Position numbers and translations under genes: made by a program
DNA from: Agarivorans sp. TSD2052
GTDB lineage: Bacteria; Pseudomonadota; Gammaproteobacteria; Enterobacterales; Celerinatantimonadaceae
Assembly (NCBI RefSeq): GCF_023238625.1
Contig: NZ_CP096670.1
Location: 919,501-983,500, forward strand
Length of the DNA stretch: 64,000 bases
Direction: 5' to 3'
The notes under the pieces: generated by a model
What the model was told of the DNA's origin: nothing
What the model saw: only the letters and a program-made list of their open reading frames with translations
The model's database searches: none
Part shown: positions 1 to 64,000 of the stretch, piece by piece
Layout: every line of letters begins with the position of its first letter
Position numbering within the stretch: position 1 is the stretch's first letter

Positions 1-233
1 ATTCGAACATTCGCGTTTAGCTGGATGGCATAGGCGCCACCAAGGATGTAGTAGCCAACCATCATGAATTGGGCAGACTCGAGGGTCCATAGAGATGGCA
101 AGAAAAAGGTTTTGGATATAGACGACCACATCAGTACGCCTATTATCAGGAAGATTCCGTACATCATAAAGCGGCCTATAAGACGATTAAATCTATCAAC
201 GTAATTGACGTAGGCAACAATAAAACCGGGCAT
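1..233 (-). CDS. TRAP transporter small permease (DctQ-like), 3' part off the window
   Basis: The first 77 residues of a small membrane protein are visible and the gene runs off the left edge. They start MPGFIVAYVNYVDRFNRLIG, followed by a hydrophobic span and then a stretch (about residues 48-70) resembling the second helix of DctQ small permeases of tripartite ATP-independent periplasmic transporters. DctQ pairs with the large permease DctM and a periplasmic DctP solute receptor to import small organic acids or sugar acids by Na+ symport. Partners would lie outside the window. The start is an ATG at 231-233. The gene is divergent from the AraC regulator, which may control it. The family call rests on the N-terminal part only. 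Confidence 0.6.
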   Translation of the reverse strand, partial: MPGFIVAYVNYVDRFNRLIGRFMMYGIFLIIGVLMWSSISKTFFLPSLWTLESAQFMMVGYYILGGAYAIQLNANVR

Positions 234-670
234 TAGATTTCCTTATCGCAAAAGCATGGCAACTAAGCTTGCTAATTTGGCGCTGTAAACGGGCTTAACG
301 GCTTAAGCCTTTGCTCATCAGCGCTGTTGTTCTAATCCTTTAAAACACAGGGGTGTTGACCAAGTTGATGTTAGGTACAGCGTTGTGCCATTGAGTGGCG
401 CGTCTAAAATGGTTGCTGCTATGCCGTCTGATTCGCTAATTGAGTTTTACTCACTGCGACGAGATGGCTTTATAACATTTCAATATGGTGACACGTTTAT
501 TTGGACCATTTTTTGCTCACTTATAAGACTAAAAGGCCTTGCTACTCAGGCTGCAATGTTTATTCCGAACGATTATCGAAAAGTGGCAATGAGGAAAAGT
601 GTATATATAACAATGTGATAAGTTAGTCTTGCCCTGTTTTGATACATTGGGCGAGCCAAGGATAGAAAAT
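234..670. other. intergenic region between divergent TRAP and AraC genes
   Basis: This 437-base gap lies between two divergent genes, so it should hold both promoters. A plus-strand open frame at 385-618 has no recognisable family and no Shine-Dalgarno sequence; I do not call it. I could not identify a specific operator. Confidence 0.4.
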
Positions 671-1645
671 ATGGAGAAACGCACTGTAACGAACAATGAA
701 TCATTGTTGTGCACACTTCACTCGAATGATGCAAATCATCAGGCGGCAAACCTGATCAACTGGCAGCAAGAGTTTGACCAACTCAGCCAAGGCCAGTTTC
801 TTGGTGTAATAAATGAAGTTAGCTTGCCGCATATTCATGTGTTTCGAGAAGATACTAGCCATGAGTTGCGGCAACAGTGTCGAGTAGAAGACGGTGGGCT
901 ATGGTTAGGGGTTAGCGCAAATAATAAAAGCTGTCGCATTAATCATCAGCGGACCAGTCATGACCAATTTTTATGCATGCCTGGTGGCTTAGATTTTGAA
1001 CTGTTGACGCCAGATAACTTTTCTATCTTTGGTCTTGTGCTGCCTAAAAGCTTGTTAACTCAATTCGCAGAACAAAATGAAGAAGCTCAGATAAGCCAAA
1101 CGCCTAGAGGCCTTTGCATAGAAGGAAGTGGCGCGGGGGCGCAAATGGTATTTCGGCAATACTTGTCGCTGCTATTGCAACCGCAAGGTAATCGCTGGAG
1201 TAGTATCACCCAGGAGATAATCCTTCAGGATGCGGTGCAAGAACTACTTAGCCAAGCTCAGCAGGTATCCGCTTCACATGTTGGTTCTCATCAGCGGCTA
1301 CGTATTATGAAGCGGGTTAAACACTATTTAAGCGACTCGCGCTTAAAGACCCCTGTCACTATAAGCGAGATATGCGCGGCAGTGCATGTTAGTCGCCGCA
1401 CCTTGCAGTACACTTTTAGTGAGTGTCTTGGCATGTCACCTAAGCAATATATTAAAATTATTCGGCTTAACCAAGTGAGACGTAGGCTGCTAAATTGTGA
1501 CAGCGCCAGAACGATTTCAGAGATAGCATTTGATTATGGTTTTTTTCATCTTAGCCAATTCAGTCAGGATTATATGCGCTTGTTTGGTGAGAAACCTCGG
1601 CAGACACTTCAGCATAACCATCGCTATCGCTCGGAGAGCACGTAA
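671..1645 (+). CDS. AraC-family transcriptional regulator
   Basis: This is a 324-residue regulator. The last 100 residues carry the two helix-turn-helix motifs of AraC/XylS proteins (ITISEICAAVHVSRRTLQY-like, then ISEIAFDYGFFHLSQFSQDY followed by the typical FGEKPRQTL end). The N-terminal 200 residues are a variable sensor domain whose ligand cannot be read from sequence. I chose the ATG at 671 because an AAGGAT Shine-Dalgarno sits about 8 bases before it; an upstream in-frame ATG at 629 has none. It is divergent from the TRAP gene and precedes the sulfatase, either of which could be its target. Confidence 0.85.
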   Translation: MEKRTVTNNESLLCTLHSNDANHQAANLINWQQEFDQLSQGQFLGVINEVSLPHIHVFREDTSHELRQQCRVEDGGLWLGVSANNKSCRINHQRTSHDQFLCMPGGLDFELLTPDNFSIFGLVLPKSLLTQFAEQNEEAQISQTPRGLCIEGSGAGAQMVFRQYLSLLLQPQGNRWSSITQEIILQDAVQELLSQAQQVSASHVGSHQRLRIMKRVKHYLSDSRLKTPVTISEICAAVHVSRRTLQYTFSECLGMSPKQYIKIIRLNQVRRRLLNCDSARTISEIAFDYGFFHLSQFSQDYMRLFGEKPRQTLQHNHRYRSEST

Positions 1646-1987
1646 CCCCAACCCATTGGCTACAGTATTTCTCAGGCTAAATCCTTCTTCTATAAACTGA
1701 CATAAGCACTTGTTCTGATTGTTATATTTTTGTTGGTCAATACCGAGGATAGCTTGTGTCACGCAAGATTTGATCTACGCTTTATTGATACCAGCCATAG
1801 TTATTTGCGCAATGCAGCACTTAAAGAGACCGCTTGGGTGGGGCTAATACTGCCTCGCTTGTCTTACGGCTTTACCGCTTTCTAAGCTTGTTATGTATCT
1901 AAGCATTAGCGCTCTGGTATTACTTGAGTTCGGCCTTGTTGGATGAACAATCATTAAAAAAGCTGAGTAATCAGTTAAGGAGAAAGA
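1646..1987. other. intergenic region upstream of the sulfatase
   Basis: These 342 bases hold no convincing ORF. The sulfatase promoter should lie here, and an AAGGAGA-type ribosome site is present just before 1988. No clear terminator for the AraC gene was seen. Confidence 0.4.
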
Positions 1988-3490
1988 ATGAATAGGATGT
2001 TTCGCTCCCTGATTTTAGGGGTATTAGCCGTACTGCCTTTCACTGCGCACTCAGCGCAAGAGCAACCCAATATTTTTGTTATTTTCACTGATGACATTGG
2101 TATCTCTAATCTAAGTGCTTATCACAATGGTGTGATGAGCAGTCATACGCCTAACATTGATAGCATTGCTGAAAAAGGCATGTTACTCACCGACTATTAC
2201 GCACAACCCTCTTGTACGGCGGGGCGTTCGGCGTTTTTAACCGGTCAATTACCGGTGCGAACGGGAATGCATTCAGTGGGTTTACCGGGTGGCCCAGTTG
2301 GCTTAAGTGGCGATACGCCTACATTGCCTGAAGTGCTTAAATCTATGGGTTATATGACCGGCCAGTTTGGTAAAAATCACCTTGGCGATAGAGATGAGTT
2401 CTTACCTACTATGCATGGTTTTGATGAATATTGGGGATGGCTTTACCACCTAAATGCCATGGAATACACCGAAGATCCAGATTGGCCAAAAGACCCTGAC
2501 TTTCAAAAGTTTGCTCCCCGTAATGTGATCCACGCAAAATCAGACGGTAATGGTAAGCAAACCATTGTTGATGATGGCCCGCTGCATAAAGAACGGATGC
2601 GTACACTCGATGATGAAGTGAATAAACACACCATTGATTTCATTGAGCGAGCGGTAAAAGCCGATAAACCTTTCTTCACTTGGTATTGCCCGTCTCGTGG
2701 CCACGTTTGGACCCATTTATCCCCTAAATATGAAGCGATGTTAGGTGAAAACGGCTGGGGCCTTCAAGAGGTGGTGATGAAGGATCTCGATGACCATGTA
2801 GGAGAAATGCTAGCCAAAATGGAAGAGCTAGGCATTGCAGATAACACCATTATTATTTTCACGGCAGATAACGGCCCTGAAATAATGACTTGGCCCGATG
2901 GCGGCATGACCCCATTTAAAGGCGAGAAAGGCACAACTTGGGAAGGAGGAGTGAGAGCACCATTGCTGATTAGTTGGCCTGGTAAAATCCCTGCAGGGGC
3001 GGTAAATAATGGCATGTTTGATGGCATGGATTGGTTACCCACTTTAGTGGCTGCCGCGGGTGGCCCAGCAGACTTAAAAGAGAAAATGCTAACAGGTTAC
3101 GATGGCTTTAAAGCGCACCTTGATGGTTACAACCAAGTTGAGATGTTAACCAATGATGGCGAGTCTAAGCGTGAGGTTATTTACTATTACGAGCGCGATA
3201 ACTTACAAGCTGTGCGTGTTGGTGATTGGAAAGCCCACTTTGTGGTACAAAACGAAGGTTGGAGTGGCCCTAAAGAAGAGCTAAACGCACCATTACTATT
3301 TAACTTGCGTCGCGATCCTTATGAGCGAGCGGCCGAAGAATCAGGCATGTACTTAAAATGGATGGGCGAAAAAATGTGGGCCTTTGGTCCTGCGCAAGCG
3401 GCGGTTGCTCAGCATCTTGCATCATTTGAAGAATGGCCTCCGGTAACCCCTGAATCACAAGCCGTAAATAATGGCGGAGTGGGTAACTAG
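1988..3490 (+). CDS. Secreted arylsulfatase-type sulfatase (formylglycine-dependent)
   Basis: A 500-residue sulfatase of the alkaline-phosphatase superfamily. A signal peptide (residues 1-23, ending HSA) sends it to the periplasm or beyond. Metal-binding aspartates are seen at FTDD (35-36). The active-site motif is C76-T-A-G-R80, in which Cys is normally oxidised to formylglycine, so a maturase encoded elsewhere is required. A second family landmark, TADNGPE, follows in mid-protein, and length is normal for the family. It hydrolyses sulfate esters; the substrate is not deducible, though algal sulfated glycans fit the rest of the window. AGGAGA precedes the ATG. A strong terminator follows. 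Confidence 0.9.
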   Translation: MNRMFRSLILGVLAVLPFTAHSAQEQPNIFVIFTDDIGISNLSAYHNGVMSSHTPNIDSIAEKGMLLTDYYAQPSCTAGRSAFLTGQLPVRTGMHSVGLPGGPVGLSGDTPTLPEVLKSMGYMTGQFGKNHLGDRDEFLPTMHGFDEYWGWLYHLNAMEYTEDPDWPKDPDFQKFAPRNVIHAKSDGNGKQTIVDDGPLHKERMRTLDDEVNKHTIDFIERAVKADKPFFTWYCPSRGHVWTHLSPKYEAMLGENGWGLQEVVMKDLDDHVGEMLAKMEELGIADNTIIIFTADNGPEIMTWPDGGMTPFKGEKGTTWEGGVRAPLLISWPGKIPAGAVNNGMFDGMDWLPTLVAAAGGPADLKEKMLTGYDGFKAHLDGYNQVEMLTNDGESKREVIYYYERDNLQAVRVGDWKAHFVVQNEGWSGPKEELNAPLLFNLRRDPYERAAEESGMYLKWMGEKMWAFGPAQAAVAQHLASFEEWPPVTPESQAVNNGGVGN

Positions 3491-3512
3491 TTAACCTATA
3501 CCTTTGTGACAA

Positions 3513-3538
3513 AAGCCCACAGTAGTGGGCTTTTTTAT
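3513..3538 (+). terminator. Rho-independent terminator after the sulfatase
   Basis: The stem AAAAGCCCAC / GTGGGCTTTT with a 4-base loop is followed by a T run. The leading A tract means it could also serve the converging cytochrome gene. Confidence 0.85.
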
Positions 3539-3571
3539 GGATAAACCTTGTATCACGATTGCGAAATACGC

Positions 3572-5824
3572 TTACTTTAAGCGGCTATTTAACTGCTGAA
3601 TAAGCGTGTCTGGGGCGTAGGGTTTGAGTGCTTCAATACAGGCCGGGGCGCCGGCTGATTTATACTTCACTAAGATTTCACAGCGTGCATATAAATGGTC
3701 TGGGTTACCGCTGATATCGAAGGCTTGCTGAAGAGCCTCATCTGCTTTAAGTAAATCAAATTTCTCTAATGACAAACCATAAACTAGCCAGTATTGAGGG
3801 TTATTGGGTTCTACGGTAGAGGCTTTTTTGAATAAATCTAACGCCTGCTTTGGCTGATTTTGCCTCAATAAAGACAACCCCGCTGAATAGCTTAATATTG
3901 CCGCTTTTGGTTGCGCCTTAATCCCTTGCATTAGGGTGTTAAACGCTAATGGTTCATTTTTTTGAGCACGGTATAAATCAGCGAGGTTGATGTAGCTATT
4001 AGCAAAATTGGGTTCAACCTTAATTGCCTGTTGATAAGCCTCAATAGCAAGCTGATAGTGACCTTGAGCACGGTGGATATTGCCCAAATTGGTACGGCTC
4101 GCGCCGCGGTCACTGCTAAATGTTTGGATCTCAATATACTCAGCGAGGGCTGATGCTAAAGCACTACGCTGCTGTGCGCTTAGCGCTTTCCAGTATGCGA
4201 CTAATGCACCCGCTGCTTCAGTACGCACTGCATAAACCGGGTCATTAAGTAGCGGGGAAATTAACTTCCAGCGGTCGGCTAAAGGATAAGCGCTGCTACC
4301 TTTTACCGCGCCTAAGCGAATCATGTCATTGTTATCTTTAACCGCACTGGCTAATACGTTTATAGCATCTTTATTGGGATGATTGGCCAATCGTTGTATC
4401 GCGGAAGCACGAATAATATTACTTTGGGCTTGGTCTTGAGCGATGTATGACAACATCTGCCCAGCGCTAGGGTGATTAACACTGCTCGCATAAAAGGCAA
4501 TACTGAAATGCTGAGGGTTTCGATAGCGTGAATCAGGGAACCATTTTATCAGTGCGTCTTCTGCCCATTGATTGCTTTGATCGGTATGACAACGGGTGCA
4601 GACGTTGGGGGTATTGATATGCTTGCTCAAATCTGGTCTTGGGATCTGCCAGCTATGGTCTCGCCTAGGGTCAACCTGCATATAGGTGGTTTCTGGCATG
4701 TGGCAAGTTGTGCATTTAGACGCTTCGCTATCGGCTTGATGAAAGGTGTGATTGTCGGGCAAGTACTCTGCTGCTACATGGCACTGCGCGCATACTGCTT
4801 GCTCTGGTACTTTTAACTGTGCGCTATGTGGATCATGACAATTAGTACAGCTTACGCCTTTTTCAGCCATTTTGGTTTGCAAGTAAGAGCCATAGACATA
4901 GTCTTCATCATAGATTTGCCCGTCATGGTGATATAACTGTGGGGTGATCATGCTTAATAAATAGCGATCTTGAAACGCTCCGTTAACATGGTCATTTTTT
5001 TCAGAAAGCTGAATTCTACGGCTATGACATTGCGCACACACTGGTACTTGCTGGGTGTGTTCAATCGCTTTGGGCTGTAGGGTGCTATTGTCTTGTTGAT
5101 AAACCCATTCTTTTACCGCTTTTGATAAATCACGGTCAAAGCCAAAGTGTTTGTTATTCCATTCGCCACCGTCTTGCTTAAGGTTTGCCAATGCTAGATG
5201 TTCACTCGCTGGGCCATGGCAGGCCTCACAACCCACGCTGATTTCAGCCCAAGTGGTGTTGTATTGATTGGTCTCGGCGTTGTAGTTCTTTTTTAGATCG
5301 GTGGAGTGACAATCGGCACACATGAAGTTCCAATTTTGTCCGGTATTTGTCCAATAAAATTCATCGGTTTTCGCCATCTCTGGGTAAAGGTGGTACCAAC
5401 GCTGGCCGCCCTCTTGCTTTGGTCTGGCATCCCAAGTAAACGGGATCAGTTGCACCCGACCATCATCAAACTCAACCATGTATTGCTGAAGTGGGGTGAC
5501 TCCAAAAGTGTATTTGATTTGATAGTCGTGGAACTGGCCATCAGGCCCTTCAATATTTACCCAGAACTGCTCGCCCTTAGTGTAAAAGCGATTGATCTTG
5601 TCATTAAAAGTGAACTGAGCATTGTTAAAGTCACCTAATATAGCGTCTTCACTGGCATGTTGCATTGCCAATTGATGATGCGAGCCTTGCCATGCTTCAT
5701 AAGCATCTTGGTGACAACGTATACAGGTTTCAGTGCCCACATAATCAACCGCCAACGCTGCAGATGAGGCGGTAAATAACACTAACAGTAATGCCGAGCG
5801 AAGCAGACGGGTAAATATACTCAT
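3572..5824 (-). CDS. Octaheme cytochrome c with HEAT-like and TPR regions
   Basis: A 750-residue periplasmic protein. The signal peptide ends ALA at about residue 25. Eight CXXCH haem-attachment motifs start near residues 34, 169, 199, 263, 326, 345, 371 and 409. A helical, HEAT-like segment follows (about 440-560), then tetratricopeptide repeats (about 575-740). Multihaem proteins of this type carry electrons or reduce small substrates in the periplasm; a TPR tail suggests docking with a partner. No substrate or membrane quinol partner is visible nearby. The gene stands alone, convergent with the sulfatase, with AAGGAA before the ATG. The octahaem plus TPR description is seen directly; the role is unknown. 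Confidence 0.85.
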   Translation of the reverse strand: MSIFTRLLRSALLLVLFTASSAALAVDYVGTETCIRCHQDAYEAWQGSHHQLAMQHASEDAILGDFNNAQFTFNDKINRFYTKGEQFWVNIEGPDGQFHDYQIKYTFGVTPLQQYMVEFDDGRVQLIPFTWDARPKQEGGQRWYHLYPEMAKTDEFYWTNTGQNWNFMCADCHSTDLKKNYNAETNQYNTTWAEISVGCEACHGPASEHLALANLKQDGGEWNNKHFGFDRDLSKAVKEWVYQQDNSTLQPKAIEHTQQVPVCAQCHSRRIQLSEKNDHVNGAFQDRYLLSMITPQLYHHDGQIYDEDYVYGSYLQTKMAEKGVSCTNCHDPHSAQLKVPEQAVCAQCHVAAEYLPDNHTFHQADSEASKCTTCHMPETTYMQVDPRRDHSWQIPRPDLSKHINTPNVCTRCHTDQSNQWAEDALIKWFPDSRYRNPQHFSIAFYASSVNHPSAGQMLSYIAQDQAQSNIIRASAIQRLANHPNKDAINVLASAVKDNNDMIRLGAVKGSSAYPLADRWKLISPLLNDPVYAVRTEAAGALVAYWKALSAQQRSALASALAEYIEIQTFSSDRGASRTNLGNIHRAQGHYQLAIEAYQQAIKVEPNFANSYINLADLYRAQKNEPLAFNTLMQGIKAQPKAAILSYSAGLSLLRQNQPKQALDLFKKASTVEPNNPQYWLVYGLSLEKFDLLKADEALQQAFDISGNPDHLYARCEILVKYKSAGAPACIEALKPYAPDTLIQQLNSRLK

Positions 5825-6192
5825 GAAGTTCCTTTCATCGTTAAACCTAAGCGTCCATGCAACTTAAGATATAGCGTAAGGCCTTATTCTAACTGTACTT
5901 TATATGAAAAGGTGATTTTTTAGTCAGAGATAGGCTAAAAAACAAAAACGCTAAAGTAAGCGGCTTTACTCAGCTTAAGTACCAAATAGCCAAACCGAAT
6001 ATGTAAAGTAAAACCCTGATGGATTGAAACACCGTGATTGCAGGATCCACGACTCGCCGATTCAGGCTCTATCCAAATTATCAGCGTTGATGTTGCTAAA
6101 AGTGATGGTGGTGACTGCCTATAGCCAGTGGCAATAGTAGAATTAGCTGTATATCAGGCGAACCTTTAGATTGTTGGTTACTTAAATACGAA
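5825..6192. other. intergenic region with no assigned feature
   Basis: This 368-base stretch lies upstream of the cytochrome gene and downstream of the small membrane gene. A 16-codon frame around 6080-6128 reads ISVDVAKSD, faintly like the N-terminus of IS110-type transposases, but it is too short to call. Confidence 0.35.
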
Positions 6193-6564
6193 TTAGCTCG
6201 ATATATCATGCACATTCATTATTACGTAACTCGCTACCATTAAAGCTACGCTCAGCATGAACCAGCAAAAAGCATATATAAAAGCTTTTTGAATATCTTG
6301 GGGTACCTTTTTTCTTTTTTCTAACATTCGGTAGCGTTTGGCGTGAAAAGAGCTTAAGAAAACAGTGGCGTATTGTAGAACCCCTTGTCCAGAAAAGAAA
6401 AAGTTTAACGAGTAAAATCTAACTCCATCATCAAGTACATCTGCTAAAAAGAGTAACCACTTTTTCTTTAAGTAAAGAACGACTCCAATCCAAACAAAAA
6501 TACCCAAGCTCCCGGATATAAACAAAAGAACGGCAATTTTGGATGCTAATGTGATTTCACTCAT
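6193..6564 (-). CDS. Small two-span membrane protein, uncharacterised
   Basis: A 123-residue protein with a hydrophobic helix near the N-terminus (about 8-30) and another near the C-terminus (about 92-115), joined by a basic, cytoplasmic-looking segment (SFHAKRYRMLEKRKK). I do not recognise a family. The Shine-Dalgarno is weak. It is flanked by long gaps and is probably monocistronic. The membrane topology and even codon usage make a real gene likely, but no function can be given. Confidence 0.5.
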   Translation of the reverse strand: MSEITLASKIAVLLFISGSLGIFVWIGVVLYLKKKWLLFLADVLDDGVRFYSLNFFFSGQGVLQYATVFLSSFHAKRYRMLEKRKKVPQDIQKAFIYAFCWFMLSVALMVASYVIMNVHDISS

Positions 6565-6948
6565 TTGCTTGGTAAAGACATCGGCTAACCTATATTAATG
6601 TGGCGCTTATTTAGACATGAATTACCAATACTCTACATTAATTGATGATTATGTAAATAATCTTAACGCATTATTCTAACGCTCTATCTAGCCATTTCAG
6701 TCCGTCGTTGTTTGTTCTTTTGTTGTATCGCTTATCGCCATCGTTATTTTTTTGATGCAATTATCAGCTTTCCTGCTAATGGGCTGTTTTTGATGATAAT
6801 TAATGCTAATGTATTGACCTTGTAATCGGGCTGTATTGGCACTCTTCGACACAGTGACAGGCGCTGTCACGTCGCATTAACAGTCATAACACACGGCTAT
6901 TAAGGTGTAGAATAGCCGCAGCTTAAATGTGGTTTAGAGGTAAGCGCT
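6565..6948. other. intergenic region with a short perfect inverted repeat
   Basis: These 384 bases lie between two divergent small membrane genes. A perfect 7-bp inverted repeat with a 3-base spacer (GTGACAG gcg CTGTCAC) lies at 6854-6870 and could be a regulator site for the downstream genes. No ORF is supported. Confidence 0.4.
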
Positions 6949-7338
6949 TTGCTTAAATGGAAGGTCTTCTTTTGGCTTGGGGTTGTAGCAACAATCGCCA
7001 ACGTGATGTTAGGTTTGTATGAAGGCAAACCGATTATTGCCATTGCGGTGTCCACGCTAATTACCGGGGTACTACTGGTCCCTTATTACGGCTATGCCTA
7101 CCAAAAAGTCGTGGCGAATTTGGTGCTGTGGAAGGTGTTGTTTTGGCTGCAGGCAATATTGCTGGCGTTCATTTTGTTTTTTGCGCTGATTGGCCAAGTG
7201 TCTTATTTGGCTGGCGATGGCGGTTTCTCGCTCAAACTGCTGGGGTCGGTGCTTATTTTATTGCTTTGTCCGCTTACGTTGGTTCCACCATTTCGCTATG
7301 CCTATCGTTCGAAGGCATTGTGGAACACAGAGCATTAG
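6949..7338 (+). CDS. Small four-span membrane protein, uncharacterised
   Basis: A 129-residue, very hydrophobic protein with about four transmembrane helices arranged as two similar halves: each begins with a W-K-V-x-F-W-L motif (KWKVFFWLGV and LWKVLFWLQA) and ends in a P-x-x-Y-A-Y motif (VPYYGYAYQK and VPPFRYAYRS). This suggests an internal duplication. The start is TTG, supported by an AGAGG Shine-Dalgarno 8 bases upstream. It precedes yqiJ-yqiK by about 100 bases and may share their promoter. No function is assigned. Confidence 0.6.
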   Translation: MLKWKVFFWLGVVATIANVMLGLYEGKPIIAIAVSTLITGVLLVPYYGYAYQKVVANLVLWKVLFWLQAILLAFILFFALIGQVSYLAGDGGFSLKLLGSVLILLLCPLTLVPPFRYAYRSKALWNTEH

Positions 7339-7439
7339 ATATAAGCATAAATAAGTAACGGATATTTGTGAGCTTGTAGGCCATATCAAGCACTGGCTTG
7401 GCATGCCTTCAGGCTGTTTTACGGCAGAAAGGATGCTGA

Positions 7440-8102
7440 ATGTACCAATTTTTACTGGCAGATATAAATAGCAGCTTTACCTTGGCTTTGGTTTTTGTAC
7501 TAGGGCTAGCTTTAGTCGAGATATTGGGCTCGTTAGTGGGTTTAAGCTTGTTAAATACTCTGGATGATATTCTTCCCATTGATATCGATGTGGATGTAGA
7601 CGCCGATGTTAGCGGAGGGACTCTATCGGGGGTTTTAGGCTGGTTATACTTGCATCAATTACCCTTATTGGTGTGGATCATTCTATTTTTAAGCAGCTTT
7701 GGCCTTGCTGGACTCACCCTCAATTATGTCAGTCTGTCTAATGGAGAGTGGTTACTCCCTTCTTCTGTGACTCACCTTGGGGCTGTGGTATTTGCCCTGC
7801 TTAACGCGCGCTTTTTAGGTCGAGCTATCGCTAAGGTTTTCCCTAAGAGCCAATCTAGCGCTGTTTCTAAGCATGGCTTTAAGGGCTTACAAGCCAGAGT
7901 CACGGTGGGCACCGCAACAGTTGGTAGCCCCGCCGAAGCCGTGTGCACCGACCAACATGGCCAAAAACACTATTTAATGGTGCAGCCACTCGCTAGCAAT
8001 GACAGCTTCCCAATGGGAACTGAAATTGTACTGCTAGAGCGGCACCGTAAGTACTGGACCGCTAGCAAACTCAGCGAATTATTAAACGATCATAAAGGAT
8101 AG
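7440..8102 (+). CDS. yqiJ: YqiJ-like inner-membrane OB-fold protein
   Basis: A 220-residue protein of the YqiJ/NfeD-like type. Hydrophobic helices lie in the first 145 residues, with a conspicuous acidic loop (DILPIDIDVDVDADV). A C-terminal OB-fold-like domain (about 150-215) contains GLQARVTVGTATVGSPAEA. Such proteins are encoded beside flotillins and are thought to support membrane microdomain assembly. Here it lies 3 bases upstream of yqiK, confirming the pairing. Identification is by similarity to the E. coli YqiJ-YqiK pair. Confidence 0.85.
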   Translation: MYQFLLADINSSFTLALVFVLGLALVEILGSLVGLSLLNTLDDILPIDIDVDVDADVSGGTLSGVLGWLYLHQLPLLVWIILFLSSFGLAGLTLNYVSLSNGEWLLPSSVTHLGAVVFALLNARFLGRAIAKVFPKSQSSAVSKHGFKGLQARVTVGTATVGSPAEAVCTDQHGQKHYLMVQPLASNDSFPMGTEIVLLERHRKYWTASKLSELLNDHKG

Positions 8103-8105
8103 ATT

Positions 8106-9854
8106 GTGGATTTTTTAGGAAGTAGTAATAACATCATGTTTTATTTAATTTGGGTTGGTGTAGGGCTGATTGCCTTTTTCACTATTGGTTTGATTTTGGC
8201 TAAGTTGTACACCCGCGCCACTAAAGAAACGGCGTTTGTTCGTACCGGTTTAGGTGGCGAAAAAGTGGTTAAAGATGGGGGTGCTATCGTGCTGCCAGTG
8301 GTGCATGAAACTATTCCTGTGAACATGAATACGCTGCGCATCGAAGTAGAGAAAACCCAGAAAGATGCCTTAATTACCAAAGATAGAATGCGGGTTGATG
8401 TTAAGGCCGACTTTTACTTAAGAGTGGCCCCTAATAGCGAAGGGATCTCTATGGCGGCGCAAACTTTGGGTACGCGTACCATGCGCGTGGAAGAGTTGAA
8501 AAAGCTGATGGAGTCTAAGTTTGTTGATGTGTTGCGCTCGGTAGCGGCAGAAATGTCGATGACTGAAATGCACGAGCAGCGTTCTGACTTTGTACAAAAA
8601 GTGCAGCAAAACGTGATGAACGATTTAGAGAAAAACGGCTTGGAGCTTGAATCAGTTTCTTTAACCGGTTTTGACCAAACAGACTTGCAGTTTTTTAATG
8701 AAAACAACGCCTTTGACGCCGAAGGTCGCGCTAGGTTAACTAAAATCATTGAAGAAAAACGCAAAGAAACCAACGATATTCAGCAAGAAAACCGGATTAA
8801 GATTGAGCAGCGTAATCTAGAAGCTGAAAAACAATCGCTGGAAGTAAACAAACAAGAAGAAGAAGCCAAGCTAACCCAAGAGCAAGTACTGGCGTTTAAA
8901 CGTGCTGAGCAAAAAGCCGAAATTGCTAAAAACCGCGAACAGAAACAACAGGAAGAGCGCGAAGCAGAAATTGCCAAAGAGCGCGCACTAGAAGCGGCCG
9001 AGATTGAAAAATCACGAGATATTGAAACCCGCGAAATTGAAAAAAGTAAAACCTTAGAGCAAGCCAGCATTCAGCGCCAACGTGACTTAGAAGTGGCAGA
9101 GCAAGACAAGCAAATTGCTATTGCTAAGAAATCTGAAGAAGAATCTGCCGCTCAAGCAAACGCCGCCGAAGCTGAAAAACTGATGGTACAGAAGAGTGAA
9201 GCGGTAACAACAGCACGCCAAGTCGCCGAAGCTAATCGTCGTAAAGAAATTGAAGTGATTGACGCGCTTAAAGAAGCGGAGCGTGATGCAGTAGGCATTA
9301 CTGTACAAGCTGAAGCCGAGAAGAAAGTAGCACAAGATAAATCGACCGCCATTTTGATTGAAGCGAAGGCTGAAGCTGACGCCAAAAAACTGCGCGCCGA
9401 AGCCGATGAGAAGGTGTATGCAGTAGAAGCGGCGGGTAAACAAGCGATGTATGACGCAGAAAACACCCTGCGTGACGAACAGATAGAGCTACAAAAATCC
9501 TTAGCGATTCTAAAAATACTGCCAGAGCTCGTGGCTAACGCAGTTAAGCCTTTAGAAAACATTGAAGGTATCAAAATCTTGCAAGGTTATGGCGCTGCAA
9601 GTGGCGGTGCGCAAAATGGTGAATCGGGCGGCAATCAAGGGTTGGCAGAGCAAGTGACTCAAGCAGCCTTAGGTTACCGTGCTAATGCACCTTTGGTAGA
9701 TGCCATGCTAAGAGAAGTGGGTTTAGTCGATAAACACAATGGTAGCTTGGAAGATTTACTCACGGGGCAATCAAGCGTTATTCAAGACGCGTTAACCGTG
9801 ACCGAGCAAACCGAAGAGGCGCCAGCCTTGGAAGAAGTACCCGCATCTGCATGA
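8106..9854 (+). CDS. yqiK: Flotillin-family protein YqiK
   Basis: A 582-residue flotillin: N-terminal transmembrane helix (about 10-33), SPFH/band-7 domain (about 35-225), a very long charged coiled coil rich in E, K, A and Q (about 225-470), and a C-terminal Gly-rich tail. Flotillins scaffold ordered inner-membrane microdomains and form large oligomers. The start is GTG with AAGGA 6 bases upstream, 3 bases after yqiJ, so the two are translationally close. The repetitive coiled-coil code creates several spurious antisense reading frames. Tandem hairpins follow the gene. Confidence 0.9.
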   Translation: MDFLGSSNNIMFYLIWVGVGLIAFFTIGLILAKLYTRATKETAFVRTGLGGEKVVKDGGAIVLPVVHETIPVNMNTLRIEVEKTQKDALITKDRMRVDVKADFYLRVAPNSEGISMAAQTLGTRTMRVEELKKLMESKFVDVLRSVAAEMSMTEMHEQRSDFVQKVQQNVMNDLEKNGLELESVSLTGFDQTDLQFFNENNAFDAEGRARLTKIIEEKRKETNDIQQENRIKIEQRNLEAEKQSLEVNKQEEEAKLTQEQVLAFKRAEQKAEIAKNREQKQQEEREAEIAKERALEAAEIEKSRDIETREIEKSKTLEQASIQRQRDLEVAEQDKQIAIAKKSEEESAAQANAAEAEKLMVQKSEAVTTARQVAEANRRKEIEVIDALKEAERDAVGITVQAEAEKKVAQDKSTAILIEAKAEADAKKLRAEADEKVYAVEAAGKQAMYDAENTLRDEQIELQKSLAILKILPELVANAVKPLENIEGIKILQGYGAASGGAQNGESGGNQGLAEQVTQAALGYRANAPLVDAMLREVGLVDKHNGSLEDLLTGQSSVIQDALTVTEQTEEAPALEEVPASA

Positions 9855-9896
9855 TAGATGTGTAGCGAAAAACGCGCTTGGTGGTTTAAGCGCGAC

Positions 9897-9926
9897 AAAG
9901 GCGGAGCAGCAATGCACCGCCTTTTC
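9897..9926 (+). terminator. Terminator after yqiK
   Basis: The stem AAAGGCGG / CCGCCTTT has a 12-base loop and a short T run. Another hairpin, CGCGCTT / AAGCGCG, lies immediately upstream at about 9873-9894. Together they separate yqiK from the convergent DUF2339 gene. Confidence 0.7.
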
Positions 9927-9996
9927 TGTATTTGCTACATTGACATCTAGGGAAGGCGAAACACCCTGTTCTTTCATCACTGAACGACGACACCGT

Positions 9997-12900
9997 TTAT
10001 TGAGCCAGTGCCGACTCAGCAGAATTAATCCTATTCTTGGCTTTTTGGTAGAAGTAAGAAACGCTTAATAAAATGATACCTATTACCATAAACGCTACAA
10101 TTTTTTGTATTAATTCAAAGGCCGCTATATCAACAAACATCACCTTTACGCATGCTGTAGCAAAGATAATAGCCGCCAAGCGCACCATATCTGCCTGCTG
10201 TGGACGCAAGCTAATAAACATTAATACACTTGCATGGCTGATCAATAATATGGCTGTGAGCGGTGCTGAAATACTGGGATCTAGTTGGTAGCTGCATAGT
10301 AAGTAGCTAGCAGAGAGTAGTAGGTGCCAAGCCCATTTCAAACCCTTGCGCGGAAGCATTCTTTCATGAGTATTAATACCTAAACGAGGGGCTAACAAAT
10401 AACGAGCGAGTAAGGCCAACAGGGTGAGTTCGGCAATGCTTAGCAATAGTTTGTTGGCATGTAAGCTTGGGTTGAGTTGCGCAGCTAGGTGGATAATAAA
10501 GGGGATTAATGCTGCGACGAACATCGCTAAGTAGGCCACAGTATAGCTAGGTTTTAAAGCCTTAGATAATGCTTTTCCTAGTCGGTTGGAACGCTCAGTA
10601 ATTAAGTAAAAATAGCCACAAATCAAGACTGCACTAAGGCTCCAATTAGGTAGCAATAAGTTACTAATAGTTTGGCTAGCCACAATCAATACCAATGCAA
10701 AATAATAGGGACTTAAATGCCATTGTAATTTAACCACTTGCTGCCATTTAGTGGATAGTTGCGTGTAGCGCAGCATAATAAAGCCAATTAAAACTATGCC
10801 TAGCGCTAACGCCACCAACCCTTGCCATTGTTTCCCTAAACACATTACTGCCGTAACCAATATGGCCAATATGCTTAATAACTGCGCTTCGTAGCGTAGG
10901 TTTTTGTTATTTATAAAGTAAGCCAATATTAAACTTATAGAAGTGCTAAGCCATAAGGCGATGGCCAAATAATCTGGGAAGCTGCGCATAACTTTTGGTA
11001 GGAATAGCAGGGGTAATGCTGCATAGCAAATGATTTGATAAACATAGGCAAGCTTTATGAGCGGCGAGCTGGCATAGTGTTTTTTGTACCAGTAGTAAAC
11101 CAGAAGCAAGGAAATAAACAGTTCTACTCTAGCCAGCTTGGCATTAAGTGCTTGGTCTGAAAAGCTAGTGCTAGCTGCATCTATTACACCAAATATCACT
11201 AAGCCCAGCAGCGGGAGTTGCAACAGCCAAGCCAAGACTTCAGAAATACGGAGCGAATTTTGTGCGCTAAGGTGCAGCAGCAATAGACCGATAAGAGGCA
11301 AGATGAGCAAGAAGTATTGGTTGCTAATAAAATATGCCACTAATAATAAGGTGGCCGAGTAAAGTACGCTGAGTAACTCATGTACGATATATACGCAGTG
11401 TCTTTCAGCAGCGATTAGATAACGCTTATATTGGCTTAATAGCTTCTTGGCGAGATAGCTTATTGCACAGCTTAGCATTAGTAATAAACAAAGAGTGGCC
11501 TGATCTTGCCACGTCGACAAAGCGGTATATTGATGTGATGTTAGGGTGTTAACGGTATGCACTAAGCTACTAATTATACCTACTGCAAGCAGCACATACG
11601 CTTCTGCTCGAATCGCGCTGAATTGCTCCTTACAGCCGACCCATAATAGCAACAGTCCCTCTAACAGTAATACTAAGCCAAGTAAGTCAGGGGTGAGCAA
11701 ATACAACCCGCCAAACCCAGCAAAGCTGCCAGCAAAAGCCAGTGCCAGCGCTGAAATCTGTTTATCTCTTTTTATTAATTTATACAGGCCAATACAGATT
11801 AAAGCATTGACGACAAATAGCTCGCCAGCATAAATACTGAACTCACTTAAGGTGTAAAGAGTGAAAGCTAATAGGCTAATCGGCACGGCTAACAAGCGAG
11901 GTGTGAGTGACGACTTAAGTAACAATAATAAGCTGGCAATACTATAGAGGTAGAACATGCCAATAATGGTAATGAGCGCAACTATGCTTTGCCAGTTAAG
12001 GCTACCAAAAGGCAAGGGGATGAACTGACTCACTATTCCTACGCAGGCAATGTGCAGTATGGCGGTTACTTCTATCAATACTGGCCAAGCTAATTTATGG
12101 CTTTGTACTAAGGAGCATAGGCCTACTATGAGCAAATAAGGCAAATACAAAAACGCATTATGGCTGTCGTCTAGCAGCATTAATGGTGCTAGCGAGCCAC
12201 CTAATAGCGCCACTACAGCAACAACTTTAGTATCAAGTTTTAGCGATAACTGATAACCAAAAATAGTGTTGGCCAATAACAAAGCAAAGCTGATGCTTGC
12301 TGGCAAAATATTAAAATAGGGGCCAAGGAAGTATAAACATAAATAGTTGAGAATTAAGCCAAGGCCTACCAAGCCAGAGCCAAAATCTTCCATGCCTGGG
12401 CGTCTATTGTTGATGAATACGCCCCCCGCGATAATCGTATTGGCGGCGCCTAATCCGAGCAAAGCTTTACCTAGCGCTGAAAACCAATTGTTAATCGAGA
12501 ACTGCAGTAAATAACCAAAACCCAGAGTTAGGGCAATAATGCCAGCAACAGTCATTAAAAATACGGCACCTAAGCTTTTGCTACGGTAATGTTGATAAAA
12601 GCCTTTGGCTTGCTGTGTTAATCCTGAGATAGGGCCAAATACCATAGCGCTAAGCTCAGCTATAGAATCACCAAGTTGAGCCATCAGCGAATTTAGTGCA
12701 CTGGGCTTGCTGGTTTGCTGATTCGCAGGCAAAGCTTGTAAAGGGTGCGGTGAAGGGTCCGTATTCTCAAATTGTCCGTTGGGGGAATGACTCGTTTGTT
12801 GTTGGACTGGTTCGGTCGATTTAGCCACATGACCAATTGACGGCTCGCTGTTGGATGACGCATTTTCAGCTGAGGCGACTGTTGTTGCTAACGATTGCTG

Positions 12901-13059
12901 CTCACTGTCAGGCTGAGATTGAATTTGCTGAGCAAGGTGATCAAGTTGGCGGCTAAAAGACGCGAGTTGATTGTCTAAGTGACTTTGATAAGTGCCTTGT
13001 TGTGATTTGATTAAGGCTAGCTCAGCTTTTAATTTAGCTACGTCATCCAATAACGGCAT
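9997..13059 (-). CDS. DUF2339 polytopic membrane protein
   Basis: A 1020-residue protein. Residues 1-60 form a coiled coil (LAKLKAELALIKSQQ-type heptads), 60-125 are a low-complexity Ser/Gln/Pro linker, and the rest consists of some two dozen or more hydrophobic helices. This matches DUF2339 proteins, large integral membrane proteins of unknown function. The gene is monocistronic. Neighbours give no clue to its job. The length and coiled-coil-then-membrane layout are typical of the family. Confidence 0.8.
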   Translation of the reverse strand: MPLLDDVAKLKAELALIKSQQGTYQSHLDNQLASFSRQLDHLAQQIQSQPDSEQQSLATTVASAENASSNSEPSIGHVAKSTEPVQQQTSHSPNGQFENTDPSPHPLQALPANQQTSKPSALNSLMAQLGDSIAELSAMVFGPISGLTQQAKGFYQHYRSKSLGAVFLMTVAGIIALTLGFGYLLQFSINNWFSALGKALLGLGAANTIIAGGVFINNRRPGMEDFGSGLVGLGLILNYLCLYFLGPYFNILPASISFALLLANTIFGYQLSLKLDTKVVAVVALLGGSLAPLMLLDDSHNAFLYLPYLLIVGLCSLVQSHKLAWPVLIEVTAILHIACVGIVSQFIPLPFGSLNWQSIVALITIIGMFYLYSIASLLLLLKSSLTPRLLAVPISLLAFTLYTLSEFSIYAGELFVVNALICIGLYKLIKRDKQISALALAFAGSFAGFGGLYLLTPDLLGLVLLLEGLLLLWVGCKEQFSAIRAEAYVLLAVGIISSLVHTVNTLTSHQYTALSTWQDQATLCLLLMLSCAISYLAKKLLSQYKRYLIAAERHCVYIVHELLSVLYSATLLLVAYFISNQYFLLILPLIGLLLLHLSAQNSLRISEVLAWLLQLPLLGLVIFGVIDAASTSFSDQALNAKLARVELFISLLLVYYWYKKHYASSPLIKLAYVYQIICYAALPLLFLPKVMRSFPDYLAIALWLSTSISLILAYFINNKNLRYEAQLLSILAILVTAVMCLGKQWQGLVALALGIVLIGFIMLRYTQLSTKWQQVVKLQWHLSPYYFALVLIVASQTISNLLLPNWSLSAVLICGYFYLITERSNRLGKALSKALKPSYTVAYLAMFVAALIPFIIHLAAQLNPSLHANKLLLSIAELTLLALLARYLLAPRLGINTHERMLPRKGLKWAWHLLLSASYLLCSYQLDPSISAPLTAILLISHASVLMFISLRPQQADMVRLAAIIFATACVKVMFVDIAAFELIQKIVAFMVIGIILLSVSYFYQKAKNRINSAESALAQ

Positions 13060-13670
13060 TATCTTATTCCATGATTAATCGAGTATTTTGAGCGTCAAAA
13101 AAGATTGTACGTTGAATGTGTATTTTAATAAATGCATGTTTTATCTTGATTTATTGCTCTATGTTGATTTTATTAAAAATAAATTGAGTTTGAAGGCTCT
13201 GTTGTTTTCCAGCCTCTAAATAACTCAAGCTTTGTTTTATGGTTGTCGTGGGTCTGTGGAAATATTCACTGTGTTAGAGCTAAATTAGGAGGTGGAATGA
13301 TCTAGGGATCAAGGCTTACGTAAAAACAGCAACATAATGAATACCCAATATTCTGTAATGATAATAAGGCAACGGTTCTGTGAGGGCACAAAGCGATAGC
13401 ATTTGCAGATGATTTGGCGTCGCTAGGAGAGACTAAACCATATAATTAATGGTTCGACGTACTAGAAATTACGAGCGAGGGAAAGAGACCGAAGTCGAAT
13501 ACCCTCCTTGTAATGGTAACTGGTCAATCTAAGGGGGAAGACAAGAACTGCAGTTATCTTTTTGTTTCAATGTCATTTTGGCAACTAACGCAGAGTTGTG
13601 CGGTAGGGACCAGCGCTAAGCGTTCTAGTATTTAAATACCACAACTGTCACACTCGATATCGTTACTCTT
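13060..13670. other. 611-base gap without a supported gene
   Basis: The part next to 13060 should contain the DUF2339 promoter. The rest holds only short open frames on either strand, with no recognisable protein, tRNA or clear hairpin series. A non-coding RNA cannot be excluded. Confidence 0.4.
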
Positions 13671-13883
13671 TTATAGCTTTTTTATCACCGATGCAAGTTG
13701 CTGATATTGCGCTAGTGTATGCTGGTAAAGTCGGTGCTCTTTCTCTTTGCTAGTCAGTGCATCGGCGGCGTTGATGACATCGTGAAGGCTACATTTACTG
13801 ACAGGGGGTTGAGGTTCAACGAGGCCTTCTTCTAATGGTTGTTTCTTGGCTAACCATGTTGCTTTTATTGCTCTATCGACCCC
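13671..13883 (-). other. In-frame ORF directly continuing past the glutaredoxin stop codon
   Basis: Immediately after the TGA of the upstream glutaredoxin-like gene the same frame stays open for 70 codons to a TAA at 13671-13673. It encodes a plausible soluble helical sequence (KATWLAKKQPLEEG, later SLHDVINAADALTSKEKEHR, ending VIKKL). There is no ATG, GTG or TTG near the beginning. Either the TGA is a nonsense mutation in a longer protein, or this is a separate gene starting at the ATA codon at 13866-13868, with GAGG about 12 bases upstream. The family is not recognised. Confidence 0.35.
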
Positions 13884-14171
13884 TCAGCCATAGGTTTGCT
13901 CTAGGTACCTTTCAATGTCTCTTGATTCTGGCATCCAGGTTTCGCTTCCATCTTGGGCGATGATACGCAATACCGGTACGGTGCCACGGCCTAATTGCTT
14001 GACCAGTTCGTCTCTATATTGTGGGTTTTTCATGGTGTCTCTTAATTCAACATTTAGCCCAAGCCTATTGATCGCTGCCGTAGCAATACTGCAAAAAGGG
14101 CAGCCGACAAAATGATAAAGCATTAAAGTATCTTGCTGGTTGGATTGCTTATTGGCTGAATTATTACTCAT
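13884..14171 (-). CDS. Glutaredoxin-like thiol-disulfide protein
   Basis: A 95-residue protein with a thioredoxin fold: active-site C24-P-F-C27 after the first strand (LMLYHFVGCPFC) and the cis-proline motif GTVPVL. It ends at the usual glutaredoxin length (SRDIERYLEQTYG), so the gene can be complete despite the open frame that continues after its TGA. It should reduce disulfides or mixed glutathione disulfides in the cytoplasm. The ATG is preceded by AAGGAA. The specific partner is unknown. Confidence 0.85.
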   Translation of the reverse strand: MSNNSANKQSNQQDTLMLYHFVGCPFCSIATAAINRLGLNVELRDTMKNPQYRDELVKQLGRGTVPVLRIIAQDGSETWMPESRDIERYLEQTYG

Positions 14172-14386
14172 TGGTATTCCTTAAGCGTGTTAATCATGAC
14201 GGTAATATAACTGGCTATGAGGGTATTTGGAATGAAAAGGGCTGAGGCTATTGTAACTAACGGCATATACCCTGCTAGGCAAAGACAAGTAGTGGTAGAT
14301 AAGCCGCAAGGCTCTTGCTTAGTGCTTGACTCGATAGCGAGCTGATAATACCATTTGTATACGTTTTATATATGGTTTGTATATCT

Positions 14387-14611
14387 ATGGGTATCGTGAA
14401 AATTTCTGAAGAGCTACATGAAGAAGTAAGAAAAGCCAGTTCTGTAATGTCTCGCTCTATCAATTCACAAGCAGAATTCTGGATAAAAATGGGGATGCTG
14501 GCAGAGCTACATCCGCAACGTTCTTTCAGCCAAATTGTTGCTGAACTGATGAAATCTGCCGATGTTTCGTTGGCTAAAGCTTCCGTGGTGGAAGCCACTA
14601 TCAATGAATAG
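14387..14611 (+). CDS. ParD-like antitoxin-family protein
   Basis: A 74-residue protein from the ATG at 14387 (79 residues if the in-frame ATG at 14372 is used). The sequence MGIVKISEELHEEVRKASSV is typical of ParD-like proteins: a short ribbon-helix-helix-type N-terminus, then SRSINSQAEFWIKMGMLAE. Such proteins resemble the antitoxin half of type II toxin-antitoxin pairs. No classical ParE toxin follows. Instead its end overlaps the start of a methionine aminopeptidase gene by 8 bases, so the two are translationally coupled. The DNA-binding or antitoxin role is inferred. Confidence 0.75.
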   Translation: MGIVKISEELHEEVRKASSVMSRSINSQAEFWIKMGMLAELHPQRSFSQIVAELMKSADVSLAKASVVEATINE

Positions 14612-15386
14612 AGCCGTGAAGATAAAGTCAGCCACTGACATTGAATTGATGCGTCATTCAGGCACGTTATTGGCGCAAGTATTCGGTATGTTGGATACCT
14701 ATGTAAAGCCAGGAATATCAACCATGGATATTAATAATAGAGTTGAAGACTTTATTATTAATGACCTAAATAGCAGACCTGCCAGTAAGGGGCAATACGG
14801 TTATCAGTTTGTCTTAAATTCCTCTATTAATGAAGTGGTATGTCATGGTGTGCCTAGCGCCAATCAATTGCTGAAAAGTCGCGATATTATTAATTTAGAT
14901 ATTACTTTAGAGAAGGATGGGTTTATAACAGACTCTAGCAAAATGTATGTGATGCCGGAGGCCTCCCTTGACGCTAAAAAATTAGTAGACGTCACCTACC
15001 AAGCAATGTGGGCGGGCATTAAGCAAGTTAAACCCGGCTCAAGGCTTGGTGATATTGGCCATGCCATTCAACAGTGTGCGGAGAGTTATGGCTACAGCAT
15101 TGTAAGAGAATATTGTGGGCATGGTATTGGCCGAGAAATGCATGAAGATCCACAAGTGCTGCATTATGGCTCTTCAAATACCGGGCTAAAACTCGCAGAG
15201 GGGATGATTTTTACCATTGAACCGATGGTGAACCAGGGCAAAGCTAAAGTGAAAACCAAAAAAGATGGCTGGACTGTCATTACAAAAGACAAAAAATTGT
15301 CTGCTCAGTCTGAACATACAGTTTTGGTGACAGCGAATGGCTTTGAAGTGCTGACTTTACGAGAAACTGAAAATTCGAGACCTTAG
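14604..15386 (+). CDS. map: Type I methionine aminopeptidase
   Basis: A 260-residue enzyme that removes N-terminal methionine from nascent proteins. All expected catalytic residues are visible: H81 (VCHGVPS), D99 and D110 (NLDITLEKDGFITD), H173 (CGHGIGREMH), E206 (FTIEPMV) and E237 (SEHTV). The start is the ATG at 14604, inside the end of the ParD-like gene; an upstream in-frame codon at 14562 would run through that gene. Being coupled to an antitoxin-like gene rather than to rpsB, this is probably an accessory second copy. The canonical map gene is presumably elsewhere. Confidence 0.9.
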   Translation: MNRAVKIKSATDIELMRHSGTLLAQVFGMLDTYVKPGISTMDINNRVEDFIINDLNSRPASKGQYGYQFVLNSSINEVVCHGVPSANQLLKSRDIINLDITLEKDGFITDSSKMYVMPEASLDAKKLVDVTYQAMWAGIKQVKPGSRLGDIGHAIQQCAESYGYSIVREYCGHGIGREMHEDPQVLHYGSSNTGLKLAEGMIFTIEPMVNQGKAKVKTKKDGWTVITKDKKLSAQSEHTVLVTANGFEVLTLRETENSRP

Positions 15387-15568
15387 ATTGTTTTAAACAT
15401 ATCCGGCAGGCAGCTTTTATCGATTACGCTGAGGGGCTCGTAGGCTTTTGGGGTGATGCATAAAAACTGCATGCTAGCTTCAAATCACTTCAGTGTACGC
15501 TGGATGGAAAGCCTAGCGTCGAGGATGTTGTTTGTCAGCTTGATGGTGATGTGTTGTCTGTAGATTGA
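15371..15568 (+). pseudogene. Possible decayed ORF after map
   Basis: In one frame, starting inside the end of map, the sequence reads FKHIRQAAFIDYAEGLVGFW, is broken by a TAA at 15461-15463, and continues SLQCTLDGKPSVEDVV to a TGA at 15566. Both halves look protein-like and are in the same frame, but no start codon or family is recognised. This may be a gene relic or chance. Confidence 0.25.
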
Positions 15569-15623
15569 AAATGGCCACTAAAGGTAGAAACGTAAACGGT
15601 TGTTGGCCGGCCGTTGGCAAATA

Positions 15624-15653
15624 ATAACTAAAGCCTTAATAGGCTTTAGTTAT
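15624..15653. terminator. Bidirectional hairpin
   Basis: A perfect 12-bp stem ATAACTAAAGCC / GGCTTTAGTTAT with a 6-base loop. The A/T-rich ends suit termination from either side, between map and the small minus-strand gene. Confidence 0.6.
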
Positions 15654-15736
15654 ATTTATGGTCGATTCGCTGAAAATGTTACGGCGAATAGCCTGCATAT
15701 CATCGATTAGCGCTTGTCTTTGGCTTTTCAGCTTGA

Positions 15737-15904
15737 TTAGCTAACGTAATCGAACAAGTCATTTTCTAGTTTTTTTCGTTCGTTGTATTCGTCAATTCTT
15801 CTGCGAGTGCGAGCGGCATTCTTCTCTTTGTTATGTTGTTTAACACGATGGACTTTGTCTTCATCATCCCATTCATCACTGTCATCGAACTTAGAGTATT
15901 TCAT
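15737..15904 (-). CDS. Small charged protein (PA3496/DUF3545-like)
   Basis: A 55-residue protein beginning MKYSKFDDSDEWDDEDK, with an acidic N-terminus and a basic helical second half (KNAARTRRRIDEYNERKKLE). Small proteins with this acidic-then-RRR-helix pattern occur throughout gammaproteobacteria (PA3496/DUF3545-like); their role is poorly known. The ATG at 15902-15904 has TAGG about 9 bases upstream. A hairpin lies just beyond its 3' end. The family placement is by pattern, not by firm recognition. Confidence 0.6.
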   Translation of the reverse strand: MKYSKFDDSDEWDDEDKVHRVKQHNKEKNAARTRRRIDEYNERKKLENDLFDYVS

Positions 15905-16229
15905 ACACGTTAACCTATGTGTCTATAAATATTACAGGTCTTTAAAGCAGGAGGCTAAGCGTAAAATTGACGTTTCTCCTACACGTCAAATCTGCTACAT
16001 AAGCGGGCGTTGGTCAAACAATAAAATAATTATTCAAGTGAAGGGTTTATTCATTAAGTCTTTTTAAATTAATGGTTTATGGTTGGTTTTTGCTTGTTTT
16101 TAAGTTGATCAAATTATCGTAATCGTCACGACAAATACGCTTTGTTTTACCTAGGGCTAGATTGCTGCCACTATCGCGCGGATTTTTAACCCCGCCATGT
16201 TTTATGGCCCTATTATTGCTAACTGAATC

Positions 16230-17392
16230 ATGCCAAACACAGTTGTAAACAGCACGTCAAACAAGCTATTTGCTCCCTTAATGGGCTTAGCGTTTTTTGC
16301 CATTGCCAGCGGCTACTTAATGAGCCTGTTACCTTTAGCCTTAGGTCATTATTCACTACCTGTTCATTTAGGCCCTTGGCTAGCCAGTGTTTATTACACG
16401 GGGTTATTATTTGGGGCTTTTAAGGCACAAGCCATAATATCGGCGCTAGGTCATAGAGTGGCTTTTGTGGTGTTTTTGCTAAGCCTTTTAGTCAGCGTAG
16501 TGTTTATGCTATTGCTGCCAAATTCGCTGAGTTGGTTGGTGCTTAGGGCCGTTGCAGGCGCGGCCACTGCAGGCATATTTGTGGTTGTTGAGTCGTGGTT
16601 ATTGTTTGTTGATTGCGATAAACAACGCGCGTCACGTTTGGGCTTTTATATGGTTACCTTATATGCGGGCAATGCCTTGGGACAATTGTTAATAGAATAT
16701 TTGGGAACCGGTGGTGGCTTGCCATTTTTATGCATTATTGCTTTATTGGGCTTGGCCATAGTGGCTCCCCTGTTAAGCCAAAACAGTGCGCCACAGCATA
16801 CTCAACACCAAGCGCTGTCGTTGAAAACCATTGCGACTTTGAGTAAACCGGCGGTGATGGGGTGTTTGGTATCGGGCTTAATCTCTTGGGGCCTATATAC
16901 GGATTGATGCCCGCTTATTTAAATAGTGATGCGCTATGGCGCAACAATATTGGTAGCTTAATGGCCATTTTGATCTTAGGGGGAATGTTAGTTCAGCCCA
17001 TTTGTAGTTATTTGTCGGCTCGCTTTAACAAAACCTTGTTGCAAGCGCTGATTAGCGCCTTAGGGTTGTTAGCAGCCATAGGGATTGTGTTGGTGAAGAG
17101 TGTCTTAGGTTTATCGCTGTGTTTGTTTGCACTAGGAGCTGCGGCGTTTGCACTATATCCGATTGCTATCTGTCAGGCTTGTTACAAGGCAAGTGCAACG
17201 AGTATTGTGGCGATTACAGAGCTGATGTTACTTAGTTATAGCTTAGGCTCGATTATTGGGCCTTTATTTGCCGGTTTAGGCACGCAGTCCAGTCAGGCGC
17301 TGCCGATGTATTTGGCAGCCATTTTTGTCACTACCAGTGTTTATATGCTGTTGGTTGCTAGCAAGAGTGGCACTTTGCCAGAGCCCGTTTAA
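16230..17392 (+). pseudogene. MFS transporter (YcaD-like) split by a frameshift
   Basis: Two overlapping frames together make one 12-helix major-facilitator protein. The first (16230-16907) covers six helices and stops shortly after PAVMGCLVSGLI. The second picks up with LGPIYGLMPAYL and runs to 17392. In YcaD-like transporters these two segments are contiguous, so about one base is missing near 16880-16895, in or beside TCTTGGGGCC. A real mutation, a sequencing error in the G run, or programmed slippage are all possible. The intact protein would be a small-molecule exporter or sugar-type permease. Confidence 0.75.
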
Positions 17393-17417
17393 TAATCTTA
17401 AACTTCCTAATGGTATT

Positions 17418-17446
17418 AAGCCCAGTCTGCAATGGCTGGGCGCTTA
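17418..17446. terminator. Candidate terminator between convergent genes
   Basis: An imperfect stem (AAGCCCAG / CTGGGCGCTT) overlaps the stop of the minus-strand ATPase gene. There is no clear T tract, so support is modest. Confidence 0.4.
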
Positions 17447-17974
17447 GTTGGAAGGCAGAGCCGCTAGAATAAACTGAGCCCTTTGCTCAATGCTGCCCCA
17501 TGGCACATCAACAATGTGATACGAATGCTGCTGATAAGTCTCAATCAACAATTGATGGATCTGCTTGGCTTCGGCAAAACTATGCGGGCGTATCTCATCT
17601 TGCTGGTAGATGGTTTTATTAGGGCGGCACAAAAATACTGTCGGGAAATAGCCAGCACAGGCGTTTTCAAAGATGGGGTCTATTGCTTGTTTGCCAAGCT
17701 TAAGATAGGCGCATATGTCTGGCGCAGCGCGGTCCAAAAATGCCGGCATCGAGCCCCTTAAGGCCTGCTCTTTTTGTTGCTGCATCAACTCAATACATAA
17801 GTGCGCAAATGCCGCTAAGTCAGTCCATGGTAATACACCCCCCTTAATCGCGGATTGTTGCTCTATCAGGGTGCGCGAGCTTTCGTTAAACACCCGATAG
17901 CCTTGATTTTTAAGCTCACCAATGATGCTGGTTTTACCCGCACCTGGACCACCAGAGATGATTATAGGTTTCAA
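17444..17974 (-). CDS. AAA-family P-loop NTPase (AAA_28 type)
   Basis: A 176-residue single-domain ATPase or kinase. The Walker A motif is GGPGAGKTS (residues 8-16). FLDRAAPD in mid-protein resembles the D-R motif of nucleotide-kinase-like P-loop proteins, and the C-terminal region is HIVDVPWGSIEQRAQFI. The family includes small kinases and ATPases of unknown substrate. It is convergent with the broken MFS gene and has no operon partner. The NTPase assignment is secure; the substrate is not. Confidence 0.8.
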   Translation of the reverse strand: MKPIIISGGPGAGKTSIIGELKNQGYRVFNESSRTLIEQQSAIKGGVLPWTDLAAFAHLCIELMQQQKEQALRGSMPAFLDRAAPDICAYLKLGKQAIDPIFENACAGYFPTVFLCRPNKTIYQQDEIRPHSFAEAKQIHQLLIETYQQHSYHIVDVPWGSIEQRAQFILAALPSN

Positions 17975-18269
17975 GCAGAGTCCCCCTTAGGATAAAGCCT
18001 GCGAGTTTAGCAAACTCGATAGAAAGCAACAAAACACGGCTGAATGACAATGCCAGTCTTGGCGCGAGTCTATATACCCGTGCAATGCCTTTAGGTTTGA
18101 TAGTTTACATTGAGGGTTATAACTCAGCGTTATTAATATAATAAAGTTTGATAATTTCATATTGGCTGCAGATTGCTGTAAATTTTCTGCATTGAGAATT
18201 AGCGACCATCAAGCGGCGTTTAACAGCTTGATGGTTTACGCTTCGCGAAGCCATTTAAAAGGGCAAATG

Positions 18270-18665
18270 ATGAAATTTTTACACACCATGTTACGTGTTA
18301 CCGACTTAGATAAATCTATCGAGTTTTATACTAACGTTCTGGGTATGCAAGAGCTGCAACGCAGTGAGAATAGTGAATACCGTTACACCTTGGTATTTGT
18401 TGGTTATGAAGCTGGTGGAACTACCGTTGAGTTGACCTATAACTGGGATACTAGGCAGTACGATATGGGGAATGCCTTTGGCCACCTAGCACTGGGTGTA
18501 GAAGATATTTATGCAGCTTGCGATCAGATTAAAGCGCGTGGAGGTGTCGTCACTCGTGAGCCAGGCCCAGTAAAAGGGGGGGAAACTCACATTGCCTTTA
18601 TTACCGACCCTGATAATTACCAGATAGAACTGATTCAACTTGAACAGACTCCAGTTAGCCAGTAA
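18270..18665 (+). CDS. gloA: Glyoxalase I (lactoylglutathione lyase)
   Basis: A 131-residue enzyme that converts the methylglyoxal-glutathione hemithioacetal to S-lactoylglutathione. The start MKFLHTMLRVTDLDKSIEFY matches GloA closely. Metal ligands are visible at H5, E54, H72 and E120. The signature ending (GPVKGGETHIAFITDPDNYQ) is intact. I chose the ATG at 18270 because AGGG precedes it and it matches GloA; upstream in-frame codons would add an unlikely leader. It lies 13 bases before an old-yellow-enzyme gene, echoing the nemA-gloA operon of E. coli. Confidence 0.93.
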   Translation: MKFLHTMLRVTDLDKSIEFYTNVLGMQELQRSENSEYRYTLVFVGYEAGGTTVELTYNWDTRQYDMGNAFGHLALGVEDIYAACDQIKARGGVVTREPGPVKGGETHIAFITDPDNYQIELIQLEQTPVSQ

Positions 18666-18678
18666 AGAGGATTTCCCA

Positions 18679-19779
18679 ATGACAAACGCATTATTTCAAC
18701 CTATACAACTTGGTAATTTATCGCTAAAAAACCGCATTGTGATGCCTCCAATGACACGTTCGCGTGCTAGCCAACCAGGCAATGTAGCCAACCAAATGAT
18801 GGCTGAGTATTATGCACAACGTGCTTCAGCTGGGCTGATTGTGGCAGAGGGCACGCAAATTTCTGCAATGGGGCAAGGTTACGCTTGGACACCAGGTATT
18901 TACTCAGCAGAGCAAATCGCCGGTTGGAAAGCCGTGACCGATGCAGTGCACGCAAAAGGCGGCGCTATCTTCGCTCAGTTGTGGCATGTAGGCCGAGTGA
19001 CTCATCCTGACAATATTGGTGGTGAGCAGCCTATTTCATCTTCGGCGTTAACGGCACAAAACGTTAAAGTATTCATTGATAACGGTAGCGATGAACCTGG
19101 CTTTGTTGATGTGGTTGAGCCACGAGAAATGACGAAAACCGATATTCAGCAGGTCGTTGCAGAGTATCGCCAAGCGGCATTAAATGCCATAGAAGCGGGG
19201 TTTGACGGCATCGAGTTACACGCGGCAAATGGTTACTTAATTAACCAGTTTATTGACTCTGAAGCAAACCTGCGCAGTGATGAATACGGTGGCTCTATTG
19301 AAAACCGCCTGCGCTTTCTTAGTGAAGTCGTCGCTGCCATGGTCGATGCGATTGGCGCAGAGCGCGTAGGAGTTCGCCTTGCACCGTTCACATCGTTAAA
19401 CGGTACGGTAGACGCAACACCTGAAGACACCTATGTTGCCGCTGCAGCGCTGCTTAATCGTCACAAGGTGGTATATATTCATATTGCTGAAGTAGATTGG
19501 GACGACGCGCCTGAAACCCCACAATCATTTAAACCGGCTGTACGTGAAGCCTACCAAGGGGTGTTAATTTACGCCGGACGTTACAACGGAGAAAAAGGGG
19601 CGCAAGCTATTGAGGCTGGCGTAACCGACATGGTTGGCTTTGGTCGTCCATTTGTGGCTAATCCTGATCTCCCCAATCGAATAAAAAATGGTTATCCATT
19701 GGCGTCGCATAAGCCTGAAACATTGTTTGGTGGTGCAGAGCAAGGCTTAACCGATTACCCTGAGTATAGCGCTAGCTAG
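18679..19779 (+). CDS. nemA: Old yellow enzyme, NemA-like alkene reductase
   Basis: A 366-residue FMN-dependent NADH:flavin oxidoreductase that reduces activated C=C bonds and nitro compounds. Seen: the N-terminal PMTRSRA motif, the substrate-binding pair H181 and N184 with Y186 (ELHAANGYLINQF), DEYGGSIENRLRF, and the phosphate-binding VGFGRPFVANPDLP. The start is the ATG at 18679 with AAGAGGA upstream; a longer in-frame reading overlaps gloA and is unlikely. Transcription with gloA points to electrophile and aldehyde detoxification. Confidence 0.92.
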   Translation: MTNALFQPIQLGNLSLKNRIVMPPMTRSRASQPGNVANQMMAEYYAQRASAGLIVAEGTQISAMGQGYAWTPGIYSAEQIAGWKAVTDAVHAKGGAIFAQLWHVGRVTHPDNIGGEQPISSSALTAQNVKVFIDNGSDEPGFVDVVEPREMTKTDIQQVVAEYRQAALNAIEAGFDGIELHAANGYLINQFIDSEANLRSDEYGGSIENRLRFLSEVVAAMVDAIGAERVGVRLAPFTSLNGTVDATPEDTYVAAAALLNRHKVVYIHIAEVDWDDAPETPQSFKPAVREAYQGVLIYAGRYNGEKGAQAIEAGVTDMVGFGRPFVANPDLPNRIKNGYPLASHKPETLFGGAEQGLTDYPEYSAS

Positions 19780-19923
19780 GTGTAGCCTCTCGGTATCAGC
19801 ACCCTGCTTTATCACTAAGTGCTAGTATATGCCCACGCTGCTTTTTCTTCTAAAAGTTGCTGTGGGCTTTAGCCGTTTTGGCTCTCAGTAAATTAGCTAC
19901 TCACTCAGCAATAAGAAACCCTA

Positions 19924-20811
19924 ATGAAACGATTAACGATGCGCGGCGAGTTATTATTAACCTTGGCCACCTTGCTGGCAGCGCTTGGTTGGATAGCCTC
20001 TAAACGGGTTATTTCAGGCATGCCGGGGGATGTTTTCATTGCTTCTCGATTCTTACTGGCGAGTGCTATTTTACTGCCATTTTGTTATCAGCAGTTGCGG
20101 CGACTAAAGGTTAAAGAGTTTGCTTATATTTGCGGGGTGGGGCTAATGTTGGCTGTCTCAATGCAGGTATGGATAGCCGCGGTCGCTGTGTCTAGCAGCT
20201 TATCTGAAGGGGCCTTTATCATGAGTTTAGCGATGATTTTTGCTCCTTTTACCGCTTGGCTGTTATTTAAGAAAACCCCCAATCGTGCTTTTTGGAGGGC
20301 CTTACCCCTTGCTGTTATCGGCATGATGCTACTGACCCTAACTAATGGTTGGCAGATAGAGCAGAGCCAGTGGTACTTTTTGCTTGCCGCTATGCTGCTT
20401 TCTTTGCATTTTGTACTCAATAAAAAGCTGATCACTCGTATTAAGCCTTTAACATCTATTTGTTTACAGTTATTTGTGGTGGGTGTAGTTGGCGCAATCA
20501 GCGCATTTTTCAGCTCCACAGAACCGCTGGCGTTGAGCCATCAGGTATTGGCTTGGTTTGTGGTGTCTATTGTTGCCGCCACGGCTATTCGCTATTTACT
20601 ACAAACTATCGGTCAATCGGCGATAAAAATGGAAACCGCCTCGTTGATCATGATTTTGGAACCGATTTGGACGCTGCTACTAAGCATCGCTATTCTTGGG
20701 GAGCAGCTTGAGCTACAAAAGCTGATTGGCGGTGGAGTCATTCTTTTGTCATTGATTGTGTATATTAAGTTATCTAAGCCACGGGCGGGTGCTTTGGCTG
20801 ATAAACAATAA
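19924..20811 (+). CDS. EamA/DMT-superfamily transporter
   Basis: A 295-residue protein with about ten hydrophobic helices in two EamA repeats (roughly 8-140 and 150-285). The second repeat ends with the typical SLIMILEPIWTLLLSIAILG and a Gly-rich GGGVILLSL helix. DMT transporters export metabolites such as amino acids or drugs, in the inner membrane. The substrate cannot be predicted. A strong hairpin terminator follows. Confidence 0.85.
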   Translation: MKRLTMRGELLLTLATLLAALGWIASKRVISGMPGDVFIASRFLLASAILLPFCYQQLRRLKVKEFAYICGVGLMLAVSMQVWIAAVAVSSSLSEGAFIMSLAMIFAPFTAWLLFKKTPNRAFWRALPLAVIGMMLLTLTNGWQIEQSQWYFLLAAMLLSLHFVLNKKLITRIKPLTSICLQLFVVGVVGAISAFFSSTEPLALSHQVLAWFVVSIVAATAIRYLLQTIGQSAIKMETASLIMILEPIWTLLLSIAILGEQLELQKLIGGGVILLSLIVYIKLSKPRAGALADKQ

Positions 20812-20920
20812 ACACGTCGACATGTCATGTTTGTTTAGATTGAAATATAGTCTTAAGTATAGTTACTTGGCTAGCGTAGTTCTGTCGAGATGTGGTCATA
20901 ATACAGGTTGCTTAACCCAA

Positions 20921-20948
20921 AAAATCAGCTATTGGTATAGCTGATTTT
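20921..20948. terminator. Bidirectional terminator
   Basis: A perfect 12-bp stem AAAATCAGCTAT / ATAGCTGATTTT with a 4-base loop, flanked by A and T runs, lies between the convergent EamA and DUF3179 genes. Confidence 0.8.
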
Positions 20949-20973
20949 CATGCGAAGTGGGGCGTTTAAAAAC

Positions 20974-22050
20974 TTACCCTAGCACTTTAGTATTGGGGAA
21001 AAACTGACTCCAGATACCATAGTGTACACCGTTGTGGGTGGCGACTTGCTCGCCTTCTGCATTCAACAGTTGAACTATTTCACCGTCGCTAGATATTTGT
21101 AATTGTTCGCCGTTTAAGTGAAAGGTATAGCCGTCGTTAGCGTGAGCAAAGTCTGGTGATATAGCGATTTGATGAGTGCCATTGCTGTAGCCGAAAACCT
21201 CTAGTTTGGGATTAAGGCGGGTATCCTCAAGGTTCAGTGTATCGAAGATAAAGTCTGGGTTATCAATGTTACGCTGGTCTTTAAGCGGTTGCTCAAACAA
21301 ACCCAGTAATATCTCATCAATCATACGATCCATACCATATATGAATACTTTGGCATTTGGGTAGTTTGCTTTAGCTGTTTCCCACTCCATCTGTGTGTTG
21401 GGGTGTACTGTGGTTGTGTGGTCAGTAAATTCAGACTGCATGGTAATTTGTTGAATTGCTGTACCATTATTCACATCTTTAAAGATGAGGTTGTTATGGG
21501 CTTGGCCTAAGACCTGTAAGTTAGATTCACCCAGCCCATAGTCAGTTTCTACCACCATGGCTAAGTTAGATAAACCACAATAAGTGACCGCATACTGGGT
21601 GCCATTTTGTTCAAAACCGGCAACATGAGGAACTTGTAGGTGGTAGCGAGGGAAAATAAGGGCTTCACCATCGAGTTCGACAACATAAACCCGTGAATCC
21701 TCTTCAGGTATAAACATATCAGCATCATCTACCGAGTAATACTGAGCGCTAAATTGCTCGGTGGGGAAGGCTGTTGGCATGGCATAAGATTGCGCCCAAA
21801 AAGTAACACCCACTCCTATTGAGGCCAACACCATCCAAATGGGCTTCCAGTATTTGCCACGTATATTGGCTAGCCACAAAATAGCCAGAGCGAGGATCTG
21901 CAAGGCCCAAAATAACGGCATATAGTGGAAGTAGTTCAGTAACCAATCTCTTGGTACTCCGATAACTTGTCCTGGTTCTGTCATTAGTACAGCGCAGAAA
22001 ATAGCGATGCAGGCTAAGGTGAGTGCATACAGGTTAAACAATATTCTCAT
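20974..22050 (-). CDS. DUF3179-containing membrane-anchored protein
   Basis: A 358-residue protein. Three hydrophobic helices lie in the first 100 residues, followed by a large extracytoplasmic domain with the DUF3179 motif region (FPRYHLQVPHVAG, then TYCGLSNLAMV). DUF3179 proteins are widespread and uncharacterised. I chose the internal ATG (22048-22050) because GAGGAACC precedes it by 4 bases; an upstream GTG would add 11 residues. Monocistronic. Confidence 0.75.
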   Translation of the reverse strand: MRILFNLYALTLACIAIFCAVLMTEPGQVIGVPRDWLLNYFHYMPLFWALQILALAILWLANIRGKYWKPIWMVLASIGVGVTFWAQSYAMPTAFPTEQFSAQYYSVDDADMFIPEEDSRVYVVELDGEALIFPRYHLQVPHVAGFEQNGTQYAVTYCGLSNLAMVVETDYGLGESNLQVLGQAHNNLIFKDVNNGTAIQQITMQSEFTDHTTTVHPNTQMEWETAKANYPNAKVFIYGMDRMIDEILLGLFEQPLKDQRNIDNPDFIFDTLNLEDTRLNPKLEVFGYSNGTHQIAISPDFAHANDGYTFHLNGEQLQISSDGEIVQLLNAEGEQVATHNGVHYGIWSQFFPNTKVLG

Positions 22051-22479
22051 TTTAGGTTCCTCAGGGGTGCTCGGCGAAAGCACTATTGGTTATTTAGTTG
22101 TTAGCTTAATTTTTGTAAATAGGCTGCCGTGTTTATGTCATCTGATTGATTAGGTGCGATTCACGTAATCTGGAGAACAAAACCGTGGGCCTTGGTGTTA
22201 TTCGTTTCTGAGCGAGATATTCTCATGGTCATTAACCAGCAGTAAGTAGGACTGATGGGAACTATTGTTCCATTTTGTGGTGAAGTAAGCGGTATCAATG
22301 AACGAGACCGATAAACCTTTGCCGCCCATTGCACCTTTGAGGAAGGGCTAGGTCGTTTTCAGTGGGGCCGAAAGAGGGTGAACAGCGCTTAGGGCGACGA
22401 TTAAGCGACGCCGCGGAGTTAATTAAGATTTGGGCTCAGCGCTATTGGCGGGTAATTAGCCAATAGCGCTAGGCCTCGG
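22051..22479. other. intergenic region, promoter of DUF3179 gene and end of yghU
   Basis: These 429 bases contain a perfect inverted repeat at 22438-22470 (listed separately) and no supported ORF. Confidence 0.35.
22438..22470 (-). terminator. Hairpin downstream of yghU
   Basis: A perfect 12-bp inverted repeat AGCGCTATTGGC / GCCAATAGCGCT with a 9-base loop lies just beyond the yghU stop codon. No T run follows on the minus strand, so it may protect the transcript end rather than terminate alone. Confidence 0.5.
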
Positions 22480-23340
22480 TTAGCTAGGCTGCTTGGCTAA
22501 GGCTTGGTCAATGTCGCTCGCGCTGTGGCGTTCGGCAACTTGCTCCCATTCTTCTCCCCAGGTTCTATTGACTATTTGGCCGCGTTTCACCGCTTGGCGC
22601 TCTGCTAGCTGGGTTGCCCAGCGCATCAGGTTGGGGTAGCTTTTTACATCCAAAAAATCTGCTGCGTCATAAAGTGAGCCGAGCACTAAATTGCCATACC
22701 AAGGCCATATGGCGATATCAGCGATGCTGTATTCGCTGCCAGCGATAAACGGGTGGTTTGCTAGTTGTTTATCTAGTACATCTAGCTGACGTTTGGTTTC
22801 CATGGAAAAGCGATTGATGGGGTATTCAAATTTTTCAGGGGCATAGCTATAAAAGTGCCCGAAACCACCGCCAAGATAGGGCGCAGAGCCTTGCAACCAA
22901 AATAGCCAATTCATTACTTCGGTACGAGCAGCAAAATCTTTTGGCAGAAAGTGGCCAAATTTCTCTGCTAAATAAAACAAAATTGAGCCAGATTCAAAAA
23001 TAGAGATTGGCGTTTCAGTGGAGCGATCCTGCAAGGCTGGGATTTTTGAGTTAGGGTTAATGTCGACAAAACCCGATGAAAACTGGTCTGCGTCACCGAT
23101 GTTAATGAGGTGAGCGTCGTACTCCGCTTCTTTTACCCCAACGGCGAGTAACTCTTCGAGCATAATGGTGACCTTTTGGCCATTTGGGGTGCCCATTGAG
23201 TAAAGCTGCAAGGGGTGTAAACCTACAGCCAAGGCCTGCTGATGCCTCGCGCCTGAATCGGGGCGATTAATACTCGCCCATTTACCGCCGCTTTCACTAT
23301 CCATTGTCCAAACATTGGGGGGGGTGTACTGCTCTACCAT
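22480..23340 (-). CDS. yghU: YghU-like glutathione S-transferase family protein
   Basis: A 286-residue member of the Nu-class/YghU group, which act as disulfide-bond reductases using two glutathione molecules. The recognisable block HPLQLYSMGTPNGQKVTIML and the glutathione-site segment NPNSKIPAL with FESGSIL are intact, as is the C-terminal helical domain (LFWLQGSAPYLGGGFGHFYS). Length equals that of E. coli YghU. It is a cytosolic stress protein, probably monocistronic, and lies divergent from the GH30 gene. Confidence 0.92.
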   Translation of the reverse strand: MVEQYTPPNVWTMDSESGGKWASINRPDSGARHQQALAVGLHPLQLYSMGTPNGQKVTIMLEELLAVGVKEAEYDAHLINIGDADQFSSGFVDINPNSKIPALQDRSTETPISIFESGSILFYLAEKFGHFLPKDFAARTEVMNWLFWLQGSAPYLGGGFGHFYSYAPEKFEYPINRFSMETKRQLDVLDKQLANHPFIAGSEYSIADIAIWPWYGNLVLGSLYDAADFLDVKSYPNLMRWATQLAERQAVKRGQIVNRTWGEEWEQVAERHSASDIDQALAKQPS

Positions 23341-23520
23341 GCTGCTTCCTTAGGTTTTATTCATCTAGTTAATATAGATATCAGGCCATTTATACGGATT
23401 AAAACCTTTCAAGGTTTATATTTTTATCGCCATATTCGCTCGCCCTCAGTCAGCATAGGCTAAAAGTGCAACTGTTACGCTGATATGGGGAGAAAACGCT
23501 TTGATGTAGCTCACATAAAT

Positions 23521-23538
23521 AAAGAAAGCGCTTTCTTT
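23521..23538. promoter_or_regulatory. LacI-type operator 1 (GH30 upstream, distal)
   Basis: A perfect 18-bp palindrome, AAAGAAAGCGCTTTCTTT, about 335 bases before the GH30 start. Its central AAAGCGCTTT is shared with the sites near the GH16 genes. LacI-family proteins bind palindromes with a central CG, so it is assigned to the LacI protein at 57285 by inference. Confidence 0.7.
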
Positions 23539-23816
23539 TTGGTTTTTCTTGGGTTTGGTTTTTAATGTCGCTAAGTGGCTTAGTGCAAAGTAAAGTTTCG
23601 TTGGTTATTCTCATTGCTATTCTATTTATCGGAAAGGGGTTATAAAGCGATAAAATATAAGCTGTTGATTTTAATTGATTAATTATATTGTAAATGTTGT
23701 TGTTAATACTCAGTTTGTGGTTTGTACTAAAATAAGGTGTTTTTTAATTTAGCGTAATATGCTGATTTTTGGTTTTTTTGGCTTGTATTTCATTGTTTTT
23801 CTCAGAGCTTATTTGG

Positions 23817-23828
23817 TAAGCGCTTTCA
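23817..23828. promoter_or_regulatory. LacI-type operator 2 (GH30 upstream, proximal)
   Basis: TAAGCGCTTTCA lies 43 bases before the GH30 start codon, where a bound repressor would block transcription. Core AAGCGCTT at 23818-23825. Confidence 0.7.
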
Positions 23829-23871
23829 TGGTAATCTGGGCTTAAGAAAAATTTGTTGGAGACTTAACCTT

Positions 23872-25236
23872 ATGAAAGCAACGCATTATAGAACTCTTGA
23901 GAGAACCGGTGAGCGCTGGGCCGTGAAAAAAGATGTTGAATTTAAACCCTCTTATCCCACTAAGCAGCCAATGATTGTGGTTAATTCAACAGAAAAATTT
24001 CAAACTCATATCGGTTTTGGCGGTGCTTTTACTGAGGCCGCAGCATCTACTTTTTACCAAATGCCGAAACAGTTACAAGATGAATTTATTGAGGCCTACT
24101 TTGATAAGCGGCAAGGTTTGGGTTATGTGCTGGGGCGAGTGGCGATTCATTCGTGTGATTTTGCGCTAGGAAATTATACCTATGTAGATGAAGGAGACAG
24201 TGAGTTAAAGACCTTTGATTTATCTCATGAAGAAAAATGGGTTATTCCAATGGTTAAACTGGCGGCTGAGAAAGCGGGTCAAAGCATTACTATGCTGGCG
24301 TCTCCTTGGAGCCCTCCTGCATTTATGAAGTCGAATGGCGAAATGAATTACGGCGGTAAATTATTGGCCGAGTATCAACAGTCTTGGGCGAACTACTACG
24401 TAAAATTTATTGAGCAAATGGAACTGCGCGGTGTGCCTATTTGGGGGGTGAGTATTCAAAATGAGCCTGAAGCCGATCAAATTTGGGACTCGTGTCATTA
24501 CACCGCAGAAGATGAACGAGATTTTATAAAAAACCACTTAGGCCCTACTTTGCATAAGGCCGGTTACCAAGATAAAGCCGTTTTAATTTGGGACCATAAC
24601 CGCGACGTGATGGTTGAGCGCGCTTCCACGGTGTTAGCTGATCCTGAAGCGGCTAAATATGTTTGGGGCGTCGGCAACCATTGGTATGTAAGTGAAGATT
24701 TTGAACAACTTGCCATGGTTCATCACCTGTACCCTAGCAAACATATTATTTTCACCGAAGGTTGTGTTGAATTAACTGAAACCTCAGTGGATGCCGATGA
24801 AAAAAGTGGTTACTTAGGTGCTTGGGGTAATGGTGAGCGCTACGGTCGCAATATTATTGGTGATTTTAATCATTATTCAGAAGGATGGATTGATTGGAAT
24901 TTATTGCTTAACGAGCAAGGGGGGCCAAATCATGTGGCTAACTACTGTGAAGCGCCGTTAATGTACAACCGCCAAACTAAAGAGCTTATCTACAATAACT
25001 CTTATTACTATATTGGCCATTTCTCTCGTTATATTGAAGTGGGCGCAAAACGGGTGATGAGTATGAATAACAGTGAGCAAGTGCATGCGGTTAGCTTTGA
25101 AAATCCAAACGGTGATTTAGTGGTGGTGGTACAAAACGAAGGTGCTATTCATAAAATCACCTTAGTGATAGACGGACAGGGCGTAGACCTTTCTTTGGCT
25201 AATAACTCGATGAATACCTTTGTGGTAAAGCGCTAA
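23872..25236 (+). CDS. GH30 glycoside hydrolase, cytosolic (beta-1,6-glucanase or beta-glucosidase type)
   Basis: A 454-residue retaining hydrolase of clan GH-A. The acid/base is E198 in SIQNEPE and the nucleophile is E296 in IIFTEGC; ASPWSPPAFMKSNG and the early GFGGAFTEAA are also GH30 hallmarks. A C-terminal beta-sandwich (about 385-454) follows the barrel. There is no signal peptide, so it acts in the cytosol on imported oligosaccharides. GH30 subfamilies close to this cleave beta-1,6-glucosidic bonds, which suits side branches of laminarin. Two LacI operators upstream tie it to the beta-glucan locus. Subfamily and exact specificity are inferred. Confidence 0.88.
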   Translation: MKATHYRTLERTGERWAVKKDVEFKPSYPTKQPMIVVNSTEKFQTHIGFGGAFTEAAASTFYQMPKQLQDEFIEAYFDKRQGLGYVLGRVAIHSCDFALGNYTYVDEGDSELKTFDLSHEEKWVIPMVKLAAEKAGQSITMLASPWSPPAFMKSNGEMNYGGKLLAEYQQSWANYYVKFIEQMELRGVPIWGVSIQNEPEADQIWDSCHYTAEDERDFIKNHLGPTLHKAGYQDKAVLIWDHNRDVMVERASTVLADPEAAKYVWGVGNHWYVSEDFEQLAMVHHLYPSKHIIFTEGCVELTETSVDADEKSGYLGAWGNGERYGRNIIGDFNHYSEGWIDWNLLLNEQGGPNHVANYCEAPLMYNRQTKELIYNNSYYYIGHFSRYIEVGAKRVMSMNNSEQVHAVSFENPNGDLVVVVQNEGAIHKITLVIDGQGVDLSLANNSMNTFVVKR

Positions 25237-25275
25237 GTAAAGTTTTAGCGATCCCTTTTAAACTATTAAGCTCAG

Positions 25276-25306
25276 AGCCGATGCCATTTTACATCGGCTT
25301 TTTTAT
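25276..25306 (+). terminator. Terminator after the GH30 gene
   Basis: The stem AGCCGATG / CATCGGCT with an 8-base loop is followed by TTTTTT. Confidence 0.85.
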
Positions 25307-25490
25307 TCGCTGCTGGCCTATCACTAGCTTAACGCTGGCTTTGGGTAATGCGCTTATGTCTTCTGTTTCTCCCATCTTTGAGTTTACTCTCTTGAACACT
25401 ATTGTTGCTCCACTTTGGGGGGATGCAAGGTATTGCTGTTGGCGCCAGCTAGGCGTATCGTGATCGCATTCATGATTAGAAGGAGCCTTC

Positions 25491-26675
25491 ATGTTTGAAG
25501 CTATTGATAAAGCTAAAGATGATCCTATTTTGTCTTTAGGTATTGCCTACCAGCAAGATACTCGAGCCAATAAGCTCGATTTGGGTATTGGTGTGTATCG
25601 CAATGAGCAAGGCAATACTCCGGTGATGAAGGCGGTGTCGGTGGCGGCTCAGCGTTTGCTTTGCGCCCAAACTACTCAAGCTTATCTTGGTTTGGCGGGT
25701 AATACAGATTATAACCAAGCAATGCTGGATTTGCTGTTAATGGACAGTCCTGCTCACGGCCGTTGTATTGGTATTCAAACACCTGGCGCTAGTGGCGCTT
25801 TGCGTTTGCTCGCCGATCTCATTGCTAGCGCTAAGCCTAATGCCAAGGTGTGGTTATCGACGCCTAGCTATGTAAATCATCAACCTATCATGCAAGCCGC
25901 TGGTTTAGAGGTGGCGTTTTATCCATATTTTGATCCCCTTACCAAGCAAGTTGATGAAGCGGCGATGTTAGCGCAAATAAGCAAACTGGGTCCTGACGAC
26001 GTGCTGCTACTGCATGGCTGTTGTCATAATCCTACTGGTGCTGATATGTCTATTGAGGCTTGGCAGCAAATTGCTCAGTTAGCTTTGAACAATGGCTTCT
26101 TACCTTTTGTAGATTTGGCTTACCAAGGCTTTGGTGAAGGCATAGACCAAGATATTGGTGGTTTACGTTTGCTGGCAGACAACTTGCCTGAGTTACTGAT
26201 TACTTGCTCTAACTCGAAAAGTTTTGGTTTGTATCGAGAGCGCACCGGGATTGCCATCGTGATAGGGCAAACCCTGCAGCATGCTAGCAATGCGCGCGGC
26301 AAGCTATTTGAGTTGGCAAGGCGAAGTTACACCATGCCGCCCAATTGGGGGGCGGCGATAGTGGCTGAAATTTTAAATGACCCCTTGCTAAAACAGCAAT
26401 GGCAGGACGAGTTAAATGCCATGAGTTTGAGAATGCGTGGCCTTCGTCAAGCTTTGGCTGAAGAGTTTCGCTTACAGTCGAACAGTGACCGTTTTGACTA
26501 TTTAACCGCTCACCAAGGGATGTTTTCTTTAACCGGTTTTAGCCTTGCGCAAACTGAGCAACTGCGCGAACAGTACGGCATTTACATTGTGGGAGGAGGG
26601 CGCATTAATATTGCTGGCTTAGCAAAGCATGCTATTCCACAATTGGTAAACGCCTGTTTAGCCGTGGGTGCCTAG
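25491..26675 (+). CDS. Class I aspartate/aromatic aminotransferase
   Basis: A 394-residue PLP enzyme of the AspC/TyrB subgroup. It starts with the typical FEAIDKAKDDPILSLGIAYQ, carries HNPTGADMS for cofactor binding, and has the PLP lysine in CSNSKSFGLYRERTG, where the trailing Arg contacts phosphate. It swaps amino groups between aspartate or aromatic amino acids and 2-oxo acids in the cytosol. AGAAGGAG lies before the ATG. Substrate preference cannot be fixed from sequence. No operon partner. Confidence 0.87.
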   Translation: MFEAIDKAKDDPILSLGIAYQQDTRANKLDLGIGVYRNEQGNTPVMKAVSVAAQRLLCAQTTQAYLGLAGNTDYNQAMLDLLLMDSPAHGRCIGIQTPGASGALRLLADLIASAKPNAKVWLSTPSYVNHQPIMQAAGLEVAFYPYFDPLTKQVDEAAMLAQISKLGPDDVLLLHGCCHNPTGADMSIEAWQQIAQLALNNGFLPFVDLAYQGFGEGIDQDIGGLRLLADNLPELLITCSNSKSFGLYRERTGIAIVIGQTLQHASNARGKLFELARRSYTMPPNWGAAIVAEILNDPLLKQQWQDELNAMSLRMRGLRQALAEEFRLQSNSDRFDYLTAHQGMFSLTGFSLAQTEQLREQYGIYIVGGGRINIAGLAKHAIPQLVNACLAVGA

Positions 26676-26744
26676 CGCCTTAGGCCTTATAAATAAGGAG
26701 GTTGTGGCCTCCTAGTGAGTTTATGAGGTTGATAGTCAGCGTGC

Positions 26745-28100
26745 TTAAACTAATTCTACGTCGGTAATTTTACTGCGATTGAGGGTGATTTTGTAGCGTC
26801 GATAAACAGGGGCTTCGCCATTATCTTCTATCGCAAGTATCAAATTTATTTGATAACGGCGCTCTATGGATTCTCGTGATACCCGGCCTTTCTCTTCTTT
26901 AAACACTACCCCTCGACCGCCTTCTAAATAACGGGCAAAGGGGCGCAGATTTAAGTAAACTGATTCGTGAATGGCGCTATAACCGGCGCGAAAGTTTCGC
27001 CCGAAAACTCGGCTTTCTACGCGATAGTGCAGTAATTCAGCTGATTGGCGATTACGTTGATGACGGTGCGCTAAAATATCAGCAACGGATTCCGGTAAAT
27101 GTTTGGTTTTGATGTAGTCGAGCCAAATCTTTTGCTTGGCAATCAGTGTTTGATTGGCGCTGTCATATAAATCTTTCGACCATTTAGGTTTGCCTTTACT
27201 GATGAACCGCCACATGGCGTTCTTTAAATCTTCTTTAAATACTTCTCGCACCCCGTAAATAGCCGCTAACACCAGTACCATCAGGGCCGTTAAACCGCTT
27301 AAGGCACCTTGGGTTTTAATAATTAGGCTTAATACCACGATCATGATTAAAGCGGTGGCTAAACCAGTCACCAAGCGACGAGTGTTGTTGCCCAGTGAAT
27401 AGGTTTTTTCGCGAAATACTACGCCATATTCAATTAAGCGACGCATTAAGCGCATTTTATTGGCAATACGGTTAGGGTCTGCCACGGTGGCTGCAGAGTT
27501 ATAACCGCGCGTTTCTCGGTAGTTGGTTTCGCTTCTGGCGTACTCTAGTATGCTGTTTCGCTGCTCTAATAGTTCACTAGAACGTGGCCGCTTCGCCATC
27601 ATTCGCATTAATAACTGCTCGGTATGCCAAGATAAATAATTGTCAGCATTTTCAAAATGAGCAAGCTGGGCACTGCCAGTTGGTATATTGCGGCGGAGCT
27701 TCTTTAACAAGCTGGCGCTTTGTTCGACTAAGCCTGCAGCCAGTAGGTAAAACTGTTCGGGATCTTTCTCTTTGAGGGTGAGGTTTACATCAACCTCTAA
27801 TGCAACAACATACTGATAAGCAAATAAATTGAGATTTACGCGGTACTCTTCCAGCGCGAGGTTGTTCATGCTGGCAAAACGGCTTTGCAGTAAAGGAAGG
27901 TGTAAACCCGCGCTGAAGTAGCTGTGTTTACCGGTGATGCCGCTGTTAAAATAGGTGTTTTCTTTAAGCGTTTTAGGGCCTATGCCCATCTCTTTAGGCA
28001 GAGAAAAATACACATCGATACGCCGTTGAGTATGCATTTCCATTTGGTGGTGGAGTTTAACCACCATTTTATCTTCTTGCTTTAATTGAATCGTCGGCAC
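26745..28100 (-). CDS. Uncharacterised two-span membrane protein
   Basis: A 451-residue protein: a soluble N-terminal part (about 1-245), a hairpin of two transmembrane helices (about 248-290, ALIMIVVLSLIIKTQGALSG and ALMVLVLAAIYGV), and a soluble C-terminal part rich in basic residues. I do not recognise a family. The listed start is a GTG with AGAGAG upstream; an in-frame ATG 11 codons later is an alternative. The gene is monocistronic, and the even coding signal makes it a real gene. No function assigned. Confidence 0.65.
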   Translation of the reverse strand: MPTIQLKQEDKMVVKLHHQMEMHTQRRIDVYFSLPKEMGIGPKTLKENTYFNSGITGKHSYFSAGLHLPLLQSRFASMNNLALEEYRVNLNLFAYQYVVALEVDVNLTLKEKDPEQFYLLAAGLVEQSASLLKKLRRNIPTGSAQLAHFENADNYLSWHTEQLLMRMMAKRPRSSELLEQRNSILEYARSETNYRETRGYNSAATVADPNRIANKMRLMRRLIEYGVVFREKTYSLGNNTRRLVTGLATALIMIVVLSLIIKTQGALSGLTALMVLVLAAIYGVREVFKEDLKNAMWRFISKGKPKWSKDLYDSANQTLIAKQKIWLDYIKTKHLPESVADILAHRHQRNRQSAELLHYRVESRVFGRNFRAGYSAIHESVYLNLRPFARYLEGGRGVVFKEEKGRVSRESIERRYQINLILAIEDNGEAPVYRRYKITLNRSKITDVELV

Positions 28101-28562
28101 TTGCGCTCTCTTAGCAAACTCCCATCGCGCTTGTTGCTCAATAAAAGTAATACAGCTTAGATCAATAACTTACTAATATTCATTATAATACAGCCAGTTA
28201 AATAAGCGTTTGTTTTGTTGAATAGAAATGTGGCTACCTTCAGCACTTCATTCAGACGTATAAATTGGACTCGGCCACACACAAGCCGCTGCTGACATCG
28301 GGTTGATGATGTTTTTCCATAAAATCAACTGGTTAGCTTGATGGTGGTGTTTTGAATTAGCGATGTTTACAGAAGCGTTGCACGGATTAGTAATCAGAGG
28401 TCTTAAGCGATACGCCTTAGTTTTAGTCTCTTCAGTATTTTCCAACTAAATAATAAATACATCATTAAGTGTTTATCTTATTGTTTTTAATGTGTTTTAA
28501 TTCTCCGGCAAGTTTAATTATAAAAATTCACTAATGGATTAACTATACAGCTAAGGAAAGAG
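28101..28562. other. intergenic region between divergent genes
   Basis: These 462 bases hold the promoters of the flanking genes. A minus-strand open frame (28248-28445) has no ribosome site or family resemblance and is not called. Confidence 0.35.
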
Positions 28563-29105
28563 ATGAATAGATTTAGTTTTTGGGCTTTACTGTTATTTGC
28601 AGTCGTAAGGCCTTTAACAGCGGCAGAGCAACAAAGCCCAACCGAACAGCACTATTTTTGGTTAGAGCCGGGAATTTCTTACGGTAAACCTGCAGTTGAT
28701 ATTAAATTGGATGCTCGCTACAGCATTTCTGATTACACCATCGTTTTGGGTGCAGGAACCGGAGACGATTTAGAGCGGGGGATTAGTAACACTGATAACG
28801 AAAATCTTGATATAGATACGTTTCGGATTATGGTTGGGAAATACTTTTATCTAGGGAAATATGAATTTTTATTGGAAGCTGGGGTAGCGAAAGTAAGGTT
28901 TCCTGAGCAAGTATCTTATGATAATGGTGATTCAATGGGTAACCAAACTGTCCACACTGATTATTTGGGTATTCCAGTGCGCTTCGCTAAGTACTTTAAC
29001 AGTAAATATGTGGGCTTTGCGCTGACTGCCGACGTGATGTACACCAAAGACCAATGGATCACTACTGCAGGTTTTAGTGTGCCGCTTGGAAAATTACGCC
29101 GCTAG
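28563..29105 (+). CDS. Small outer-membrane beta-barrel-like protein
   Basis: A 180-residue protein with a signal peptide (about 1-20, ending LTAA). The rest alternates polar and hydrophobic residues in short strands (ISYGKPAVDIKLDARYSISDYTIVLGAG, later FRIMVGKYFYLG) and ends in LGKLRR, as in small 8-strand porin-like barrels. No specific family or ligand is recognised. AAGGAAAGAG lies before the ATG. A terminator follows. Confidence 0.6.
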   Translation: MNRFSFWALLLFAVVRPLTAAEQQSPTEQHYFWLEPGISYGKPAVDIKLDARYSISDYTIVLGAGTGDDLERGISNTDNENLDIDTFRIMVGKYFYLGKYEFLLEAGVAKVRFPEQVSYDNGDSMGNQTVHTDYLGIPVRFAKYFNSKYVGFALTADVMYTKDQWITTAGFSVPLGKLRR

Positions 29106-29117
29106 TAAACGATCAGC

Positions 29118-29151
29118 AAGGTAGAGTGTGTTTAGAGACTCTACCTTCTTT
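29118..29151 (+). terminator. Terminator after the barrel-protein gene
   Basis: The stem AAGGTAGAGT / ACTCTACCTT has a 10-base loop and is followed by CTTT. It also faces the converging small gene at 29161. Confidence 0.65.
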
Positions 29152-29160
29152 AAGCATTGT

Positions 29161-29334
29161 TTATTGAGGCTTACGTTTGCCGGTCATAAACGCTTCTAAA
29201 ATTTCTGGGGTGAGTTCACCCGCTTCTTCTAGCCGTTTTAACTCTGCAACCACGGCCTTTTGTTCTTCCATGCTAGGAATGGGCAGCTCAGGCTCTTGCT
29301 CGATACCTTCAGGTATATTGATATTTTCTAACAT
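29161..29334 (-). CDS. Small acidic protein, 57 residues
   Basis: The sequence runs from MLENINIPEGIEQEPELPIP to LEAFMTGKRKPQ. The middle (MEEQKAVVAELKRLEEAGEL) is a likely helix. No family is recognised. The ATG at 29332-29334 is preceded by a weak GAGAT. Acidic and Pro-rich character with proper codon use suggests a real small cytosolic protein; no function can be given. Confidence 0.5.
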   Translation of the reverse strand: MLENINIPEGIEQEPELPIPSMEEQKAVVAELKRLEEAGELTPEILEAFMTGKRKPQ

Positions 29335-29494
29335 AATGGGATCTCAATTTTAAAACGTAATTAGCCTAAGTATATCAGGAAATGGCAGCTTAGCAGCAAG
29401 GCTAATCGCATTGCTATTTAGCTTGCTAGTGATCGTTTTTGATATGGTTTAGGTAGTTATTGTTAATGAGTAGTGGTAACAGGTGCTTAAGTCA

Positions 29495-29713
29495 GTGAGT
29501 AATCAAATAAACCCTAAACAGTTATTACGTAGTAAATGGACTAAACGGCAAGTAGTAAACAAGATGAAGCATTTTGAAGTCATCGAGTTAGAGATTGATG
29601 ACGATCAGCGAGTGCAGCGCTGCGTTATTCAGGCGGTGTACAATCAGCAAGATTTTGAAATCAATTGGCGAGAGCTTAAAAACAGCACGCTATGGCGGCA
29701 AGGGTGGACGTAG
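29495..29713 (+). CDS. Small Trp-rich protein (TIGR02450 type)
   Basis: About 72 residues. The pattern NPKQLLRSKWT, KHFEVIELEIDD, INWRELKNSTLWRQGW is that of the short Trp-containing family TIGR02450, found in many gammaproteobacteria, function unknown. Start choice is uncertain: the GTG at 29495 gives MSNQINPK, typical of the family, while another GTG at 29483 adds four residues. It converges on ppiC across a hairpin. Confidence 0.75.
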   Translation: MSNQINPKQLLRSKWTKRQVVNKMKHFEVIELEIDDDQRVQRCVIQAVYNQQDFEINWRELKNSTLWRQGWT

Positions 29714-29722
29714 CTGTAAATA

Positions 29723-29750
29723 AATAGGCGCTGAACTTACAGCGCCTATT
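29723..29750. terminator. Hairpin between convergent genes
   Basis: A perfect 11-bp stem AATAGGCGCTG / CAGCGCCTATT with a 6-base loop separates the Trp-rich gene from ppiC. T tracts are short on both sides. Confidence 0.65.
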
Positions 29751-29764
29751 GGCATCGTAGAGGT

Positions 29765-30043
29765 TTAGCTACGGCTAGTTACTTCTAGTAAGTGGTAGCC
29801 AAATTGGGTTTTTACCGGGCCATGTACGGTGTTTAGGGCTTCGTTAAATACCACCGTGTCAAATTCTGGCACCATATCACCTTTGTTAAACTCACCTAGT
29901 TCGCCACCACTTGCGCCAGACGGGCAGTTAGAGTGCTGTTTGGCAATCTCGGTAAAGGCTGCGCCATTTTCGATCTGTGTTTTTAAATCTAGACACTGTT
30001 GTTCTGTGTCTACCAGAATATGGCGTGCGCTTGCTCTTGGCAT
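29765..30043 (-). CDS. ppiC: Parvulin-type peptidyl-prolyl isomerase C
   Basis: A 92-residue single-domain parvulin. It opens ASARHILVDTEQQCLDLKTQ, with the catalytic histidine in RHIL, then HSNCPSGASGGELGEFNKGD, VPEFDTVVF and the closing QFGYHLLEV. This order matches E. coli PpiC almost end to end. It catalyses cis-trans isomerisation of Xaa-Pro bonds in the cytoplasm. GAGGA precedes the ATG. Confidence 0.93.
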   Translation of the reverse strand: MPRASARHILVDTEQQCLDLKTQIENGAAFTEIAKQHSNCPSGASGGELGEFNKGDMVPEFDTVVFNEALNTVHGPVKTQFGYHLLEVTSRS

Positions 30044-30435
30044 AAATAATCCTCATTAATGAGTAAGTGATGGTCACGACCTTGTAGACTACAGTCCAAT
30101 ATTAGGTCACTGGAAACCGCAAATGTAGTTCTCGCGCTGGTGGAGTGTCAAATAATAACTGCTGATAAGGGTTTTTTTTTTATTTTCTAGATTTAATTTA
30201 GATTTCCTTAGAATTTGTTTTTTCATGTTAACTTAATGATATTAAAGACTATCTTTAGTTATATCGCCTCTCTATTGTCTTTAGGTGCAAGTGAATGACA
30301 TCGAGTGTCTTCGCTAACGATTGATAGGCTATATTTCAGTTCCAAACTATTACCGTTTATTTTGAACGTAAATGCACCTCCTTAGGGTCTACTCAATTAT
30401 GGTCATTAATCAGCTTAGTTAAGGGTAAGGCTTAA
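30044..30435. other. intergenic region upstream of the exporter/KAS III operon
   Basis: These 392 bases are A/T-rich, with a T10 run near 30173. They should contain the promoters of ppiC and of the three-gene operon. No ORF or clear operator was seen. Confidence 0.35.
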
Positions 30436-32568
30436 ATGGAGAGTCGGGGGATCTCAAGATTTATCGTGAGTATGCAGCAAGCTTGGGTGCAAATAGGGTG
30501 GTTGTTGCTGGTGTTATTGGCGGTAGTCGGATTACCCAAGTTGCAGGTTCAGCCAAGCATTCAAGCTTATTTTTCCAAAGATGACCCTCAAGTTATAGCG
30601 CTTGAACGTTTTCAACAGCAGTACACGGCTGCACCCAATTTATTGTTATTATTGACTAGTGATGTTTCATGGCGTGGTTCCTCACAGCAAAAAAGTCTTA
30701 AGGATTTTATAGAGCAACTTGGTCAGCTCTCAGGGGTAGACGCGGTTAGCCCTTACACCTTATTAGCGCTAGAACAGGCACTGCCCCCCAATATTGCTAA
30801 ACAGTTTGTTAGTGAAGACAGCTTAAACATCAGCTTGGGCTTAAATATCTCCCCTGAAATAGCAGCGCAAGCGAGTGCCTTAAAGCAATTGTTTGAACAC
30901 TTAGATAGTCGTTTCGATGTGTTTAGCAAAACGGTCGGTTTTTCATATCGTTATGGGGGGGAACTGGCCTTAAGTCGCCAATACTTAGCGGTGTTGCGCC
31001 ATGATTTAAGCTGGTTTGCTCCGGCTTTATTACTCAGTTTTGCTCTTTTATTTAGCTGGGTTATTCGCCAGCCTCGTTGGCTACTGGGGATGGCTAGCTG
31101 CGCGTTAATCAGTCTGCTTATTACCTTAGGTTTAAGTGCTTGGATGAGCTTAAAACTGGCCGCAATTAGTGCCTTTTTACCGCTGGTGCTGGTGAGTTTA
31201 GCCATGGCCTACTCCAGCCATCTTTATTTTGCTTGGCGTCGCTTATTACGAACAAAAGCCAACCAGTTACCACTTTCTAGCGCACAGGCGATGCACTTAG
31301 CCTTAGAGAGTAAGTTGTTACCGCTATTTTGGGGGGCATTGACCACAGCACTTGGTTTTTTGTTGCTGTATTTAAGCCCATCTCCTCCGATTGCAGATTT
31401 TGGTTTAATGGTGGCGATGGCTGTGGTGATTAATGCGGTGGCTTGTTACTCAATACTGCCACTTTGGGTAAAGGGTATTGACGTGACAAGCACGACCATA
31501 GATGTGCGGCCTGAGGCAGATTCTATTAAATTTTCTGGCTTGATTAAAGCGCGAAAAAGCCTATTGATACTGGTGTTTGGGCTAAGTGTTGTAGCAGTGA
31601 TGTCAGTGAAAAACCTACGTTTTGATGACGACTCCTTAGGTTACTTTCCTGATGATAACCCCTTTTCGCAAAGCCGAAATCTTGTTCAGCAGCAGTTTTT
31701 GGGTATGCATAGTCTGCGCTATCTATTGCTTGAAAAAGATCAAAGCCAACGATCATTTGCTGATGTGTCAGCTCTTGAATCCCTATTAGGTTTTTTAAAT
31801 AAGCAACCGGAAGTCCGCCAGCTAACGAGTCGTAACGATTGGTTAGACTGGCTTGAGCAAGATCCAAGTGCTAAGGCTAAGGTATTTGCGCTACAACAAG
31901 CTGATGTTGAATGGCTTAAACAAGAACAATTATTGACTGTGTGGCTGCAGCCTTTAACTAGTCGTCAGCTCATCGCCTTTGAGCAGCGAGTAGCAGATTG
32001 GGCTGGCTCGCAACAGATTAATTTATCACCGGCATATAGCAACAATTTGCTGTTTGCCAAATTCAGCCAGGCGAACGGTCAGGCGATGCTGTTATCTTTT
32101 GCAGCGGCCCTTCTATTGGTGGCCTTAGTGGTGCTGCTGTTACGTCGCAGTGTGTACTTAATGGTGTTAGCCTTATTGGCTAATGGTTTGCCATTACTGT
32201 GGGTGTTTGCTCTATGGCAATGGAGTGGGCAGCATTTAAGTTTAGGCAGCGCGGTTGTAATGGGGATGATGCTTGGCATCATTGTTGACGATAGTTTGCA
32301 TATTTTACTCAACGTGCACCCGGCTCGCAGTGTCGCTAATCTCCAGCAAGGGATGAACGATATTATTCCAGCTTTGTTACTGACCTCAGGAGCATTGGTT
32401 ATTGGTTTTTCTTTAGGGGCGTTATCGGACTTCTTACCTATTCAACAAATGAGCTTATTGTCGAGCTTAAGCTTGGTGATCGCCTTGGTGTTTGATCTGT
32501 TATTACTCCCGTTATGTTTACCGTTGCGTGATACGTCGCCCTCCTTATCAATAGGAGAGAGCATATGA
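30436..32568 (+). CDS. MMPL/RND-family (HAE3-like) exporter
   Basis: A 710-residue transporter with two repeats, each having a transmembrane helix, a periplasmic loop (about 40-185 and 395-545), and a bundle of five or so helices. Repeat two carries the proton-relay style motif GMMLGIIVDDSLHILL; the matching region of repeat one (VLVSLAMAYSSHLYFA) lacks the Asp, as in some lipid-type exporters. These proteins move hydrophobic molecules such as lipids or polyenes from the inner membrane outward. Its TGA overlaps the next ATG (ATGA), so it is coupled to the diiron and KAS III genes, which probably make its cargo. Confidence 0.85.
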   Translation: MESRGISRFIVSMQQAWVQIGWLLLVLLAVVGLPKLQVQPSIQAYFSKDDPQVIALERFQQQYTAAPNLLLLLTSDVSWRGSSQQKSLKDFIEQLGQLSGVDAVSPYTLLALEQALPPNIAKQFVSEDSLNISLGLNISPEIAAQASALKQLFEHLDSRFDVFSKTVGFSYRYGGELALSRQYLAVLRHDLSWFAPALLLSFALLFSWVIRQPRWLLGMASCALISLLITLGLSAWMSLKLAAISAFLPLVLVSLAMAYSSHLYFAWRRLLRTKANQLPLSSAQAMHLALESKLLPLFWGALTTALGFLLLYLSPSPPIADFGLMVAMAVVINAVACYSILPLWVKGIDVTSTTIDVRPEADSIKFSGLIKARKSLLILVFGLSVVAVMSVKNLRFDDDSLGYFPDDNPFSQSRNLVQQQFLGMHSLRYLLLEKDQSQRSFADVSALESLLGFLNKQPEVRQLTSRNDWLDWLEQDPSAKAKVFALQQADVEWLKQEQLLTVWLQPLTSRQLIAFEQRVADWAGSQQINLSPAYSNNLLFAKFSQANGQAMLLSFAAALLLVALVVLLLRRSVYLMVLALLANGLPLLWVFALWQWSGQHLSLGSAVVMGMMLGIIVDDSLHILLNVHPARSVANLQQGMNDIIPALLLTSGALVIGFSLGALSDFLPIQQMSLLSSLSLVIALVFDLLLLPLCLPLRDTSPSLSIGESI

Positions 32569-33269
32569 ATCGTCATCCTATGGGGGGCTGCTTTAGTAGC
32601 CATCCTGGCAAGCTTAACACTGAGCATGCAATTGCTAAGTGGGCTCAGCACTATGCCAAACAAGGTGTACATTTTAACGATACACATAGTGAAGCTCTGG
32701 CATTGTTAATGCCCTTATTGTTATGTGGTGAGCAATCTGCCCAATTGGTTTTTCAGCAACAGGCTAAGGTCTTAGCGCCGCAAGTGTGTAAATCGTCGAT
32801 TAATGCGTTAAATGAAGTTGAAGCCGATGAGGCTTGGCACGACGAAGCACTACAATGGGTATTTGCCCAATTGCCGGTACTGACAGAGCAGCATCAAATA
32901 CGCCGTGCGGCCCAGCGTTTTTATTCTGGTTTGGGACGCAGTGAGAGCCTTCAACAGCAATTTATTCGTATCGCGAGTTTAGATGCCTGCGTGACACAAC
33001 TGATGCAGATGATGGAACGGGGCACTATTGGCAGCCAACATCCCTTTTCATTGTTGTGTGGTTTGATTAAGAAAGACGAAGCTAAACACGTATATGTGAG
33101 CAAATACTTTGCTAAACATTTGGGCGCTAGCGTGGCAGACATCGCTGAAGAGCGGCTGTTGATATTACAACAGCTAATGACATTATTAGGCCGCCAAGCC
33201 AATCAGTTTGAGGTTTTGGGGGTCGATCTTGAGGTATTACAAAAGAAGCTGGAGTTAAAATGGCTGTAA
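32565..33269 (+). CDS. Ferritin-like diiron protein, probable oxygenase
   Basis: A 234-residue all-helical protein. Two E-x-x-H motifs of the ferritin-like or haem-oxygenase-like diiron type are visible: E89-A-W-H92 in EADEAWHDEA and E172-A-K-H175 in KKDEAKHVYVS, about 80 residues apart. AurF-like N-oxygenases and fatty-acid desaturase/decarboxylases use such sites to activate O2. The motif GGCFSSHPG near the N-terminus is unusual. The gene overlaps its neighbours on both sides (4 and 10 bases), between an exporter and a KAS III-like synthase, which suggests oxidation of an acyl or aromatic intermediate. The exact family and substrate are not recognised. Confidence 0.65.
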   Translation: MNRHPMGGCFSSHPGKLNTEHAIAKWAQHYAKQGVHFNDTHSEALALLMPLLLCGEQSAQLVFQQQAKVLAPQVCKSSINALNEVEADEAWHDEALQWVFAQLPVLTEQHQIRRAAQRFYSGLGRSESLQQQFIRIASLDACVTQLMQMMERGTIGSQHPFSLLCGLIKKDEAKHVYVSKYFAKHLGASVADIAEERLLILQQLMTLLGRQANQFEVLGVDLEVLQKKLELKWL

Positions 33270-34309
33270 AGTTTGCAAGGCATTCGTTAAATCTACTGGC
33301 TGCTAACTGGTGTGTGCCGAATCAAGCGGTGAGTAACCAACAATTGTTAGCACAACTGTCCGACCGCTGTGGTTGGCGAATGGCCCGTAAAGCCCACATT
33401 TTTGCCAAGCGTCTGGGGGTTGAACAGCGATATTTTAGCCGTAACTTCGCACAGCCCCGCAGCCAAGCATCGCCTAATGGCGTATCTATGGCTAAACAAG
33501 TCATAGAGCAATGTTTAAGTGAAGCGGGTCTTGAGCCTAATCAGCTATCGTATTTGCTCACTCATACCTGTACGCCACATACCCAAGTCCCCCCTAATGC
33601 TGCTTGGTTAGCTGATCAGTTGGCCTATCATGGAGCCTACTTAGAATTACGCCAAGCCTGTACCGGCTTTGCTAATTGCTTACAAATGGCGAGTGCGCTG
33701 TGCGCCGCCGACCAGCAGCCAGTGGCCATTGTTGGCAGTGAAACCGGATCGGTATATTTTGATTTAGCCCCCCACTTTGTAGACCAGCAACAGTTAGTTA
33801 ATTTTGTTCAAATGGGAGATGGATGCGGTGGGGTCATTGTTGCGCCAGCTAAGCAGGCTAGAGGACTAATTAAAGACATTTACCTGGGGCAAATTGGCCA
33901 TCAGAAAGAACCTGGGTTTTATTTAGATGCCGGGGCCGATACGGTGGGAGAGGCGCAAATGGCTCGCTTTCATCACAATAGTAATGCCGTAAGAGAAACG
34001 GGCTCTCAATTGTTTGAATTAGGGTTAAAAGCCGTATTAGAGCGAGGTTATCAACTCAGGGATTTTCGTTATATTCTGCCACACCAAGCCAATGGCCATA
34101 TTGACAAGTTATTAAGCAAAGCCCTTGCTTATCCGCAGCAGCAAATTATAAACGACGCCAAACATTTCGGTAATTTAGGGTCGGCGGCTATTTGGTTGAG
34201 CTTCGCGCGTTTATTGCAAACTAAACCGCTGGAGCCTGGCGATCAGGTATTGGTATTAGGCGCAGAAGCCACTAAATATCTATATGGAGGTTTTGTTTAC
34301 CAGCATTGA
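33260..34309 (+). CDS. KAS III-like beta-ketoacyl synthase
   Basis: A 349-residue thiolase-fold condensing enzyme. The catalytic triad is complete: C134 (RQACTGFANC), H275 (LPHQANGHID) and N305 (KHFGNLGSAA). KAS III enzymes join an acyl-CoA to malonyl-ACP or to another acyl group. The N-terminus diverges from housekeeping FabH, and the gene is coupled to a diiron protein and an exporter instead of fab genes, so a dedicated product pathway is likely. OleA-type head-to-head condensation or specialised-metabolite priming are alternatives. Confidence 0.85.
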   Translation: MAVKFARHSLNLLAANWCVPNQAVSNQQLLAQLSDRCGWRMARKAHIFAKRLGVEQRYFSRNFAQPRSQASPNGVSMAKQVIEQCLSEAGLEPNQLSYLLTHTCTPHTQVPPNAAWLADQLAYHGAYLELRQACTGFANCLQMASALCAADQQPVAIVGSETGSVYFDLAPHFVDQQQLVNFVQMGDGCGGVIVAPAKQARGLIKDIYLGQIGHQKEPGFYLDAGADTVGEAQMARFHHNSNAVRETGSQLFELGLKAVLERGYQLRDFRYILPHQANGHIDKLLSKALAYPQQQIINDAKHFGNLGSAAIWLSFARLLQTKPLEPGDQVLVLGAEATKYLYGGFVYQH

Positions 34310-34410
34310 ACAGTGCCGAATGTGCACACTTACGCCAAGTGAAAGGGCCTCGTTTACGGGGCGTTGAATCATCTTAATAAATCGAATCAACGAGCGTTGT
34401 TAAGGCATTT

Positions 34411-34448
34411 AAAAGCCGCCTTGTTGTTTAAGTGTTGGCGGCTTTTTT
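34411..34448. terminator. Terminator after the KAS III operon
   Basis: The stem AAAAGCCGCC / GGCGGCTTTT has a 16-base loop and a T6 tail on the plus strand. The A run on the other side would also terminate the converging DUF2750 gene. Confidence 0.85.
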
Positions 34449-34457
34449 AGTGAAAAT

Positions 34458-34808
34458 TTAAGCGTTATCTTCAGCCAGTTGTTTGGCTAAGGTGAAGGCT
34501 TCAATTTCTTCGCCAACTAAGTTTTCATCTAAGTCGATGGCAACCAAGACTTTGTCTGCATCTAGGTTGGGTAGCCATTCATCAAAAAAGTCGTCTATTT
34601 TTACTGTGACTGGTTGGTAGTCTGCCCAGTCTTCAACACACAGCGCTGTTGCGGCAGCCTGATTAGAGAACAGCGGCATAACATCGGTATTTTCAAACTC
34701 GATAGAATCAACCACGACAAACTCGTCGTCGGCACTCAGTACCCAAAGTTCGCCGGCTTTAATAACCGCTTTGCTAAAGGCTGAAAGGTTGGTTTCTGCT
34801 TTGGACAT
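34458..34808 (-). CDS. DUF2750 protein
   Basis: A 116-residue acidic protein (MSKAETNLSAFSKAVIKAGE...) with the DUF2750 pattern: LWVLSADDEFVVVDS, then LFSNQAAATALC and DFFDEWLPNLDADKVLVAI. Function unknown. I chose the ATG at 34806-34808, with GGAG 7 bases upstream; a longer in-frame reading to 34916 would add an unrelated 36-residue leader. Confidence 0.75.
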   Translation of the reverse strand: MSKAETNLSAFSKAVIKAGELWVLSADDEFVVVDSIEFENTDVMPLFSNQAAATALCVEDWADYQPVTVKIDDFFDEWLPNLDADKVLVAIDLDENLVGEEIEAFTLAKQLAEDNA

Positions 34809-34958
34809 GTGTAACTCCAATAGTGTTGGTCGAGGGTTGCAATACCTGCTAGCGAAACTCGTCGCATGATGGCTAACACAACCCACTAATATTAACGGCT
34901 GATATTGTCTGATCAATAAGCGAAAATAGCTAAGTAAATCTGCGATTAAAGCGAGAGC

Positions 34959-35522
34959 TTATTTACTTTGCCTAGCATTTGTTAGCCACCACGCCATGAA
35001 CACACCGGACAAGGCGCCAAATATGTGAGAAGACCAGCTCACATTGGCTCGTAAACTGAATAAACCAAAGAACATACCACCATAAATAAGTAGCACCAAT
35101 GCTGCTATTAGCAGACTTTTTAGGCTGCGATTAAACCATGCATAAGCCAACAATAAGCCCCAATAACCAAATATCAGTCCACTGGCACCGGCATGCATAC
35201 CGCTGCTGCCAAATAGCCACACCAGTATTCCGCCAATCAGTATAATACCGCCGCTCCCTAACCAAAGGACCTTTTGCCCTAATTGGGCCACTAACATCAT
35301 CAAGATGGCAAATGGCACTAAGTTGGAAATAAGGTGTACCCAGCTATGATGAATAAATGGGGCTAATGGAATACCTAGTAACCCGGCTAAACTTCGCGGG
35401 TAAATGCCTAAAGAAGAGACCGAGCCTAGGGTTAAGGTGTTAATAAATTGCACAAAAATCATGATGGCGCAGAGGATTAATACACTGCGAAGGTTTCTTT
35501 TCAAGGGCGCAGAAAGCGGCAT
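34959..35522 (-). CDS. Rhomboid-family intramembrane serine protease
   Basis: A 187-residue, six-helix membrane protein. The catalytic dyad is visible as S114 in HAGASGLIFGYWG and H166 in SWSSHIFGALSG; the conserved Asn is N67 (HLISNLVPF). Rhomboids cut single-pass membrane proteins within or near the bilayer. The compact size and lack of an extra cytosolic domain are normal. Rhombosortase, a related subgroup, is an alternative, but no GlyGly-CTERM targets are seen in the window. It lies 51 bases from rhlE on the same strand, possibly cotranscribed. Confidence 0.85.
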   Translation of the reverse strand: MPLSAPLKRNLRSVLILCAIMIFVQFINTLTLGSVSSLGIYPRSLAGLLGIPLAPFIHHSWVHLISNLVPFAILMMLVAQLGQKVLWLGSGGIILIGGILVWLFGSSGMHAGASGLIFGYWGLLLAYAWFNRSLKSLLIAALVLLIYGGMFFGLFSLRANVSWSSHIFGALSGVFMAWWLTNARQSK

Positions 35523-35573
35523 TATTTTAAGCCTTGTAGGTTGGTGATGGGGACATCATCTGAACGCAGATGA

Positions 35574-36812
35574 TTAACGTTTTCGACTTTTTGCTGAGCT
35601 GCCTAATGCTCGTTGCCGAGCTTTTCTTTTTTGTGCTGAGCGTGAATTTTTTTTGTTAACCGGTGGCGCTTTGGTTAAATCAGGCTCAAAACCTTCCAAC
35701 CATTGCTGGGGAAGTCGACGATCTAATAATATCTCTAGCTCTGTTAATAGGTGTTCGTCATCGACACTGAGCAAAGTGATGGCGATACCCGCTTTCCCTG
35801 CACGACCGGTTCGGCCAATACGGTGAATGTAATCTTCAGCTTTAAAGGGCAATTCAACGTTGACCACATATTTTAGTTCTTCAATATCTAAACCTCGCGC
35901 GGCTACATCTGTTGCTACTAAGGCTTGTATCTCTCCTTGCTTAAATGCTGCTAGTACTTGCTCACGGGCTGCTTGAGATAAATCGCCATGAAAAGCGGCA
36001 GCTTCAATATTTTTTGCTGCTAGCTTGGTGATTAGCTCGTCGGCAGCTTGTTTACTACGGCTGAAAATCAGTACTTGTTGCCATGCTTGTTGAATCATAA
36101 GGTGGCTGAGTAAGGCTGCTTTTTGTTGCTTGTCGACCGCGTATACACGCTCTTCAATTTTTGTCGCGATAGTGTTCGCTTTGGCAATCTCTAATAATTT
36201 TGGCTTGCTTAGCAAGGGCTTGGCAAAGCGGAAAATACTGTCATCTAAGGTCGCTGAGAACATCAAGGTTTGGCGAACCTTTGGCACGAAGCTAAGCAAG
36301 GCTTTTAGTTCATCTTTGAAGCCCATATCTAGCATGCGATCAGCTTCATCAAATACTAAATATTGCAGCGAGCTGAGTGATAGTGAACCTCGCCTTAAGT
36401 GATCTAATAATCTGCCTGGTGTTGCGATGACGACTGCCACCCCTGCTGCGAGTTGCTGTTGTTGCTGCTGAATGCTGGCACCGCCATAAATGGTTATCGA
36501 TGTAAGATCGCAGCCATGTGCGTATTTTTGCACGCTAGCTTGAACTTGTTGGGCTAATTCTCGGGTTGGCGTTAATACTAGCGCTCGAATACCGCTGATC
36601 GTGCCTGCTTGTCCATGTTGGCTTAACTGGTGGATCAAAGGCAAAGTAAACGCGGCAGTCTTACCGGTACCCGTTTGAGCTACTGCTAAGACATCATGCC
36701 CAGCTAAAATTTCAGGAATCGCACGTTGTTGAACTGGCGTGCTGTGTTGATAACCCGCATGTTTTAGATTGCTGAGTATTTGAGGGTGTAAGCCTAAGGC
36801 GCTAAATGACAT
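35574..36812 (-). CDS. rhlE: DEAD-box ATP-dependent RNA helicase, RhlE-like
   Basis: A 412-residue two-domain helicase. Motifs in order: Q motif (FSALGLHPQIL and TPVQQRAIP), I AQTGTGKTAA, Ia PTRELAQQ, Ib TPGRLLD, II DEADRMLDMGF, III SAT, then IV, V ARGLDIEE and VI HRIGRTGRAG, followed by a short basic tail (KKNSRSAQKRKARQRA). It unwinds RNA duplexes in ribosome assembly or RNA decay. RhlE is the best match by size and tail; other DEAD-box subfamilies are possible. Confidence 0.9.
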   Translation of the reverse strand: MSFSALGLHPQILSNLKHAGYQHSTPVQQRAIPEILAGHDVLAVAQTGTGKTAAFTLPLIHQLSQHGQAGTISGIRALVLTPTRELAQQVQASVQKYAHGCDLTSITIYGGASIQQQQQQLAAGVAVVIATPGRLLDHLRRGSLSLSSLQYLVFDEADRMLDMGFKDELKALLSFVPKVRQTLMFSATLDDSIFRFAKPLLSKPKLLEIAKANTIATKIEERVYAVDKQQKAALLSHLMIQQAWQQVLIFSRSKQAADELITKLAAKNIEAAAFHGDLSQAAREQVLAAFKQGEIQALVATDVAARGLDIEELKYVVNVELPFKAEDYIHRIGRTGRAGKAGIAITLLSVDDEHLLTELEILLDRRLPQQWLEGFEPDLTKAPPVNKKNSRSAQKRKARQRALGSSAKSRKR

Positions 36813-37068
36813 GTTCTACAGTGTTTATGGCTGAATATTGGCGCTGGCTAGTATAGCTGAAATGTGAAGTTTGTTGGAAGCCACGCAGTTTTATCCTGTT
36901 TTTTTTCGCCTGATGGTGGCGTTTAGACAACACTGAGATGCGTGTTGATAGGCGGTTTCCACATCTTACAGTCTCTGACCCTAGCAAAAGTGAGAGCTAT
37001 CACGTTGTATTGTATTATTGTATTTTTTATAATCTGCTAGAGACAAACGGACTTAGGCTAAAAGTATA

Positions 37069-38928
37069 ATGACAACAACAATGTACCCAAAGGTATTGGC
37101 TTTCCTTATCACTGCGAGTTTATTTGGATGTGGAGGCGGTGGTTCAGATTCATCTTACGACCCGATATGTAATCAAGACTGTGCAGGCCCCGTAGATCCC
37201 ATAGACCCTATTGACCCGGTCGATCCCGTGTACCCAGAAGATAGCATCCCTTATTCGCTGGAGCGTTATCAAGGGGTTATAGATGCCTCTTCCTTACAGG
37301 TATCCGATCCTGAAGGCTCAGCAGGTAATAAAGTTACCATCAGCGAATTAGATGAATACCACGATGAGTATTTTTACATAGATGGAGAAAGCGGCGACCT
37401 CACTTTTACCATGCAAGGTTATAGCAACCGTTCTGAATTACGCATTCTCAACAACTTTTCAAGTGCCAGTGAGCAATACCAACAACGCTTGGTGGCTAGC
37501 GTATTACCCATTGAACCCGAAAAATCGGTGGCCGCTAGTACTGCGTCTAAAGATGCTTTCACCCTGCTACAAGTTCACAATAAAGGCACTGTGATTAGTG
37601 GTGGTACTGATGGCATCATTTCCCACCCCTTATTACGCGTAGTGTGGGAACAATCGCGCAGCGTAGATGGTACTGATTACTCAAGTCATTACTGGGCGGT
37701 AGTTAAAACTAATGCTTACGAGTGTGGAGAGGGCAATGAAGATAGCTATTATGGTAAGGATGAATGTGACAATTCTTATCGTTACTTCCCATTGACCCAC
37801 TATACGGCGGACGCAGCTACTCACTTTGAGATTATTGTTGGTAATAGCGCCTTGGTACTTAAGGTGAACGGTGAAACCAAGCTTAACTACGATATTAGCT
37901 ATTGGGATGCGCTGCTCAGTTACTTTAAGGCGGGTGTGTATAACCAATTTTACGATGGGGGGAGTGAAGTACAATTTGCTACGCTGCAATACTATGAAAA
38001 TGAATTTATTGATGAACTTGAGACAAGCTCATGGGATATCGATAGTTGGAAAATCACGATTCCCGCCAGTAAAGATACTTGGTATGGCGAGGGGGGGAGT
38101 AGCGCTGCTGAACTAGAGCCTGAGCATTGTGATTCATCTAAGGATGTTCTGAATAATGATTCCAATATATATCATGACCTCGCCGAGCTTGCTTACTTCA
38201 ATGTCATTGATGGGCGGATGCATTTTAGAGCCAATATGGCTTATGGCACGACAACAGCAAATACCAACTATATTCGCTCGGAGCTACGTGAGTTATTTAA
38301 TGCTCAAAGCGTAGGCTCGTGTAGTACCAGTTCTAATGCCACAAGTTGGTCAATTGTTGACAGTGACACGAATAGCAAAACGCACCGTCTCAGCGCTACT
38401 TTGCGTATTGACGATTACCCGACGATTGACGGTCAAAAGCCCAAAGTCGTGGTTGGGCAGGTGCACGGCTGGGAAGTGAAACAGGCATTGGTTAAGTTGC
38501 TTTGGGAAGGCAGTGATACGCCAGTTAGGGTGATCTTGAATCAAGACTTCTACAAAAACAATGAGAAGTGTGGTTCAGAAGAAGATGTCATTGCAGATCC
38601 AAACTGTGATGAATGGTCATTTAGTGTCGACATGGGCACTTATCAAGCGGAGCAAGAGTGGTCATACGTGATTCAAGTTGATGAAGCGGGGATTAGTCTA
38701 GCAACAGAATATGCCGATGGTTCAAATAAAGTGTCTCGCACCTTGCCTTGGGGTGAAGTGTATTCAGATACCAACGACGGCAGTGTTGTGATCAGTGAAC
38801 AATGGACCGACCCTGACGTCGCTTATTATTTTAAGGCGGGTATTTACCCTCAGTTCACTGCCGACGAAGATTATGATGGACAGATATTTGACCTTAGTTT
38901 TAGCCAACTAAGCATCAGCCACAATTAA
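37069..38928 (+). CDS. Lipoprotein with two PL7 alginate-lyase-type domains
   Basis: A 619-residue lipoprotein: signal peptide with lipobox LFGC (Cys21), a Gly/Ser and Pro-Asp repeat linker (about 40-57), then two PL7-type jelly-roll domains. Each has the three PL7 active-site blocks: R121-S-E-L-R, QVH at 168-170 and YFKAGVYNQ at 285-293; then R403-S-E-L-R, QVH at 464-466 and YFKAGIYPQ at 587-595. PL7 enzymes cleave alginate by beta-elimination. Both copies keep the catalytic blocks, so both may be active. It is probably anchored in the outer membrane. A small secreted CBM-like gene follows. Confidence 0.88.
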   Translation: MTTTMYPKVLAFLITASLFGCGGGGSDSSYDPICNQDCAGPVDPIDPIDPVDPVYPEDSIPYSLERYQGVIDASSLQVSDPEGSAGNKVTISELDEYHDEYFYIDGESGDLTFTMQGYSNRSELRILNNFSSASEQYQQRLVASVLPIEPEKSVAASTASKDAFTLLQVHNKGTVISGGTDGIISHPLLRVVWEQSRSVDGTDYSSHYWAVVKTNAYECGEGNEDSYYGKDECDNSYRYFPLTHYTADAATHFEIIVGNSALVLKVNGETKLNYDISYWDALLSYFKAGVYNQFYDGGSEVQFATLQYYENEFIDELETSSWDIDSWKITIPASKDTWYGEGGSSAAELEPEHCDSSKDVLNNDSNIYHDLAELAYFNVIDGRMHFRANMAYGTTTANTNYIRSELRELFNAQSVGSCSTSSNATSWSIVDSDTNSKTHRLSATLRIDDYPTIDGQKPKVVVGQVHGWEVKQALVKLLWEGSDTPVRVILNQDFYKNNEKCGSEEDVIADPNCDEWSFSVDMGTYQAEQEWSYVIQVDEAGISLATEYADGSNKVSRTLPWGEVYSDTNDGSVVISEQWTDPDVAYYFKAGIYPQFTADEDYDGQIFDLSFSQLSISHN

Positions 38929-39319
38929 GGATTTATTGCCTTAAGGCTGAGTGGATTAGCAACGCGACAATGATCATTGTTGCGTTGTCTGTGCATCGAC
39001 TAACTATTCATATCGTGTTTCTTTGTATCACCTTCTTACTTATCTTGTTGATCTTCATCACATAAATTGTGGTTTACTTCGCTTTGTTCAGAGTGTCATT
39101 GTGATCCTATGATATAAGTACTTTTATAATATAATAAGCTCTTTGGCTGTCTGTTATCGACGTACAAGCAGCCCTGAAAAGAGTAAAGCTTACCGACAGT
39201 TTCGATGGTATATAGCGGGGATTCTAGTTAGCGCTATGTCGTTTTGGTTGTTTGTTGGAAGCTGTAAAGCAAGCGGTAGCGGCGGATTGATTATTCGTTT
39301 AATGATAAGGATATTAAAA
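38929..39319. other. intergenic region downstream of the PL7 gene
   Basis: A 14-bp near-perfect inverted repeat at 38960-38987 (CAACGCGACAATGA / TCATTGTTGCGTTG, one G-T wobble) is the probable terminator. The rest should hold the promoter of the next gene; an open frame upstream of 39320 is not supported as coding. Confidence 0.5.
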
Positions 39320-39820
39320 ATGCTGAAAGTTTTTTTAGCGATAATTTGCGGTATATCTATATCGGCTGTTAGTTATAGTGCCCAAGCTAAAAGCGTTAAG
39401 GTGATTAATCCAGATTTTGAGCAAGGGTGGTATGGATGGAGACATTCCGGTGAATCAGCGATCTCTGATAAAGGTAGAGATGATGAATCATCGGCAAAAA
39501 TCACTGATATTAATGGCCGTATAGAACAAGACATAACGGTACAGCCAAATACCGACTATACCTTAACCTTGTTTATGAAAGGGTCTGGAAAAGTCGGCGT
39601 GACAACGGTGGGGAAAATTGGCGAAAACGAAAAAGTGGTCAATAAATTTCAGACCTTAAAGTTGTTAACTTACACAGAAGATGATTATCACCCTGAATGG
39701 GAAAGTATTAGTGTAGATTTTAACAGTGGTGAGAGTGACAAGGTGACCATTTTCGCTATTCACAGAAAAGGTGGCGTAGGACGTTTTGATCGCTTTAGAA
39801 TTAAACCCATGAATAAGTAA
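39320..39820 (+). CDS. Small secreted carbohydrate-binding-module-like protein
   Basis: A 166-residue protein with a clear signal peptide (MLKVFLAIICGISISAVSYS, cleavage after AQA). The mature part is one beta-sandwich with the pattern of carbohydrate-binding modules: VINPDFEQGWYGWRHSG, DINGRIEQDITVQPNTDYTL, and a closing GRFDRFRIKP strand. It has no catalytic domain. Being next to the PL7 gene, it may bind alginate. The start is the ATG at 39320 with AAGGA upstream; the frame extends further upstream without a ribosome site. Confidence 0.7.
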   Translation: MLKVFLAIICGISISAVSYSAQAKSVKVINPDFEQGWYGWRHSGESAISDKGRDDESSAKITDINGRIEQDITVQPNTDYTLTLFMKGSGKVGVTTVGKIGENEKVVNKFQTLKLLTYTEDDYHPEWESISVDFNSGESDKVTIFAIHRKGGVGRFDRFRIKPMNK

Positions 39821-39857
39821 CTATATGGCTAGCTTGTAGGGGGGTTTAGATTGGTAC

Positions 39858-40133
39858 TTAGTGACGTTTACGGTTGCCGATATTAATTGGCGTTGGTGTC
39901 GGTTTCCAAACATTTCGCAGCCGCTGTAACATGAAATCTGGGATGCTTTTCGAGCATTCTAGATTTATTTGCCTGCCTCGCCGCATACCGTAAATTTTTC
40001 CTGTGATGGCTTGGCCACTGCGTTGTACATCTTTTATTTCTTGAATAAAATACTCAGGCACACGGCCCTTTTTTACCTCAACATTGCGACCTTCAACTTT
40101 TATTACAAACTCTGCGGTAATCGCTTTTAACAT
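39858..40133 (-). CDS. DUF3634-like small protein
   Basis: A 91-residue basic protein. The pattern KVEGRNVEVKKGRVPEYFIQ, then ITGKIYGMRRGRQINLECSK and MLQRLRNVW is that of DUF3634 proteins. Unlike many family members, the N-terminus lacks a clear transmembrane helix. GAGAAGG precedes the ATG. Function unknown. Confidence 0.65.
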   Translation of the reverse strand: MLKAITAEFVIKVEGRNVEVKKGRVPEYFIQEIKDVQRSGQAITGKIYGMRRGRQINLECSKSIPDFMLQRLRNVWKPTPTPINIGNRKRH

Positions 40134-40377
40134 CTATACCTTCTCGGTCGGGTGACCGCGCTGTTGCTTTTATTAAGTCATCTTACAACAAATTTTTGCT
40201 TATCTCAGCCATCCTAAAGCGACTAATTGGCTTTAAAGTACTAAGTGAGATCTTGCTTACAAATCGTTTGAAGGCTGAATAATGGGTATATACTTGAAAT
40301 CACAAGCTGGAACAGACATCTTGGACTTTCTTCGATATAAAAATCAGTTAAACAAACACTTAGCTTAGGACATCATT

Positions 40378-41298
40378 ATCAAACTACTCAGTTTAAATTT
40401 GCTTAACTATCTAGCGCCTCCTTTTGCGGCCTATGAGTTTGACAATATTTTAGATGCTCATCAGTGGCAACAAAAACAAGACTGGTTAGCCCGTATGGTT
40501 AATCAAGCCCAGCCTGACGTAATGGCGTTTCAAGAGGTTTTTAGTGCTGACGCTTTAGCTGCGCAGTGTAAATCATTAGGTTATCCCCACTTCTTGGCGA
40601 GCAGCAGTCAGCTAGATGAAGATAGTTATGTTTACCACAAACCCGGTCAGGCTTTGGCTAGCAAGTATCCATTGCGTACTGCCTCTTTGTTCAATGCCAC
40701 AATGGCTGATGAGTTTAGCCGCGCGCCACTTATCGCCAAGGTTAAACTACCCGGTTTCGCTTGGGTGCGGATTTATGTGGTTCACCTCAAGTCTAAGCGG
40801 CCTATCTTAGATGAGTCTATTGTTGGTCAGCCTTCCGATATTGATGAATATTTGGGCCGTTGGCAGTCTGATAATTTGCGTACCCATGAAATAGCGTTGT
40901 TGATGAAAGATATTCTGAGTTGTCGGCGTAGCCAATTGGAGCCGGTGATAATAGCGGGAGATTTTAACGATGACGTATCTCAAGGTGCTTTAGCGCATAT
41001 CTTTGATGTGCCTCAGCCGCATCATTCAGAGATAGAAAGTTGTTGGCGGATCCACGATGCTTATATCTTAAGTAAACAACAATCGCCCCGCGCTGCCACG
41101 CATTATTGGGGCGGGCAGGGCAATATTCTCGACTACATCTTACTGTCTGGAGAGTTTTCTGACGATTATGAGCAGCAGATGGCAGAAGTAGTTAACTATC
41201 AGTGCTTTGATAGGCACCTCACCCATGCCGACTATGCAATTGATAGCCAAGCCAGTGATCACGCAGCGGTAATGGTAGAACTGCGAGTCAGAGACTAA
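40378..41298 (+). CDS. Endonuclease/exonuclease/phosphatase-family hydrolase with a probable AUC start
   Basis: A 306-residue EEP-fold enzyme. Metal and catalytic motifs are intact: N7 in KLLSLNLLNY, QE in MAFQEVF, HLKS in VYVVHLKSKR, GDFND, LDYILL and the terminal SDHAAV. The first strand with the metal-site Asn lies upstream of the first standard start codon (TTG at 40399). In frame before it are only ATC, ATT and ATC codons (40372-40380) and then a stop. AGGA at 40367-40370 sits 7 bases from the ATC at 40378, so an AUC start is likely. It is a phosphodiesterase or nuclease of unknown substrate, convergent with the ABC1 kinase gene. Confidence 0.75.
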   Translation: MKLLSLNLLNYLAPPFAAYEFDNILDAHQWQQKQDWLARMVNQAQPDVMAFQEVFSADALAAQCKSLGYPHFLASSSQLDEDSYVYHKPGQALASKYPLRTASLFNATMADEFSRAPLIAKVKLPGFAWVRIYVVHLKSKRPILDESIVGQPSDIDEYLGRWQSDNLRTHEIALLMKDILSCRRSQLEPVIIAGDFNDDVSQGALAHIFDVPQPHHSEIESCWRIHDAYILSKQQSPRAATHYWGGQGNILDYILLSGEFSDDYEQQMAEVVNYQCFDRHLTHADYAIDSQASDHAAVMVELRVRD

Positions 41299-41305
41299 GT
41301 GACCA

Positions 41306-42640
41306 TTATTGCTGATGGGTTAACAGGTAGGGCGCAAAAAGTTGCTTTAGATTCACCGAAGCCCCTAATTTTGTAGCGAGTAAATACATGCCGCCAATTT
41401 TTCGATGAATCAGTAAGATATCAATGGCTGGGGTGTTCCAATAATCTTCTTCATAACTTAAGCGTAAGCTGGCCTCTCGCATTTGCTTGGCTAGCGGCGA
41501 ACTAGCAAACGGGTATGGCCCATCGAATTGTAGCGGGCTAATGACCAGTTTTAATAGCGTCGCTAAAGTCTCTAGCTGCCTATCGGTGCTTGTCTCATCA
41601 ATAAAGCCTAGTTGCATAAGTGCTTCAGTATTTAAACTAAAATTACTGTCTAGCGCAGAGCTAATCAGTTTTTGATAGTTTGCTGATATTTGGGGAGCAA
41701 TCTCTCTGGTGGCGCCAAAGTCCAATAACACGATTTTTTCAGAAGCACTGCAGTAAAGGTAATTTGCAAAATTGGGGTCAGTTTGCATAAGGCCAAATTC
41801 AAACAACTCCATCATCAATAGTTTAAATAAGGAGTGCATAACACGATTTTTTAGTGTCTGTGGCGCGTTGCTAAGCTGATCGATAGCCACCCCATCTACA
41901 TGGCTCATACTCAGAATATTGCTGGTGGTGAGTGATGGGTAAAGCTTAGGTATCGCGAATTCGGGGTGCTGCTCAAGTTGGGCGGTGTATTGCAGTAGAA
42001 ACTGGGATTCTTTGAGGTAATCGGCTTCGTTATGTAACTGGATTTTTGCTGCTTGGAGGATCTCTTGGTAAGCAAACTGTTTTGGCAGCAAGCCGCTGAG
42101 GTTAAGTAGGCTGATCACATTGTCGACATCGCTATCGATGCTACCTTTAACTCCCGGATATTGCACTTTTATGGCTAAACGTTGTTGTGAGTCTAAGTAA
42201 GCACTATGTACTTGACCAATAGAAGCCGCAGCGATAGGCGTTAAAGAAAACTGTTTGAACTGTTGTTGCCAGTTATCCCCCCATTCAGCTAACAATACTT
42301 GGCTCAATTGACCGATAGGCATAGGGTCGGCTTCGGCCCGAAGTCTGGCTAACAACTCACTGAGTTCTTTAGGGAGCATTTCCCCGGTATCCATCGACAT
42401 GAGTTGACCGACCTTCATGGCTGCACCACGAAGTTTAGCTAACTGGTCGGCCACTCTTTTTACATTACTGGGAGTGAGCAACATTTGATTGATTTTTGGA
42501 CGCTTTCCTGCTGCTAGCTGTGACGCTCCTTCCGCCAGCATACCGCCGGCGACTCGAGATGCCAACGAGCCTAAGCTGGTTAAACGAGCCAAGCGGCCGC
42601 TAGGTACTTTAGATGGCTTGCTTTTGTTATCGCGATTGAT
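41306..42640 (-). CDS. ABC1/UbiB-family atypical kinase with a probable AUU or AUC start
   Basis: A 445-residue protein of the AarF/UbiB/COQ8 family. The hallmark KxGQ motif is AAMKVGQLMS, followed by AAASIGQVH, the ATP-site lysine in IKVQYPG, and metal-site motifs QTDPNFANY and LDFGATR. Relatives support ubiquinone synthesis or act as lipid-linked ATPases. The conserved N-terminal block KPSKVPSGRLARL begins before the first standard start (TTG at 42592). A perfect AAGGAGG at 42649-42655 is followed only by ATT then ATC codons at 42643-42638, so translation probably starts there. The coordinate given uses the ATC. Confidence 0.8.
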   Translation of the reverse strand: MNRDNKSKPSKVPSGRLARLTSLGSLASRVAGGMLAEGASQLAAGKRPKINQMLLTPSNVKRVADQLAKLRGAAMKVGQLMSMDTGEMLPKELSELLARLRAEADPMPIGQLSQVLLAEWGDNWQQQFKQFSLTPIAAASIGQVHSAYLDSQQRLAIKVQYPGVKGSIDSDVDNVISLLNLSGLLPKQFAYQEILQAAKIQLHNEADYLKESQFLLQYTAQLEQHPEFAIPKLYPSLTTSNILSMSHVDGVAIDQLSNAPQTLKNRVMHSLFKLLMMELFEFGLMQTDPNFANYLYCSASEKIVLLDFGATREIAPQISANYQKLISSALDSNFSLNTEALMQLGFIDETSTDRQLETLATLLKLVISPLQFDGPYPFASSPLAKQMREASLRLSYEEDYWNTPAIDILLIHRKIGGMYLLATKLGASVNLKQLFAPYLLTHQQ

Positions 42641-42895
42641 AATTGGAGCCTCCTTGTTGGCACCGGGTGAATCAAGTTAGTAGACACTTATCATTACGCT
42701 TACAGCGGTGGTTTCGATCTCCTCCTCAGCGACATTCGCGTTGCTACACCGTATAACAAAGGCAATTCGCTCAAGGACTTAATAGTTATAAAATCAAATA
42801 AATCATTATGTTAAATGCTTACCATGAAGTTGGTGTGATGTTTGCTGCCAAGGGTTTATTAAGCACTTAGTTTGCAAAATGCAAGGGAGCATATA

Positions 42896-43552
42896 ATGAC
42901 GTTACTATTAAGGTTAGTTTGCCTATTTCCATTGTTCGCCAATGCCGGAATCATTAGCAATGGTAGTTTTGAAGATAATAATGTGCGAACCGGTTCATGG
43001 AATTTTTTTGCCAGTGAACAAGTCACGGGGTGGCAGGGACATAACATTGAAATATGGGACAGTTTATTTGGTATTGCGGCCACCGATGGTGAACAGTTTA
43101 TCGAGCTAAACGCCCATTGTTTAGGTAAGGGGCCAAGGGCATGCCAAGCGGGAAACTATTCAATTTTTCAAGACTTCGCCACTGCAGCGGGTCAGCAATA
43201 TCGCTTTGGTTTTGACTATCGAGCTCGCGCCAATTTAAACGAATCTTTCGAGGTCAGTATTGTGGATGGCCAAGGCAAAAGCCTAGTATCAAGGGTGCTT
43301 AACGATCATAACAAAAATGACTGGTTGGCATTCAGCGCAACGTTTGTAGCAAGGGATAACACCAGTAGAATTAGTTTTACATCATTAACCCCAGGATCAA
43401 CCGGTAACCTGATTGATCACGTCTATGTCGGCGAGGCACCTCAGCTAGCTGCGTTTGCGGTACAAAATGCAAGCGTCAATGAACCAACAAGCTTTGGTTT
43501 GTTACTATTGGCTTGGTTAGCTATCGTGTTTGTAAAGCGCCAACGCGCGTAA
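42896..43552 (+). CDS. PEP-CTERM-like exported protein
   Basis: A 218-residue protein with a short signal peptide (about 1-16, FANA) and a beta-sandwich resembling DUF642/CBM-type domains (NGSFEDNNVRTGSWNFF, VTGWQGHNIEIWDS, NYSIFQDFATAAGQQYRFGF, LIDHVYVG). The C-terminus is a sorting signal: N-E-P-T-S, a hydrophobic helix (FGLLLLAWLAIVFV) and a basic tail (KRQRA). This is a PEP-CTERM-type tag with NEP in place of PEP. Such proteins are processed by an exosortase encoded elsewhere and go to the surface or biofilm matrix. The ATG has AGGGAG upstream. Confidence 0.75.
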   Translation: MTLLLRLVCLFPLFANAGIISNGSFEDNNVRTGSWNFFASEQVTGWQGHNIEIWDSLFGIAATDGEQFIELNAHCLGKGPRACQAGNYSIFQDFATAAGQQYRFGFDYRARANLNESFEVSIVDGQGKSLVSRVLNDHNKNDWLAFSATFVARDNTSRISFTSLTPGSTGNLIDHVYVGEAPQLAAFAVQNASVNEPTSFGLLLLAWLAIVFVKRQRA

Positions 43553-43566
43553 ACGCACGTTGGTTT
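43540..43566. terminator. Candidate terminator over the stop codon
   Basis: A stem CCAACG-x-GCG / CGC-x-CGTTGG with one mismatch and loop TAAA, followed by TTTT, lies between the convergent PEP-CTERM and CheX-REC genes. Confidence 0.45.
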
Positions 43567-43579
43567 TATGATTGCCGTG

Positions 43580-44533
43580 TTATTTCTTTAAGTAGGCTTG
43601 TAATATTTGGCCACCGGTTTCGGCATTTAAAGGTTTAAAGATAAAACCTTGCACGCCAAGCTCCTGACACTGATCTACCACGGTGGAATCGGTCACCGAT
43701 GAGAGCATAACAATGGGAGTATGCTGGTTAAGCTTACGCATCTCTGCTAATGCCTTGTCTCCATTGAGCCTGTTCATGACTACATCCATAAAGACAAAGT
43801 CAGGCTGTTCGCAGCTTAATTTTTCAAGCGCAATGTCACCGTCTTCTGCTTCAATCACATTGTTATAGCCTAAACCAGCCAGCAGCTTGATCATGGCCTT
43901 ACGAATAATAGGGCTATCATCTACTGTCATAATGAGCGCATCCTTTGCTAAAGGGGAGCCTTCTATAGGTGGAGGAATAATGCAGGCTTCGCTATTGGTG
44001 ATTGCGTCTTGATAAACATCGGCGGTATTGAGTTCACGAACTAACAAATTGAAGTAGTAACGTCCTACGCCTTCAACGTGCACAGGCACGGTGACAATTT
44101 GTTGTACGCCCTGTAGGTAGCGGCTCATATCGTTGAGATCTAATGCCACATGTGGGCTGGCGAATTCAAAACCTAAATTGTGTTGTTGTAGCTGATGAGT
44201 TGCTCTACCTACAATGGTATTTCCCCATTCTTCTAGGGCGGCAATTAACTCGTCGTTTAACGAGTCACTGATACTGCTTTCACCCACTAAGGACTGCTGT
44301 ACCGCTTGACCGATAGCGATGGCGGTTTCTTGGTAGTGATGCATCAATACCACACCATCTAGCTGGCCATGCATGTCAGAACAAACAGCGTAACCTTTGA
44401 ATCGAAAATCCTCGACTTTATCGACAAATGGCTCATCTGCGCGACCTTCTAAGCCCGTCATTGTTTTAAGACTCTGTAACGATTCTTGGATGAACGGGTG
44501 AAGAATAATCTTGTGAATGGTTTCTACTGTCAT
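43580..44533 (-). CDS. CheX-like phosphatase domain fused to a response-regulator receiver
   Basis: A 317-residue two-domain protein. Residues 1-175 match CheC/CheX/FliY-type phosphatases, with the motif E102-x-x-N105 and a Pro at 127, the spacing expected of the active site (E-x2-N-x22-P). Residues 198-317 are a receiver domain with D205, D206, phospho-acceptor D250 (FVFMDVVMN), S278/S279 and K300. CheX proteins remove phosphate from CheY-like receivers, so this fusion could dephosphorylate itself or partners. No histidine kinase is adjacent. Motif positions are seen; the self-regulating role is inferred. Confidence 0.8.
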   Translation of the reverse strand: MTVETIHKIILHPFIQESLQSLKTMTGLEGRADEPFVDKVEDFRFKGYAVCSDMHGQLDGVVLMHHYQETAIAIGQAVQQSLVGESSISDSLNDELIAALEEWGNTIVGRATHQLQQHNLGFEFASPHVALDLNDMSRYLQGVQQIVTVPVHVEGVGRYYFNLLVRELNTADVYQDAITNSEACIIPPPIEGSPLAKDALIMTVDDSPIIRKAMIKLLAGLGYNNVIEAEDGDIALEKLSCEQPDFVFMDVVMNRLNGDKALAEMRKLNQHTPIVMLSSVTDSTVVDQCQELGVQGFIFKPLNAETGGQILQAYLKK

Positions 44534-44567
44534 AATTTTCCTTTTAAATAGTGTCGAGGTGAACCAT

Positions 44568-44589
44568 CATTGCTTTTCCAAAAGCAATG
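44568..44589. repeat. Perfect inverted repeat upstream of the CheX-REC gene
   Basis: CATTGCTTTT cc AAAAGCAATG, a 10-bp arm with a 2-base spacer, 35 bases before the minus-strand start codon. It could be an operator or a leader hairpin. Confidence 0.5.
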
Positions 44590-44704
44590 GTATTATCCAC
44601 AAAGCGTTCACCACTTTATGGAAGAAGCATTAACGATACAACCATACTGAGCAAATGTGCGATCTTGAACCGAAAATCACGATTAACCAAACTAAGGAAA
44701 GTGT

Positions 44705-45073
44705 ATGCCCCATTGTATAATTGAGTGCCCTGCAGATTTAGCCCGTATAGTCAATTTTGATGTGCTGGTCGAGGCTGTACACGATGCAGCTGAGGCAAGT
44801 GGTTTATTTAATAAAGGTGATGTAAAAGCCCGTTTAGTCTTAGCCAATCATTATCGAGTGGGGGGCAAACGAGCGCCTTATGTTCACACCTCTGTGCAGC
44901 TGCTTAGTGGGCGCAGTGAACTGCAGAAAAAAGCCCTAGCAGATGCAGTGGCTAAAGCAGTATGTGAGTTACTTCCTCAAGTCGACATGATTTCGGTAGA
45001 AGTGCGAGATATTGAGAAGCGCTTTTACAGTAATCGCGCCGCAGTGGCTGATGGGCAATCGGTTGCATCATAG
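44705..45073 (+). CDS. 5-carboxymethyl-2-hydroxymuconate isomerase-family protein
   Basis: A 122-residue member of the CHMI/HpaF family in the tautomerase superfamily. It begins M-P2-H-C-I-I-E-C, where Pro2 is the catalytic base after Met removal, followed by YRVGGKRAPYVHTSVQLLSG and VEVRDIEKRFY. In homoprotocatechuate breakdown CHMI isomerises a dienoate, but no other hpa genes are nearby, so the present substrate may differ. GGAAAG precedes the ATG. Confidence 0.82.
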   Translation: MPHCIIECPADLARIVNFDVLVEAVHDAAEASGLFNKGDVKARLVLANHYRVGGKRAPYVHTSVQLLSGRSELQKKALADAVAKAVCELLPQVDMISVEVRDIEKRFYSNRAAVADGQSVAS

Positions 45074-45271
45074 CGATTATGCTAAACATCTCAGTATTTG
45101 AGTAAAGATGAAGCGTGATGCAAACCCGATATGATGGGGATTGGAATCAGCATCACAGCGTGGTTAATTGCGCAGTATATTACTGGCCTTGACCTAGGCT
45201 TTTGATTAGTCTGGGAGCATGGTAGTTACAGCGGTAAATGCTGTTTTCGTTAATACCAAAGCAGGAGCCTA

Positions 45272-46249
45272 ATGCCCATTCCATTGACGTTACCAAGCGA
45301 TCATGTACAGACAAAACCGTTGACCTGGTTATCGGCAAACTCTGCGCGTGGCAACACTTCCCCGGCAGAGCCTGTTTCGATAAACGGACATTCTCGATTA
45401 GCGGTGTGTAAATTTTCAGCGGCGACCTTAGGTTCTACAGAATTAGACAACGATTCACTGGCAATTGAAGAACCGCTGCAGTTGTCGATTGCTTGGTTCA
45501 GCTCGACCTTGCAAGCCTATCAGCAGCGCGAGTTGAGTTTAACCATGCGCACCCCTGGACAAGACTTGGCACTTACTCTCGGCTTTCTGTTTAGCCAAAA
45601 TATTATTAGTGCCATCTCTGATGTTGATGATATTCAATATCAAGCTGTTGCTGATGATGATTCAATGTTTGCGCACAACCACATAGAGATAAAATTGGCC
45701 AAGGGAGTGGAATTAGATTGGAGCCAATTGCAGCGTAATTTTGCCAGTTATTCTAGCTGTGGCTTATGTGGTAAAAGCAGTGTCAAAGCGTTAGCGCTTC
45801 GTCATCAAGCAAATATCGATAAAGCGAGTGGTTGGCTTGACGAAAAACGGGTGTACCAACTTCCTAATTTATTAAGGGCTCAACAAGTACTTTATCCAGA
45901 AACGGGGGCGGTGCATGGAGCGGGTTTATATTCAGCAGGCCAATGGTTGTCTATAGAAGAGGATATCGGTAGGCACAATGCCGTGGATAAAGTACTTGGG
46001 CAGTTGTTGCTAAAAAATATAACAGCGTGTCAGACAGTATTAGTGTTAACTGGCAGAGTCAGTTTTGAATTAATGCAAAAGGCAGTGCAGGCCAGTATCC
46101 CAGTAGTGGTCGCGGTGGGCGCGCCTTCAAGCCTTGCTATAGCGGTCGCTAAGCAGTTCGACATAAGCTTAATCGGCTTTACCAAAGCCGAACAATTTAA
46201 TGTTTATCACGCCCCGTGGCGGATCCGTAACACCAAAAGGAATAGTTAA
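45272..46249 (+). CDS. fdhD: Formate dehydrogenase accessory sulfurtransferase
   Basis: A 325-residue FdhD protein, which passes sulfur from a cysteine desulfurase to the molybdenum cofactor of formate-dehydrogenase-type enzymes. The active pair C163 and C166 is seen in YSSCGLCGKSS. Downstream motifs VHGAGLYS, EDIGRHNAVDKVLG, LTGRVSFELMQKA and GFTKAEQFNVY are typical. The N-terminus (about 60 residues) is longer and less conserved than the core. The stop overlaps the ydeP-like start (TAATG), so FdhD probably matures that enzyme. Confidence 0.93.
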   Translation: MPIPLTLPSDHVQTKPLTWLSANSARGNTSPAEPVSINGHSRLAVCKFSAATLGSTELDNDSLAIEEPLQLSIAWFSSTLQAYQQRELSLTMRTPGQDLALTLGFLFSQNIISAISDVDDIQYQAVADDDSMFAHNHIEIKLAKGVELDWSQLQRNFASYSSCGLCGKSSVKALALRHQANIDKASGWLDEKRVYQLPNLLRAQQVLYPETGAVHGAGLYSAGQWLSIEEDIGRHNAVDKVLGQLLLKNITACQTVLVLTGRVSFELMQKAVQASIPVVVAVGAPSSLAIAVAKQFDISLIGFTKAEQFNVYHAPWRIRNTKRNS

Positions 46250-48561
46250 TGAGTCATAAACCTTATACTGGAGCCGCTGGTGGCTGGGGTGCGTTAGCAA
46301 GTACCGCTAAACATTTAGTTAAAAGTGAAAATGTTGCCAAGAATGTAAAACGTTTATTGAAAACTAATCAAGACCATGGCTTTGACTGCCCCGGTTGTGC
46401 GTGGGGTGAAAAAGGCCAACGGGCTACCTTTCGTTTTTGTGAAAACGGCGCGAAGGCGGTTAATTGGGAAGCGTCATCTAAGCGTGTTAACGCAGATTTT
46501 TTCGCCGAGCATTCGGTCAGTTGGTTAGCGAAACAAAGTGACTACTTTCTAGAGTATCAAGGGCGCTTGGCTGAACCCGTCGTCTACAATCAACAAAGCG
46601 ATCACTATCAAGCCATTTCTTGGGATCAGGCTTTTGCGTTAATTGCTCAGCATTTACATCAGCTCGACAGCCCCAACCAAGCAGAATTCTATACCTCAGG
46701 CCGAGCCAGTAACGAAGCGGCATTTTTATACCAATTATTCGCTCGTCGCTTCGGTACCAATAACTTCCCCGATTGTTCGAATATGTGTCATGAAGCCAGT
46801 GGCCATGCCTTAATCTCCAGCATTGGTATTGGTAAAGGTACCGTGACTATTGAAGATTTTGAGCTTGCTGATGCAATATTTTTGTTCGGTCAAAACCCCG
46901 GCACTAATCACCCTAGAATGTTAGAAACGCTGGCTCATGCTACGCACCGAGGGGCAAAAGTGGTGGCGTTCAACAATTTAAAGGAGCGTGGTTTAGAGCG
47001 CTTTGCTAACCCGCAAAAGCCGGTAGAAATGTTGAGTGGAGGCTCTAGTCCTACGACTAGTCATTATTTCACGCCCAAACTGGGTGGCGATATGGCTGCC
47101 GTGCGTGGGATGGTAAAGGTGTTATTGTCGAGACATCAGCAAGCCCAGTTACAAGGGCAAGCGGTATTTGATATGGCGTTTATCGACAAACACACCCAAG
47201 GCTTAGAGGCTTACCTGGTAGAGGTAGAACAAACACCTTGGCGTAAAATTGTTGAGCAATCAGGTTTAAGCCAAGTGCAAATTGAGGCGGCGGCAGATCT
47301 TTATCAACAGTCTGACAGAGTGATCATTGCTTGGGCGATGGGGATTACTCAGCACAAACATTCTGTGGCCACGATCCACGAGATGACCAACCTGCAGTTA
47401 TTATTTGGGCAAATCGGTAGGCAAGGCGCGGGGGTTTGTCCGGTAAGGGGGCATTCTAATGTTCAAGGTGATCGTACTATGGGAATCAACGAGAAACCTA
47501 ATGCGGCCTTTTTACAAAGCATTGAACAAGTATTTGGCTTTACGCCGCCACATAAACCGGGGCATAACGTGGTTCAAGCTATTGAAGCCATGTTAAATGG
47601 GCGTAGTAAGGTGTTTATTGGTCTCGGGGGGAATCTGGTTGCTGCGGCCCCTGATACCCAATTGAGTGAGCAGGCCTTAGCTAACTGTGAGCTCACGGTT
47701 AGTATTGCTACCAAGCTAAATAGAACCCATGTGACTCCGGGAAAACAAGCGCTGATCTTGCCTTGCTTGGGTCGAACTGATGTCGACAGTCAAGTGAGCG
47801 GGCCCCAGCAAGTCACCGTGGAAGATTCTTTTTCAATGGTGCATGGCTCCGCGGGAGTTGTAGATGAAAATACAGAGCATATGCGCTCAGAGCCGGCCAT
47901 TGTGGCGGGCATCGCGCATGCCACCTTAGGACAATCGCCAATAGACTGGTTATCCGTGGTGGACGATTACGCTCGAATTAGAGATTTGATAGAAAAAACG
48001 ATTCCCGGCTTTCAGCAGTTTAACCAACGTATAGAACAACCAGGTGGATTTTACCTTGGCAACAGTGCCCGCAACCGACAATGGAATACTGCTATTGGCA
48101 AAGCCTTAATAACCACGTGCTCTTTACCTGAAGACATTGTCAGCGCTTCGGTAAGAGCATTAACGGATAATCGTATATTTGTGCTGCAAACATTGCGCTC
48201 TCATGATCAATATAATACGACTATTTACGGCTTTGAAGACCGTTATCGTGGGATCTATAACGAACGTAAAATTTTGCTGTTAAATCCACAAGATATTAGT
48301 GAACTTGGCTTTAATGATGGCGACCTAGTGGATATTGAAACCTTATGGCCAGATGACATTGAGCGTAGAGTATTAGCCTTTAAGTTGGTGAGTTACGATA
48401 TACCGACGGGTAATGCAGCGGCCTATTTTCCAGAAGCTAATCCTTTGGTGCCACTGGCTAGCAAGGGTGATTATAGTGATACCCCTACGTCTAAGTCTGT
48501 GGCGGTTATGATCAGCGCTACGGTCCTAAGTAAGCAGCAGATTACTACTCATCAAGTTTAA
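46249..48561 (+). CDS. ydeP: YdeP/FdhF-family molybdopterin oxidoreductase
   Basis: A 770-residue large-subunit-like Mo-bisMGD enzyme. The N-terminal motif C47-P-G-C50-A-W-G, as in YdeP, precedes the long molybdopterin domain (FYTSGRASNEAAFLYQLFAR, NMCHEASGHALISSIGIGKG, FGQNPGTNHPRM) and the C-terminal dinucleotide-binding domain (about 630-760). YdeP relatives resemble formate dehydrogenases, but their physiological reaction is unsettled; some are linked to acid resistance. It is coupled to fdhD and no electron-transfer subunits are adjacent. Confidence 0.9.
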   Translation: MSHKPYTGAAGGWGALASTAKHLVKSENVAKNVKRLLKTNQDHGFDCPGCAWGEKGQRATFRFCENGAKAVNWEASSKRVNADFFAEHSVSWLAKQSDYFLEYQGRLAEPVVYNQQSDHYQAISWDQAFALIAQHLHQLDSPNQAEFYTSGRASNEAAFLYQLFARRFGTNNFPDCSNMCHEASGHALISSIGIGKGTVTIEDFELADAIFLFGQNPGTNHPRMLETLAHATHRGAKVVAFNNLKERGLERFANPQKPVEMLSGGSSPTTSHYFTPKLGGDMAAVRGMVKVLLSRHQQAQLQGQAVFDMAFIDKHTQGLEAYLVEVEQTPWRKIVEQSGLSQVQIEAAADLYQQSDRVIIAWAMGITQHKHSVATIHEMTNLQLLFGQIGRQGAGVCPVRGHSNVQGDRTMGINEKPNAAFLQSIEQVFGFTPPHKPGHNVVQAIEAMLNGRSKVFIGLGGNLVAAAPDTQLSEQALANCELTVSIATKLNRTHVTPGKQALILPCLGRTDVDSQVSGPQQVTVEDSFSMVHGSAGVVDENTEHMRSEPAIVAGIAHATLGQSPIDWLSVVDDYARIRDLIEKTIPGFQQFNQRIEQPGGFYLGNSARNRQWNTAIGKALITTCSLPEDIVSASVRALTDNRIFVLQTLRSHDQYNTTIYGFEDRYRGIYNERKILLLNPQDISELGFNDGDLVDIETLWPDDIERRVLAFKLVSYDIPTGNAAAYFPEANPLVPLASKGDYSDTPTSKSVAVMISATVLSKQQITTHQV

Positions 48562-48615
48562 GCGCTGCAATAACAGATAATCGTTTATAGCGGCACGCTC
48601 AAAGGAGAGCGAGAG

Positions 48616-50514
48616 TTAAAGCTGTTGGCTTTTTTTATTGGTAACAGGGCAAGCTTCTGCTTGCGCTATGAACTGTTTGGTATGTTCAATACTTAAAGGT
48701 TTGGAAAAATAGTAGCCTTGTAAGTAGTCGACACCTAAATCCGTTAATGTATGCATTTGCTCTTTAGTTTCAATGCCTTCGGCCACTACTTCATATTTCA
48801 GTGAATCGGCGATATTCATAACGGCATTGATGATTGCGTAGCCATTGGTATCAATGCGGTCAACAAAAGAGCGGTCAATCTTGACAATGTTTACGGCCAG
48901 ATCTTGCATCAAGGATAATGATGAATAACCCGTACCAAAATCATCGATTGATACCGTAATCCCTTTCTTTTGCAGCGCTCTAATCTGCGTGGATAATAAG
49001 GCAGTATCTGAGGTAAATACTGATTCGGTAATCTCAATATGCAGTTGTTCTGCAGGCAGTTGACTCTGTATCAGCGCGGCAGCGACGATATCAATGAAGT
49101 CAGAGTCCTCGAGTTGAATCACCGATACGTTGACACATACTGCCAGCTTTTGCTCAGCTGGCCAGCGACTCGCTACCTCGCAGGCTTGTTGCAGCACCCA
49201 GGCCCCAATTTGCCTAATTAAACCGTATTGTTCGGCTATGCTAATGAACTCGTCAGGCGGTATAAACTCCTGCTCAAGCTGCCAGCGTAATAGGGCCTCA
49301 AAAGCGACAATGCTTTTATCTGACGAACGCAATATAGGCTGAAAGACTAAACTAAACTGTTGCTTATTTATGGCTTGGCTTAGCCCATCCTTGAGTCGCA
49401 ATTCTCGGTGTATTTGTTTTTCTAGTTGCTCTGAAAATACCCCCACAGAGCAAGGGATTCGTTTTTTTTGTGCATACATAGCGGTATCAGCAAGCCTAAT
49501 TAAACTATGTTCGTTATCAGCATGCTCGGGATAAAAGGCAATGCCTACGGTTGCTCCCACTGATAGTCGATTGTTTTCGAAAGAATAGGCAGTAGATAAG
49601 TTTTCGATGATTTTCTTCGCATAGGTAATGGCGGATGATTGATTGGTGTTGTTTAGCGCGATTAGGAATTCGTCGCCTCCCCAGCGACATAATAGCTTTG
49701 GATTGGCGCATTGCTGTTGCAGGCGATCCGCGGTGTTTTTTAATACTTGGTCACCTGTATCGTGGCCAATCGCGTCATTTATTTTTTTAAAACCATCTAA
49801 GTCTATAAACAACACTGCGAGTTGCTGATGGGCTTTTTGCGACTGCGTTAGCTCTTGTCTTAAGTGTCTTAAAAAAGCAGTGCGATTAAATAAGTTAGTT
49901 AAGGGGTCTAGGTTTGATAATTCATAAATAGTATTGGTGCGTTGTTCTACTTGCTCTTCCATTTGGTGAACCAACACGGCATTTTCATTTTTTAGGAGCA
50001 TGGCTTGTTCGGTAAATAGGGCGTTTTTCTTAGCTATGACCAGCATAACAATGCTGAACAGTAGACCCAGAATCCCAAGCATTTGTTTGTTGTGCTCACC
50101 GGAGAGTAATAGCGCTGTTGAAGGAGGCGCGAGTAAAATAAAGGCATAAAACATGGCGGTATGTTTGTGTCCAGCCAATACCGTTGCGGATCCTCCTGCC
50201 ATGGCGGAAATGATGATGATATGGGTACTTAAATCAATATCACTAGTAAATTCATTGCTCACAATGAACAGCACATATAACGACCACATTACGGCGGTGA
50301 TATTAGCGCCGGTGATAAAGCGAGCAATCGCTTTGCGGCCATTGAACAGGGTGTTTTTTTGCTGGCTTGTCCACCACCATAAATCGAGTAGCCTAATCAG
50401 CAATAGGCTGGTCATCAATAGCCACCACGCGTGTTTAAATTGTGCTATTTCAGGCGAACTAAAGGCGAACACTAGAAAACTAGAGGCAATAATAGAGATT
50501 AAGATCCCTGACAA
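48616..50514 (-). CDS. Membrane GGDEF-EAL protein (cyclic-di-GMP turnover)
   Basis: A 632-residue protein from the TTG at 50512-50514: about five to six transmembrane helices (1-165), a short coiled coil, a GGDEF domain with intact RWGGDEFLIAL, and an EAL domain with EALLRW, DDFGTGYSSLSL and VAEGIET, all apparently catalytic. It could make or break cyclic-di-GMP; which dominates cannot be said. The frame stays open upstream to 50592 and reads IESNTLKHRIQRDAANLLYG, a plausible N-terminus of this family, but lacks ATG, GTG or TTG there. The true start is therefore uncertain and may be non-standard (ATC at 50578-50580). Confidence 0.88.
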   Translation of the reverse strand: MSGILISIIASSFLVFAFSSPEIAQFKHAWWLLMTSLLLIRLLDLWWWTSQQKNTLFNGRKAIARFITGANITAVMWSLYVLFIVSNEFTSDIDLSTHIIIISAMAGGSATVLAGHKHTAMFYAFILLAPPSTALLLSGEHNKQMLGILGLLFSIVMLVIAKKNALFTEQAMLLKNENAVLVHQMEEQVEQRTNTIYELSNLDPLTNLFNRTAFLRHLRQELTQSQKAHQQLAVLFIDLDGFKKINDAIGHDTGDQVLKNTADRLQQQCANPKLLCRWGGDEFLIALNNTNQSSAITYAKKIIENLSTAYSFENNRLSVGATVGIAFYPEHADNEHSLIRLADTAMYAQKKRIPCSVGVFSEQLEKQIHRELRLKDGLSQAINKQQFSLVFQPILRSSDKSIVAFEALLRWQLEQEFIPPDEFISIAEQYGLIRQIGAWVLQQACEVASRWPAEQKLAVCVNVSVIQLEDSDFIDIVAAALIQSQLPAEQLHIEITESVFTSDTALLSTQIRALQKKGITVSIDDFGTGYSSLSLMQDLAVNIVKIDRSFVDRIDTNGYAIINAVMNIADSLKYEVVAEGIETKEQMHTLTDLGVDYLQGYYFSKPLSIEHTKQFIAQAEACPVTNKKSQQL

Positions 50515-50901
50515 AGCATTGCCATAAAGCAGGTTAGCGGCATCTCGCTGGATACGGTGCTTTAGTGTATTACTCTCGATGTCTAGATTACCTTATTGGG
50601 CTTAAAATGAAGCTGTCACTAGCCATTAGTGGTTAACCTTAGCCTTGACTGAGGCATAGAAGTGTATCGGCCTATGAGCGACGAGCTTTATTGGTTTGGC
50701 TCGGTTTTGTTATCTCTGTCATGGTTAAATAATAGACCAGAATAAGTGAATTTCTAGCCTTCGCGCCAATAAGCTAAGGCGAGTAAAGGGCAGAGCGGCG
50801 TTAGCCAAAATGATAGATAAGGTTTGAATGGGCAAACCTTATCTACAGCGGTGTTGGACTCGTTGAGCCCAAGCACGAGGAATTAGCCACCTCGTTTTCG
50901 A
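50515..50901. other. intergenic region with a strong inverted repeat
   Basis: A perfect 12-bp inverted repeat, AGATAAGGTTTG / CAAACCTTATCT with a 6-base loop, lies at 50815-50844, about 60 bases past the CBM41-like gene. It is a probable transcript end, though without a T run. The part next to 50515 codes for the in-frame extension of the GGDEF-EAL protein. Confidence 0.5.
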
Positions 50902-52275
50902 TTAAACGGTTTCTTTATGAATACCTATGGATGTTGTGTTGTCTGACCAACTCGATTCTTTTACTTGGCCATGTAACACTTTTCTTAGTTTTGCATTAGC
51001 AGTGCTGGCGTAGTTTTTCTCTTGTTCTAGCTCTTGTTGTTTCTTTTTTAGGGCTTCAGTCATTGACAGTTTTAATGTTCGGTAGTGTCGGTTCGTCAGT
51101 ATAAATAGGCCAATAATTAGGCATATCAAAATGACGACTATTGCTACAAGCGCCCATACAGGTAGTAGCTTTAAGCTGAAGGGCTGCTGTTCAATAGGTT
51201 GCTGAACCAACGCTAAAATTTGTGCACTAAGCTTATTCCCTTCTGCGCGTAATTGCTCGCGTTGCTCTACAAGGCTGTCGAGTTGCTGCTGGATTTGTTT
51301 ATTTCGCTCGGGGCCTGCTGGAGTATTCGTGAGTGTTTTTTTCAGTCCTGCAATTTGCGCTGCCAAGCGGGTAATGTGTTCTTCCAGTTCATTATTGCGG
51401 GTTTGTAATCGTTGCTTATCTTCGCTGGTGAATTGCTTATTGATCTGATTACTCAAGTTCTTGTTAGATTGGGTAAGGTTGCTACTGTCTTGCCTAATTT
51501 TTTCATTTCGCTCTGCTAGGGCTAAATACTCTTTATGCTTATTGCTCAGCTGGCTATTAAGTTGTCGTGTGGTTTTCTGGGCTGAATTTAAACTAGATTG
51601 TAGAGCCGAGATACTATTGGTTCGATTAACCAGTTGTTGTTCCAGCTGTTTTAATTGACCACTGATCAAAGCGTTTGAGGTGTTGGTCGATTTCGCTTTA
51701 TTGGTGGCTTTAGCGGTGGCTTTTACTGGCTCTTCTGTTTTGGCGGAGCGACTAACTGTAGAGGTTTTGTTAAAGTGAGTTAGCGCCGCTTGAACAATGG
51801 CTACCGAAGGTTGGCTGGTATAAATGGCTGGGTCGTTTTCAATCACCCATATTTCTAAGCCTTGTTTATCTTTGACCCACTTCCATTCTTTGACATCGGC
51901 ATGAAATTTTTGTCCATCGCTTAGCACGTAAGAGAACTGTTTAGCATTGCGCCTAAGTGGGATAGTAAACGTAAGGCCAAAGGCATCGGTAGCGCTAGGG
52001 GTTAACAAAGACGTTAAGCTAGTCGCCTGACGAAGCCTGAAATCAGCTTTGGCTGGTGTGTTTTGCGAGGCATTGGTGTCATTACTAGGCCAAATATGTA
52101 AACCCCAATTATCCTTCTTATTGCCTAATGGCTTAAAGTGAATGCTCATGGTCGCCGAACTTGAGCGATCGCCTGGATTACATTTTAATGAGCCGCAGTG
52201 AGTATTCACATTGGCCGCTTTGCTGATGCCACTTAAGCAGCACAACAATAACAAGTAAATAGAGGTCCTTTTCAT
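50902..52275 (-). CDS. CBM41-like domain on a membrane-anchored coiled coil
   Basis: A 457-residue protein with an unusual build. Signal peptide 1-20. Residues 40-155 resemble the pullulanase-associated CBM41 domain: MSIHFKPLGNKKDNWGLHIW, DAFGLTFTIPL, and EIWVIENDPAIYTSQP. A Lys/Ala/Thr linker follows (175-200), then a long coiled coil (about 205-355), a transmembrane helix (372-394) and a short cytoplasmic coiled coil (398-435). CBM41 binds alpha-glucans such as pullulan or glycogen. There is no catalytic or signalling domain. Two cysteines at 27 and 32 flank the mature N-terminus. It may be a periplasmic glucan receptor or scaffold. AAAGGG precedes the ATG. Confidence 0.7.
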   Translation of the reverse strand: MKRTSIYLLLLCCLSGISKAANVNTHCGSLKCNPGDRSSSATMSIHFKPLGNKKDNWGLHIWPSNDTNASQNTPAKADFRLRQATSLTSLLTPSATDAFGLTFTIPLRRNAKQFSYVLSDGQKFHADVKEWKWVKDKQGLEIWVIENDPAIYTSQPSVAIVQAALTHFNKTSTVSRSAKTEEPVKATAKATNKAKSTNTSNALISGQLKQLEQQLVNRTNSISALQSSLNSAQKTTRQLNSQLSNKHKEYLALAERNEKIRQDSSNLTQSNKNLSNQINKQFTSEDKQRLQTRNNELEEHITRLAAQIAGLKKTLTNTPAGPERNKQIQQQLDSLVEQREQLRAEGNKLSAQILALVQQPIEQQPFSLKLLPVWALVAIVVILICLIIGLFILTNRHYRTLKLSMTEALKKKQQELEQEKNYASTANAKLRKVLHGQVKESSWSDNTTSIGIHKETV

Positions 52276-52438
52276 ACATATTCCCTTTCAATATGATGGC
52301 AAAGCCACTCTTGCCTATATATCCAAACAATCAGTCGTCGAAATCGTGTAAACGCTTGAATAAACCTGCACTGGCTTTGAGTTCAATTAATCAATCTGCT
52401 TCAAATAGCTAACGTTGTTTTCCGTAACTTATATTTAG

Positions 52439-52450
52439 TAAGCGCTTTCT
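52439..52450. promoter_or_regulatory. LacI-type operator 3 (GH16-1 distal)
   Basis: TAAGCGCTTTCT, with core AAGCGCTT at 52440-52447, lies about 220 bases before the GH16-1 start. Confidence 0.7.
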
Positions 52451-52627
52451 AAATTTTTGTTTTATTTAGCGCTGCTTTGTCGATGTATTTGTCAGCCTTA
52501 GACACTGGGTTGGAACTTACTTTTAAGCTCTAAGTTGCTGCTGTATGTGAGTTTAATCCCATTTGTGATGACTAGATCAGTAACAATCAACACTAAGGTT
52601 TTAAGCCTAAACTACCAATGGTATAAA

Positions 52628-52641
52628 TGAAAGCGCTTTCA
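52628..52641. promoter_or_regulatory. LacI-type operator 4 (GH16-1 proximal)
   Basis: A perfect 14-bp palindrome TGAAAGCGCTTTCA only 27 bases before the GH16-1 ATG, well placed to block transcription. Confidence 0.75.
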
Positions 52642-52668
52642 AAATAACTGTGACAAGGATGACAAATA

Positions 52669-54723
52669 ATGAGAGTTAAACAACATTTGGTGGTGGCTGC
52701 ACCATGTCTAGTTTTATTGCTTAATGCTTGTGGCTCAACTAATGCACCCCCAGCGGCAGTGAGTGTCGATGCTACTGATCCCACTGGTCGACCTAGTGCG
52801 CTTTGGCAGTTGGTTTGGAGTGATGAATTTAATGCGGCTGACATAGATGTTGCTAAATGGAGCTTTGAAGAGCATTGCTGGGGAGGAGGGAACAATGAAC
52901 AGCAATGTTATACAAAGAGAAAAGCCAATGCCTTTATTGAAAATGGCGCACTGCATATAGCGGCCAAACGCGGAAACTATAGCGGCGCTTCTTTACCCGG
53001 CGGTGATAAACGTGTGAAGAAGACCCTTCCATTTACCTCAGCCAAGCTACACACCAAAGGCAAAGTTGATTGGAAGTACGGACGATTTGAAGTCCGCGCA
53101 AAAATGCCGCAAGGGCAGGGCACTTGGTCGACAATTTGGATGCTACCCTCAAACTCGGTTTACGGTAAATGGCCTGCGTCGGGGGAAATTGACATTGTAG
53201 AAGCGGTAAATTTAAAAACCAAAACTGACCTGCAAGATGCACCCAGCACCCAACGAGAATCGCGGGTTTATGGTGGGTTACATTACGGCCGAGCTTTCCC
53301 CGAAAATGTGCGCTCCGGCCAAGCCTACAGCTTACCTTACGGGAAAAACCCCGCAGACAATTTTCATACCTATGCTATCGAGTGGGAGGAAGGCGAGATC
53401 CGCTGGTACGTAGATAATCTGCACTATGCAACACAGCGTCAAGACGAGTGGTACAGCCAATTCAAAGAGAATGGTGTGTTGATTAATGGTAAAGGCGCAG
53501 CGCCCTTTGATGAAAATTTCCACTTACTACTTAACTTAGCGGTAGGAGGTTCTTGGGCGGAAAATACCAACGATACAGGAGTCGACAGTTCTGTTTTCCC
53601 GCAAAATCTAAGTATTGATTATGTCAGGGTGTATCAATGTTCAGTGGATCGTTCAACGGGTAGGGGCTGTGCCACTATTTCTAATGATGCGGCGTTGGTC
53701 GAGGGTTACCTTGCTCCAGAGTTATCGGTAGCCGACCGTAGTTTTGCAACCGGCCCGGTATTTGGGTTATTTGAAGACAGTTTAGACGGTCGTCTTACCG
53801 CCAACAGTTATGACCCAGAAAATAATATTATCTATCAAGAGCTTGATGAGCTTGGCCGCGGTAAGGTTGTGAAGATCAGTAAATCAGGTAAGGCGGGCAA
53901 TGTCTATTTTACCGCGCCACCGACCAATATGAGCCACTGGTTAAAAGGTGGAGAGCTGATATTTGATTTAAACATTCAATCTATGGATAAAAGTGCGGCA
54001 CTGTTGGTGAAAATGGACAGTGGTTGGCCTGATGCTAGTGACTTTAAGGTAAATTTACCTAAAAAAGGTGAATGGGCCCAGATTAGAGTGAACGTTGCTG
54101 ATCTCGTGGAAAATGGTAATAGCTTGGTGTCGGGTAAGTTTGTTGATATGACGCAAGTGACAAATTTATTTGTGATAGAACCCACCGGCAAGATGACCTT
54201 TAAATTGGATAATATTCGCTTTGAGTACCCTGAAGCCGATATGCCAATCAATTTTGATAAAGTAGAGGCTAATTATCAGTTAGTGGATTTTGGCGGTAAT
54301 CAAACCGAGATCATTGATGACCCTAAAGGCCAAAAAGGGCGTGTTGCCGCCACCGTTAAGTCAGAAAATGCCGCAATATGGGCCGGTACAACGGTTGGCG
54401 GGGTCGATGGTTTTGCCAGTCCCTTGGTGATGACGGGTGATAAACCTACGTTAAGCCTTTGGGTATATTCTTCTGAGGCTGGTGTCCCGGTAAGGCTTAA
54501 AATTGCTGATAGCAAAGAAGGACAGCACTTCGCTGAGGTAGAAGTTAAAACACGCAGCGCTAACCAATGGGAGCGGTTGAACTTCGATTTCTCTACAGCG
54601 AATCCTAGCCTGAATAGCCGTTGGAACTATAACAAAGTGACAGTGTTTTTTAATTTTGGTGTACGCGGTGAAGATGTCGGACCAAAAGTGTTCTACTGGG
54701 ATGAGTTGAAGGTAGCACCTTAA
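52669..54723 (+). CDS. GH16 laminarinase-type lipoprotein with two C-terminal modules
   Basis: A 684-residue secreted lipoprotein (lipobox LNAC, Cys21). The GH16 domain covers about 45-325 and has the catalytic motif E173-I-D175-I-V-E178, the form found in beta-1,3-glucanases. Two beta-sandwich modules follow: one at about 355-525, shared with the second GH16 protein, and an extra one at about 535-684 (LSLWVYSSEAGVPVRLKIAD), both probably carbohydrate binding. It likely cleaves laminarin at the outer membrane. Two LacI operators lie upstream and a terminator follows. Confidence 0.9.
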   Translation: MRVKQHLVVAAPCLVLLLNACGSTNAPPAAVSVDATDPTGRPSALWQLVWSDEFNAADIDVAKWSFEEHCWGGGNNEQQCYTKRKANAFIENGALHIAAKRGNYSGASLPGGDKRVKKTLPFTSAKLHTKGKVDWKYGRFEVRAKMPQGQGTWSTIWMLPSNSVYGKWPASGEIDIVEAVNLKTKTDLQDAPSTQRESRVYGGLHYGRAFPENVRSGQAYSLPYGKNPADNFHTYAIEWEEGEIRWYVDNLHYATQRQDEWYSQFKENGVLINGKGAAPFDENFHLLLNLAVGGSWAENTNDTGVDSSVFPQNLSIDYVRVYQCSVDRSTGRGCATISNDAALVEGYLAPELSVADRSFATGPVFGLFEDSLDGRLTANSYDPENNIIYQELDELGRGKVVKISKSGKAGNVYFTAPPTNMSHWLKGGELIFDLNIQSMDKSAALLVKMDSGWPDASDFKVNLPKKGEWAQIRVNVADLVENGNSLVSGKFVDMTQVTNLFVIEPTGKMTFKLDNIRFEYPEADMPINFDKVEANYQLVDFGGNQTEIIDDPKGQKGRVAATVKSENAAIWAGTTVGGVDGFASPLVMTGDKPTLSLWVYSSEAGVPVRLKIADSKEGQHFAEVEVKTRSANQWERLNFDFSTANPSLNSRWNYNKVTVFFNFGVRGEDVGPKVFYWDELKVAP

Positions 54724-54785
54724 ATAACAGTAGGCCAGAAACCTGAACTGATGACGCTCTCTTCGAGTTCTAGACATTGATTAAC

Positions 54786-54809
54786 AAAAGCATCTATGGA
54801 TGCTTTTTT
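54786..54809 (+). terminator. Terminator of GH16-1
   Basis: The stem AAAAGCATC / GATGCTTTT with loop TATG is followed by a T run. Confidence 0.85.
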
Positions 54810-55087
54810 CTTTCCAGCTAGATAGGCTCAGACTCCCTTTGAGGGCGTTTCAACTACAGAGGCCGCCCATTAGCAAAGCTAGTGCCCTGGATGTCTTAGC
54901 GAGCAGATAGCGATAGTTCAAACGACTCAGTGCTTAGCGTCCTGTGAACGTAATGACTTGAGCTTGCTTTAGGTCTAGGTCAGTGATGTGTAGCCTTATC
55001 AAAGGTATTGATTTAAGGGGGCTGAAACTAACGCTGTGAATCTAGCTTGAAGGGGGGGCGATGGGTTGGAGCGATGGGGAATAGCCT

Positions 55088-55120
55088 AAAAAAAGGGCTA
55101 AGCACTTATCTGCTTAACCC
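55088..55120 (-). terminator. Terminator of GH16-2
   Basis: On the minus strand, GGGTTAAGCA / TGCTTAGCCC (one G-T pair) with a 6-base loop is followed by seven T. Confidence 0.85.
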
Positions 55121-55163
55121 GTATGTAGAGGGGCTGTTCACCCCCTATTTAACACCAAATTCG

Positions 55164-56753
55164 CTACTTTTCGAAACGAATGTTATCTAGCTTTATTACA
55201 GTGTTAGGCGACTGTTCAAATACCAACAAGTTTCTAATTTCTGCGATATTGGCTGCGCCTCCAGCAAAGCGATTACCGCCAGCTAGGATGTCAGCAATAC
55301 TAATTTTCACTTCACCCCAGCTACCAACAGGAGGTAACTCTACGGTGTAATCACTGGTGTTCGGCCAGCCACTATCCAATTTAACTAGCAGTTCGGCGGC
55401 GCTTGCTTGGCTCTCTACTTTCACGTCTAGCACTAAATGGCCGGTCTCTAACCAATGTGTTAAATCGGTCTTTGGCGCGCGGAAATAGATGTTACCAGCC
55501 CCATCTTGCTTCGTGACTTGAATAACTTTGCCGCGACCTGCTTCTTCAACTTCCGCGTATTTAACCGCATCAACCGGATTGTAGCTTTCAAAGGCTAGGT
55601 TGCTATTTAGGTTATCGGTATAGATATCCAATAGCGGGCCATCGGCATAACTATCATCCGCAGCTAAAATAGCAGGAGGCTCTACACCAGGCACTAACAC
55701 CGCATCTTCTGACACTGACGCACAACCTTTACCTTTCCAGCGGTCCACTCTACAGCGATATACGCGCACATAGTCAACTGACAAGGCTTGCGGGAACACC
55801 GATTCATCAATCCCGTGTTCATTGGCTTTAGCCGCCCAGTTTCCGCCTACCGCTAGGTTTAGAAGTAAGTGAAATTTTTGGTTAAACGGCGCGCCGGGTT
55901 CAGTAGCAGTGATTAACTCCCCGTCTTTTTCGTATTGACTATACCAACCATTATCTTTCTGAGTGGCAAAATGAATATTGTCGACATACCAGCGTATCTC
56001 GCCTTCTTCCCATTCAATGGCGTAGGTGTGGTAGTCATCGGCTGGGTTAATGCCGTTAGGTAGTTTGGCGCCTTGGCCTGTGTGGGCGTTATCAGGCCAC
56101 TTTTTACCAAAGTGTAAGGTGCCATGAACTCGGCTTTCAGGTTGACCAATTGAACCTTTTTCATCAGAAGAGGTTTTTAGGTTAACCGCTTCCATAATGT
56201 CAATTTCACCCGATGCTGCCCAACCACCATATACCCAATCAGTAGGTAGCATCCAAATGGCTGGCCATGTTCCCTGTCCTTCAGGTAGCTTTGCTCTTAC
56301 TTCAAAGCGACCGTATTTCCAATCGCCTTTGTTTAAGGTACGTAAACGGGCAGAGGTATAAGGCAAGGTTTTATTTAAACCCTTCTTACCATCAGGGTTG
56401 TCTGGCCCAGTAAAGTTACCTCTTTTGGCGACAATGTGCAGTTTACCGTCTTCTACAAACGAGTTTACTTTGCGTTTGGTGTAACACTGTTGCTCGTTAT
56501 TACCGCCGCCCCAACAGTTCTGTTCCCACCCCCATTTTCTGGTGTCAATCTCGTCACCATCAAATTCATCACTCCAGATGAGTTTCCATGAATCACTTGG
56601 CTCTACCGGCTCGGCTGTGAGTACCAATGCTTCTTTTGTAACAACCAGTTGGTGTTCGCCACTATCTGCAGGCGTTGAACCACAACCGCTCATTGTCGCT
56701 GTCACTGCTAATGCGGTAATGGTCATCAGCGGTTTTGACCAATTTTTCATCAT
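55164..56753 (-). CDS. GH16 laminarinase-type lipoprotein
   Basis: A 529-residue lipoprotein (lipobox MSGC, Cys24) with a GH16 domain at about 55-340 and the motif E183-I-D185-I-M-E188. It is closely similar to the neighbouring GH16-1 over the catalytic domain and the first C-terminal module (for example CWGGGNNEQQCYTKRK occurs in both) but lacks the last module. The two genes face each other, as expected of an inverted duplication followed by divergence. The likely role is endo-beta-1,3-glucanase. A LacI operator lies 32 bases upstream. Confidence 0.9.
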   Translation of the reverse strand: MMKNWSKPLMTITALAVTATMSGCGSTPADSGEHQLVVTKEALVLTAEPVEPSDSWKLIWSDEFDGDEIDTRKWGWEQNCWGGGNNEQQCYTKRKVNSFVEDGKLHIVAKRGNFTGPDNPDGKKGLNKTLPYTSARLRTLNKGDWKYGRFEVRAKLPEGQGTWPAIWMLPTDWVYGGWAASGEIDIMEAVNLKTSSDEKGSIGQPESRVHGTLHFGKKWPDNAHTGQGAKLPNGINPADDYHTYAIEWEEGEIRWYVDNIHFATQKDNGWYSQYEKDGELITATEPGAPFNQKFHLLLNLAVGGNWAAKANEHGIDESVFPQALSVDYVRVYRCRVDRWKGKGCASVSEDAVLVPGVEPPAILAADDSYADGPLLDIYTDNLNSNLAFESYNPVDAVKYAEVEEAGRGKVIQVTKQDGAGNIYFRAPKTDLTHWLETGHLVLDVKVESQASAAELLVKLDSGWPNTSDYTVELPPVGSWGEVKISIADILAGGNRFAGGAANIAEIRNLLVFEQSPNTVIKLDNIRFEK

Positions 56754-56783
56754 CTATCTTCCCTATAATGCGAAATCATTTTG

Positions 56784-56795
56784 TAAGCGCTTTCT
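56784..56795. promoter_or_regulatory. LacI-type operator 5 (GH16-2)
   Basis: TAAGCGCTTTCT, with core AAGCGCTT at 56785-56792, lies about 30 bases before the GH16-2 start codon on the minus strand. Confidence 0.75.
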
Positions 56796-56985
56796 TTTAT
56801 AGCACTTATCAAGGAGTCTTTGAATATTACCGCTTTAATCACGCCAATTGTTGTTAGCATTTGCGATTCAACTCACACCAGTATTGAAACCGTAGGTCAG
56901 GATTACGAATTTGTATAGCGTGCTTACGTTATCGTTTTATTCGCTTTAAAATGATTTACCGACGGATTTTTAACCTGTATTTTAG

Positions 56986-56997
56986 CAAGCGCTTTCT
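56986..56997. promoter_or_regulatory. LacI-type operator 6 (lacI / GH16-2 intergenic)
   Basis: CAAGCGCTTTCT, with core AAGCGCTT at 56987-56994, lies between the two divergent genes and suggests autoregulation. Confidence 0.7.
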
Positions 56998-57284
56998 TTG
57001 TGAGGGTAGCTATAAGCTAACCATTTTATTAAGTGGAGGGCAGTGACCACGTGGTTTGCGATGTGATATATGGCAAAATGAATTAATGCTAAAAAGCTGT
57101 GCTATTATCGCAAAAACAATGTTGGCTTTGTAATAAGATGATTTTTTCGTAAGAAGTCGATTATTGTTAGTATTATAATATTACACAAAAGAGTTGGCGT
57201 TCAGAGCATGTGCTAAAGTCAGTGAATGTCTGTCATCTAGGTTTTCGTTCAGTAGAGTTTGATAGAAACAGTAAGGTAAGTGAG

Positions 57285-58286
57285 TTGATTACAATCAAGG
57301 AAGTTTCTGAGTTGGCTAAAGTCTCTCAGGCTACAGTATCAAGAGCTATTAACGGGCATTCCTCAGTTAAAGAAAAGAACCGAGTTAAGGTGTTTGATGC
57401 CATTGAGCAACTAGGCTATAAACCTAATACCTTTGCTCAGGCTTTGGCGTCTAATCGTTCGAATAGTATCGGTATGTTAGTGGGAAGCTTAGATGGTCCG
57501 TATTTTGGCCCATTGATGTATAACACCGAGAATATTATTCGCGAGCAAAAACTACACCTCATTGTTGCGAGTGGCCAAGAATCGAAAACTAAAGAAGTAG
57601 ATTCCATCGAGTTTTTGTCCTCAAAAAAAGTGGATGGGCTAATTATTCACGCAGATAAGCTTTCTGATAATGAACTGATTAAGATTACTGAGGATACCCC
57701 TGCGTCAATTATCCTTAATCGGAATATCCCAGAGCTCGCCGACCACTGTATTTGGATCGATAACGAGTTAGGCGGCTATTTGGCCACCAAGCATTTAATT
57801 GAAAACGGCCATGTTAAAGTGGCCTGTATTACTGGCCAAATGAGCAAAGTGGAAAGCCGTGATCGCTTGCAAGGCTATCGAAATGCCTTAGCTGAGTATG
57901 GCATCCCTTATGATACGAACTTAGTGATTGAAGGTCGGTTTGATCACGAAGGTAATCATGAAACTGTTCATAGACTAATGGCAAGAGACAGTGGTTTCAC
58001 CGCCATTTTCTGTCAAAACGATAACATAGCCTTAGCGGTATACAACGTGGCTAGCGATATGAAGCTGACAGTGGGCGAAGATATTTCAATTGTCGGTTTT
58101 GATAACGATACCTATAGCCAACATATCCGCCCTAGGCTGACCACGGTAAGCTTTCCGATTGAAAAAATGAGCAATGATGCCGCCCACGGAGTGATTGCTC
58201 TGATGAACGATCAAAAATATCCGATTGCCGGTAGATTAGAGCCAAAGTTGATTGTTCGAGACTCTGTGAAGCCAATCAATCCTTAA
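57285..58286 (+). CDS. LacI-family repressor of the beta-glucan locus
   Basis: A 333-residue regulator. The N-terminal helix-turn-helix (ITIKEVSELAKVSQATVSRA, hinge INGHSSVKEKNRVKVFDAIE) is followed by a periplasmic-binding-protein-like sensor domain (about 60-330, SNSIGMLVGSLDGPYFGPLM ... SIVGFDNDTYSQHIRPRLTT). I chose the TTG at 57285, with AAGG 8 bases upstream, because LacI proteins start right at ITIKEV; an upstream in-frame codon at 57210 would add an unrelated 25-residue leader. Surrounding AAGCGCTT palindromes fit its binding site. The likely inducer is a laminari-oligosaccharide or glucose derivative (inference). Confidence 0.9.
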   Translation: MITIKEVSELAKVSQATVSRAINGHSSVKEKNRVKVFDAIEQLGYKPNTFAQALASNRSNSIGMLVGSLDGPYFGPLMYNTENIIREQKLHLIVASGQESKTKEVDSIEFLSSKKVDGLIIHADKLSDNELIKITEDTPASIILNRNIPELADHCIWIDNELGGYLATKHLIENGHVKVACITGQMSKVESRDRLQGYRNALAEYGIPYDTNLVIEGRFDHEGNHETVHRLMARDSGFTAIFCQNDNIALAVYNVASDMKLTVGEDISIVGFDNDTYSQHIRPRLTTVSFPIEKMSNDAAHGVIALMNDQKYPIAGRLEPKLIVRDSVKPINP

Positions 58287-58303
58287 AAAATCACCGGTAA
58301 AAG

Positions 58304-58335
58304 AAAAGGCTTAGTTAATAACTAAGCCTTTTTTG
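58304..58335. terminator. Bidirectional terminator after lacI
   Basis: The stem AAAAGGCTTAGTT / AACTAAGCCTTTT has a 3-base loop with an A run before and a T run after. It serves both lacI and the converging cupin gene. Confidence 0.85.
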
Positions 58336-58353
58336 TGTCGCGCTAGCGATACG

Positions 58354-58779
58354 CTAACTTCGCCATAGTTCGGTTTTAAACTGGCTTAACCGAGATTGAA
58401 TTTCTTCACCTACTAAGATTTTGGGGGAGTTATGCTCATCTGTATCACGGTTTTCTACAATCAATACTTTGGCATCAAGGCTTAAAGTATGGGTGTGATA
58501 AACACCTTGTTTGATGGTGTAGATTTTATTCGGAAGCATGTCATAAGCAACAATTTCTGCAATGTCATCATTACTGACTTCAGCGCAGAATAGAATGCAC
58601 TTGCCTTCTAACAACACAAATACTTCGTCAGTCTCTAAATGACATTGAAAGTTGTCTATTTGCTCTGTTTCTAGCTCGTCGATATAGTTAAGTAGAGCAA
58701 CCCGCCAGGTCTGAAAATCAACGACGGGAGAGTATCCCGCCGCGTTAAATTCAGACACCTCTAAAAGGTGACTATTCAC
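58354..58779 (-). CDS. Cupin-like small protein in the glucan operon
   Basis: A 141-residue protein with a single cupin-type barrel: HLETDEVFVLLEGKCILFCA, then YTIKQGVYHTHTLSLDAKVL. His and Glu residues at the usual metal positions are partly present (H-x3-E; a later HTH). The start is GTG with AGGAGA upstream, 14 bases after the phosphorylase stop, so it is the last gene of that operon. It could be a sugar isomerase or sensor. I do not recognise its exact family. Confidence 0.65.
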   Translation of the reverse strand: MNSHLLEVSEFNAAGYSPVVDFQTWRVALLNYIDELETEQIDNFQCHLETDEVFVLLEGKCILFCAEVSNDDIAEIVAYDMLPNKIYTIKQGVYHTHTLSLDAKVLIVENRDTDEHNSPKILVGEEIQSRLSQFKTELWRS

Positions 58780-58793
58780 TATCTTCTCCTGCT

Positions 58794-61700
58794 TTAATCT
58801 AATAGCAGGTTGTTAGGAATTGACACTACAATCTGCTTCAATTTACCGTTACGCTCAAAGATATCACGGCTTAACTCGGCGTTAAGCGCCAGGGTATTCA
58901 CAGTGATTAGCGCGTTATCGCTCGTGGTTATTTCGATCTTAGCGGTATCATCAGCCTCAAGTTGGTAAATGAATGGGATTTGGCAATAAGTAAATGCCAA
59001 ACTGCCCGCGGCCAACTCAATCGACTGAGTCTCGCCGTCAAGACCGATAAACTGATAGCTGTCGGCTTCGCTTAAGAACTCTCTATTGCGCAGAAGTGAG
59101 GGCTGAATCGATATTTCACCCTTATCAACCAATAAACCTAACTCACCAAAGCGGGTAAGAATCTCTTCTTTCACTTGGCCGGTCATGCCTGGTTGCTGAG
59201 CACCAGCTTGCTTAGGCGTATGCGAGTATGGGTCGGTTGGGAAGGCACCATAAACTTGTGGTGTTTTGTTGAAACCAATTCCTTCACGTACGCGGTAGTA
59301 GTATTCCGCTAATTGCTGGGTAGCCGCAGAGTTTGGATCAATCTCTCTGGCACTAAAGTAGTTTTCTTGAACGGCCAGCAACAGTTTCGACACCATGTGC
59401 CAATAGATGGAGCCTAAACCTTCATAACCAAACATGGTACCCGAACGACCAGTAAATGCTTGGTGATTAAATACTTCTTCATAGCAGGCTAACACATCAT
59501 CCCAGCAGGCTTTATCAACACCTTTGTATTCTTGTTTTATCGATGCCAAGACCTCAGAAAGCGGACCCGCGTTGTCGAAGTTTTGATTGAAGTGATATAG
59601 GCCATCTATATCCATTTCTATTACTCGACGGTCGCCCTTAGCTACCATAGCATTGAGCAAGGCATTGCCTTCTACACGGGTTTTGCTGATAGAGTTTTTA
59701 TCCGCAAATTTAGACAAATCTCTGTCAGGGTAAAGCATGAAGGTATTTTGATCTGCCCGGAACATTTCACTGGCATAGAGTTTTTCTAGTAGCTGTACTG
59801 CTTCTTCAGGGTTTAATACACCCGCTGATAACACCGCGACTTGGCCTTCAAGCATTGGGTAGAGTAAATCTACATCTACAGTGCTTTCTGAATAGTTAAT
59901 AATGTTATAAGCATTATATAAACCGTCTTTACGTAGGTTGGTTGCAATGCTTTGATCGATGACAGTTAAGCTTGCTGTAAGCATCTGTTGGAGCTCTACA
60001 GCGTCGATACTTACTTTGCCGGCAAACCCATTAGCGTATACTTTGGCGCGATATGTAGCAGCCGCTTGGGTAAGTTGTCTCAGTACTTTATTGCGGCTTT
60101 GGCTATCTACTACGCCAGACTTAGCTAACTGACTGGCTTCGGTCAGAATTGAAGAGGTCGCTTTTAACCATTCTGCCACTTCCAACGATAAATCTAGTTG
60201 GCCTTGTTGATCGGTAAATAGTTGTTGCATGAAACTAACGTAACGACGCATGTAATACAGCGTCACCATTGACAGGCCGGTACCCACAATGGCGTTGTTC
60301 GCATCGTTCCATTCAGGTCTTTGGGTATTCAACCAGATACCACCATCTAAGACTAAGTTGCCCAGTTTAGCGAGTAGTGGTACTAACAGCTTTTCGCTTA
60401 GATTAACTAAATAGACTTCTTGGTCTTTATCTAATACTAAGCGCGCATCACTGCCGATGAGGCTTTCTCTAGCTTCAATAATGCTTTGTTTATTATCGTT
60501 AAATACGACGGTATTTTTGGCGTCAGCAAATAGCTTGTCAGCGCCTTCAATCTCATAAGGTACGTTGGCATAACTAAAGATGCTGCTGCTTAATAGCTCA
60601 TTAAGTTCAGTGGGTTGATATTTTTTAGATAACTCTAAAAATTTCAGTAGGTAGATGATCTGGTGATCACCCCAGTAACCAATGTTGCTCCAGATATCGT
60701 CATCTTCAAGTAGTTCCCAATCAACCCCCGCTTTGGTGATACGGTAAGGGTTGTAACCATCAATCGTTGAGGCATTAACAAACTTAGAGATAAACGACTT
60801 AATGAAACTCGGGTAGCTCAGACCTAGCGCTTCCCAGTTTTGGAAAATGTCGCGCCAGTTGCCTTGGTAAGACAGCAAGCGGTCACCATTTTCGTCTTTT
60901 AATTTGATTTCAAAGTGGTTCCATGGACGGCTTGGGTCACCATGGCGACGGCCAAAGGTTAGTGGCAAATATTCATGGCAAAGGCGCAACAGCTGAGGGT
61001 CGTTTTGTTTGGCGGCCAACATCAACAATTGGTCATAGTTAATCTGCTCAGGCAATCGCTCTAAAAACGCCTCTTGTTGCAGCGCAACTTGGGTATTGGC
61101 ACCTTTTAATGTTCGGATAAAGTCACTGGTATCTACCCAGTACTGGTCAACCACAACACCACCACGCATGTTATTAAATAACACATTGGCATAATGGTGA
61201 ACCGACGTCTCATCTTCAGCCGTTTTTTGGTAGGCGTCGCTACCAGCCATTAATTTAATCAACTCTTGGTGATTATCTTCCACTGATTGCTCAAGCTCAG
61301 CGGTAAGCTGTTGTGGCTTAGCTATCAGCTGTTTCAATTGGGCTAAATCACTGTGTGACTGATCAATATCGGCAACAATTGTCCAGTTTTCTTGCTGACC
61401 TGGCTCCAGTTGACAGATTTTGTGAACAAAATAAGCGCCACGTAAACCGCGAGTCAGCTCTTCGTTTTCAATCGCTTGGCCCTTACGGAAGGCATTAACT
61501 TGTTTACTAGAAAGTAAAATTGATTGGTCGTGTTCACTGATAGAGAAAACGCTGGTGGCTAACAGTGACTCAGCAGGCTCAGCGCGGTCGCTAAGTTTAG
61601 CGTATAAGCTAAATGTCGCTAAACTAGAGTCAGCTGGGCGCTCATTCCATTTATAGGCGTCAAGTAGGGCACTGCTGCCTTGCATAATCGCAAACGGAGT

Positions 61701-62243
61701 ATTGGCAGGTAGCAGGTTTTGCAAACCGTCGATTAATTCAATGTTACGTGTATTGGCTGTGGTATTGCTGATGGTTGCGCTGCGGATAAAACCAAATTTA
61801 TCACTGGTGCTCCACTGATATTTAAAACTTAGGCCTAAATCAAAGTTTAGCTCTTCAAAGATGATTTTATCGCCAGCCACATTTTTGTAGATGTTGCGGC
61901 GTAATTGGTAAAGGCTATTATGCTGTTGGTTAAACGGTTCCCAGAATTGACAGCCGTTATCGTCGGTGATTTTAACAATGGTTTTGCTGCCCGTATTTTC
62001 AGCGCTTTCGTGAATATAATCTACCGACTTATAGGGAAACAAAGCGTTTTCGGGGCGGATCCTGCCTGCCGACAAACAACCTGTAGAAGAGATAAATAGC
62101 CAGTGGTCACTGGCTGATACCACACTGATAAAAAATGGATTCATCTGATCAACATTTTTTATTTGATAGTATTTATCTCCATCAATAGAAACAAACGTCC
62201 CTGTTACTTCTTTTGTTTGTGTGTCCATGTTCTCTACAATCAT
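58794..62243 (-). CDS. Giant glucan phosphorylase-like enzyme (GH94/GH149/GH161 group)
   Basis: A 1149-residue cytosolic protein without signal peptide. It follows the build of inverting disaccharide and oligoglucan phosphorylases: N-terminal beta-sandwich (about 1-310), linker, (alpha/alpha)6 barrel (about 340-1030) and a C-terminal beta domain. GDPSRPWNHFEIKLKDENGD, LSYQGNWRDIFQNWEALGLS and NTQRPEWNDANNAIVG are prominent; D647 in PEWND aligns with the general acid of GH94. The size fits the beta-1,3-glucan phosphorylases GH149 or GH161 better than GH94. It would release glucose 1-phosphate from laminari-oligosaccharides. A LacI operator lies upstream. The exact family is uncertain. Confidence 0.75.
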   Translation of the reverse strand: MIVENMDTQTKEVTGTFVSIDGDKYYQIKNVDQMNPFFISVVSASDHWLFISSTGCLSAGRIRPENALFPYKSVDYIHESAENTGSKTIVKITDDNGCQFWEPFNQQHNSLYQLRRNIYKNVAGDKIIFEELNFDLGLSFKYQWSTSDKFGFIRSATISNTTANTRNIELIDGLQNLLPANTPFAIMQGSSALLDAYKWNERPADSSLATFSLYAKLSDRAEPAESLLATSVFSISEHDQSILLSSKQVNAFRKGQAIENEELTRGLRGAYFVHKICQLEPGQQENWTIVADIDQSHSDLAQLKQLIAKPQQLTAELEQSVEDNHQELIKLMAGSDAYQKTAEDETSVHHYANVLFNNMRGGVVVDQYWVDTSDFIRTLKGANTQVALQQEAFLERLPEQINYDQLLMLAAKQNDPQLLRLCHEYLPLTFGRRHGDPSRPWNHFEIKLKDENGDRLLSYQGNWRDIFQNWEALGLSYPSFIKSFISKFVNASTIDGYNPYRITKAGVDWELLEDDDIWSNIGYWGDHQIIYLLKFLELSKKYQPTELNELLSSSIFSYANVPYEIEGADKLFADAKNTVVFNDNKQSIIEARESLIGSDARLVLDKDQEVYLVNLSEKLLVPLLAKLGNLVLDGGIWLNTQRPEWNDANNAIVGTGLSMVTLYYMRRYVSFMQQLFTDQQGQLDLSLEVAEWLKATSSILTEASQLAKSGVVDSQSRNKVLRQLTQAAATYRAKVYANGFAGKVSIDAVELQQMLTASLTVIDQSIATNLRKDGLYNAYNIINYSESTVDVDLLYPMLEGQVAVLSAGVLNPEEAVQLLEKLYASEMFRADQNTFMLYPDRDLSKFADKNSISKTRVEGNALLNAMVAKGDRRVIEMDIDGLYHFNQNFDNAGPLSEVLASIKQEYKGVDKACWDDVLACYEEVFNHQAFTGRSGTMFGYEGLGSIYWHMVSKLLLAVQENYFSAREIDPNSAATQQLAEYYYRVREGIGFNKTPQVYGAFPTDPYSHTPKQAGAQQPGMTGQVKEEILTRFGELGLLVDKGEISIQPSLLRNREFLSEADSYQFIGLDGETQSIELAAGSLAFTYCQIPFIYQLEADDTAKIEITTSDNALITVNTLALNAELSRDIFERNGKLKQIVVSIPNNLLLD

Positions 62244-62258
62244 AATTTTTAAACCTAT

Positions 62259-62270
62259 GTAAGCGCTTAC
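62259..62270. promoter_or_regulatory. LacI-type operator 7 (phosphorylase)
   Basis: The perfect 12-bp palindrome GTAAGCGCTTAC lies 16 bases before the phosphorylase start and after the ABC gene, so phosphorylase and cupin may have their own LacI-controlled promoter. Confidence 0.75.
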
Positions 62271-62299
62271 TTGTAAGCTGCTAAAAAAACTTATCTACG

Positions 62300-63283
62300 T
62301 TAAATGTTAAAACAACGAATGAAATGGTCGTCAGCAAGTTGTGTGACTTCTGGGAAGCTAGTGCTGCATCGCTCTTGCGCTTGAGGGCAACGAGCGGCAA
62401 ACGGACAACCTACTGAAGTGGGGTGCCACATAGGGATGTCTCCTTTTTTAGCTCCAAGTTCACGACGACCGCTTTTAGTCGCTTCAGGCACAGCTGAAAG
62501 TAACAGTTTGGTATAAGGGTGTTGCGGAGTTTGCGTTACCTTATCACTGTTGCCCCATTCCACCATGTGGCCTACATACATCACAGCAGTTTTTTCCGCA
62601 AAGTAGCGCGCTGTCGCAATATCATGAGTGATGTACATGAAAGAAATGCCATGTTTGTCTTTTAAATCGGCCATCAGGTTCAAAATACCTAAACGGACCG
62701 ATACATCTAGCATAGAGATTGGCTCATCAGCCAAAATTACCTCAGGGTCTACCGCTAATGCTCTGGCGATGGCGACACGTTGTCGTTGTCCGCCACTTAG
62801 CTCATGAGGATATTTAGCCGCAGTTTCTACTACTGGTGAAAGGCCGACCAAATCAAGGAGTTCATGAACTAACTTAGTGACTGTATTTTTATCTGCGCGC
62901 TTATGAATCTGCAATGGGCGGGCAATATGATGATAGATAGAGTGCACTGGGTTAAGTGAGCCAAATGGGTCTTGGAAGATCATTTGCACTTGTCTAGCGT
63001 ATTCTAGGCTACCGTGTTGTTTTACAAACTCATCTAAAGGTTGTCCTTTAAAGATGATATCGCCGCCATTTTTTTCGTAAATACGCGTAAGCACTCGGGC
63101 GCCAGTACTCTTACCTGAGCCTGATTCACCCACAATGGCTAAGGCCTCACCTTTACATAGATCAAATGACACATCATTGACCGCTCTCATCAAGTTATCT
63201 TTACTTGAAGAGTGGCCCATAGGGAAATCTTTAATTAAGTTTCTAACCGATAAAACGGCTTCTTTAGGAGTGTTTGAACTCAT
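62300..63283 (-). CDS. Opp/Dpp-type ABC transporter ATPase (second subunit, OppF-like)
   Basis: A 327-residue ATPase: Walker A GESGSGKST, Q-loop IFQDPFGSLNP, signature LSGGQRQRVAIARAL, Walker B VILADEPISMLD, switch His in MYITHDIA, and the C-terminal oligopeptide-type extension with CPFAARCP and CS cysteines. I chose the ATG at 63283 with GGAG upstream; it begins 2 bases after the preceding ATPase gene ends. Opp-type importers are used by marine and thermophilic bacteria for beta-glucan oligosaccharides as well as peptides. Its position just before the phosphorylase gene favours sugar uptake. Confidence 0.9.
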   Translation of the reverse strand: MSSNTPKEAVLSVRNLIKDFPMGHSSSKDNLMRAVNDVSFDLCKGEALAIVGESGSGKSTGARVLTRIYEKNGGDIIFKGQPLDEFVKQHGSLEYARQVQMIFQDPFGSLNPVHSIYHHIARPLQIHKRADKNTVTKLVHELLDLVGLSPVVETAAKYPHELSGGQRQRVAIARALAVDPEVILADEPISMLDVSVRLGILNLMADLKDKHGISFMYITHDIATARYFAEKTAVMYVGHMVEWGNSDKVTQTPQHPYTKLLLSAVPEATKSGRRELGAKKGDIPMWHPTSVGCPFAARCPQAQERCSTSFPEVTQLADDHFIRCFNI

Positions 63284-63285
63284 CT

Positions 63286-64000
63286 CTATATCTCCAGTAT
63301 GTGGCAAGCCGCGTGGGTATTATTGGCTTGAGCACGAAGGATCGGCTCATTGGTTTTACAAACGTCTATGCAGCTTTTACAACGCTCTTGGAAATTACAG
63401 CCAGTGGGCAATTTGAGTAAGTTAACCGGATCTCCCGGAATGCCATACAAACGCTCTTTAGGGCCATGAATAGTTGGGAACGATGACACTAAACCTTTGG
63501 TGTAGGGGTGGGTCGGTTGGGTAAATACAGTTTTCGCATCGCCGAGTTCAATCAGGTTACCTGCGTACATGACGCCAATGCGGTCTGCAATCTCGCCCAT
63601 AAGGCTTAAATCATGGCTAATAAACAAAATTGAGAATCCAAATTTTTCTTTTAGATCGTACAACTCATTTAAAATTTCTCGCTCTACTACCACGTCTAGA
63701 GCGGTGGTTGGCTCATCCATGATAATCAGCTTGGGCTCAAGCGCGAGCGCAATAGCAATCACGACGCGTTGACGCATGCCGCCACTTAATTGGTGAGGGA
63801 AGCTTGTCATGCGATCGCCATGAATACCGACAATGCCTAATAGCTCTTTTGCTTTAGCTACCGCTTGTTTCTTGCTCACATCTTTATGAGCAAGAATGAC
63901 GTCAATTAACTGCTCACCAATGGTAATAACGGGGTTGAGCGAATTCATCGCACTCTGAAATACAATCGAGACATCATTCCAACGAAAAGCACGTAACTCT
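63286..64000 (-). CDS. Opp/Dpp-type ABC transporter ATPase (first subunit, OppD-like), 5' part off the window
   Basis: The last 237 residues are visible and the gene enters from beyond the right edge. Q-loop IVFQSAMNSLNP, signature LSGGMRQRVVIAIAL, Walker B KLIIMDEPTTALD, LFISHDLSL and the terminal oligopeptide extension (CNFQERCKSC) are seen; Walker A lies outside. The internal ATG at 63948 is not the start, since the frame stays open and conserved to 64000. It pairs with the downstream ATPase. Permeases and binding protein should lie to the right. Confidence 0.9.
   Translation of the reverse strand, partial: ELRAFRWNDVSIVFQSAMNSLNPVITIGEQLIDVILAHKDVSKKQAVAKAKELLGIVGIHGDRMTSFPHQLSGGMRQRVVIAIALALEPKLIIMDEPTTALDVVVEREILNELYDLKEKFGFSILFISHDLSLMGEIADRIGVMYAGNLIELGDAKTVFTQPTHPYTKGLVSSFPTIHGPKERLYGIPGDPVNLLKLPTGCNFQERCKSCIDVCKTNEPILRAQANNTHAACHILEI

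Follow-up and report, generated by a model that had tools for sequence, protein, structure and literature searches.

Among the KAS III enzymes, FabH acts in fatty-acid initiation, and its residues W32, R151, K214 and R249 are those that contact CoA and ACP. AbyA1, a tetronate condensing enzyme whose partners are glyceryl-ACP supply genes, and PqsD belong to secondary metabolism. Aldehyde-deformylating oxygenase (ADO; the cyanobacterial enzyme is cADO), R2-like ligand-binding oxidase (R2lox) and BioE are acyl-oxidising diiron enzymes. The ligands of ADO are given as E32, E60/H63, E115 and E144/H147, on H1, H2, H4 and H5, respectively (PMC4286721). R2lox co-purifies with C16/C18 hydroxy fatty acids (PMC10867098). 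BioE of biotin synthesis cleaves long-chain acyl-ACP; its diiron centre has been compared to the one in cADO, and a UV band near 335 nm is reported for the enzyme (PMC12915131).

The window, ie the whole stretch of DNA that was analysed, comprises 64,000 nt of the forward strand of Agarivorans sp. TSD2052 (GCF_023238625.1, NZ_CP096670.1, 919,501-983,500). It contains three overlapping genes, encoding an MMPL exporter, a diiron-type protein and a KAS III-like protein (Table 1), which the original prediction had read as a pathway that builds, oxidises and exports a fatty-acid-derived product. The reading favoured here, at a probability of roughly 0.55, is that the trio forms a compact cassette for making and exporting an acyl-derived small molecule or lipid, with a two-enzyme core and an exchangeable exporter.

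Layout and conservation of the three genes

Both overlaps that had been noted were confirmed by the ORF coordinates and the overlapping letters. The start codon of the diiron gene is preceded by AGGAGA and that of the KAS III gene by GGAG. Patterns resembling promoters or terminators occurred no more often than in shuffled sequence.

Table 1. Features of the three-gene locus, in window coordinates.
Feature	Position	Strand	Length and basis
MMPL/HAE3-type RND exporter gene	30436..32568	+	710 aa; ORF, Pfam, PDB profile matches
Ferritin-like diiron-type protein gene (predicted)	32565..33269	+	234 aa; ORF, AlphaFold2, Foldseek, conservation
Divergent KAS III-like condensing enzyme gene	33260..34309	+	349 aa; ORF, Pfam, AlphaFold2, Foldseek
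MMPL/diiron gene overlap	32565..32568	+	4 bases, stop/start ATGA
Diiron/KAS III gene overlap	33260..33269	+	10 bases

The comparison of loci across genomes comprised 37 rows, and removal of four duplicates left 33 distinct loci. The KAS III gene directly follows the diiron gene in all 33. The MMPL gene precedes the diiron gene in 25; it is absent beside the pair in the remaining 8, so the constant unit is the diiron and KAS III genes. The three genes form a conserved unit of which the last two are constant. The 4-base MMPL-diiron overlap is present in L002, L005 and L061-L064 as well. The diiron and KAS III genes overlap by 10 bases in 19 of the 33 loci (first-start ORFs) and by 4 bases in L016, L017, L047, L048 and L053, and are separated by a 25-base gap in L051 and L052. 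The pair sits in differing chromosomal settings in several families. The pairwise distances of each of the three proteins correlate with those of the others (r = 0.959, 0.947 and 0.936, each reached by none of 2000 permutations), and since gene order and overlaps also recur in other genera, the association is more than chance. The trees differ in places. L017, which was flagged as a long branch, groups with L016, L045 and L046 in the KAS III tree (96/91) and lies outside that group in the diiron tree (96/92); L009 and L015 cluster with Psychromonas in the MMPL tree (100/99) but with L005 in the KAS III tree (87/91).

The named hosts are Agarivorans, Shewanella, Psychromonas, Vibrio and one Oceanospirillaceae MAG; these genera are mostly marine and often cold-living. 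The trio is sparse, with 21 carriers among the 394 genomes of the order, and is missing from one of the seven genomes of the window's genus (G003). That genome gave no rhomboid match, so the empty site was not located by that route. A plasmid search gave no match. Narrow multi-term topic searches of open-licence papers found no description of the trio.

Predicted properties of the three proteins

Against Pfam and NCBIfam the diiron-type protein matched nothing at E <= 1. Its relatives (26 members scanned) matched models weakly, with a best E of 1.5e-4, and because these sub-threshold matches are spread across several ferritin-like families and many unrelated ones, the reaction is not readable from homology. 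Judged on its sequence, the protein is a member of an unnamed family. Both predicted ExxH motifs (89-92 and 172-175) are present, and E56, E89xxH92, D140 and D171-E172xxH175 are kept in all 33 distinct loci, as are an N-terminal C9-F10 and C54.

The AlphaFold2 model (pLDDT 91.3, pTM 0.89) is a helix bundle in which the predicted ligands fall one set to each long helix, in the order E, ExxH, E/D, ExxH that characterises ferritin-like diiron-carboxylate proteins: E56 on helix 39-70, E89/H92 on 76-100, D140 on 129-151 and E172/H175 on 160-185. Each set lies near the middle of its helix, which is consistent with a clustering of the E and H residues as judged by helix position. The model thus points to a ferritin-like fold with a putative dimetal site. 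A Foldseek search of the PDB placed ADO nearest (top structure TM 0.65/0.68) and R2lox as the second group; the best E was 1.5e-3, ie nothing was returned at E <= 0.001. Lower in the list were ribonucleotide reductase R2 subunits and, at ranks 39 and 50, a toluene/o-xylene monooxygenase and a phenylacetate-oxidation-like protein, respectively. The closest solved neighbours have fatty aldehydes as substrates or bind fatty ligands, in keeping with the ferritin-like protein originally proposed. A heme-oxygenase-like diiron fold of the UndA type, first suspected from the residue spacing, was set aside because Foldseek returned ferritin-like chains.

The KAS III-like protein scored above the Pfam cut-offs for ACP_syn_III_C (55.3 bits, cut-off 26.6) and ACP_syn_III (32 bits, cut-off 24), and its AlphaFold2 model had a pLDDT of 89.3. 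The predicted triad C134-H275-N305 is intact in a predicted thiolase fold, which places the protein in the KAS III superfamily; C134 is kept in 33/33 loci, and H275 and N305 in 32/32, one row being cut by a contig end. The closest structure by both profile and Foldseek was AbyA1 (5by7), and PqsD structures ranked third and just below in the fold search. The assignment holds at the level of the superfamily, but not for FabH: the score against TIGR00747 was 100.1 bits (cut-off 292.1), and the residues that contact the substrate carrier differ. The equivalents of FabH W32 and R151 are absent in 33/33 and that of R249 in 32/32, and the K214 equivalent is Lys in only 2/33; the window protein keeps none of the four. 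Two other FabHs encoded in the same genome score above the family cut-off.

The exporter matched Pfam MMPL (PF03176, 25.8 bits, cut-off 20.5) and Patched SSD (29.6 bits, cut-off 23). With a transmembrane Asp pair, D618-D619, in 25/25 aligned rows (window included), it has the features of an MMPL/HAE3 RND exporter. It fell well short of the NCBIfam families HpnN (62 bits, cut-off 751.85) and HAE3 (52 bits, cut-off 351.9), and its PDB profile matches were MmpL4/5 and HpnN. HpnN probably moves hopanoids toward the outer membrane. In one distant genome (L053) ABC exporter genes, for an ATPase domain and an ABC-2 permease, come after the diiron-KAS III pair. The pair is present in Psychromonas G100 and G165, which gave no MMPL-profile match at E <= 0.001; there an MMPL protein is either not needed or replaced by something unseen.

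Neighbouring and candidate partner genes

The window neighbours scanned with Pfam were an OMP-like gene (no match), PpiC, DUF2750, rhomboid and a DUF-like gene (26745-28100). As predicted, no fab, carrier or tailoring gene was found among them, nor were there genes for glyceryl-ACP supply in this window set. The trio has no linked gene for a carrier protein, a ligase, a thioesterase or a dedicated reductase, and substrate supply and product release are therefore assumptions. A YHS lipoprotein gene adjoins the unit in four loci. In five further genomes of the genus (L002, L061-L064) the trio is flanked by genes for an SDR and a PhoD-like phosphatase. The window's genome has these two genes side by side near C1:3.716 Mb, away from the trio, and they were thus rejected as obligatory parts. 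The gap between them was dropped as a clean empty site, as there is no match to the flanks of the other genomes beyond the end of the PhoD gene. TonB receptor genes at some Shewanella and Psychromonas loci form two separate sequence clusters and were not taken as linked.

Of the order's 388 genomes, 82 have a PfaA that scores above its cut-off, and so do 10 of the 21 trio-bearing genomes, which is above average. All ten belong to genera g5, g9, g14 and g24, in which other listed genomes also carry PfaA, and there may be a loose association through shared genera. A PUFA synthase was rejected as a required partner because PfaA is absent from all six trio-bearing genomes of the window's genus.

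Proposed function and comparison with known systems

For the cassette we infer metal binding, an acyl substrate, an order of steps, a product and its export as follows. The KAS III-like protein would take up on C134 an acyl group drawn from the fatty-acid pool of the cell itself, and H275 and N305 would promote the condensation of this group with another small unit, in a reaction resembling those of AbyA1 and PqsD rather than fatty-acid initiation. The diiron protein would be an ADO-like oxygenase that consumes O2, receives its electrons from general reductases and oxidises the acyl chain by hydroxylation, desaturation or cleavage, either ahead of the condensation or following it. The MMPL pump, or an ABC-2 pump in one lineage, would then remove the hydrophobic product from the inner membrane. 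The conserved unit, the acyl-related predicted fold and the ABC exporter of L053 agree with the build-oxidise-export scheme originally put forward, although the MMPL part of it is not constant. The cassette is further favoured by the co-varying distances, the ligand order matching that of ADO, the likeness drawn between BioE and cADO, AbyA1 and PqsD as nearest KAS III structures, and the two other FabHs of the genome; against it stand the missing linked genes for supply and release, the two Psychromonas genomes, the weak fold match with its mixed list, the scattered sequence matches and the Asp at the third carboxylate.

Other readings were weighed against this cassette. That three genes with unrelated roles are co-transcribed by accident is very improbable in view of the unbroken diiron-KAS III adjacency in several families and distinct settings. 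Remodelling of membrane lipids, in which an unusual acyl chain or derivative stays in the envelope, the MMPL protein moves the acyl product toward the outer membrane and no metabolite is secreted, is rather unlikely. The best NCBIfam scores of the exporter, to HpnN and HAE3 though far below cut-off, the marine, often cold-living hosts and the adjoining YHS lipoproteins are in its favour, but the sparse distribution, together with the absence from one of seven genomes of the genus, fits an accessory trait better, and 8 of the 33 pairs lack an MMPL neighbour.

Formation of an alkane, alkene or ketone from a fatty aldehyde or the KAS III product, with the diiron protein as an ADO analogue, would agree with the top fold match and the matching order of the ligand-bearing helices. 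Pfam includes an ADO model, yet the 26 members scanned gave no ADO family among their Pfam and NCBIfam matches (E <= 1); all loci have Asp as the third carboxylate, no aldehyde-forming reductase occurs among the Pfam-scanned neighbours, and we regard this reading as improbable. Equally doubtful is a PqsD-type aromatic or N-heterocycle pathway, in which the KAS III-like protein joins a non-fatty starter (eg anthraniloyl) and oxidation of nitrogen or the ring falls to the diiron enzyme. The rank of PqsD, and the toluene/o-xylene monooxygenase and phenylacetate-oxidation-like protein in the diiron fold list, speak for it; against it, the best diiron folds bind acyl groups, no AurF-type protein was among the best 50 matches, and no aryl-CoA ligase or anthranilate gene was found among the Pfam-scanned window neighbours.

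The original prediction had regarded the trio as an undescribed system. We suggest tentatively that the acyl cassette represents such a class, a minimal pathway for a secreted lipid: a KAS III-like enzyme and an ADO-like diiron enzyme of a new family, fed directly by primary fatty-acid metabolism, with an interchangeable exporter. Its product would be an oxidised acyl metabolite of a new type that scattered marine gammaproteobacteria have in common. On this tentative reading the chain may be passed between the two enzymes, and perhaps the invariant N-terminal Cys-Phe arm of the oxygenase takes part. The cassette is small, portable and testable, and includes an enzyme that matches no Pfam or NCBIfam model at E <= 1 and whose relatives match weakly. 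A two-enzyme acyl pathway with no carrier protein of its own would, if true, lend itself unusually well to expression and assay. It could lead to a marine lipid or signal not seen before, and would extend the ADO/R2lox/BioE group by one reaction. Cluster finders tuned to large biosynthetic loci probably miss it.

Compared with known systems, the exporter differs in setting from an MMPL paralogue of the same genome (G000), which scores 343.7 bits against the trio MMPL profile and adjoins LolA-like and outer-membrane-protein-like genes (recognised by eye) instead of the diiron and KAS III genes. The condensing enzyme shares the fold and the equivalents of C112/H244/N274 with FabH (that of E. coli and the genome's own two), but lacks the equivalents of the four contact residues. 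With AbyA1 and PqsD it shares the Cys-His-Asn triad, at an identity of 21-22%. In the diiron protein the ExxH motif starts 33 residues on from the first Glu, the distance between E69 and E102 of R2lox (PMC10867098), whose third carboxylate is E167 instead of Asp; an NCBIfam R2lox match was seen in 2 of 26 members only (best E 0.0086). BioE resembles it in having a stand-alone diiron centre of the cADO kind, with a long-chain acyl-ACP substrate on the BioE side; the ligand spacing of EmBioE (E26, E53, H56, E125, E155, H158), compared by the published residue numbers, sets it apart (PMC12915131). From cADO the protein is separated by the lack of a family-level sequence match, by Asp as the third carboxylate, by the lack of an aldehyde-forming reductase gene among the scanned neighbours and perhaps by its invariant N-terminal C9-F10 and C54. 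In its predicted all-helical ferritin-like fold, E, ExxH, carboxylate and ExxH lie on four long helices in the order given for ADO (PMC4286721), with D140, if it is a ligand, as the third carboxylate and the other five ligands kept.

The three genes and the predicted exporter

The window occupies G000:C1:919501-983500 of the host genome (G000), a single contig of 4.6 Mb. The three open reading frames and their overlaps, of 4 bases between the MMPL and diiron genes and 10 between the diiron and KAS III genes, were confirmed as first described. Pfam identifies the first as an MMPL-type RND protein and the third as a KAS III, whose FabH score of 100.1 bits is far below the cut-off of 292.1. The second gave no match at E ≤ 1 to Pfam or NCBIfam, nor to PDB sequences at the same threshold, and its nearest named relative is from Agarivorans sp. 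Toyoura001 (75% identity). Elsewhere in the window Pfam recognises polysaccharide genes (see the table).

The exporter's Asp pair, D618-D619, is kept in all 25 MMPL sequences, and by profile its nearest solved structures are MmpL4/5, then HpnN. An MMPL paralogue in the same genome, at C1:1160236, scores 343.7 bits against the trio MMPL profile; its neighbours are a LolA-like and an OMP-like gene. That set of three recurs in genome G012 (loci L091 and L092), and the MMPL and LolA-like genes are found together in G017 (L093) and G484 (L094), all these neighbours having been recognised by eye.

Coordinates of the trio and of other features (L numbers are loci)
Feature	Position	Remark
MMPL, diiron-type, KAS III-like genes	window 30436-32568, 32565-33269, 33260-34309	plus strand
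C9-F10	32589-32594, diiron gene	invariant Cys-Phe near N-terminus, 33/33; lower-confidence arm of model
C54	32724-32726, diiron gene	invariant Cys two residues ahead of first ligand, 33/33
Alginate lyase 2, two GH16, sulfatase	window 37069-38928, 52669-54723, 55164-56753, 1988-3490	Pfam
YHS-type lipoprotein	L053 3161-3781; L017 4819-5310; L047 10693-11205; L048 3854-4315	
Flavin/NAD-reductase-like	L045 6023-6823; L046 8427-9200	divergent to diiron gene; Pfam on L045 only
Second MMPL, LolA-like, OMP-like	L090 4203-8522 = G000 C1 about 1.158-1.163 Mb	by eye
PhoD-like phosphatase and SDR	L095 4602-7512 = G000 C1 about 3.716-3.719 Mb	side by side

The diiron-type protein and the KAS III

The AlphaFold2 model of the diiron protein, built from a 19-row alignment, was confident (pLDDT 91.3, pTM 0.89), and places the predicted ligands near the mid-point of four long helices. 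Foldseek against the PDB gave no match at E ≤ 0.001; aldehyde-deformylating oxygenase (ADO) came first (E 1.5e-3, TM 0.65/0.68) and R2-like ligand-binding oxidase (R2lox) next, with other ADO chains at TM 0.49 to 0.70, and ribonucleotide-reductase R2 and aromatic-oxidising proteins lower in the list. The predicted ligands (E56, E89/H92, D140, E172/H175) follow the same helix order as those of ADO, given as E32, E60/H63, E115 and E144/H147 in PMC4286721. Residues C9, F10, C54, G55, E56, S58, E89, H92, D140, D171, E172 and H175 are invariant in all 33 diiron sequences, and because D140 is among them the predicted third carboxylate is Asp. A survey of weak family matches for 26 relatives returned several ferritin-like families: from Pfam, FA_desaturase_2 in five (best E 0.0016), Rubrerythrin in two (0.00016) and DUF455 in one (0.00015), and from NCBIfam AcsF in three (0.00027) and R2lox in two (0.0086). 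Many unrelated families were matched about as strongly, eg EFR3 at E 0.0007 and a response regulator at 0.00093. The modelled fold and the motifs lead us to assign the protein to a new ferritin-like, diiron-type family with a predicted metal site.

The KAS III triad is conserved throughout (C134 in 33/33, H275 and N305 each in 32/32). In E. coli FabH, W32 and R151 bind the CoA adenine, and K214 and R249 bind ACP. Equivalents of W32 and R151 are missing in all 33 KAS III sequences and that of R249 in 32/32, and Lys occupies the K214 position in 2 of the 33; the two other FabHs of the genome retain all four. Since these contacts are not kept, the trio enzyme should meet its carrier differently from FabH, judging by sequence. 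Profile and fold searches agree on 5by7, whose title is AbyA1 tetronic acid condensing enzyme, as the best match; next come a FabH from Burkholderia and PqsD. The ranking suggests an enzyme from the secondary-metabolite side of the superfamily but does not settle its reaction, the top-ranked E-values of the fold search being close together.

Distribution, gene order and descent

The diiron profile matched 21 of 394 whole genomes sampled from the order and 3 of 369 from the class; a wider profile matched 4 of 398 from the phylum, all four belonging to the order. Within the family it is present in 6/12 genomes, every one in the window's genus, where one of seven genomes is without it. A scan of one genome per species (genome_contigs, 84,980 species), which with its single-protein query reaches close relatives only, gave 16 diiron loci. 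The order and class samples together yielded 22 genomes with a match, and flanks were taken for 20, the remaining two being the window's own and G005, which shares its contig with L002. Adding the scan loci and the window made 37 rows or, less four duplicates, 33 distinct loci. All 33 have a KAS III gene immediately downstream of the diiron gene and on its strand, as judged by clustering for 32 and by hand for L053. MMPL lies directly upstream in 25, the exceptions being L011, L014, L016, L045, L046, L051, L052 and L053. The MMPL profile found nothing at E ≤ 0.001 in G100 and G165, two genomes with the pair only. Downstream of the pair in L053, from a genome of another family of the class, the same strand encodes an ABC ATPase domain and an ABC-2 permease, together with a YHS-type lipoprotein.

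Such lipoprotein genes also adjoin the cassette in L017, L047 and L048. Pfam YHS scores are 33.3 bits for L047, 32.8 for L048 and 24.8, below the 30.3 cut-off, for L017; the L053 protein matches that of L047 at E 1.8e-28. The four loci come from families f7, f8 and f118 and a MAG titled Oceanospirillaceae, and adjacency in four unrelated lineages is, by our uncomputed estimate, hard to ascribe to chance. Of the 34 genomes examined for YHS-type lipoproteins, with or without the trio, 28 encode them; the window's genome encodes three, all away from the trio. The lipoprotein is a possible, non-obligatory fourth part of the cassette. L045 and L046 each have a flavin/NAD-reductase-like gene divergent from the diiron gene; it may be an electron source or a chance neighbour.

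Pairwise distances were correlated between diiron and KAS III (0.959, 32 loci), diiron and MMPL (0.947, 24 loci) and KAS III and MMPL (0.936, 24 loci), with 0 of 2000 permutations as high in each case. These correlations fit both transfer as a unit and a shared species history, and do not separate the two. The three trees, which have several long, unsure branches, are concordant for shallow, well-supported groups and not throughout: L017 is placed differently in the diiron and KAS III trees, with starred support in both, and L009/L015 group with Psychromonas in the MMPL tree only. The surroundings of the cassette vary among genera, with at least two settings inside Shewanella alone, which suggests that it has moved as a unit. 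PhoD-like phosphatase and SDR genes are adjacent to each other in the host genome, yet flank the trio in five congeneric genomes.

Proposed pathway and known systems

The original prediction, that the trio builds, oxidises and exports a product, stands as the best available reading, refined to a core of diiron protein and KAS III with an exchangeable exporter. An acyl group would be loaded onto the KAS III and condensed with a small second unit, the diiron enzyme would oxidise the acyl chain before or after condensation, and the product would be exported. An acyl substrate is proposed for the diiron enzyme because the nearest folds, ADO and R2lox, and also the biotin-synthesis diiron oxygenase BioE, are acyl-linked. 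ADO acts on fatty aldehydes (PMC4286721), hydroxy fatty acids co-purify with R2lox (PMC10867098), and BioE cleaves long-chain acyl-ACP with a diiron centre likened to that of cyanobacterial ADO (PMC12915131). No published account of the trio was found among 5.39 million open-access papers, matching by several exact terms at once being liable to miss other wordings. The system in PMC13336041, in which a FabH-like enzyme occurs with a P450 in a biotin-related cluster, is a different one.
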